38,544 nucleotides of DNA from Falciphora oryzae (taxonomy: Eukaryota > Ascomycota > Sordariomycetes > Magnaporthales > Magnaporthaceae): positions 1-38,544 of the forward strand of contig JNVV01000020.1 in NCBI GenBank assembly GCA_000733355.1. The letters run 5' to 3'. Below the pieces are notes generated by a model that saw only the letters and a program-made list of their open reading frames with translations, was not told the origin of the DNA and made no database searches. How positions within the stretch are numbered: position 1 is the first letter of the stretch; each line of letters begins with the position of its first letter. Below are positions 1 to 38,544 of this stretch, piece by piece. Both the position numbers and the translations under genes were made by a program.

Positions 1-111
1 AAGCTTGGGGCCCCGACAGCGCTATTTATAGCGCCTGTCAGGGCCCAATCCAACTAACCGAGACCCTGCTGGCCACTGTGACTGCGCTGCAAATCCCCGA
101 TTTGACCTCCC
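1..111. other. Left edge, no recognisable gene
   Basis: GC-richer than what follows and not readable as the continuation of the NB-ARC gene beginning near 112. It starts with a HindIII site and holds a short palindrome around 20-38 (GGCGCTATAAATAGCGC on the reverse strand). The join near 111 may be a rearrangement or insertion edge, because the P-loop part of the NLR should lie here and does not. Confidence 0.3.
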
Positions 112-1787
112 AATATTAATAGCTGCTAATCGTTAATAACGCTGACGATTGGAATATTTTATTTGAGCAAGGCAATAAGGGCAGAATAAACGATTATTTG
201 CCGTAAAATAACGGTGGCCGGATTTTATTTATAATTTGGTTTTAAAAAGTGGCCATTAATGTTATTAGGAATAATATTATCGATTTATTGGAAATAAGTT
301 GCGGTAAAGCACGAAAATTTTTAAAAAAGTTATTGGTTGAAATAAATTTATCGCCAGAAAATATTATTAGCGAATTTTTAAAAAAGCTTGTTTATTTGCC
401 GCTAGCGATTATTTAAGCGGCCGTTTATATAAATAAAAACCAGGTATTAATTGTAAAATTTTTTAAATTTTTTTATAACACGGATTGGGATAAAGTCGAG
501 CTATTAGTCGCAAAATTTATAAATAACACGCGGTATAAAAAAACGCAAAATGTGGTGGCGATGATATAAATTATTTTGTTCGAGCAAATTTATAAAATTA
601 ATGCGGATGCGATGAAGCTGCTTTTATTCGCAGCATGTATTAAGCCGAAAGCTATACCGCGGTCGATGCTATCCAGTGTAGGGATAAAGCAGCGAATGAC
701 GGGGGCGATTGGATTATTTCGCGGGTATGCGTTTTTGAGTTAGCGAGAGGATGGCGGCATATTTAACATGCACGGTTTCGTGCACCTGGCAACGCGGGAG
801 TGGGTTAAAAAAAAAGGAGATATGAAAAAAATAATGGAAAATGCTTTAATGCAACTAGCGGCAGTTTTTTTTAGCGATAAATGGGAAAATCGCGAGCGAT
901 GGAGGCAGTATATGCCGTATGCGTTTAAAATGCTTTAAACGGATGAAGCGGCGAGAAGTAGTGAAAGTGAAGCAATAAATCGATTAAAATTTTAGACAGG
1001 GCGGTATTTATAAATGGACGGACAAATTCGGGAAGCGGTCGATTTATTAAAGCATGTGGTGGCTATTCGAGGGAGAACGCTGTCGGAGAAGTATTTAAAT
1101 TGATTGGCGTTATAGCACGTACTTGTCGGGGCATACCAGACCGACGGGCAGGTGAAAAAAGCGGTCGGTTTATTAAAGCACGTGGTGGCTGTTTAAGGGA
1201 GAACGCTTTCGAAGGAATACCCGGATCGATTGGCGTTGCAGCACGAACTCGCAAGGGCATACGAGGCCGACGGGCAGGTTAAAAAGGCGGTCGATTTATT
1301 GGAGCACGTGGTAGCTGTTAAAGGGAAAACGTTTTCGAAGGAATATCCTTTTTAATTGGCGTCGCAGCACGTACTTGCCATAGCATATTAAACCGACGGG
1401 CAGGTTAAAAAGGCGGTTGGTTTATTGAAGCACGTGGTGGCTGTCCGAGGAAGAACGCTTTCGGAGGAGCACCTTTTTCGATTGACGTCGCAGTACGAAC
1501 TTGCCAGTGCATACCAGGCCGATGGGCAGGTTAAAAAGGCGGTCGATTTGTTGGAGCACGTGGTGGCTGTTTATGGGAAAACGCTTTCGGAGGAACACCC
1601 GGATCGACTGGCGTCGCAGCACGAACTCGCAAGGGCATATAAGGCCGACGGGCAGATGAAAAAGGCGGTCGATTTGTTGGAACACGTGGTGGCTGTCGAA
1701 GGGAGAACGCTTTCGGAGGAACACCCTGATCGACTGGCGTCGCAGCACGCACTCGCACGTGTTCGTGGAAAAACATTTTCGGAATAA
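112..1787 (+). pseudogene. NB-ARC/TPR NLR-like protein, broken and 5'-truncated
   Basis: Fungal NLR proteins sense intracellular signals and are often linked to heterokaryon incompatibility. Seen here: a Walker B/kinase-2 stretch near 121-150 reading LLIVNNADDW, where the family usually has Asp before the last Asn; a degraded sensor stretch ILFIIW near 220; YLPLAII near 395-415; a winged-helix-like part near 640-720; then FNMHGFVHLATREWV near 760-810, typical of the region joining NB-ARC to TPRs. From about 1030 six 42-residue TPR units follow with core VDLLEHVVAV and DRLASQHELARAY. The P-loop is absent. Stops replace Gln or Trp at several sites (LP*, II*AA, AFLS*), and a frame change is needed near 330. 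The first kilobase is strongly AT-shifted while the repeat part is nearly stop-free. The last repeat is shortened by a deletion and ends at 1787. Family assignment is firm; function is lost. Confidence 0.88.
1030..1787 (+). repeat. 126-bp TPR-encoding tandem repeat
   Basis: Units of 126 bp begin at about 1051, 1177, 1303, 1429, 1555 and 1681, seen from the recurring GGTGGCTGT block. Units 4 to 6 are nearly identical to each other, while units 1 to 3 carry RIP-type stops. The last unit lacks about 80 bp, which fuses ALARV to RGKTFSE. Such homogenised repeats are known from fungal NLRs with high internal repeat conservation. Confidence 0.85.
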
Positions 1788-2109
1788 CCACGTCTTAAAT
1801 GCTACGACTTTATATACGATAAATTTATGCGTAAGGTGATAAAAACCTATAAAGGCAAATAGTAAATAACAGATTAACAGATAATAGAATTTATCACGCC
1901 CGGGGCTAGGCTTAAATGCGTGTCGATAAAGCGAAGGACGGCCGAGGGCGGATGCCATTGCAACTGGCCGCTGAGACTTCTCGAATGACGACTTTACCAT
2001 CCCCCCGCCCACCACCTACTACCTGCCCTTACTTATGTACCTAAAACGTGGCAAATAAAAAGCCTAAAAAATGTGAAAAAATGTGCATAGCTAATGTGTT
2101 AGATGGTGG
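1788..2109. other. Intergenic, nothing recognised
   Basis: Mixed AT-rich and GC-rich sequence between the NLR remnant and the solo LTR. I find no open reading frame with family resemblance, no repeat and no RNA gene. Confidence 0.4.
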
Positions 2110-2596
2110 TGTAACAGACTGTGGCCCCCTAGGGGAAAGGGTCACGCCTGTAGGGAAAGGGATCTCAAAGGTTCAGCGGCTTATCAGTGCGAGGCTCGAC
2201 AAGTGTATATTGGTGAGGAAACAGAAAAACAAAAACGATTGCTTGCCCTCCAAACCCCCTTTACAGGAGGTCTTTCGGGCCCTTCTTATACACAGTCCTC
2301 CAGCTGCCGTCGGCCTGCCGTCGGCATGCCTCCTTTTCCCGCGGCGCCCGTACGGGTTCGGATATGCCCTGTCCCGAATTAACGCTTCGGGGCTTAGGTG
2401 TGTCATGTAGGGATCCAGCGCGTCACAACCTTCTGGGTCCAACTCTTTTCAAACAGCACGTCATATGCGCCACCTTATTAGCTGGCGGATATCGTGCCCG
2501 CGGTCGCGTTAGGTTAGCGGGTTAAAGCCGTTGGCGGGCGAGGGCATAACTGTGAGATATCGCGCCCGCGGGCGCGTTGGGCTGGCGGGTGTTACA
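2110..2596 (-). mobile_element. Solo LTR of the chromodomain Gypsy family
   Basis: It is the reverse complement of the two 504-bp LTRs at 20790 and 26891. It starts TGTAACAGACTGTGGCC and ends GGCGGGTGTTACA, so both termini are intact. The copy is 487 bp and differs by small indels and transitions. No internal element sequence lies next to it, so it is a solo LTR left by LTR-LTR recombination. The flanks (GGTGG left, CCATG right) do not form a 5-bp duplication, which suggests recombination between different copies or later decay. Confidence 0.9.
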
Positions 2597-3192
2597 CCAT
2601 GTGCATCAATTTCATCATCAGCATTCTGACAACTAGCGTACTGATTAATAAGCTGCCATGGACAAAAGGTGTCTACTTATAATGTAAAATCTAAAGATAA
2701 AGGGCATGGCGAGAACTTATTAATTGGCTGCCTCGATAAAAGATGCCGCCTCAAATATGAAATCTATAAACGGCTAAAAGTTAGTAAAAGGCAGGGATAA
2801 AAGGCGTGCCAAAGTATTCGTAGCTTTTAAAAAGCCACTTGCAAAGTTTACGAAAGCACAGTACAATTACATAGCACAAAGAAATTCTGCCAGCAGAAAA
2901 CTCCAGCACTGTTTGTTATGCTACTATTTTTTGCCGGTAAAAAAATATAACAATACAATTACATAGTACAAAAAATTCTGCCAGCAGAATTTTATGCTTT
3001 AAATGTGGTCACAGTTCTTCTAGCAGAAAAAAATGGATAATACAATTACATCGAACTGTATTCCAATCTTTATTTTCTATTTGCGGAATCCCATTAAAAA
3101 ATAAGGCATGAGTTAATATTTCCTGCCGGCAGAATCCGTTACATGCTAAGGGGTTAATGTTATTTAGCTGTTAATAGTCGGTGCTCGTTTTT
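2597..3192. other. AT-rich target sequence with short palindromic repeats
   Basis: No gene is seen. The motif TTCTGCCAGCAGAA, itself an inverted repeat, occurs at 2885-2898 and 2976-2989, with degraded forms at 3015-3028 and 3121-3134. Two of these follow a shared ACAATTACATAG block. This stretch is the left flank of the LINE insertion and should continue, when the LINEs are removed, at 14364. Confidence 0.45.
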
Positions 3193-3208
3193 AATAATGT
3201 TTTATATA
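3193..3208. repeat. 16-bp target-site duplication, left copy
   Basis: AATAATGTTTTATATA at 3193-3208 is repeated exactly at 14348-14363, directly outside the point where the truncated LINE copy stops matching ORF2. It brackets both LINE copies. The last bases merge with the (TA)n tail, so the exact inner edge is uncertain by a few bases. Confidence 0.8.
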
Positions 3209-3219
3209 TATATATATAT
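3203..3219. repeat. (TA)n run, 3' tail of LINE copy 1
   Basis: An uninterrupted TA run, followed on the + strand by TTCTTATTTAG. An equivalent run stands at 10663-10673 at the same place in copy 2, so it is a feature of the LINE 3' end rather than of the target. Confidence 0.7.
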
Positions 3220-3953
3220 TCTTATTTAGTTATACTCCGTTCTATCTAATTAAACCTCGGTCCCTCTTCTAGTGTACATGTAAAAACCCTTAGCGGCGGG
3301 TCGCTAACGGCCCGCCTCCTGGGCGGAAAAACCATATCTGCTCTTCGTATACGGTGCTTCCTATGTTAAACAGTGCTGCCGTCTGCTTTTCTTCACACGC
3401 CTGCTTTTTAAAGGTCTCTGCGCGAAAGCGTCCTTGTGATTGTGGGTAACTTAAGGAAAAAGGTGGACTCAAGGAAAAAGGTAATTGTAATGTAGTAACG
3501 CAAAGAAATCGTGCCGTGGCCGGGGCGTTGCCGCCTCGCCCTCTCCTCCGGGCTAAGCGGCGCTATTAGGGCTATCCCCTCATTGGTTAACAGCTGTTAC
3601 CCCGAAGTGACCGGGCCGCTAGCGGCCCGCTTTTATCTCCCGGTGTGTTTGTTTGTTGTATTTGTAATTCGGGGTAAATCACCTTCCTCGGCCGAAGTAG
3701 CCGGTTCCCAAACGGTGCTTTTGGCTCCACCTCTAAAGGTCTCCTCCGTAATTGCGGGTCGGTTCCGGCTTTGTGGCTTGCCTTGTATCACGCTATTAGC
3801 CATCGTTTTTATCTTCGTAGGTCTCGGGCCCGGTGTGGCTTCTCGCTATGTCATCAACGGTGCTGGTCGTGCCTTCCGGATCTATCACCTTTCTTCCGCC
3901 TTCCTCCTACGGCCCGGTATCGCCCCGCCTTCCCTACCTACAAATAGGTCTCC
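3220..3953 (+). other. LINE 3' region and leader of the antisense gene, copy 1
   Basis: Positions 3255-3440 match 10700-10890 of copy 2 at nucleotide level (shared blocks ACCTCGGT, AAAAACC, CTTCGTATACGGT), but no reading frame is kept on the + strand, so I take it as non-coding: the 3' UTR of the LINE and the 5' leader or promoter region of the antisense gene. 3500-3950 is pyrimidine-rich on the + strand. Open stretches here have no counterpart in copy 2. Confidence 0.5.
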
Positions 3954-5352
3954 TTCCTCCAGGTCTTTTTCCTTCCCTTCCTTCCTTCTTCACCCTCACT
4001 ACCACCACCACTACCGCACCTGCCACCGCTTTCCTGCACGCGATCGTACCTTTACCTTACCGGTATCTCCTCTTCTTCGATCTTTTCTTTCGGCTCCTCC
4101 ACCATATCTACCGCGCCTATCTCTCCGCGTCCAAACGACAGCGGCGACGAAGTCCCCGAATCCGTCAATCCTCGCCTCAAAGCCGTAAACGTTCCTCTCC
4201 CGCTTCACTCACGCTTGCGCTCCTCACGCTAACTCCGCTGTTTTTATAGCCGTATCGCCTCTACCATCAGGTAAAATACAGCGCCGCTTTAAAAGTTCCC
4301 TCAAATCACGTCTCATACTCGCAGCTGAAATCGTACGTTACCGCTCCTCCTCCGGCTCTTTTCCCCCGCCGTTCTGCTAACTTTTCTCTCAGTCCCAAAG
4401 TTACCATCTATATCGGTTGCCTTCAGCGCTTAGCGAACGGCACCGAAAATGCCGGCGCCATCCGGGCTTACAGCTACCGATCAAATACGTCCCTCTTCCG
4501 CTCCGTTCCCTACTCGGTACTAACCTTCTTTTCGTAAACACCAAAGGTTTAACTTGCGCTCCTTATAGCGCTTCTCGCGGCTCCTACCAACAAGTAAATT
4601 CTCCTCCTCCATTCCCTTCTCTTCCCGATTCCGTTTCGCTAACGACCCTATAGCCTCCCGTCGGAATTAAGGAAGCCGTCGCCTATATGCTTAAAGCGCA
4701 CACCAAATATATCTCTATCCTACCCAAAAATAAAGCTGCCTTCGACGTCGCGTTTCCCGCCGAGGAAACTCGTGCTCGGATTTGTCCCGCCTTTATTCCG
4801 CCCTAATTCCGGCGTTCCTTTAACTAACCCTAGTTATCTATTTGTAACAAAAAGCTCACAACGTCCTAATTAACGCCATCGCCGCCTACTCGCGCGCTGC
4901 GAAGGACTTTAGCAAACGTTCCGGTATCCCTTCTAATTCGGGTTCTTCCCGTCCCTTTCCGTTTCCTATCGGCTTAAGCAATATCCTCTCCTCCGTTACC
5001 GGTAATAGCTCTGCTTTGGTCCGGTCCCCGTCCGGCAACATAATTCCTCCAACTCAAGCTCTTTCTAGCTGGGCTTCCGCCCTAGTCTCCCAATAGGATC
5101 AATCCAATCGTTTAAAAATGGAAAAGTTGGCTTTAAAACGTGCCAAATTCCGCGTACGTCCCCTCGTTTCGCTTCTTTTCCGTTCTTATTCCAGCCCGCT
5201 AACCGTTCTTCCTCTGCCAGTTCGAAATGCTCGATAAAAAGTCGAAGGTCCCCGATACCTTTAATAAATACCTTCGGGATACCCGGGAAAAAGTTACTAA
5301 TAAAATATCTCGGGATATAAACGACGAAGGTAATAATAACGGCGATAAGTAA
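3954..5352 (+). pseudogene. Antisense accessory gene inside the LINE, copy 1, intron-bearing
   Basis: I do not recognise this protein. Exon 1 ends ...NPRLKA at 4184. Introns read by eye: 4185-4249, 4333-4392, about 4489-4533, 4594-4653, a degraded one near 4795-4837, and 5154-5220; most have GT, CTAAC and AG. The last exon (5221-5352) ends IRD-like, ISRDINDEGNNNGDK, then TAA. Conserved with copy 2: YRLY..Q..Y..A.KVP.N near 4252-4310, LANG....GA.R near 4430-4466, NTKGLTC, a KRSGIPS block near 4918-4938, LVRSPSGN near 5018-5041, and MEKLA.KRAK near 5118-5147. The 5' end is uncertain; frame 3954-4184 is open but no Met is clear. Stops such as S*D near 5095 fit Gln loss. It runs tail-to-tail with ORF2, about 50 bp apart. 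The N-terminal part is Ser/Pro-rich. Confidence 0.72.
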
Positions 5353-5399
5353 TAGCTTCGTTTCTAATGCGGCCCAATCCCTATCCTGGTTCTATTTTT

Positions 5400-8300
5400 C
5401 CTCCGTCCTTTTTCCTTAGTGCTTTCGTTCGGCGTTCTTCTTCATACGGCTTCCGGTAAATATTCTAATCCGGCTTAGTAGCGCTCTATCTATCGCGCTA
5501 CCGCTTTTCTCTCCCTTTCAATACGCTCTAGCTTTTTCGCTGCCCTAAAGTCTAATAATCTCCCTATACGAAACATCATCTTTAATACGATCGCGTATAT
5601 TTTTTCGCCTTTTTCCCACATCTCGAAATATGCTCTTCGGCCTAAAACCAAATCCAAACCGGTACCAATCCGCGTCCAATCCCATCTAGCACATTATATT
5701 AACACGTACCATACTATTTCTTTCTGCCCGCTCCCGCACTCGCACAAAGGCGTTACCGCGTCGGGTACATTCCTACTAAAAAGGAAGGCATTTAATCCTA
5801 ATTTCTCCGTACGAATCTAAATTGCCAAAAAGCTGTAAGTTTTTAGCAACTTTTCGTAATACTCCAAAACTTCCTCTATAAACTGGGCGTCGTCGGCGGG
5901 GCAAATACCCCGGTATCGGTTCGCCCTCCTAACGGTCTCGGCCGCGCTCTTCACTCTAAACTTCCACTCAAAAGTAACGTTTGGGTTCCAATGCCTTTTG
6001 TACTTATTACGTAGCTTCCCGTTATTTTCAAAGCTCAGCTCGCGCCGGCGTAATTCCGGTTCTATATCGTTCCTATCCCATTTTATTGCCCATTCTCTTT
6101 TCGCAATCCCGCTATATAGGTGCGGTCTTCTTCTAAATTGCCTAAACCCATTAAATCGGAGCCACTCCGCTACCCTCCCGGTAGCTTTGTTCACTATTTC
6201 CGTCATCCCAATATCTCCCCATCTCTTTTCAATATTAAACACCCTCTCGTTCAAATATAAATCCAGGGGTAGGGTGTAAGTCTCTATTTCCAAATGCGCT
6301 AAAAATGTCGCTCGGTATACCCCCGCCACCACCCTCAAACAGGCCCGCTATTCCTTCGCAAGCTTTTTAGTAACGCCTCGGGGCCGTCCCTTAACCTCTA
6401 TTAGTAAGTGGAACGCCGTTGCTCCATACACCAGCGCGCTACGGCATACCACCGCGTACAATTATCTTGCTTTAGCGAGGCTACTCCCCCACGTTACCGC
6501 CGCGAATTTGGTTAGGGCCAGCTATTATCGCTCTTATTTGCCTCTAACCTTCTCCAAATGTGCCTGGAAGTTCAATCTTCGGTCGAGCCAAACCCCAAAG
6601 AATCTTGCAAACTCGTTTAATGCAACCTCGTTGTTACCTAGCCGAACCCGGAACGGGTTCGGCGTTTTAAAGAAATAGATCAGCTCCGTTTTTGCTGCGT
6701 TAAAAGACATTCCTGTTTTAGCTGCCCATTTTTGGCATACTTCCCACGCGCGTGTAAAAAGGTGGCACGTTTCCGCCATAGTCCCGGCTGTAGCCAAAAG
6801 GTTTATATCGTCGGCGAAGCCGACGACCGTAATTCCCGGTATCGCTTCCAGCTCTTTATATAATAACGCGATATAAAGGATAAATAAAATAAATAATAAG
6901 GGCGACCCCTAAAATACTCCCGCGTGAACTGGGATTGTTACTAACGTATCTCCATCGAACCGGAAACGTGCCGTCCTCCCTATAAGCCAGCTTCTAATCC
7001 ATCTTACTATCTCTAATAGGAACCCCTATTTTCTTAATATATCCAAAAGCCTCACGTAGTTCACGCTATCAAAAGCGCCTAAAAGGTCCAGCTGCAATAA
7101 CGATACGGTAGCGCCATAGTTCCACGCTATAATCACCGACTCCGTAACTTATCGGATTGCCAATTCTATACTCCGGTTAGCTCTATTTCCCATTTGGCCG
7201 TCGGGTAAAAGTCCCCTCGCTTCCGCCTCGGTAGCGATGTTCTATCCCACAATAGCTTCAAAAACTTTCGAAATCAAAAATAAAAGTGCTATCAGTCTCC
7301 AGCCCCCTGCCGTTTTCCTCTCCGCAACTATTTTTTCGGGCTTAAGGATCACAACCGTAAGTGCTTCCCGAAACCGCTTCGGGAAATACTCGAATTCGAA
7401 ACTAGCGTTTGCCAGCTTTAATAATACCTGCCAGCAAGGTTCGCCGCACGCTTTTAACAGTCCATTCGGTAAGTTGTCAGGCCCTAGGGCTTTCCAATTC
7501 CTAACCCGGAACAGGACTTAATGCACCGCGCTACCGTCCTCGTCCACGCTATTATCCATTTCGAAAGCGTTTTCGAACGTCTCGTTTTCGAACGATATGT
7601 TTTCGATATCGGAAAGGTCTGCAAGGGGGTTAGGGTAAAATTTGGTCGCTAGGATACTCGCTTTTTCTTCGTATATATTTGCCTCCCCCAGTCCTAGCCC
7701 GGGGCGGGCTAGGTCTAGTAGCCTGGTGGGGTCTCGCCTACGGTAGCTCCTCAATCTTACCCACCTTTCGACGTTCCAAAACGTAGCCTCGCGATTTTTA
7801 AATATATCCTTAATAAACCTTTTCCAATATGCGTTTACGGCCTTCCTTTTTTCCTTAATAAAGGCCTTATCTGCCTCCTTTAATTTATCGTGGCTTGCTT
7901 ATATCTTATCCCGGGTGTATTCGCGCCGGCACCGCTTCGTTTCCTTTAACAATGCCGTCAGCTTAATCGTCCAATAGGGTGCTAGTTTAAACTTGGTTGC
8001 CGCCTTACGCCTCGGTGCCAGTTCGTCTGCGATCCTAATAAGCTATTCTATCAGCGAGTCAACGGCTTCGTCTAGTTCCTCCTCTATGGTAATATCGCCT
8101 ATTTAAATAAATTGTTCCGCGAGGTACAAAGCCTTCCTCTTATCGTTTTTTGGGTCGGTATCAACCTCCTTCCATACCCAGCCTTCGGCTTAGCGCTGCC
8201 GGAGCGGTTCCTATCCTATTTCGATCCTAATCACTTATAGGTAATGGTCGGACCCTCTTATCTTTAAATCTTTTCCTTTGTAATAAACGACCAACGAGTC

Positions 8301-8890
8301 TAAAACCCAAACGTAATCTATCGTACTTTCCCTTTCCCCTCTTCGTTCTCTTATAACCTCGCCGTATGGCGTAGCGAGTTCGAAACTCCACCGTCTCGCT
8401 AGCGTTAGAAGTGTTTCAGCTTTTTCGTCTCTTTTATTATATATATCCCACATTAGGTAGTAAAGGTTAAAATCCCCCACTAGCACGGCGTACTGCCGGG
8501 GTAAGTACGTAATAATCTTTTAAAATGGTATATTCCATACTCCTAAGGCTCTAAGGTTTGGTAAATATATCGAATAAATGTCTATACTTCCAACTAGTAT
8601 CTGTAATGTAATTGCTGCCTAGTCATATCCGCTCCGGCTCGACCACGAAGCGGGGTCGAGTTTTTAATGTACGTATAACGCCGCGTTAAACCTTATATTC
8701 GCTTGGTGGTATACTACTTCGTACTAGCATCCTGCTAGCTTTTTAAAATCTCCGTGCCTATCCAGCTCCGGTTCCTAGATAGCAATTATATCGTACTGTT
8801 TTCTGCTAAAAAGGGGGATATCTCCCCGGCTATTGCCCTTCTCCATATTCCAATATAATATAAAAATTACTATAAGGATTCGGCGGCTCG
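5400..8890 (-). pseudogene. LINE ORF2: endonuclease and reverse transcriptase, copy 1
   Basis: Makes nicked-target-primed cDNA in non-LTR elements. Seen from the 5' end: APE-type endonuclease with QEP-like *EPELDRHGDF near 8760, LVGDFN at 8465-8485, STIDYVW near 8320 and SDHYL near 8240; reverse transcriptase with LQLDLLGAFDSVNY near 7090 (motif A) and VVGFADDINLLATAG near 6790-6830 (motif C, FADD intact); then thumb-like AKTELIYF near 6680 and a C-terminal part with EKLGLNAFLF near 5780 and CECGSG near 5740. No RNase H domain is visible between thumb and C-terminus, where many Tad elements have one. Numerous TAA/TAG stops mark Gln or Trp losses. The C-terminus is Lys/Arg-rich and its stop is not certain. 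Confidence 0.85.
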
Positions 8891-10590
8891 TTGCTAGCTT
8901 CCAAAAGTAACTACGCTCGTTATAATCGGGGTCGGTTCGGATAAAAAAAGGGGGAAGTTCATTTATTTTGCCGTAGCCGCTTGTATCTGTTCGTCCGTGG
9001 TTACTAAGGGCCTTGATAACGGGGAGCTATTTCTAACCCCCGTTCTCATTATAATTTGCTAATACCGGGCGCCCGCCGCCGGTAGCGGCCTAATAAATAT
9101 CCGGCCCCTTAATAATATCGATCCCGGGGGTTTCCCTACCGGTCGTCTTCCCGTTAGCGTCGGTGTTATTTCTTTTTTTCCGTCTATTCTTTATCTTTTG
9201 TTAGGGCTCGCTCCCGCTCCGATACCGGCTATTATGCGATTTTAAAATAACGGAATGTTCGTTGTTTAACTAGCCCTAAACCCTCCGGTTTCCAAAGCGA
9301 ACCTCTTTAGCCTGTTTTTATACGCCTCCCTAGCTCTTTTAATTACTTATTACGCGGTGCCGCAGCTCCGGCGGAACGCCGGGTACGGTCCGTCGCAATT
9401 TACGCACTTCGGCCTCTCCGCCGCTTATTTAGGGTATACCGCGCACTCCGTTTCGCCCCTTTAGTGCTTCGGCCCGGTACAATAGGGGCACCGGCTCGGC
9501 TTATAGCAAAACTTTTATTTATATCCCCACTAGTAGCAATTAAAGCATTAGGTTGCCTTCGATTTTAAAGCGTATAATTCGCAATTATAAATTTCCGCCC
9601 GGTATACAACTCCTTAAATGCAGCACAAATCCGCTACCGACGCGTTCCCAATTTTAGCCAGCACGATCGCGTATCCTATATTATTCCTTAAAGGCTAAAC
9701 GTAAACCAACCGTATGTTCGCGTTTTTATTTTCAACGTTTAAGGCTGCCGTCAGTTCTTTTAAGTCCGTAAGGAAAGTTCCCATTTTAAAGCCTCGAATT
9801 ACTATGTTTACGGTTCGTTCCCGTAACTAAACCTAGTCCCCGAATACGGTTTTAATCCACGCCGTCCTTTTTTTATATTCTTCCGCGCTATTTGTAAATG
9901 TAACCACCACGTTACCGCTCGGTAGGGTACGTATACCCCTCGGTCCGTCCCCGACGTAGGTCCGGACTGCTTGCAATATCTCTTCGTATAATCTGCCCTT
10001 TAGCGGAAAGGGCATTTCTCCCACGGCAATCGTAACTTTTCGCTCCAATTTAGCCGGGATAAATCGGGGTGGGGGGGGGAAGGTGTTTTATCGGGGGGGG
10101 TTTGGTTCGGGTGCGTTCCGTCCCCCGGGCGCTAACCTTTGGAACGCTGCGGCGGCGTAAGACTTTTTGCTGTTATCGGCGAAAGCGTTCTTTACTTCGG
10201 TAAAAATATCGATTTTAAACGTTTCAAAGGTTTCTGTCGTGATCGGTCCGTCTTTGGCTGCGTCGCGCTAGCGCGCCGCCACCGTTTCGGTTTCGGTATT
10301 AATCAGCTCTCTAATCAACTGCAAAACTTCCGGCAACTTGCCACGAATCACAAAGGGCTCCAGTTTGTTTTTGATTTCCAATAGGTTAGTTTCCTAGCGA
10401 TTGCGATACGGTCCCGGGTCGGGGGAGGTCCTGCTTCCCGACGCGCCCTAAAGCGCGTCGGGCGGGTCGTTCGCGAATGCGTATCGGCTAGCCGCGAGGC
10501 CAAAATCGACTTCCATCGATTCCAACCCCGCGCCGCCGGCGCGCGCCACCTGCGGCATCGGCTCGGGGGGGAGTCGGATGCGTAGATTCC
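8890..10590 (-). pseudogene. LINE ORF1: gag-like RNA-binding protein, copy 1
   Basis: ORF1 proteins of Tad-type LINEs bind the element RNA. On the - strand the reading from near 10560 gives MPQVARAGGAGLESMEV, then a helical part (LLEIKNKLEPFVIRGKLPEV near 10375-10315), KKSYAAAAFQ near 10140-10170, a folded domain at 10048-9833 (KVTIAVGEMPFPLKGR ... GNVVVTFTNSAEEYKKR) and a Cys-rich part near 9490-9370 with CPYC, H and C, then CVNC, consistent with CCHC knuckles. Stops replace Gln at several sites (DAL*GASG, AR*RD). The tail to about 8890 is Pro/Arg-rich. The start is approximate. Confidence 0.75.
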
Positions 10591-10662
10591 GATTCTAAAG
10601 TCAGATTTGGATTATCTCGAAGGGCTAACCGGATACGCGTCTGCAAAGGTCCAACCAGCGTT

Positions 10663-10673
10663 ATATATATATA
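10663..10673. repeat. (TA)n run at the 3' tail of LINE copy 2
   Basis: TATATATATAT followed by TCATAC on the + strand, aligned with the TA run at 3203-3219. It also marks the junction with the 5' end of copy 1. Confidence 0.65.
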
Positions 10674-10692
10674 TTCATACTACCGTTATGTC

Positions 10693-10700
10693 TATATAAG
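10693..10700 (+). promoter_or_regulatory. Possible TATA box for the antisense gene, copy 2
   Basis: TATATAAG followed by ACCTCGGTGCC, with the matching place in copy 1 (near 3245) reading TATCTAATTAAACCTCGG. The position is far upstream of the proposed start at 11513, so an untranslated leader or an upstream intron would be needed. Inference only. Confidence 0.3.
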
Positions 10701-11512
10701 ACCTCGGTGCCTCTACTATGTAGTATTTACATATAAAAAACCCTTAAACTCGTCCTCGGGTGCGTGTCGCCCCCGCTCCGGAGCCTGGGAGTAAAAACCA
10801 TGTCTGCTTTTCGTATACGGTCCTGCTATATTGAACAGTGGTACCGTCTGCTTGTCTTTAAGCGACTGCTCGTAAGGGTTCCGTCGTGGAAGCGTCCTTA
10901 TAATCAATGGAACAAAAGGAAAGTACGTAAGGGAATAAGGGTGTGTTGCGCCGGGGCAGCGCCTCGGTGCCGGGTTTCGCCCTCGTAGCGAAACGGCTGT
11001 GTTAGTACTCGTATTATGGCGTTCTGGTGTGGCTTTTCCGCGTGAGTTGGCCCGGCTCTGCTCCGGGTCCCAGCCGCGGGCGGGCCCTCCGGGTCTGGCG
11101 TTTTGCTTCGTAACTTTAGGTAATTCAGCTTTTGGTGGGTGCCCGCTTCCGGGGCCGTTGTTTCGCGTGCGGTTCGGGTCCGCCTTTATGGCTTGCATTT
11201 AATTTTTTTGTTGGTTGCTTCCCTTTTTTTGGATCGCGTCATTTGGGTGACTTTTTTTTATTGCTGCGTTGTTATGCGTTGTGGTTTTTGGTGGTAACTT
11301 CCTTTTGTTTCCTTCCGGATCCGGGTTTCCACCGGCTTTCCTTTTCCCAGCTACAAAAGGCCCTTTTTCCTTCCTTTTTCTTTCCCTTTCGCTTTTTTTT
11401 TACCACCATTTCCGGTCCTGCCTTTCTGCCCGCGCTTCCTTTTCTCCTGCCTGCATTTAGGTTCCTGCTCGCTCGCGCTTCGTTTCCCTTCCGTTTCCTG
11501 TTTTCCTGCAGC
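10701..11512 (+). other. LINE 3' region and leader of the antisense gene, copy 2
   Basis: The first 190 bp align with 3255-3440 in copy 1 without a kept reading frame. The remainder to 11512 is T/G-rich with a long pyrimidine run that ends TTTTCCTGCAG just before the proposed start, which resembles an intron 3' end. Open frames here do not match copy 1 and are left out. Confidence 0.45.
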
Positions 11513-12931
11513 ATAGCTCCCAAGGATAAAGCTCCCAAATCTCCCCGCGGTGGTGGTGGTAGCGGTCGCGGTAGCAATCCCGGTAGCGGAGCCACGGGCG
11601 GTAGCCGCGCCGCTCCCGCCGCTGTAGCTAATGGCAATGGTGGTGGTAGTAGTGGCAGTGGCAGTCGTCCTCGCAGTCGCCCTCCGTCTGCGGACGAGAA
11701 CGACGGTAGCGGCTCAAGCGACGGCGGCTCGGGCGACGGCGTCCAGGACCCTCGTGTTAAAGCTGTAAGTGCGGCTCTGCTCCGTTCCTTTCCCGGTTTT
11801 GTAGCTAACTTCCTTTTTTCCTCCCAGCTTTACCGCCTTTACAGTTAATCGGAGTATTTGCCGGCGGTTAAGGTCCCCGATAACTGCGTTTTTTACGACG
11901 ATATGGTGTATGTTTGCCGCCCCGTTGTCCTTCCTATTCCGCTTCGCTAACTTCCTAATCTTTCGTGTAAAATGTGCGTTGGTTGTTTTTAGCGTTTCGC
12001 TAACGGCATCGACGGTGCCGGTGCTGTGCGCTGGTGCTACTACAAGGTTTGTGTGTAGCGCTTCTTATTTTGCTTTTTTCCGCTCCGTTTCCGGTTTTGC
12101 TAACATAGTAATTCCAGCTACCAAAGGCCTCACCTGTGTAGGTTGCATTTAGTTGTATGGTGCTTGCGTTTAAATTAGTCGCTCCCTTTTTGGTATCCGC
12201 TTGCGATTTCGTCGCTAACGTTTCGTTCCCGTCGCGGTAGCCTCCTACTAGTTCCGAAAACCAGGTTGCCGCTGTTTTTCGTGCCCACTATCGCTATATG
12301 CAGTCCCTGCCCAAAATTAGTGCGGACCGCGATATTGCGTTTGCGGATGTCCATACTGCTGCTAAAATGTGTACCGCCTTTGTTCCAGGCCGCTATTTGT
12401 CCTGTCCTGACATTTTTTTTCATTCCAGGCTCGCTATACCGGTTTGGAGCATGCGATCGCCGGGTATTGCCGTATTTCGAAGGACATTTTTAAGCGGTCC
12501 GGTATTCCTTCCGGCGCCGGGTTTAGCCGCTCGTTCCCTGCCAGTTTTGGGAATGCCTTCGCTGCTGTGGCTGCTTTTGGTGGTTCGGGTTTAGTCCGTT
12601 CCCCCTCCGGTAATATGGTGCCCCCGGGCTAAGCTATATCGGGCTGGGCCGAAAGGATCGTTGCTAAGTGGAGCACGGAAAATCGCACTCGGATGGAAAA
12701 GCTGGCTTTTAAACGGGCTAAAATACGGGTGGGTGTTTGTTTTTTCGCTTTTGCTGTTCGCTTTTAGTCCGCTAATTCCACGGTATCTTTTAGGTTTCCT
12801 TTCGGCAAAACGTTACCGAGGACGTTTTCGACAAGATATTATCGGAATGCCAAAAGGACGTTTTTAATGAAATAAAGCGGGATATGAACGATAATGGCCT
12901 CCGTCGTCGTCCTTTTGCCAACCCCCTTTAG
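11513..12931 (+). pseudogene. Antisense accessory gene inside the LINE, copy 2, intron-bearing
   Basis: Homologue of the gene at 3954-5352. Exon 1 begins ATA-GCT-CCC (11513), probably a former ATG changed by RIP, giving (M)APKDKAPKSPRGG and a Gly/Ser-rich disordered part to DPRVKA (11764). Introns: 11765-11827, 11908-about 11964, 12047-12117, 12168-12240, 12382-12428 and 12729-12793; all begin GT, most have CTAAC or CTGAC and end AG, and they fall at the same places as in copy 1. Exons keep YRLY, VKVPDN, F*RFANGIDGAGAVR, ATKGLTC, SLPK, KDIFKRSGIPS, LVRSPSGN, EKLAFKRAKIR, and the C-terminal DVFNEIKRDMNDNG. Stops are few (Y S*S, CF*RF, PPG*A) and sit where copy 1 has Gln or Trp-like codons. The protein is not recognised; about 330 residues. 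Tail-to-tail with ORF2, about 100 bp apart. Confidence 0.75.
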
Positions 12932-13034
12932 TAGTTTCTTTGGTTTTCCCCCTATAGCGGCTCGGTTGCGTGGCGTCGGTATTTGCGTGGTTTTTTTTTC
13001 CTTTTTGCTTTTCGGGTATAATGCTTTCGTTTGC

Positions 13035-14347
13035 TTTTTTATGGTCTTTTTTGGTTCGGTTCGTTTTCGGCTCGGTAGCGTTGCTTTTCCTTTTTTCTCC
13101 TTATGCGTTCCTTTTTTGCCTTTTTAGCCGCCCTAAAATTTAATAATCTTTTTGTGCGAAATATTATGCGTGCCACTTTTTTAAACGGTGTGCCCCCTGT
13201 TTTTTACAACTCGAAGTACGTTTTCCGGCTGTTTGTTTGCGCTAGCCCGGTGCTTTCCCGCTGCCTGTTTTATCGGGCGCATTAGGTTAATACGTGCCAC
13301 GCTATTTCCTTTTATCCGCTGCTACATTCGCATAGTGGCGTCGCCGCGTCGGGTACGCCTTTGCTGAATAGGAACGAGTTTAGCCCTAGTTTTTCCGTTT
13401 TAATTTGGATTGCCACCGAGTTATGTGCTTTTGGCATCCTTTCGTGGTATTCGACCATTTTTTCCGTAAATAGGGGGTTGTCCGCTAGGCACGCGGTCCT
13501 GTACCGGTTCGCTTTCCTCGCTGTTGCCGTCGTATTGGCCATTTTTAATTTCCATTCCATTGTTACGTTAGGGTTCCAGCGCCTTGCGTGTTTGTGTTTG
13601 GATTTCCAATCCTTTCCGTAAGGGACGGGTGCTCGTCTCGGTTTTGGCGCTGTTTCGGGCCGGTCCTATCGTGTTGCCCACTTTTTTTTCGCTTGTCCGC
13701 TTTGGGGGTAGGGCCTTTTTTTTCGTTTTTTGTAGCTAAATTTTTGGAAACGGTCCGTTACTTTCGCTATCATTTCGTTAATGCGCTGCGTTATCCCGGT
13801 TTTTTCCCATTTGTTTTCCGTATTTATAACCCTTTCGTTTAAGTATAAGTCCAAGGGCGGCACGTGGGTTTCTGTTTCGAGGTGTGCCAGCGAGGTTGCT
13901 TTGTAAGCTCCAGCCACCACTTTAAAACATGCTTTTTGTTTTTTCGCCATTTCTTTGGCTGCGCCCCGGGGCCGACCTCGGGGTTCCGTTGGTAGGTGGT
14001 AGGCTGCCGCTCCATAAGCCAATGCATTGCGGCATACGACCGCGTACAGCTGCCTCGCGCGTGCGAGGCTGCTTCCCCACGTTGCCGCCGCGAGTTTTAT
14101 TACCGCAAGCTGCTGTCTTTCTTGTTTGCCCCTTGCCTGCTTGGTGTGGGCGTTAAAGTTTAGCTTGTGGTTTAGCCAGATTCCCAGGAATCTCGCCGAT
14201 GGCGTTGGTTGCACCTGTGTGTTTCCGGTGCGGACCCGGGTCCGGTCCAGGGTCTTGGTAAAATGGAGCAGCTCAGTTTTGGCCGCGTTGAACGTCATTC
14301 CTGTCTTTTTTGCCCATGTCTGGCACGTGTCCCAAGCCCGTTCCAGC
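13035..14347 (-). pseudogene. LINE ORF2 C-terminal fragment, copy 2
   Basis: Starts at the truncation point with ERAWDTCQTWAKKTGM and continues FNAAKTELLHF, FLGIWLNHKLNF, ALAYGAAAYHLP, VVAGAYKATSLAHLETETH, LDLYLNERV and, near 13312-13420, EKLGLNSFLF and PLCECSSG. All align in order with copy 1. A long open frame spans 13666-14347, so this part has fewer stops than copy 1. The polymerase motifs are missing by truncation, and there is no RNase H. The end near 13035 is Lys/Arg-rich. Confidence 0.85.
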
Positions 14348-14363
14348 AATAATGTTTTATATA
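14348..14363. repeat. 16-bp target-site duplication, right copy
   Basis: AATAATGTTTTATATA, identical to 3193-3208. Joining 3192 to 14364 across one copy would restore the sequence present before the LINE insertions. Confidence 0.8.
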
Positions 14364-15190
14364 AAAACCCGTAAACTGATCCCGTTTGATTATCAAACGT
14401 CAAGATATAAAGCCAGGCCTTCCCAGAAATATCGAATCCGCCGTTTTCTTGCAAATAACTTGTAATTTACGGTCGGTGACTTATACTTCTCAGCCAACTT
14501 TCGATTAAGCTTTTTTTTTCCACCTAAATACTATGCTTTCTTTTGCTATAATTTTATAATATTTTAAACCACCATTTATTTCCGCGTCTTTTCGCACTTA
14601 ATATTTCCAAATCCCCCGCCAAATTAACGCCTGGATATTGTTTTTTATACTCGTTTACAAGGTTTGGGCAAATGTTTTTGCAATGCACCTAATTTTGCTC
14701 ATTATGTTTAACCCATTCGATAAAAAACCATTTGTTTCATTTTGCCCGAATAGCTTTAACCAGGTATTAGCTATCATTTTCGTTAGGTCGAGGTGCTGCT
14801 TGGCTTTGCCGGTTTTGTCGGGGAGGAGAGGAGGCTAAAAGCAAAGGACTTTTAATTTTAAGATTGTCGTTCGGGAAAGCCGTTGGCTGTTTTAATCTTC
14901 GGTACCAGCTTTCGATGTCGGCAAAGGGATCCTTTTTTTGCACGGACTCTACTGCTAGCTCCGTAGTTGGTAACTGGTTTTTTTGGTGCGGTTTAGTGAT
15001 TTTAAAAATTTGCCGTTCTTGGTTTACTGTTAACGCTTTTGGCTGACTGTTATCGCCACTATATTAAATAACCCCGGATTAATAGCCCGCCGATTGTTCG
15101 GCTTTAAGGCCGGATTTTTTGCGCTTAATAGGTATGTTATCCTGTTTAAACGCTGGGCGTTTTTTACCGTTTAAACTAGGATCGGTTGTT
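14364..15190 (-). pseudogene. Degenerate coding remnant, unrecognised
   Basis: On the - strand a nearly open reading runs from about 15190 to 14820: KQDNIPIKRKKSGLKAEQ, KALTVNQERQIFKITK, DPFADIESWYRRLKQP, then with stops EYKKQYPGVNLAGDLEIL near 14600-14670 and SGKAWLYILTFDNQTGS near 14370-14430. Basic and Gln-rich. I do not recognise a family. The stops present fit Gln or Trp loss on this strand. The gene, if one, was the target of the LINE insertion and would continue at 3192 and below. Confidence 0.35.
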
Positions 15191-15234
15191 ATTAATAGTA
15201 ATTTAATAATGCGATTGGTTTTATAAGGCAGGTG

Positions 15235-16110
15235 TTTATCGAGTGGATTGTATCTAGAGTTTGAAGATGGTTTTGCGAGAACTCCTTGCTCCTGGTTGGG
15301 GCTAGGGATATCGGGTTTAAGCTCGGCGCGGTGATTTTAAATAGATTTTGAAACCTTGCCGATTTGATATAGTGGAGAGACAATTCCTCGCCGCTTTTAA
15401 GGCTATATATTAGCTTAAGGTTGGATGGAGTAAAGTTTAAGGTCGAGGATGCTGCCGTAAGTGGATGGGTTAGGGGCTAATAACGAAATGTAAGGCGATA
15501 TAGCTGCTTGCTAAACGGGTGCGGCTGGTTCGTTAAAGATTTTGGTGTTTAAGGCGCCGTTGTTTAGCTTTAAAACAAAAAGGCCGTGGATTAATAAGTT
15601 GGCGGTAGCGGTAGGGATATAAGGATCGGACTCCGAGTTTGTGTAGATTTCTTCGGAAAAAGGTTGGTTGTAATGTTAAGCGAGATTGGATTAAGGGTTT
15701 GGTAATTGTCCGCTTCCGAGGAAAATTTTCCCAAATTTGCCAAAGAAGTTACCTGATTTGGTTATTTGAAGTGTTGGCGGTTTGCTGCTACTGCCGTTTG
15801 CATAAACCGAAGTTTTAATATATGGATTGCTTTTAAAGTTTGAAATCGGCCCTGTTTAAATTTTATGCTAAATTTAAATGGGTTGCATTTAAATAGGGTG
15901 AGGGATATAGGAATCGAGCTTAGCGTAATAGCTTTTCGGAAATTGTGTTGTATTTTTATTAATGGTGTCGTGTATTGGGGCGACAGGTGCTCGCTATTTT
16001 GGAGGCTTTTTTTAAGCATTAATAAAGCAAGCCTTGGGTCCGGGGATGCTGCCGTAAGTGGATTGGTTAGAAACCGCTGCTTGGTGCGGCTTGCTAAACA
16101 AATTGTTTAA
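15235..16110. repeat. Diverged tandem duplication of about 290 bp
   Basis: 15240-15520 and 15805-16100 align by eye over most of their length. Shared blocks include GATGCTGCCGTAAGTGGAT (15448 and 16045 regions), GGGATAT, and CTTGCTAAAC. On the + strand both read RDIG..L, then DAAVSG.VR; on the - strand both read PISL and FQ.L..IH. The coding strand is therefore not resolved. The 280 bp between them share nothing clear. Confidence 0.5.
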
Positions 16111-16399
16111 CGCTATGTTTTTTCGTGGTTGTTGCACGAGTTTAAGCGTATTTAAAGGAGGAAAGGTGTAAATTGTTATATTATTAAAAAAATTGGGGCC
16201 ATTGTAATAAAGCTAAATAAAAATTTAAGTTGTAATATAAAATATTTATGTGTTTAAATTGTGGTGTTAAATGTGAACAGAATTTTGCTTTCATTTTTTA
16301 GCAAAAACGAGTATGGTATTTATATGTAAATGGAGGCAAGGTAGTTACGTTTGTGTTGCTTTTCCATAGTACATTTCCTATGCTACTTTTTTTGTTTGC
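16111..16399. other. AT-rich, nothing recognised
   Basis: Strongly AT-rich with many stops on both strands. No repeat or gene could be assigned. Confidence 0.4.
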
Positions 16400-17585
16400 C
16401 AAGTTTCCAATTATATCCTCGTCGAAAATTTCCTGCAATGTAACCGTAAAGCTTACATTATCGTAAAACGGTTTTAAAAAACGGCTCCTTTAGCTTTGGG
16501 GATATGTGAATTTGCTTTGCTATCACTCGGCAAATCTTTTTAATAAGTTGGGTTGCAAATACGCGTTATATTTTGTAAAAAAACGGCAGCTTTATTAAGC
16601 GAATGTAACAGGACGCGTCGCTTCCAAAGCCTACCTTTTACCATCGTTTTTAATTTTTTTTCGGTATTACCGAAAACCAATTTTAATATGCATGTTTTAA
16701 TTAAATCTTTTTTTAAAAGGTGATATAGCTTTTTTTATCCTTTAGTGGGCCAGTGATAAGACCGAGCTGGAATATGCGGCGGCGGTGGCCTAATGCGGTT
16801 TTAGGAAAAGAGGCGTTTCGGTAGTTAGTGTCGGGGCAATATAGGGAAGGAGGCGATGAGAACCTCGCCTCTTTTAAGTGTGTTTACGCTTTGGGGTTAC
16901 CCCATTTGCAATAAGCATGCAATATTTGGACCTATTGTAGCGAACTCCCTGCTATCTACCTTATTTTGCCCCGCCACCTAGCGTTCGAAACGCTCCTTTT
17001 CCCTAGTACGCACCAGGCTACCGCTGCCGTAAGGTACAATTTGGCCTCGCAAATAACTGGTACACTATAAACACGTACGACACGTACCCTTTGCCACTAG
17101 TGCTCGATCCCTCCGATTTCCGCAAACTTGGAGGAGGGGCATCCATTTATTTTTTTTAAGCGTTTTGCCTATAGTAAACCCCCGGCCCTTCCGGCTAATT
17201 GTTGTTTACTAGTAACCCCGTTAAACCAACCATACGATAAGCCAAATTAGCTCTCGTAAAAAGATTTGGCTGAGGTATTATTAAAATTATAATGTATATT
17301 AAATATTGGTTTCGGAAATGCCGAAAAAAAATTAAGAAAAACGGTAAGGGGAAAGCTTTGGAGGTGACGCGGCCTGTTAGGTTTGCTTAATAAAGCTGCC
17401 GTTTTTTTACAAAATATAACGCGTATCTGCAGCCCAGCCTATTAAAAAAACTTGCCGAATAATAGCAAAGCAGATTTACATGTCCTTAAAGCTGGGGGAG
17501 CCGCCTTTTAGGACTAATCCGTAAGATTACTAGCTCCACGGTTACATTACGGGAGGCTGTTATCAAGGCTGCGGAGTTATGTATT
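16400..17585. repeat. Large imperfect inverted repeat with coding-like arms
   Basis: The left arm (about 16435-16870) and the right arm (about 16940-17550) are reverse complements with transitions and a deletion of about 200 bp in the left arm. Best block: TACGCGTTATATTTTGTAAA near 16560 against its complement near 17400. Both arms read LNKAAVFLQNITRIC and EKKL.....G.LW in the same frame (left arm on -, right arm on +), so each arm looks like a copy of one gene fragment placed head-to-head. The spacer is about 70 bp. No known family is seen. Confidence 0.65.
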
Positions 17586-17785
17586 AGGCATTAAACCGGG
17601 CCAGTAAATTGATACGAACCGTTTTTAAAATATATTATAAATTCCTTTATGCTATTCGTAAAAACGGGAGTAAAACCTAGTTAAAAACATTAGCGAGGTC
17701 CATATAACTTTAACGATCTTATAATATAATAGTTCTTACGGGGCCGGGTTTTCCGGCTGCTTATTTAAAAATTGGCTAAAAAAGA
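17586..17785. other. AT-rich flank of the pogo element
   Basis: No gene recognised. With the pogo element removed, this sequence joins 19651 onward. Confidence 0.35.
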
Positions 17786-17787
17786 TA

Positions 17788-19648
17788 ACGTGGTTCACCA
17801 CCGAGTGGCGCACACCACCGAATAGCGCACCCACACCCGACCACTCGACAATCAACTCGCATACCAACCCAACAACGCCAGGAATCCATTCAAACTACTC
17901 AAAACTATATACATCGGACATTTCTACTTCTTTCTAACAAGTGCGCGCATTGTATCCGGTTTTGCCGCAAATGCCACATCGCCGACGAGTCGTCGTCGCC
18001 CTCTTTTCTTAACCCCCATAATCGCGCATTTCTTGCTGTAGCTATCCATCCAGCTCCTGCTGGTCCAGAACATCTCGTACTTCGTCGATAGTAAATAACC
18101 CTCCAAATCGGACACGTGTTTTTTTAGCCCTCCGGCGTTTGCTTAATGCCTCGTTCGCCTTTCTAAACGTGGACACCTCGGCTCGGAAAAGGGCTACCTC
18201 ATGCATTATCGCTTTCGCCCCCTTTGCAATTTAGTCCACAGCCGTATGAATAAAAGTCGAAAAGCTGCTTTAGTGATTGGAAATCCGAATTTTAATGTAT
18301 TCGGATTGCGAAATTGCTTCCCTAACTATCCGCGGCGTTTTAAAAGTCCAAGGTTCGGGGCCGTTCAAAGGCTCCCTCGGAGGAGTTAGAATCCGTAGCC
18401 TCACATCCAGCTTTTCCAAAACCAAATCCGGATTAAAAAGAGCAAAGCCAGCCCCTCGAAAGCCTCCTCGAATGTTTCCTTCGGTCATAGAATCAAAAAA
18501 TGCCGCTTTAAACGCGGAAAGGAACTCGACCTTAGTCACGTAGTTAACGTGCGACCTCATCAGGTTTTCGATTTGTCGACCGTACGCCTTTTTCATTGGG
18601 CTAAAGCACCCAACGTCAAACGGCTAAAGGAAATAAAACGAATGCGGAGGCATACAAAGCGTAATAATGTTGTGTTTTTGGCAATAAAGCTCGAAATCCG
18701 TCGAATAGTGGCTTTCGTATCCGTCCAGCACTAACAAACGATAGGGGCCCTTCGTACGCGACGCAATGTGTTTGTCGAAATACTAAATCCATTCCAGGCC
18801 GAGCTCGTTCGTAATCCACCCGTTGGAACTTATTGCGATAACCCAATTGCGTAGGAGGTCGGTTTCCGAGTACCAATTAGCTAAATGGTACTGCCCTTTA
18901 ACGATAATGAAAAAGGGGATCGCCCAACCGCAACAGTTAACCCCTTAGATAACTGTAGCCCATTCCCGGTTGCCAAGCTAAACCAGCTTTGCTTTACCAC
19001 GGCCTTCCAATATTATAATAACCATAACGGCGGCGATCATGCCCATAAAAAAGCCGGTTTCGTCGAAGTTGTAAATGTCGTCATCTAGGATGCCATATTT
19101 GGCCACAATGTTCCGCACAAAGTCGAACCATACAAAAACAAGCTTAGGATCTTCGCACTTGGCCCTTTGGTAATCGTACTTTCGAATCCAACGCGTGCCG
19201 AGCTCCGGGCGGCGCTTAACAAACCTCGCGGTCCAGTTGGTGCCGATAATGCCCGCGTCGCGTTCGGCGAACAATCGATTGGCCATATCTTCAACACTAA
19301 AAGGCCGGGGAGGAAATGCACGAAAATCCAGCTCGAAGATATATTTAACAAGCGCCTCCTCTTCGGATTCCGTTAATTTCCAACAATTGGCCATGCAATC
19401 GCGTCGAGCAGGTTGGCCGGCGCGTCGGCGACGTAATATGGATTCAGGAATGTCGTAAATTTTGGCGGCCTCTCGCACACTCAATTGTGCATTAAATTGG
19501 ATTGCCCGTATGGCAAAAACAATCCTCGCTTCTTTGGATATCGAAGCCATTTGTGGTTGTTAAGGAATTAAGGTTAAAAGTAGGAAACGCGACTGGCGAT
19601 AGAAAACGCGCCACTCGGTGGTGTGCGCCACTCGGTAGTAAACCACGT
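17788..19648 (-). mobile_element. pogo/Fot1-type DNA transposon, 1861 bp
   Basis: Terminal inverted repeats begin ACGTGGTTCACCACCGAGT at 17788 and end with the complement ACTCGGTAGTAAACCACGT at 19648. Each terminus holds two spaced copies of an ACCACCGA..nGCGCA motif, likely transposase sites. It is flanked by TA at 17786-17787 and 19649-19650, the TSD of the Tc1/mariner/pogo group. It carries one transposase gene on the - strand. Confidence 0.93.
17924..19550 (-). pseudogene. pogo/Fot1 transposase (HTH, CENP-B-like, DDE)
   Basis: Catalyses cut-and-paste transposition. Starts MASISKEARIVFAIRAI at 19550. A Psq-type HTH is seen around LSVREAAKIYDIPESILRRR (residues about 22-42), a CENP-B-like HTH around LTESEEEALVKYIFEL ... 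GTNWTARFVKRRPEL, then the DDE domain: first Asp in IYNFDETGF, second in LLVLDGYESH near 18735, third in PFDVGCFSP near 18605, preceded by L* where the family has LQ. The C-terminal part has LFNPDLVLEKL and the usual TP...P block. Stops (LV*, VI*G, WI*YF, L*PF, NH*SS) are all TAA/TAG at likely Gln or Trp; a small frame change lies near 18060. All three catalytic Asp remain. Confidence 0.92.
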
Positions 19649-19650
19649 TA

Positions 19651-20234
19651 AAGAATTTGATCGAAGATTTAGCAAAAGGATAAAAGCGGTTAAAAAGTTG
19701 TAATATGGAAAAGTGAGGTAAATTTACCTATTTTTCCGATATTTAGTTTTAAGTACAAATTAGGATTGCAAAACGAGCCGAATTATAATAAAATGCAATT
19801 ATTTGTAAATAAAAGGAATAAAGACGGGTTTGAGATATAAATAGCTATAAAGTAAAAAAAGAAAATTTTTTTAAAAGTATACTTTTTTATAATGCTAGGC
19901 AGAAAGGAATAAGCAGTTAATTTGTATAAACGTAAAGTAGGGTGGAAATAGGCAGCTATAGTTTAAGCAAGGAAAGTGGGTAGCTAACGAAATTGGTTGG
20001 CTGGGTGTGCAAGGAGGAGGGGGTGGGAATTGTAAAGTGGATACCTAGGTGATTGATTGCTCGAATTAGAAAGCTCTATCGGGAAGCGCTATACCCAAAA
20101 GAGAAGTGTTTTAAAACGGAAATGCCGCTAAACCGGCGGGGGATTTTCCATGGAATAAGTTTACCCAACTAATTATATTTGATCATTTAGGGCGTGTTTG
20201 ATACTAATAGTTTTTTGGTTTTTGTAACAAACTT
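19651..20234. other. Unassigned sequence between pogo and LTR element
   Basis: AT-rich, then a more coding-like stretch at about 19900-20150 on + (YREALYPKEKCFKTEMPLN) that I cannot assign. It continues, with the LTR element removed, at 28739. Confidence 0.35.
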
Positions 20235-20239
20235 ACCTC
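20235..20239. repeat. 5-bp TSD of the gag-only LTR element, left
   Basis: ACCTC, repeated at 28734-28738 directly outside the other LTR. Confidence 0.85.
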
Positions 20240-20411
20240 TGTCACGGACCGGCACAAAGGTTATATGTAATCTGCCAAACAGACCTTAGAATTGAAGATG
20301 GAAAAGGAACGGGGGAATTTACAAAGTGCGTGTGCTCGTGCCCGCACTTAAACGCCAGGTGGTGGGCACGTGCATGGCTGAGTCAGCCGGACCTCGCGCC
20401 ACGCTATAACA
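20240..20411 (-). repeat. LTR (3' LTR in element sense) of the gag-only element
   Basis: Reads TGTCACGGACCGGCACAAAG at one end and CTATAACA at the other on the + strand. Aligns throughout with 28562-28733, differing by a few transitions. Confidence 0.9.
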
Positions 20412-20784
20412 TCACCCCCTTGATTTTCCGTTCCATTTCCAGCTAAAGAAAACACAACGAATAAAAAACCAATCCTCCAAATAAAATTCGATGCAACCCT
20501 TTATAAATAACGATCCTTTAATTTTGTCCAAAACTCCTCCGTATCGCTGTAGGTTTCGATGCTAGAAAGTTTATAAACTAGGTTATTGTTCGGATATTTC
20601 CGCATTAGGTGCTCGGCGTTGCCGCATTTAATGCAACGGCCTTCCTTTTTCCAACGCTTATAATTAGCTTAGCTAACGGTTTGGAGCGCAGAAATGAACG
20701 GGCTGGGTTTGGGTTTAAATTCGATTGCGGAAATCGTAGGGACCGTGTTGAAGTTATTATCGGAGTCGGGATTTTCGTCAAGCA

Positions 20785-20789
20785 GTTGC
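20785..20789. repeat. 5-bp TSD of the Gypsy element, left
   Basis: GTTGC, repeated at 27395-27399. Confidence 0.92.
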
Positions 20790-21293
20790 TGTAACACCCG
20801 CCGACCCAACGCGCCTGCGGGCGCGATATCAGCCAGCCACGCTCACGCCCTCGCCCGCCAACGGCTTTAGCGATTAGCACCCGCTAACCCAACGCGACCG
20901 CAAGCACGATATCCGCCAGCCAATAGGGTGGCGCATGCGACGTGCTGTTTTAGGAGAGTCAGATCTAAGGGGTTATGACACGCTAGTACAAAGGGATCCC
21001 TACATAACACATCTAAACCCCGAAGCGTTGATTCGGGACGGAGCATATCCAAACCCGTACGGGCGCCGCGGGGAAAAAGGCATGCCGACGGCAGGCCGAC
21101 GGCAGCCGAAGGACTGTGTATAAAAAGGGCCCGAAGGACCTTTTATAAAAGGGGTTTGGAAGGCAAGCAATCGTTTTTCTATTTTTTTACCATTATAAAT
21201 TTGTCGAGCCCCGTACTATTAAGCCATTAAACCTTTGAGATCCCTTTTCTTTATAGGCGTGACCCTCCCCCTAGGAGGCCACAGTCTATTACA
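20790..21293 (+). repeat. 5' LTR of the Gypsy element
   Basis: Begins TGTAACACCCGCCGACCCAA and ends AGTCTATTACA. It contains CG-rich GCGCGATATCAGCCAGCC repeats-like blocks near the start and a TATA-like TGTATAAAAAGG at 21116-21127. It differs from the 3' LTR mainly by transitions. Confidence 0.94.
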
Positions 21294-21319
21294 ACTCGAT
21301 TGCTTCTCCTGCTTAAACC

Positions 21320-22610
21320 TTTAGCACTTATTAACTACGATATTCGACTTTAAAGAGTTCGTTGAGGTCGACGACCCAGGCCAGAACGAGGATTTAGGCC
21401 AAAACGAAGATTTAGGCCAGAACGAGGGTTTAGGGATAGGAACGTCCACTTTGCCCCTAGGACGCTAGCAACTTACTCCCGATAACCTTCGCGGTTACCC
21501 CGAGTTCAGTATCCACAACGTTGCTTCCTACACCCGCTTACAATTTGCTTACTATATTTCGCGCGATTACGTTCTTACTAAGCTCCTGTTACAGTTCCAA
21601 AAAGCCCTAATAGAACGAAAGGCAGTTCGCGAGGCCCTTAGCCTCCTAAACGATTCGGACAATCCGGATCACCCTTAACCCCAATAGCGTACTCGAGTTT
21701 CGACCCCTCAACAGCATAGCCAAAAGGTCAACCGCCCGTCAGGCAAGCCCGGCAGCCAATCAACATCTGGGGCACCATCACACCACTCACCAGCAAAAAA
21801 AACCGACGAGGAAAACGACACCTTTCCTTTGTACGATAAAAACAAAAGCAGCCACAAAATCCTATAAAAAATGCCTGAACTAAAACTTCCAAACTCAATA
21901 CAGGACTTCGACCACTGGAAAAGCAAACTCGACCTACTGTTCGAAGCCAACCTTAACGGCTTCACCACGGCCAGATCACGCATTGCAGCCGCCGTCGGAA
22001 CCTTCGACAGCGACCTCAACTCCGCCTACAACGGCTCGCGCAAAACCAACCCCATTTTAGGCCTACATTAGCGCAAGTTCATGCGGTGGCTCCGTAGCAC
22101 CACACTACGAAAAAACTCCTCACTCCTTAGGGCCACCAACGATTTGCAACAACTTATGCAAAAAAACAACGAGGACCCCGGCGTTTTCGCAACGCGATAC
22201 CGACGCATATACGGCGACGCAAAGCAAGCAACGGATATCAACGGCTACGTAATTCGTTTGGTCCCTACTTTAAAAGTCCAAATCACCCGTAAAATGCACC
22301 ACAAGGCAAAAACCTTAAAAAACCTCGTCGCCACAGCCCAAATTATTTGGGATACCTTAGGTACGGGCGCCCGCGCCCCGTACGAAAAAAAGAAGAACTC
22401 CCAAAGGCCTTCCCATAAAAAGGACCAAAAGGAATCGAACAAAAACGGGAAACACAAGCCCCAAAGCAGACAGGAAAGGCGCAACCAACGCCCCAAAAGC
22501 AACGGACGCACGACGCTTTCACCTACCAAACGCCAACGGCGCTAAGATAAAAACCGCATGCATAAAATGCGGCAAACCTAACCATATAGCGAAAAATTGC
22601 AAAAGCCCCT
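21320..22610 (+). pseudogene. Gypsy gag with CCHC zinc knuckle
   Basis: A reading upstream of the first clear Met includes three 18-bp repeats (GQNEDL, about 21380-21435) and REALSLLNDSDNPDHP. From 21871: MPELKLPNSIQDFDHWKSKL, then capsid-like KFMRWLRSTTLRKNSSLL, NNEDPGVFATRYRRIYGDAK and LVPTLKVQITRKMHHKAKTL. A basic linker (22380-22500) precedes the knuckle ACIKCGKPNHIAKNC at about 22555-22600, which is intact. A frame change near 22500 separates linker and knuckle, and a stop replaces Trp or Gln at 22069. Confidence 0.85.
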
Positions 22611-25600
22611 TTTCCGCTACCAAACCTCCTAAAAATAGCGAGCCCCTTCCGGACGGAAAGGCCAAAATCAACTCCCTAAAACGCAGGAAAAAGGAGGACG
22701 GAAAGGAACCGAGCGATAAGCGCCAAAAAAAACTAAAAGGGAACCCGGTTATCCCCGCACCGGCGTTCCGTAACGACCAAATTCGCACAGCCCCTGCGCT
22801 CGTCACTAAGGGGATCGTTAGCGCTCCTAACAGCGGTCCAAAGGTCGAGGTCGAGGTCGGCCTAAATACGCACGCTGAAATGAATACAATCTCCATCACC
22901 TTTTGCAAATCCCTAGGATACCAGCCGTGCAACCGTCTCAAACACAACCACCAATCCCTTACCCTAACCGCCGCAAACAATTAAAGCGTAAAAACCTACG
23001 GTATTTATCACTTACGATTAAACCTTTATAACTAATACGGCATTGCGGTAAAAGTTATCCGGCCGTTCCTAGCTATCGAACGAAGCTTAGCAAACGCCCC
23101 TATCCTTATAAGCATGCTATTAATAAAGGAATTGGCTATAAACCTTTACCTGGCCGAAGGCACCTGGCATTTTAACTAACGCCCGCGCATTTATCAACTG
23201 TCCGCGCATTACTTCCGAAAAAGCCTCCAAATTAAAGATCGTATACTTATTTGCTCCATCCGCTTTAACCCTTCCATTAGCACGGAAAAGGACAACCCGT
23301 TCGAGGACCCTCCGAACGAACCGCCGGATTTAAAAAACGTCCCTGTAAGCCTCCGGACAAGCCACTCCAACGTATTCGACGTCCGCAAAGGAAAAATGCT
23401 TCCGAAGCATAGCTATAGCGACTATGCCATCGATTTAATCCCGGGCAAAAAGCCCCCGTAAAAACAAATTTATCACTTATCCCTAACCGAATCCGCAACC
23501 CTTCGAAAGTATTTCGCTGATGCCTTCGCATAAAGCATTATTTGGGAATTACAATTACCGGCAGGAGCTTTTGTTATTTTCGTTCCGAAAAAGGACGGCA
23601 CGCTACGCTTATACGTCGATTACCGAAAACTAAACGACATCACCATCAAAAATAAAGCACCACTTCCGTTTATTAGGGAAATGCTCGACCGGTTAAACGG
23701 TACCAAATGCTTTTTTAAAATCGACCTCGTTAATGCCTATTATCGACTTCGTATTAAAAAGGGTAATAAGTAGAAAACCGCGTTCCGTACCAAATACGGG
23801 CATTACGAATACCTCGTGCTACCTTTCGGGCTCACCAATGCCCCAACATCGTTTTAAACCTACATTAACCGGGCCCTGCGAAACCTAATGGACGATTTCG
23901 TTATCGTTTACCTGGACGATATCCTTATCTATTCCAATAACGAGGAAAAACACCAGCACTACCTAAAGTTGGTTTTGGATCGATTTCGTACGTTCGAGCT
24001 TTATGCCAACCCGAAAAAATGCACCTTTTTCCAATAAAAACTTAAATTCCTAAATTTTATCGTAAATACCGAAAGGTTTAAAATGGATCCCGCGTAAGTC
24101 CAAATCGTCCGCGAATAAATCGACCACCCATTTCGCACGTATAAAGATATCCAAATTTTCGTTAGGTTTTGCAACTTTTACCGACGGTTTATCCACGGCT
24201 TTTCCCGCATAGCGAAACCTTTGCACAACTTTTTACACGGGATAAAAAACGGACGCAAGCTAAGCCAAATAAGCCACCATTAGCAGGAACCCCAGTAGCA
24301 AGCGTTTAAAAACCTAATTAACGCTTTTACTATTGCACTAGTGCTACGGCACTACAACCCGCTTTTACCTTTACAAATGGAAACGGATGCTTCCGACTTT
24401 GCCATAGCAAGCATTTTGTTACAAAAACACGACGGCCAATAACACCCTATAGCTTACTGGTCCCAAAAGTTTAAAGGAGCCGAAATCCGGTACCTTACGT
24501 ACGATAAGGAACTTTTCGCAATAGTAGGAAGTTTTCGCCATTAGCGACATTACTTCGAAGGGGCGCAAATTACGGAGGTGTTTTCGGATTATAAAAACCT
24601 AAAAGCTTTTATAAAGCAGGAGCGTTTAAACGGACGGCAGGCCCGATAGCTGTTACAATTAGCCCCGTACAATTTCGAAATCAAATACCAGCTAAGGTCC
24701 TTAAACCCGGCCGATGCTCCGTCTCGCTAACCGGATTATATAAACGGTCGGGAGGAAGGACAAAAAACTCTTATCGAAAAGCTTCTGCTAACGTTATTTA
24801 ATAAAATAAATCGGAAACAAAACGTATCGGATCATAAGCCGCACGTAGCAAAAGACACTGCCGAGGGAATAACGCCCAATAAGCCTCCCCAACCAGTGAG
24901 CGCAAAGAGCGCACCCAACGAGCGATCCCCCGGAAACTTGGTTTCTAACCGGCGAAGCAAGCGGGATAACGTGCGTTTGGCACAACTTACGTTAACCGAC
25001 GATCCAAACGCCCTAAGGGTTATTTATGCCTTACAAATGCAATTTATCACTCGCTAAAAGGCACGTACCGCTTTAAATTAGCTTAAAAGCAGCGTACGAG
25101 CGAACTCCCCTAAAGAAATCTCAACGCTGCTAAAAAAATGGATTAGGGACGTACAAAAGCGGGATCCGGCGAGCATAAATTTGCTTAAAAAGCTAACAAA
25201 AGTTAAAAAGCCCCGTTTGCTAGTACCTAACGTGAAATATACCGCACCGTACCGAGATATTAAAACGACGCTTCGGTAGCAAGGAGCATCGTGCTTCCAC
25301 CTAGCTAACGGTAACGAATTAATTTTCCGGGGAAGCTAGGTTTACGTTTTTGCAAACGAGGCTTTAAGGACCGAGATTTTGAAACAGTTTTACGATTTCC
25401 CGGGAACTGGTTATTAGGGCGTGGCTAAAACTTTAAATTTAATCCAGCGCTTTTTTTAGTGGGATAAGGTTAAAAGGGATGTTATTGCATACGTAATATC
25501 GTGCCTTTAATATTAAAGGAAAGCGATTTATCGCTATAAGCCTTACGGCAAATTTGAACCCCTGCCGCCGCTAAAGGACGGGCAGCTTATAAAAAAAGAT

Positions 25601-26717
25601 TTCTTTAAATTAGGTAACCGGCTTACCTAAAAGCAAGACGGCGAACGGTTAAGTTTTTAACGCGATTTTCGTCGTCGTATGCCGGTTAACCAAATACGTA
25701 ATCTTTATACCCACACGAATTAATACAAGCGCTAAGCAATTCGCAAAGCTGTTTTTCGAACGTATCGAATGCGTATTTGGTACTCCCAAAAGCATCGTTA
25801 GCGACCGGGATAACCGTATTACTAGTGCTTTTTAAAAGGAGGTATATAAGCACCAAATCATTAAAAAACGCATATCGACCGCCTACTATCCTTAAACGGA
25901 CGGGCAAACGGAAGTCCTAAATCGTATAATCGAAAACTACCTTTGCAATTACTACGCCGGTTTGGAAAATTCCTAGGCATTACTATTACCGTTAGCAGCG
26001 TACGCCTACAACAACAGCCGGAATTTTACCACAAGGCACTCGCCTTTTTACTTCCTATACGGATCGGATTGCGAAATACGGATTAATATCGCGGACGATA
26101 TCCCTAAAGGGAAGGTACCCGCAGCGAAAAACCGCATCAAACGACTCCACGCATTACGCAAAGAGCTAAAAGAAACGTTACTACAAGCATAAAAGCGGAC
26201 AGCTAAATATTATAACAAGAACTACACCCTTATACAATTCGCAATTGGAAATTTGGTAAAATTATCCACGAAAAATCTACGGTTAAAAAATAAAAAGTTA
26301 GCACCCAAATAAATCGGCCCTTTTCGGATCACTAAACGCATCGGTTAACAAGCTTACCGATTAGCACTTCCCAAGCACTACCGCCGTTTGCATAACGTTT
26401 TCCCTATGCAATACTTCGAACGGTATATTGCCAAAAAGCAAAGAAACGAGGTGCCGCTACCTATACTAAAGTACGAAAACGACCAAAAAGAATGGGAAGT
26501 CGAAAAAGTGCGAAATAAGGGCCACATTAAAGGCAAAAAGTACTACCTGGTTAAATGGAAGGACTGGCCGGCAAAATATAACACCTGGGAGCCGGAGGAG
26601 CATTTCCAAAGCGCCCTTACGAAAGTACGAGCCTTTCAAAAAGCCCGGAACCGAAAGGACCAAAAGATCCGTAAGCTCCAGGACGTAAAGCCAAGCAGTA
26701 AAGGAAAGGACCCCTAA
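22610..26717 (+). pseudogene. Gypsy pol: PR, RT, RNase H, integrase, chromodomain
   Basis: Order: protease remnant near 22860-22910 (AEMNTISITF, with the catalytic DTGA changed to NTHA); RT near 23560-24060 with FVPKKDGTLRLYVDYRKLND, FKIDLVNAYYRLRI and an intact YLDD at about 23908-23919; RNase H from 24370 ([29 protein letters not shown]); integrase from about 25360, whose HHCC finger has His to Tyr changes (FPGTGY*GVAKTL) and whose core keeps IVSDRD and TDGQTE, while the first catalytic Asp position reads VVVCRLTKY and HPQTDG reads YYP*TDG. The chromodomain (26490-26650) reads EVEKVRNKGHIKGKKYYLVK then KDWPAKYNTWEPEEHF and lies in an open frame 26388-26717. Stops throughout are TAA/TAG. Confidence 0.93.
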
Positions 26718-26873
26718 GGATCGCCAAATTGGTTATCCTTTTCCAAAGGTTTTACTAGAGACCAGCGCCCACCCTTAGGCGAAGGAAAAAACGGTTAACG
26801 CCTTTGCGAGTCCACGAAAACTTGTCGTTGCACTAGGAAAAGGAAAGGAAGGTTAGAGGCCGAAAATAGCTTT

Positions 26874-26889
26874 TTTAAAGGGGGAATAG
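26874..26889 (+). promoter_or_regulatory. Polypurine tract of the Gypsy element
   Basis: AAAGGGGGAATAG directly before the 3' LTR, the expected place for plus-strand priming. Confidence 0.7.
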
Positions 26890-26890
26890 T

Positions 26891-27394
26891 TGTAATACCC
26901 GCCGACCTAACGCGCCCGCGGGCGCGATATCAGCCAGCCACGCTTACGCCTTCGCCCGCTAACGGCTTTGGCGATTAGCACCCGCCAACCTAACGCGACC
27001 GCAAATACGATATCCGCTAGCCAATAGGGTGGCGCATGCGACGTGCTGTTTTAGGAAAGTCAGATCCAAGGGGTTGTGACACGCTAATACAAAAGGATCC
27101 TTATATAACACATTTAAACCCCGAAGCGTTAATTCGGGACGGAGCATATCCAAACCCGTACAGGCGCCGCGGGGAAAAAGGCATGCCGACGGCAGGCCGA
27201 CGGCAGCCGAAGGACTGTGTATAAGAAGGGCCCGAAGGACCTCCTATAAAGGGGGTTTGGAGGGCAAGCAATCGTTTTTTTATTTCTTTACCATTATAAA
27301 TTTGTCGAGCCCCGTACTGTTAAGCCATTGAACCTCTGAAATCCCCTTTCCCTACAGGCGTGACCCTCCCCCTAGGAGGCCACAGTCTGTTACA
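26891..27394 (+). repeat. 3' LTR of the Gypsy element
   Basis: 504 bp, same length as the 5' LTR; begins TGTAATACCCGCCGACCTAA and ends AGTCTGTTACA. GTTGC follows at once. TATA-like TGTATAAGAAGG near 27217. Confidence 0.94.
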
Positions 27395-27399
27395 GTTGC
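27395..27399. repeat. 5-bp TSD of the Gypsy element, right
   Basis: GTTGC, matching 20785-20789. Confidence 0.92.
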
Positions 27400-28561
27400 A
27401 AAGTTGGCTTTACCGATGAAATCGTAGCAACCTGGCTGACGGTAGTATCTATAGCATCGCCGCCCGAAAATTTATTACCGTAGCTTCCGTAATGCTTGCT
27501 TCAGCCGGCTAATTGGTGGAGGATTTTAACAAAGCCGTTGTAGTTTTTCGGAAGGATTAATTGGATTTCCAACCGTTTTTTTATCTAGTCGGCAAAACCG
27601 CGACGAAGACAGCTGATTTTGAGGTTATTTGGCTAATTTTGGGCTTTGACCTCGTATAATAGTTTTTCGAACTAGGCGAGATAGTAGCTAAAAACGTTTT
27701 TGTCCATTTTAAGATTTTGGAGTCAGTTTTTGGCCTTGCGTGCTTTGTCGGAGTTGTTGAAAACGCGATCAAGTTAATTAAGGATCGCTTAAAGGTTGTG
27801 CTCGCTAGGGGTTTAGATTTGCGGAAGTATAAGACCGCGCATTTTGCCGTCGAAACGGTCGAAAACGTACTAGAATTGAGTTTCCGGGCCGCCGATCGCG
27901 TCGCTATCGATTTTAAGCTTCGCTTTAATAGATGGGAGCTATATGTCGTATTGTGATTGCGAAGTGAGCTTGTCGGTATTGGGTAAGTACGGTTTGGGTT
28001 GGGAAATCGATTTAGCCAATAGGATTTGGATTTGAGCTTGTAAGGCTTTGATTTCGGTTTTATAGCGTTTGAGGATTTTTTAAAGGCGGGCTTTTGTTAT
28101 ACTAGCGGAGGTAAATATTTCGGTAGGTGAAGGGAAGGTGATTTCGTCGAGTGGGGGACGTAACTAGTATTTTGTTTGGGATTCGGGTACCAAACCGGAG
28201 TTGGGGTAATAACGGGTCGCGACTAACGCGACCGTCGTTTTTGATTTCGTCGACTAACGACGCGATCGGGGTGCTGCTTAACTAACGAGTAGCGGTGTGG
28301 GAGATTATAGTGCCTTCTTAGGCGTTTTGGGGGTTTTGACGATAAACGAAGAGATGGGTGCTTTGATCGAAGGGAGGATAAGGAAATAGTAGAATGCGTG
28401 CGTGTTTAAGGCCCCGCGACGCCCAAGTCGTGGCCAACTAACGAAAAAAAATCGAGCTCGGCAAAGGTGTTGCACCACGTCGCGACCAACGCGCCCGTAA
28501 GCCTTTTGGACCAAAAGAACGAATGATTTCCCTTTTGTTCCAATAAGGAGATTTTTAATAA

Positions 28562-28733
28562 TTTTACGGACCGGCACAAAGGTTACATGTAATTTGCTAA
28601 ACAGACCTTAGAATTGAAGATGGAAAAGGAACGGGGGAATTTACAAAGTGCGTGTGCTCGTGCCCGCACCTAAACGCTAAGTGGTGGGCACGTGCATGGC
28701 TGAGTCAGCCGGACCTCGCGCTACGCCATAACA
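28562..28733 (-). repeat. LTR (5' LTR in element sense) of the gag-only element
   Basis: Matches 20240-20411. The inner terminus reads TTTTACGGACC instead of TGTCACGGACC. The outer end CATAACA is followed by ACCTC, the TSD at 28734-28738. Confidence 0.88.
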
Positions 28734-28738
28734 ACCTC

Positions 28739-29338
28739 GTGGAGACGGTCCAGTTTTACCCGCAAGTATCTCCGGGGCTACGCAAGGGGTGCACGTACCT
28801 AATGCCACATTGAAAGAGGCTATATCCGGGCCTCCCCTTTTTTGCTATTAGCATTCACCGTGCCCCGATATCGGCCGCTATGCAACTTTCTGTAGCGCAC
28901 CCACACAAATGCACATAGGCAGCGGTGCAAAGGTAATTTTTTTTTTTTTTAGGAATGTGCAAAGCGCTTTTGCACCTCTCCGCGTGCACCTCTTTGCGTG
29001 CAGCTTTTGGGCAGGTTGGGGCTGTCAATTGGGGGATCCAGTGGCTGAATGCCTGGGCCTTAGTGGCTTTATTACGAATGCGCAGCCAATGGTATCGAGT
29101 TTCAACTGCGGGTTAAATTTGGTAAGCAGCGAAACCGGGCTGCACGGGTGGTGCACAGGCCAAAAGTGGAATAGGGTGAGTGCTACTAGCAAAAAAGGGG
29201 AGTGGCTAGTGCTTCTATTAAAAAGGTAGCAGCATGGATACGACTCGCTGCTTTGGTTAAAAAAGTACTTGTAGCGAGTCAAATTTTTAAGCTTTTAAAC
29301 TTTTGCTACGGATCCATAAACTGGTTTTTTGAAAATTG
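28739..29338. other. Unassigned flank of the LTR element
   Basis: A moderately GC-rich stretch with an open frame on + at 28909-29229 that includes a T-homopolymer and shows no known domain; I do not call it a gene. This is the continuation of the sequence at 20234 before insertion. Confidence 0.35.
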
Positions 29339-29340
29339 TA

Positions 29341-29780
29341 ACGTGGTTTACCACCGAGTCGCGCAAACCACCGAGTCGCGCACTTCGAAATCACGTGTTA
29401 AACGCGATTTTCGACACCCTTGCTAACTCGGCCAATTTAAGCTTAAATTTAACTAAATTTAAACAGGTTATATAAAACTAAGTAACAAATTTAATTTATT
29501 TTTCTTAGATTTTTATAAATTTTTATTATTACTTTTTTAAAGTAATTTGCATATTTTACACAGTGTATTATACAGTGTTTCGAACTAACCTTAAAGGGGT
29601 AATAATAAAAATCTAAGAAAATTAAATTGAATTTACTACGTAGTTAAATATAACATATTAAAATTTAGTTAAATTTAGGCTTAAATTGGCCGAGTTAGCA
29701 AGGGTATCGAAAATCGCGTTTAATATGCGATTTCGAAGTGCGCGACTCGGTGGTTTGCGCGACTCGGTAGTAAACCACGT
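29341..29780. mobile_element. pogo-derived MITE, 440 bp, near-palindromic
   Basis: The left end reads ACGTGGTTTACCACCGAGT and the right end is its near-exact complement. The inverted repeats continue for well over 100 bp on each side (CGAGTCGCGCA blocks, then TTAACTAAATTTAA arms). TA flanks at 29339-29340 and 29781-29782. The ends match those of the pogo element at 17788, so that family's transposase could have moved it. No coding capacity; the centre is AT-rich. Confidence 0.93.
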
Positions 29781-29782
29781 TA

Positions 29783-29796
29783 ACGTGGTTCATCAC
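29783..29796 (+). mobile_element. Fragment of a second pogo-like terminus, split by the next element
   Basis: ACGTGGTTCATCAC follows the TA of the MITE. Joined across the DUF6589/RecQ element to 35958 it gives ACGTGGTTCATCACCGAGT, a pogo-type end one base different from the end at 17788 over this length. Confidence 0.7.
29788..29796. repeat. 9-bp TSD, left, of the DUF6589/RecQ transposon
   Basis: GTTCATCAC, repeated exactly at 35949-35957. Whether the true duplication is 8 or 9 bp depends on the first base of the element. Confidence 0.85.
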
Positions 29797-30216
29797 TAGT
29801 TTCAGTGGCTCAGACCAGATAAGGGGCGAAGGTCACACAAGTCACTTTTTCTCCACATCCAGCCACATCATTAATTCAGCCAATCACAATCCCCACACAA
29901 CTTCGCCGCCATTTGGTCTGAGGTCGCATGGTGCGAAAAGTGGCATGCGATTTTAAAATCCCACCCAACCTCCAATCTACCAAAATTACCATTCTCCTTT
30001 CCTCCACCACATTACGCAATTCGTGCCTACCGGTTTCTATTTAGAATTTGCGCTTACGAAAATCGAAATTTTGGGCGTTATCGCCATATCGTTTCCTTTT
30101 TCTCTTTTTTTATTACCGGCTTTCCTTTCCGATCAACCGCCGCAACCGGCTCCTAATGCCACGTTTCCTACATCGGATCTCACGATTTTGGCAACATCCC
30201 CACCTCTCCCACCGGC

Positions 30217-30258
30217 CGACTCCGACTCCGACTCCGACTCCGACTCCGACTCCGACGA
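30217..30258 (+). repeat. GACTCC hexanucleotide run, (SD)n
   Basis: Six to seven copies of the 6-bp unit CGACTC, coding Ser-Asp repeats in the reading frame of the DUF6589-like protein. Confidence 0.8.
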
Positions 30259-30954
30259 CGAAAGCGACGGCAGTAATACGCCTTCGAACCTTTTCCCCTA
30301 CTTAACGCCTCGGCCGGCTGCTTTCGATTCACCTTCAGCGGCGCGGAATTCCCGCCTACAAACAGCTCGCCGTTTAGGGGCCCCCGCGTCCCTTTAAAAG
30401 CCCCGCCACTCCTATCCATCTAACGACGATTCCGACCCCCTAAAAGAGCCCGACTCCCCGACCTATGACCTGGTACAAGAAACGCTGCAGTTTTAACGCA
30501 ATTTAAAGCCACAATCTTCGTTCCCCAAATTCTTCAAACAATGGGCGTGTTAGCGTCGCACCGATAACAAACGCAATGGACCTCGCCTTTCCCAACTCCG
30601 CTCCTATTTGCAAAACCCCGACGTTCAGCATGCTTTTTCCGAAACTGGCATCCAGATCCTGCTCGACGGCGAAAGCGCGCCTCCAAATACGTACTACGCC
30701 TTTATCCGCCAAAAGCTTAACGCCTTTGCCGCGTTTAACCCGTTCGACAATTTCGACCCGGCACAGTTTAGTAAAAAAGACGCCCCTTGCACCGCCAAAA
30801 ACATTTGCGACGTTTCCTGGGTACAAAACCAACTGTTGCAATGCGACTCCCGCTTTTAAAAACATGCGCCCCTACTTAACCAATTGCTTACTACTGTTAT
30901 AGTTAATACCCGAGCCGACTGGAACTCCTATAGCCCTAACCGTTAAACCCCCAA

Positions 30955-31075
30955 ACCTACACCTAAAGGGGCGGCGACCCCAGGGGGGACAGTTACCCCA
31001 AGTGGGGCGGCGACCCTTGGAGGGGCAGCGACACCTAAAGGGGCAGCAACACTTAAAGGGGCGGCAACAACTACA
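30955..31075 (+). repeat. 18-bp coding minisatellite
   Basis: About six units of ACACCTAAAGGGGCGGCG-like sequence, coding TPKGAA, with variants TPGGTV, TPSGAA, TLGGAA, TLKGAA. In frame with the DUF6589-like protein. Confidence 0.8.
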
Positions 31076-33129
31076 ACCATAAACCTTAGCCCCCGTTATA
31101 TAATTGCAAATATTATAGCATACGCGCGGGCGCCTAAAAAAAGCAACTATCTAAAGCGGGTCTTTGGGATTTATCAAATAAACAGTAGCGTTCCGCAACG
31201 GGTAATAAATATCCTTTTAAAATTCGGGGTCAACTCCTTCTACAAAGTTACCAAAAACCAAATAATTTCTATGGTCGACAAGGCTATAATACGTTTGCCA
31301 ACTAAATAATAACCGATTTTATCTCTTATATTAATATGCCTTTTTTTATAAAAAAATATTTAGCGTATTGCCTTTAACCCTAGCTTAACATTTGTTTACA
31401 ACAACTTTAACTTTATAAACCGTATCCAAAACTTTAAACAAGGCCGCAAAAACGTTATACGAAACATTACCACCTGCCTCGCCATCGGGAGCCCCGATAT
31501 CGTCCGCTATACCCAATCACAATAGCATATTATAATGCCGTTTAAGTTGGAGTAGCTCCAAAGCCCATATATGTTAGCCCCTTTTATTGCGAAACCGATA
31601 TGCTCCCAATACCTTTTCCGGCATAAAGTGCTATACTACCTTTTTAAAAGCACATATACCAACAGGTTTCCTGTTTGCCAGTTCCCTAACGTTTTTCGTA
31701 TCAACACCCCAAAATCCTATATTATCCAAACCCCAACTATTATAAAAAGCGAGGGCGAGCTTAGCGGTATTTTTCGGGTTTATAAATAACTTTTCCAGGG
31801 GATTTTAAGTTTCAAACCCGGCACATTTAATTACAACAACGTCCTTATCCTACTCCATAGCGACCAAAAAACAACATCCTTTATTAAACATATCCAATCC
31901 GCTAACATTAAATGTACTACACCTTTTAACCGCAAGCAATAGCTCTTTCCAATCCCTGCCTTTTTCCACGTCCAAATCAATTTTATCCATTACGTTTGGA
32001 AAAAGTTTTATCCTTTAATCAAAGCCGATATCCTAAGCTTCGGCCGTAATCAAAAAATATCTAATTCCAAACCAAAGTTTTACTACGCGCTTCGACTCCT
32101 CCAAAACAGCTACCGTACACGCGTCTTTACCATAAGCATAAACGTACTCCAAAAGGATAGCAAACTCCCTAAAAGGCAGGGACTTATCCCATCCGCCGTA
32201 CAAAAAGCGTTTGCCTCCGCTTCCCCGGAATACATCGAATCCTTCCAAACCAAAGTCGACAAAAAAACGTTTTCAGCATCTGCCACTACAAGACGGAACC
32301 CCAATACGAACAATCCCGTCAATATCCCTTTCCGGTTACAAAATCGGTACTTCCAAACTATACAACTGCTCTAAACTATTAACGAAACTATACGACAAAG
32401 GGATTTCGGTATCCTCTAATAATACATTCCCCTCCTTATCTTTTTTTTTTATAAGTGCAAAGCCAAAAACTACGGTCCAAAAATGCTATATCTAGCTTAG
32501 CTCATACATTCAAAAGTTACAAACGAGCCACTCCGTACAACTATCCTTCGGTTAAGCCTTATTCGTTGCATTACGGCTGGCAATGGATTTAAAACTATCG
32601 ATTTCGCCATTAAGCACCTTAACAAAACGTTCTTTTTCGATATCAAATACAACAAAAACTTAACCCACGATATTTAGGCTACGTTTAAAAACTACGCTAC
32701 CCTTAAACCTTTGGAAACAATAATACGCAAAGCATTAAAATCTGCGTTTAGCCAATATAATAATGCCAAACATACCGTAGCGTCTACCAAATAAAACGTT
32801 ATGCAATATGCGTATTTATTTATTAACAATAGATAAGGCAGCAAATACGACCAGGCGAAGCAGGATTCCGAGTTCGACGCCCCGGCATTATTCGCAAACG
32901 GGATCAAATACATGCACAATAGCAAACTAAAAGCTTTCAACCGCACCATCGTACGGCCCGCTGATATTTTTTCCCAGCAAAGGCTAGCAAATACCGAAAA
33001 GGGGGTAGCTAATATAATTATCGAAAATCGGGAGGGCGACCGGGGATATTATTCAAAAGGGAACGAAAATAATGGAGCAAACGAATAGGAATTAAACTAG
33101 CCCCTAAATCTATAAGGATTAGGACAAGG

Positions 33130-35480
33130 TTCGACAGGCTGTACAGTCGCCTTTTAAACAAAAGCCTACTAAATATAGCAATCGCTAGTAAGATCATCGT
33201 CTTTTAAATAAAGCCGATGGTTCGGGGTTTTCTAAAAATACTAAAGTACGTTTCCCTTTTGCGGTTGCCCTTTTAAGCTGTAAAGCCCCAACGTCGATCT
33301 TTTTGCGTCTATTAATTTAGTATTCGGCGTATGCTACCATACCCTTAGCTTTAATAGCTTCGCATTTTTATACCAATAGCTGGCCGTAAACCTCCAACCA
33401 ATGCTAGCATATATCCCCCCCGATAGCCGGTACCCGTCGGCATAGGTCGTGGACATCCCGGATAACTATACGGGATGTTTTAATAAACAAACTAAATTTT
33501 ACGGCGATAGCAGGTTCCAATATCCATTCGCCGGGGAAATCAAACCATCGGTCGTCGTTAAAAGCGATAATGTAAATCGCGAGTTCGAAAGCGAATAACA
33601 TCAACTCTTTATAAATAAACCATTTTTTGGTATACCCATATACGCTTTTATCTTTTTTCGCAATAGCTATTACCGGAAGGAATCGTCCAAATTCGTAATA
33701 ACATGCGTTACAGCAAAATGTATACTAAACGTTAAACAGCTGCACCTCTTGCAGCAAATCAAACATCTCCTGCCTAAAGCACCTGGCATTAACGAATCTA
33801 AACATCTCGGGATATTCGGCCCTCAGCTTCGCGCGCCGGCGCTAATCTTCTTAGGTCCAATGGTTGTGTTATTTCCCTAAAAAAATGCTCAATTCTTCGT
33901 TAACTTCGTCGTTCGTAATAAAGGACAAATATCCCCCGGCCATGCTGGATTCCACGTCGAAAATGGAAAATCGCGCTTGTAAATAATCGGAGCCAAACAA
34001 CTGTAATTCGTTTGCATTTGTATTTATACCAAATTCTGCCAACTTAAAGCGCAAACTGCTGGATAAAGCAGGAATATAGGTTTTTTTGGAGCCCCGTTTA
34101 AGTTTCGTCTTTTTAGGGACCGCAGTGCCTTAGGTGTCAAAATACCAATAGGGGGCAAAAAAATAAGCGGTACCCTGCCCCACATCGGATCGGAACGCCC
34201 TACCGAACCGCTGTAACAAATCCGATACGTCCAATAAAATCGGTGCCCTAAATTGCACCACGCGCATTACGTCTAGAATATCCATTCCCATACCCAAAAA
34301 TACGGTAGCTAGGATAATACGTATAGTAAAATCGGTACGCTTAAACGTGTTATACAAAAGGCGTTAATCTATTAATGGGGTAAAGGAATTATAAATGCCA
34401 ATGGTACGGACTGCAATAGCCCTATCAACTCTTTAAAAAGTAAGGTGTTGGAAAAAAGCATAACGGGCAGCCACGAGCTCAAACCTATTATCTATATAAA
34501 CAATAGTTTTAAAAATGCTTTAGATTAAATTATATAGCCGGACGTAACTTAAAAAAAAAAACAAAAGCTAGTAATCGTTGCTTAGTTTATTCCTTTCCAA
34601 AGCTTGTAAAACGATAGATATATCCGGCCTATCAACAAACGTGCGGATAATTCGGAGTTAATGCTCGCTTAAACCGAGCTAACGGAAGCCGGCATAGGAA
34701 AGGACAAAATCCTCTGCTTTTTCGGTTAATGTAACAGTGCACCTAAAAAATAAAATAGCTATAGGGATCGCGGTTCGGATTAAATGCAAATTAAAATAGG
34801 ACGTGCGGAAATTTTTCCACTAATGGACGGTATAAAGCTCGTCGATGGCCAAAAAAGCGATGTGCTAGCTGAACTCGGGGTGGCGGAGGAGGGAAAGGAA
34901 CCGAAAATTTGTAGCTTGCTTAGGGCCAAGGAAAATATGTATGTATTGCGTCGCTTTTTAATGGTTCCAAATGTTTGCGTCCTGCAAAGGGATATTAATA
35001 TATCTTTTCCTATATTTATATTTAGGAAATGGAATACCTTGCGTATGGTTTGGTCGATAAGGATAGGGTTAGCGAAGGGGAAACCTGCAACCACTTCTGT
35101 TTATTCGTCCCCCAACTTGCTAAGCGGGACGATTTAGATAGTAATATGCTTATTCCTAATAACAAATACGGCCTAAAACACAATACTTTTGCCATATCCT
35201 ATTTTAACAATAAGGATTGTATCCCCTAGTTTGTAAACGATACGCCGGATACATTCGATCTAATCAGGCTTTGAAATACGCGGTTCCCGATGCGTTGGCG
35301 CCCCCTAATTTAAAAAAGACGTAGTGACAGCCTCTAAAAACCGCTTTTGCAATAAGGTATTTTATGCGCGTGAAGTATACTCGTACAATTCAGCAATGAC
35401 CTAGCGGAAAGGCGCATTATCAACCTGCTCATCTGCAAGGTTTTTGCTCTAAGAAATGGCCGTAAGCAGATAAAACAAAT
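33130..35480 (-). pseudogene. RecQ-like DNA helicase of the transposon
   Basis: Superfamily 2 helicase. Read on -: KPD*IECIRRIVYKLGDTIL then Walker A IGYGKSIVF near 35180-35205 (motif I); IVPLSKLGDE near 35130; motif II LAIDELYTVH*W near 34830, where DEAH-like would be expected; RAIAVRTIGIYNSFTPLID near 34400; motif V ILATVFLGMGMDILDV near 34270-34320; and motif VI LLQRFGRAFRSDVG near 34180-34215. A long C-terminal region follows to about 33130 with no recognised domain. In my memory such helicases resemble the fungal telomere-linked RecQ type. Stops are at Gln/Trp sites. The gene converges on the DUF6589-like gene. Confidence 0.85.
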
Positions 35481-35891
35481 TGTTTGGGCGAGCCAATGGC
35501 CAGAAGATCCCCAACTCCAAATTTGGGGCCGCGGACATTATTAATGGTAGATTTGGCATGGGGGTCGCTGGAGAGGCGATTCCCAAAACCAACGAAAATG
35601 CACCTGGGCGGTTAAAAAAAGTGTTTATGATCGAAATGCAAAAAAACAAAAAACACCATTAAATGCGGAATTTCGAGCTTATTTCCAACATATGGGTTTG
35701 AAATTAGCAAAAGTCGGCTTTTATAAAGATATTTTGGAGTGCTTTTTTTGATATTTTCGTTTTGTGTGGAGGTTTCCAAAACCAACGGCAGAAAATCACC
35801 ATGCGGTTTTAGATTCAAACCAAAAAAAGTCTGTGGCCCTACAGTACAAGTGCACGGGCCAGTAACTTGCGACTAAGCCACTTGGCGAGCC

Positions 35892-35911
35892 ACAACCCAC
35901 CGGAGGTGGGT
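35892..35911. other. Hairpin near the right terminus
   Basis: AACCCACCGGAGGTGGGTT is a 7-8 bp stem with a short loop, followed by another half-site GTGGGTTG at 35921. It lies about 40 bp from the element end. Confidence 0.5.
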
Positions 35912-35948
35912 TCCCTTTTTGTGGGTTGAGTCAGAGCCACTGAGACTA

Positions 35949-35957
35949 GTTCATCAC
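35949..35957. repeat. 9-bp TSD, right, of the DUF6589/RecQ transposon
   Basis: GTTCATCAC, matching 29788-29796. Confidence 0.85.
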
Positions 35958-36639
35958 CGAGTTGAGAGAGAGAAAGAGTCTATTTAACGTCGGTAAGTCG
36001 GGATCTACCAGTCCCTGCCTCCCAGGGGGCATACGACGTGCTAGCGCTACCTAAGCTTAACACTAAGCTACGTGTTGCTATCAAGGCGGCTAACAAAATC
36101 AAACCAAAGGGCAAGCCCAAAGCACACGAAGTTCGGGCCGCATTCCGGCGCTCCTTGTTAGTGAGCGGGCAATCGGCAAAAGAAGGGGCGAATAAACGCC
36201 GGGGCGCTGTACGCGCTGCTGTTGGTGGTAGTAAAAGCTGTCGGCCGGCAGAGTGCCGGAAAAAGAGTGAGGCCGGGTGTGGCGGGAGGGATCGCAATAA
36301 ACCCCCCCTAGGCCCGGCCAAAGAAAGAAAGTTCGGGGGTTGGAGGGCCTAATTCCAACCCTATGTGCTCCTTGTGTGTTTTTCTGCGTATCGAACGATA
36401 GGCTGCGCGGCTTGCCAGCGTGGTGCACGGCGTTTCGTACAACTTCACGGTTGGCAAACAAAGCCGCACGAAGATCTTGCGCGTGCGATGCCACCTATAC
36501 TTCAGTATAGTCACCGCGTGGCAACAAACAAAGGCGCGGGCGTCAAGCCAATTTTGCGCGTACGTGCTTAAGCAAAAGCTTAAACAGGCCAATCTTGCGC
36601 CGTGCGTATCGTTGGGATGCGGTCGACCAAGGAGGAGTC

Positions 36640-36722
36640 GCGTGTGTGTACGACCGAAAGGGTCGCGTGTATGTACGCCCGAAAGGGTCGCGTATGTGTA
36701 CGCCCGAAAGGGTCGCGTGTGT
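36640..36722 (+). repeat. 25-bp minisatellite, unit 1
   Basis: Three to four copies of GTCGCGTGTATGTACGCCCG plus AAAGG. Confidence 0.8.
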
Positions 36723-37809
36723 GGCGGGGGACGGCGGCGGCCGGGCCGGCTATTCGTCCGATGTGTTCTAACTGCTTTCCGGCCTGCAGTTTTTTTGTGC
36801 GTTCGAATCGTTCGGCTCGTAAGTTCGCGAGGCGAGGGCGATAGAAGTCAAAAGGCGGTCAACCTGGTGATGCGCGGAGGTTGGAGCAATCCAATTGTTG
36901 AGGTTTCGGCGCGCGCGAAGCGCGCCCTGGGCGATAGGGTGCAGGACCTTCCCAAGCTGGCAATAGGCACCCGCATACCTTTGCCAGCCATTCTCTGCTC
37001 TTTTGGCCCAGTTGCGTTGCCGACGTCGTTGTTGAAAGGAGTCGGAAAACGCGGGTCGGATAGAGCCAAATGGCCTGTTAGACCCTGTTGTGCAGCCGGC
37101 TCATTTTTGGTGGCACTAAAGGTGTGGAGAGAGAGAGAGAGAGAAAGTATATTTAACGTCGTTATAGTCGGGATCTACTAGTCCCTGCCTCCCAGGGGGC
37201 ATACGACGTGCTAACGCTACCTAAGCTTAACACTGGGCTATATGTTGCTATCGAAGCGGCTAACAAATCAAACCAAGGGGCAAGCCCAAGGCACACGAAG
37301 TTCGGGCCGCATTCCGGCGCTCCTTGTTAGTAAGCGGGCAATCGGCAAAAGAAGGGCGATAAACGCCAGGGCGCTGTGAGCGCTGCTGTTGGTGGTAGAG
37401 AAAAGCAGTCGGCCGGCAAAGTGCCGGAAATAAAGTACGGCCGGGTTTGGTCGGGGAAGTACCGCAATAGTCCCCCCCTGGGCCCGGCCAAAGAAAGAAA
37501 ATTCGGGGGCTGGAGGGCCTAATTCCAACCCGTAGCTCCTTGTGTGTTTATCGCGCATCGAACGAATACGCTGCGCGGCTTGCCAACGTGGTGCACGGCA
37601 ATTCGTAACACTTCACGGTTGGCAAACAAAGCCGCGTTAAGATCTTGCGCGTGCGATACCACCTATACTTCAATATAATCACCGCGTGGCAACAAACAAA
37701 AGCGCGAACGTCAAGCCAATCTTGCGCGTGCGTGCTTAGGCAGCTTGCGTGCCTAAACAGGCCAATCTTGCGCCGTGCGTATCGTTAGGATGCGGTCGAC
37801 CGAGGAGGA

Positions 37810-37895
37810 ATCGCGTGTGTGTACGACCGGGAGGGTCGCGTATATGTACGCCCGAAAAGGTCGCGTATGTGTACGCCCGAAAAGGTCGCGTATGT
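37810..37895 (+). repeat. 25-bp minisatellite, unit 2
   Basis: Same repeat as at 36640, in the second 1.2-kb unit, with transitions (GTCGCGTATATGTACGCCCG). Confidence 0.8.
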
Positions 37896-38544
37896 AGCGG
37901 GGGACGGCGGCGGCCGGGCCGGCTATTCGTCCAATATGTTCTAACTGCTTTCCGGCCTACAGTCTTCTTGTGCGTTCAAATCGTTCGGCTCGGTGCGCGA
38001 GGCGAAAGCGAAAAGGAAGTCGAAAGGCGGTCTGGTAATGCGCGGAAGTTGGAGCACCCGATTATCGAAGGTTTCGGCGCGCGCGAAACGCGCCCTAGGC
38101 GATAGGGTACAGGCCTTCCCCTCGACTGGCAATAGGCACCCGCATACCTTTGCCAGCCATTCTCTGCTCTTTTAGCCCAGTTGCGTTGCCGACGTCGTTG
38201 TTGAAAGGAGTCGGAAAACGCGGGTCAGACAGAGCCAAATGGCCTGTTAGACCCTGTTGTGCTGCCGGCTCATTTTTGGTGGCACCATTACCAAAATGGC
38301 CGGGATTCCTTAGCGGCCACTAACAGTGGGTCCGACAGGAAAATTTTTCGGGGGGAAGGTGTAAAGGTGTGGAGAGAGAGAGAGAGAGAGTATATTTAAC
38401 GTCATTATATCGGGATCTACCAGTCCCTGCCTCCCAAGGGGCATATGACGTGCTAGCGCTACCTAAGCTTAACACTAGGCTACATGTTGCTATTAAGGCG
38501 GCTAGCAGATTAAACCCGAAGGCACACGGAAGTCGGGCCGCATT

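Follow-up and report, generated by a model that had tools for sequence, protein, structure and literature searches.

LINEs are usually described as elements with one or two ORFs, coding on one strand. The present locus raised the question of whether a LINE family also carries a gene on its opposite strand, and of what such a gene might do. The window analyzed here, the whole 38,544-nucleotide stretch of contig JNVV01000020.1 from Falciphora oryzae, contains two LINE copies in tandem, both on the minus strand. Along the plus strand, both copies showed the order proposed in the first-pass annotation: a (TA)n tail, a leader, a plus-strand gene, and the 3' end of ORF2 on the minus strand. The features are listed below, and the exon coordinates were assigned by alignment to reference copies.

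3193 to 3208, no strand: left copy of the target-site duplication, a 16-bp direct repeat AATAATGTTTTATATA that continues into the TA tail; partner at 14348-14363
3209 to 10660 (limits approximate), minus strand: LINE copy 1 (subfamily 1), 3' end with TA tail at left; 5' limit approximate
3222 to 4103, plus strand: leader of the copy 1 antisense gene (LINE 3' region), presumed promoter
4104 to 5352, plus strand: copy 1 antisense gene, exons 4104-4184, 4250-4336, 4427-4484, 4538-4593, 4654-4779, 4851-5153, 5221-5352
5490 to 8990 (approximate), minus strand: copy 1 ORF2, RT match 7125-7757, C-terminal match 5523-6068; 5' limit approximate
9000 to 10600 (approximate), minus strand: copy 1 ORF1 region, placed by eye, by analogy with the copy on C3
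10661 to 14347, minus strand: LINE copy 2 (subfamily 2), 5'-truncated within ORF2 (at about 14348), TA tail at left
10675 to 11512, plus strand: leader of the copy 2 antisense gene, with one 123-bp repeat unit fewer than other copies
11513 to 12934, plus strand: copy 2 antisense gene, exons 11513-11764, 11828-11911, 11993-12050, 12118-12173, 12241-12366, 12429-12728, 12794-12934
13039 to 14347, minus strand: 3' part of copy 2 ORF2, its stop 104 bp from the antisense stop
14348 to 14363, no strand: right copy of the target-site duplication, 16-bp direct repeat AATAATGTTTTATATA

The Pfam domains of ORF2 were RVT_1, Exo_endo_phos_2, and Exo_endo_phos, that is, an APE-type endonuclease and a reverse transcriptase. 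ORF2 was 48% identical, over 94% of the region searched, to the Neurospora crassa pol-like protein P0038, which we take to be that of Neurospora Tad. The ORF1 region showed knuckles that we recognized as CCHC-type. Judged by these similarities, the element is a Tad-like LINE. In copy 1, the first stop past the conserved C-terminus of ORF2 was found at 5490. The GLN.FLF block of ORF2 (5778-5798 in copy 1 and 13366-13386 in copy 2) lay approximately 430 bp past the gene stop in each copy, in agreement with the roughly 400 bp proposed earlier. A leader was present as claimed, but its length was 0.85-0.9 kb and not about 1 kb. The LINE 3' region also contained a 123-bp tandem repeat (2.1 units at 3349-3603 of locus L013), the unit number of which varied between copies.

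Copy 2 had been regarded as a 5'-truncated insertion with a target-site duplication at its outer edge. The truncation and the repeat at 14348 were confirmed, but the partner of this repeat lies at 3193, so the 16-bp duplication brackets the pair of copies and not copy 2 alone. The simplest history is likely that copy 2 was inserted first and copy 1 later entered its TA tail. Elsewhere in the window, a 190-aa ORF was observed on the minus strand at 18978-19550, which, as far as we can judge, resembles the start of a DNA-transposon transposase.

The same arrangement was then followed through the organism's own genome of 50 Mb, which gave 11 matches for subfamily 1. For subfamily 2, the 44 matches are a minimum, since they come from 40 scored candidates out of 71. 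In subfamily 1, the tail region was followed by the gene and by ORF2 in 11 of 11 loci, the window copy included. In subfamily 2, the tail region and the gene were present in all 30 fetched loci and continued into ORF2 in 27; the other three (L022, L024, and L039) were truncated before ORF2. The truncation point fell within the fetched stretch in eight of these 30 loci, in two of them at the same place. Target-site duplications were clear in three of nine copies examined (L014, L019, and L022, with 11, 14, and 15 bp); in window copy 2 (L012) the duplication was displaced by copy 1, and five copies gave no clear duplication. By eye, the insertion at L018 seemed to lie between inverted repeats, one flank resembling the reverse complement of the other.

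The linkage was also examined starting from ORF2. Among 89 matches of the ORF2 C-terminus, some of which were fragments of one copy, 65 were followed within 3 kb, on the opposite strand, by a match to the gene, and 24 were not. The distance between the two matches was 356-374 bp in 48 of the 65 linked pairs. One ORF2 C-terminal match (G000:C115:11444-11722) was found within an open frame of 3908 aa, perhaps owing to masked bases. Exons 6-7 gave 116 tblastn matches in the genome, which were LINE copies where examined. The linkage count used 68 of them (the exon-6 matches and the places with exon 7 alone), and eight of the 68 had no ORF2 match; the three of these that were examined (C58, C73, and C96:39419) were LINE copies truncated before ORF2. 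A gene standing mostly alone at host loci was therefore not what this genome showed. The near-constant spacing in many copies, together with the truncated copies that are flanked by target-site duplications and carry the gene, indicated that the gene lies inside the mobilized unit and belongs to the LINE, as had been suggested from the window. These results demonstrated that a Tad-like LINE family carries a complete seven-exon antisense gene in its 3' region, which is mobilized with the LINE.

We then analyzed the gene structure. The subfamily-2 copy L018 has few mutations, and its seven exons form an uninterrupted spliced frame of 338 aa; the six introns of 62-81 bp have GT..AG ends. Exons 2-7 of L007, a subfamily-1 copy whose gene frame contains three stops, have the same phases as in L018, with lengths of 84/87, 58/58, 56/56, 126/126, 300/303, and 141/132 bp (L018/L007); exon 1 is shorter in L007 (252/81 bp). 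None of the 41 fetched copies had lost an intron, as judged by the absence of gaps of at least 60 bp. The introns would survive retrotransposition since it is the opposite strand that serves as the mobile RNA. The gene and ORF2 are arranged tail to tail without overlap, the two stops being 104 bp apart in the C3 copy and in window copy 2 and 137 bp apart in L007.

The predicted protein of approximately 280-338 aa has a charged C-terminus and, in subfamily 2, a Gly-rich N-terminus. Four cysteines are arranged as CX10CX2CX6C in both subfamilies, C-to-Y changes aside, and the uninterrupted copy L018 itself has Y in place of the first Cys. From similar motifs, this arrangement presumably binds zinc. 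The protein database gave no relative of the antisense protein among the best 7995 candidates by shared words that were scored per search, and this database does contain fungal proteins, as the ORF2 search showed. Likewise, a PDB sequence search returned no relative (best E 0.72), Pfam returned no family (best E 0.16), and scans of viral and prokaryotic contigs, collections that are not fungal, returned nothing. As neither a relative nor a Pfam domain was detectable, the biochemical role rests on the short Cys motif.

Both window copies of the gene are damaged, with one in-frame stop in copy 1 and five in copy 2, and with ATA instead of ATG at the start of both. ATA was found at the start position in 17 of 30 subfamily-2 and seven of 11 subfamily-1 copies, and ATG in the remainder. 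Across the 29 other subfamily-2 copies, 153 of 162 in-frame stops fell at L018 codons CAA, CAG, or TGG, as expected of RIP. In ten subfamily-1 copies, 30 of 44 in-frame stops were RIP-type, and 13 of the other 14 lay at positions where L007 already has a stop codon. By codon context, the in-frame stops are mostly of the RIP type. The damage in the window would fit a chance or decayed frame that is no real gene, but this explanation is contradicted by the uninterrupted copy, by the matching splice structure in two subfamilies, and by the selection described below, and we consider it scarcely credible.

To evaluate the conservation of the protein, L018 and L007 were compared over 248 codons from exon 2 onward, where they share 49% amino acid identity. 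Differences at codon positions 1, 2, and 3 numbered 104, 80, and 144 of 248 (chi-square P 4e-8). The Nei-Gojobori method gave a dN of 0.505 and a dS of 1.66, with a ratio of 0.305 that comes from a single sequence pair, one member of which has three stops, and that is distorted by RIP. The introns of the two copies were 50-69% identical, compared with 41-47% for shuffled sequences. Among distinct indels shorter than 60 bp, the subfamily-2 exons had four in-frame indels (3, 6, 9, and 36 bp) and two of 1 bp, and the introns had eight of 1-2 bp; in subfamily 1, the only such indels were five of 1 bp, all intronic. Of 15 frame-breaking indels, two were exonic and 13 intronic (P ~1e-5 by length), a contrast that is weakened because several intron indels cluster in T tracts. 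The alignments thus showed a pattern of purifying selection on the predicted protein between the two subfamilies. The earlier view that the gene is conserved as a protein was borne out by a dN/dS near 0.3, by an uninterrupted copy, and by an exon structure that both subfamilies share.

The tail-to-tail layout also suggests another product, namely that the antisense transcript itself is functional, pairing with the LINE RNA, feeding RNA silencing or transcriptional interference, and limiting copy number, with the protein being secondary. Antisense non-coding roles have been discussed for LTR elements (PMC7264820). However, the dN/dS, the conserved phases, and the frame-keeping exonic indels point to a protein, and the two reading frames do not overlap (gaps of 104 and 137 bp). 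We consider a transcript-level function quite improbable as the main explanation.

The gene had been assigned to both LINE subfamilies, which holds, but some subfamily-2 copies lack it. Fifteen of the 24 ORF2 places without the gene were examined through their 3' regions; 11 were close relatives and four were more diverged LINEs. Four of the 11 (C57, C49, C99, and C1) share a junction at which position 6004 of the C3 copy is joined to about 8030, and five (C16, C12, C69 twice, and C98) share a second junction joining about 5925 to 7734-7744; in the remaining two (C41 and C17), the sequence leaves the element near the ORF2 end. The nine copies of these two types are at different places with different flanks, and beyond ORF2 both types retain some 13 bp and a terminal stretch of about 380 bp. 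Either type retains sequence that is lost from the other, which indicates a longer ancestor and separate internal deletions. Splicing of the sense RNA as their source was ruled out, since the deletion ends are not GT..AG. In a tree of the 3' ends (49 sequences and 369 columns, with L003 dropped as too short), gene-less copies were placed amid gene-bearing ones, a placement that is weak, as it was read without support values. The 3' regions of the four diverged LINEs (C36 twice, C84, and C23) gave no match to the antisense protein below E 0.9. Three of them (L084, L085, and L086, from C36 twice and C84) belong to one more diverged LINE family, whose members have in common a repeat of at least 1.9 kb following ORF2.

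Since the gene-less types have spread, the gene is dispensable in cis. It could therefore be a passenger, which counts against a role in helping the LINE. On this reading, the gene would be a passenger or a captured host gene, useful to the host or to nobody. However, no host counterpart was found, the tblastn matches being LINE copies where examined, and the gene has apparently been kept under selection in both diverged subfamilies. We regard a gene with no role for the LINE as unlikely.

A second antisense gene was found in the same genome. A Cys-rich frame next to the C23 LINE remnant proved to be a repeat with 22 genome matches. At one of its loci (L088, C3:2426400-2432900), a Cys-rich spliced gene starts at 1993 on the plus strand, and a gypsy pol with RT, RNase H, and integrase domains, and with a chromodomain under the cut-off, ends at 3315 on the minus strand. 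The gene is thus antisense to pol and downstream of it. It lies inside an LTR-like repeat pair, a 129-bp stretch identical at C3:2427905-2428033 and 2435301-2435429 in the same orientation, and diverged relatives were found at C42, C12, C3, and C17. Like the LINE gene, the gypsy gene is antisense, downstream of pol, and spliced, and the two share C-x2-C-x6-C-x-[QK], a phase-0 intron, and then P. The gypsy gene differs in belonging to an LTR element, and beyond the motif there was no significant similarity; in the comparison of the two proteins, hhalign gave an E of 0.26 and local scores were not above those of shuffles.

Several known systems resemble this arrangement. The brtn gene (Zhao et al. 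2011) is an additional antisense gene of Boty-like gypsy LTR retrotransposons in Botrytis cinerea (PMC8365987, PMC7264820) and is classed with ORFs between pol and the 3' LTR (PMC7264820). The L088 gene has the same layout. Like the LINE gene, brtn is an antisense extra gene of a fungal retrotransposon downstream of pol, but the LINE has no LTRs, and the two were compared by layout alone. In plant gypsy elements, the antisense aORF-3R (Grande gene23, RIRE2, Retand) is conserved, lies downstream of pol, and has been suggested to have a nuclear or DNA-binding role (PMC7264820, PMC11963269). Retand has tandem repeats in its antisense-gene region (PMC7264820, PMC11963269), as LINE subfamily 2 has its 123-bp repeat. 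However, aORF-3R sits in LTR elements, and a TRP28 domain, found in 97% of Retand clusters (PMC11963269), was not found by Pfam in the LINE antisense protein. ORF0 of human LINE-1 is also an antisense ORF in a LINE, for which a weak positive effect on mobility has been suggested, but it has 71 aa and lies in the 5' UTR (PMC8554170), whereas the gene described here has seven exons, encodes 280-338 aa, and lies between ORF2 and the 3' tail. The ORF3s of bdelloid rotifers, common to LTR and Penelope-like elements, are likewise accessory ORFs in different retroelement types, but of other protein types (GDSL, DEDDy, and env-like) (PMC5408684). No LINE with a spliced antisense gene was found in the full-text literature searched, a weak piece of evidence, as several searches were broad and most subscription papers lay outside it. 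The first-pass annotation knew of no Tad-like LINE with an antisense accessory gene; this stood for LINEs in the literature searched, but the layout is known in LTR retrotransposons, including the fungal brtn. Helper genes on the reverse strand have precedents in other retrotransposons; their presence in a LINE would be new.

Reverse transcription of LINEs starts at the 3' end, so any insertion longer than approximately 2.3 kb would deliver the whole cassette. We propose, with a probability of about 0.5, that the product assists the LINE in trans as an accessory or regulatory protein, binds nucleic acid, and is expressed from the LINE's own 3' end. Its promoter would lie in the 3' terminal 0.85-0.9 kb, and 5'-truncated copies could still express the gene. 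The product may help the LINE against host silencing, for example, or in nuclear or RNP steps. It would act in trans, complement gene-less copies, and remain available after its source copy has become immobile; the truncated copies L018 and L019, with zero and one stop in the gene, fit this expectation. Action in trans and loss in derivatives would also fit a gene of the toxin or drive type, or a protein directed against rival elements that favors its carrier LINE indirectly, but we consider any such putative activity very improbable. A broader version of the helper proposal is tentative: a portable antisense helper gene, equipped with a promoter and introns of its own, might circulate between LINE and gypsy retrotransposons in fungi and be delivered whole by almost every insertion, with dead 5'-truncated copies forming a distributed supply in trans, also for gene-less derivatives.

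A conserved spliced antisense gene in a LINE would change how the 3' region of such elements is annotated, where it would otherwise be mistaken for a stray host gene. It would also mean that the emergence of antisense accessory genes is common to LTR and non-LTR retrotransposons. The finding also suggests a reason for the 3' position, namely full delivery despite 5' truncation. Finally, it makes testable the ideas that immobile copies supply a protein assisting a LINE in trans and that this protein counters fungal genome defence.
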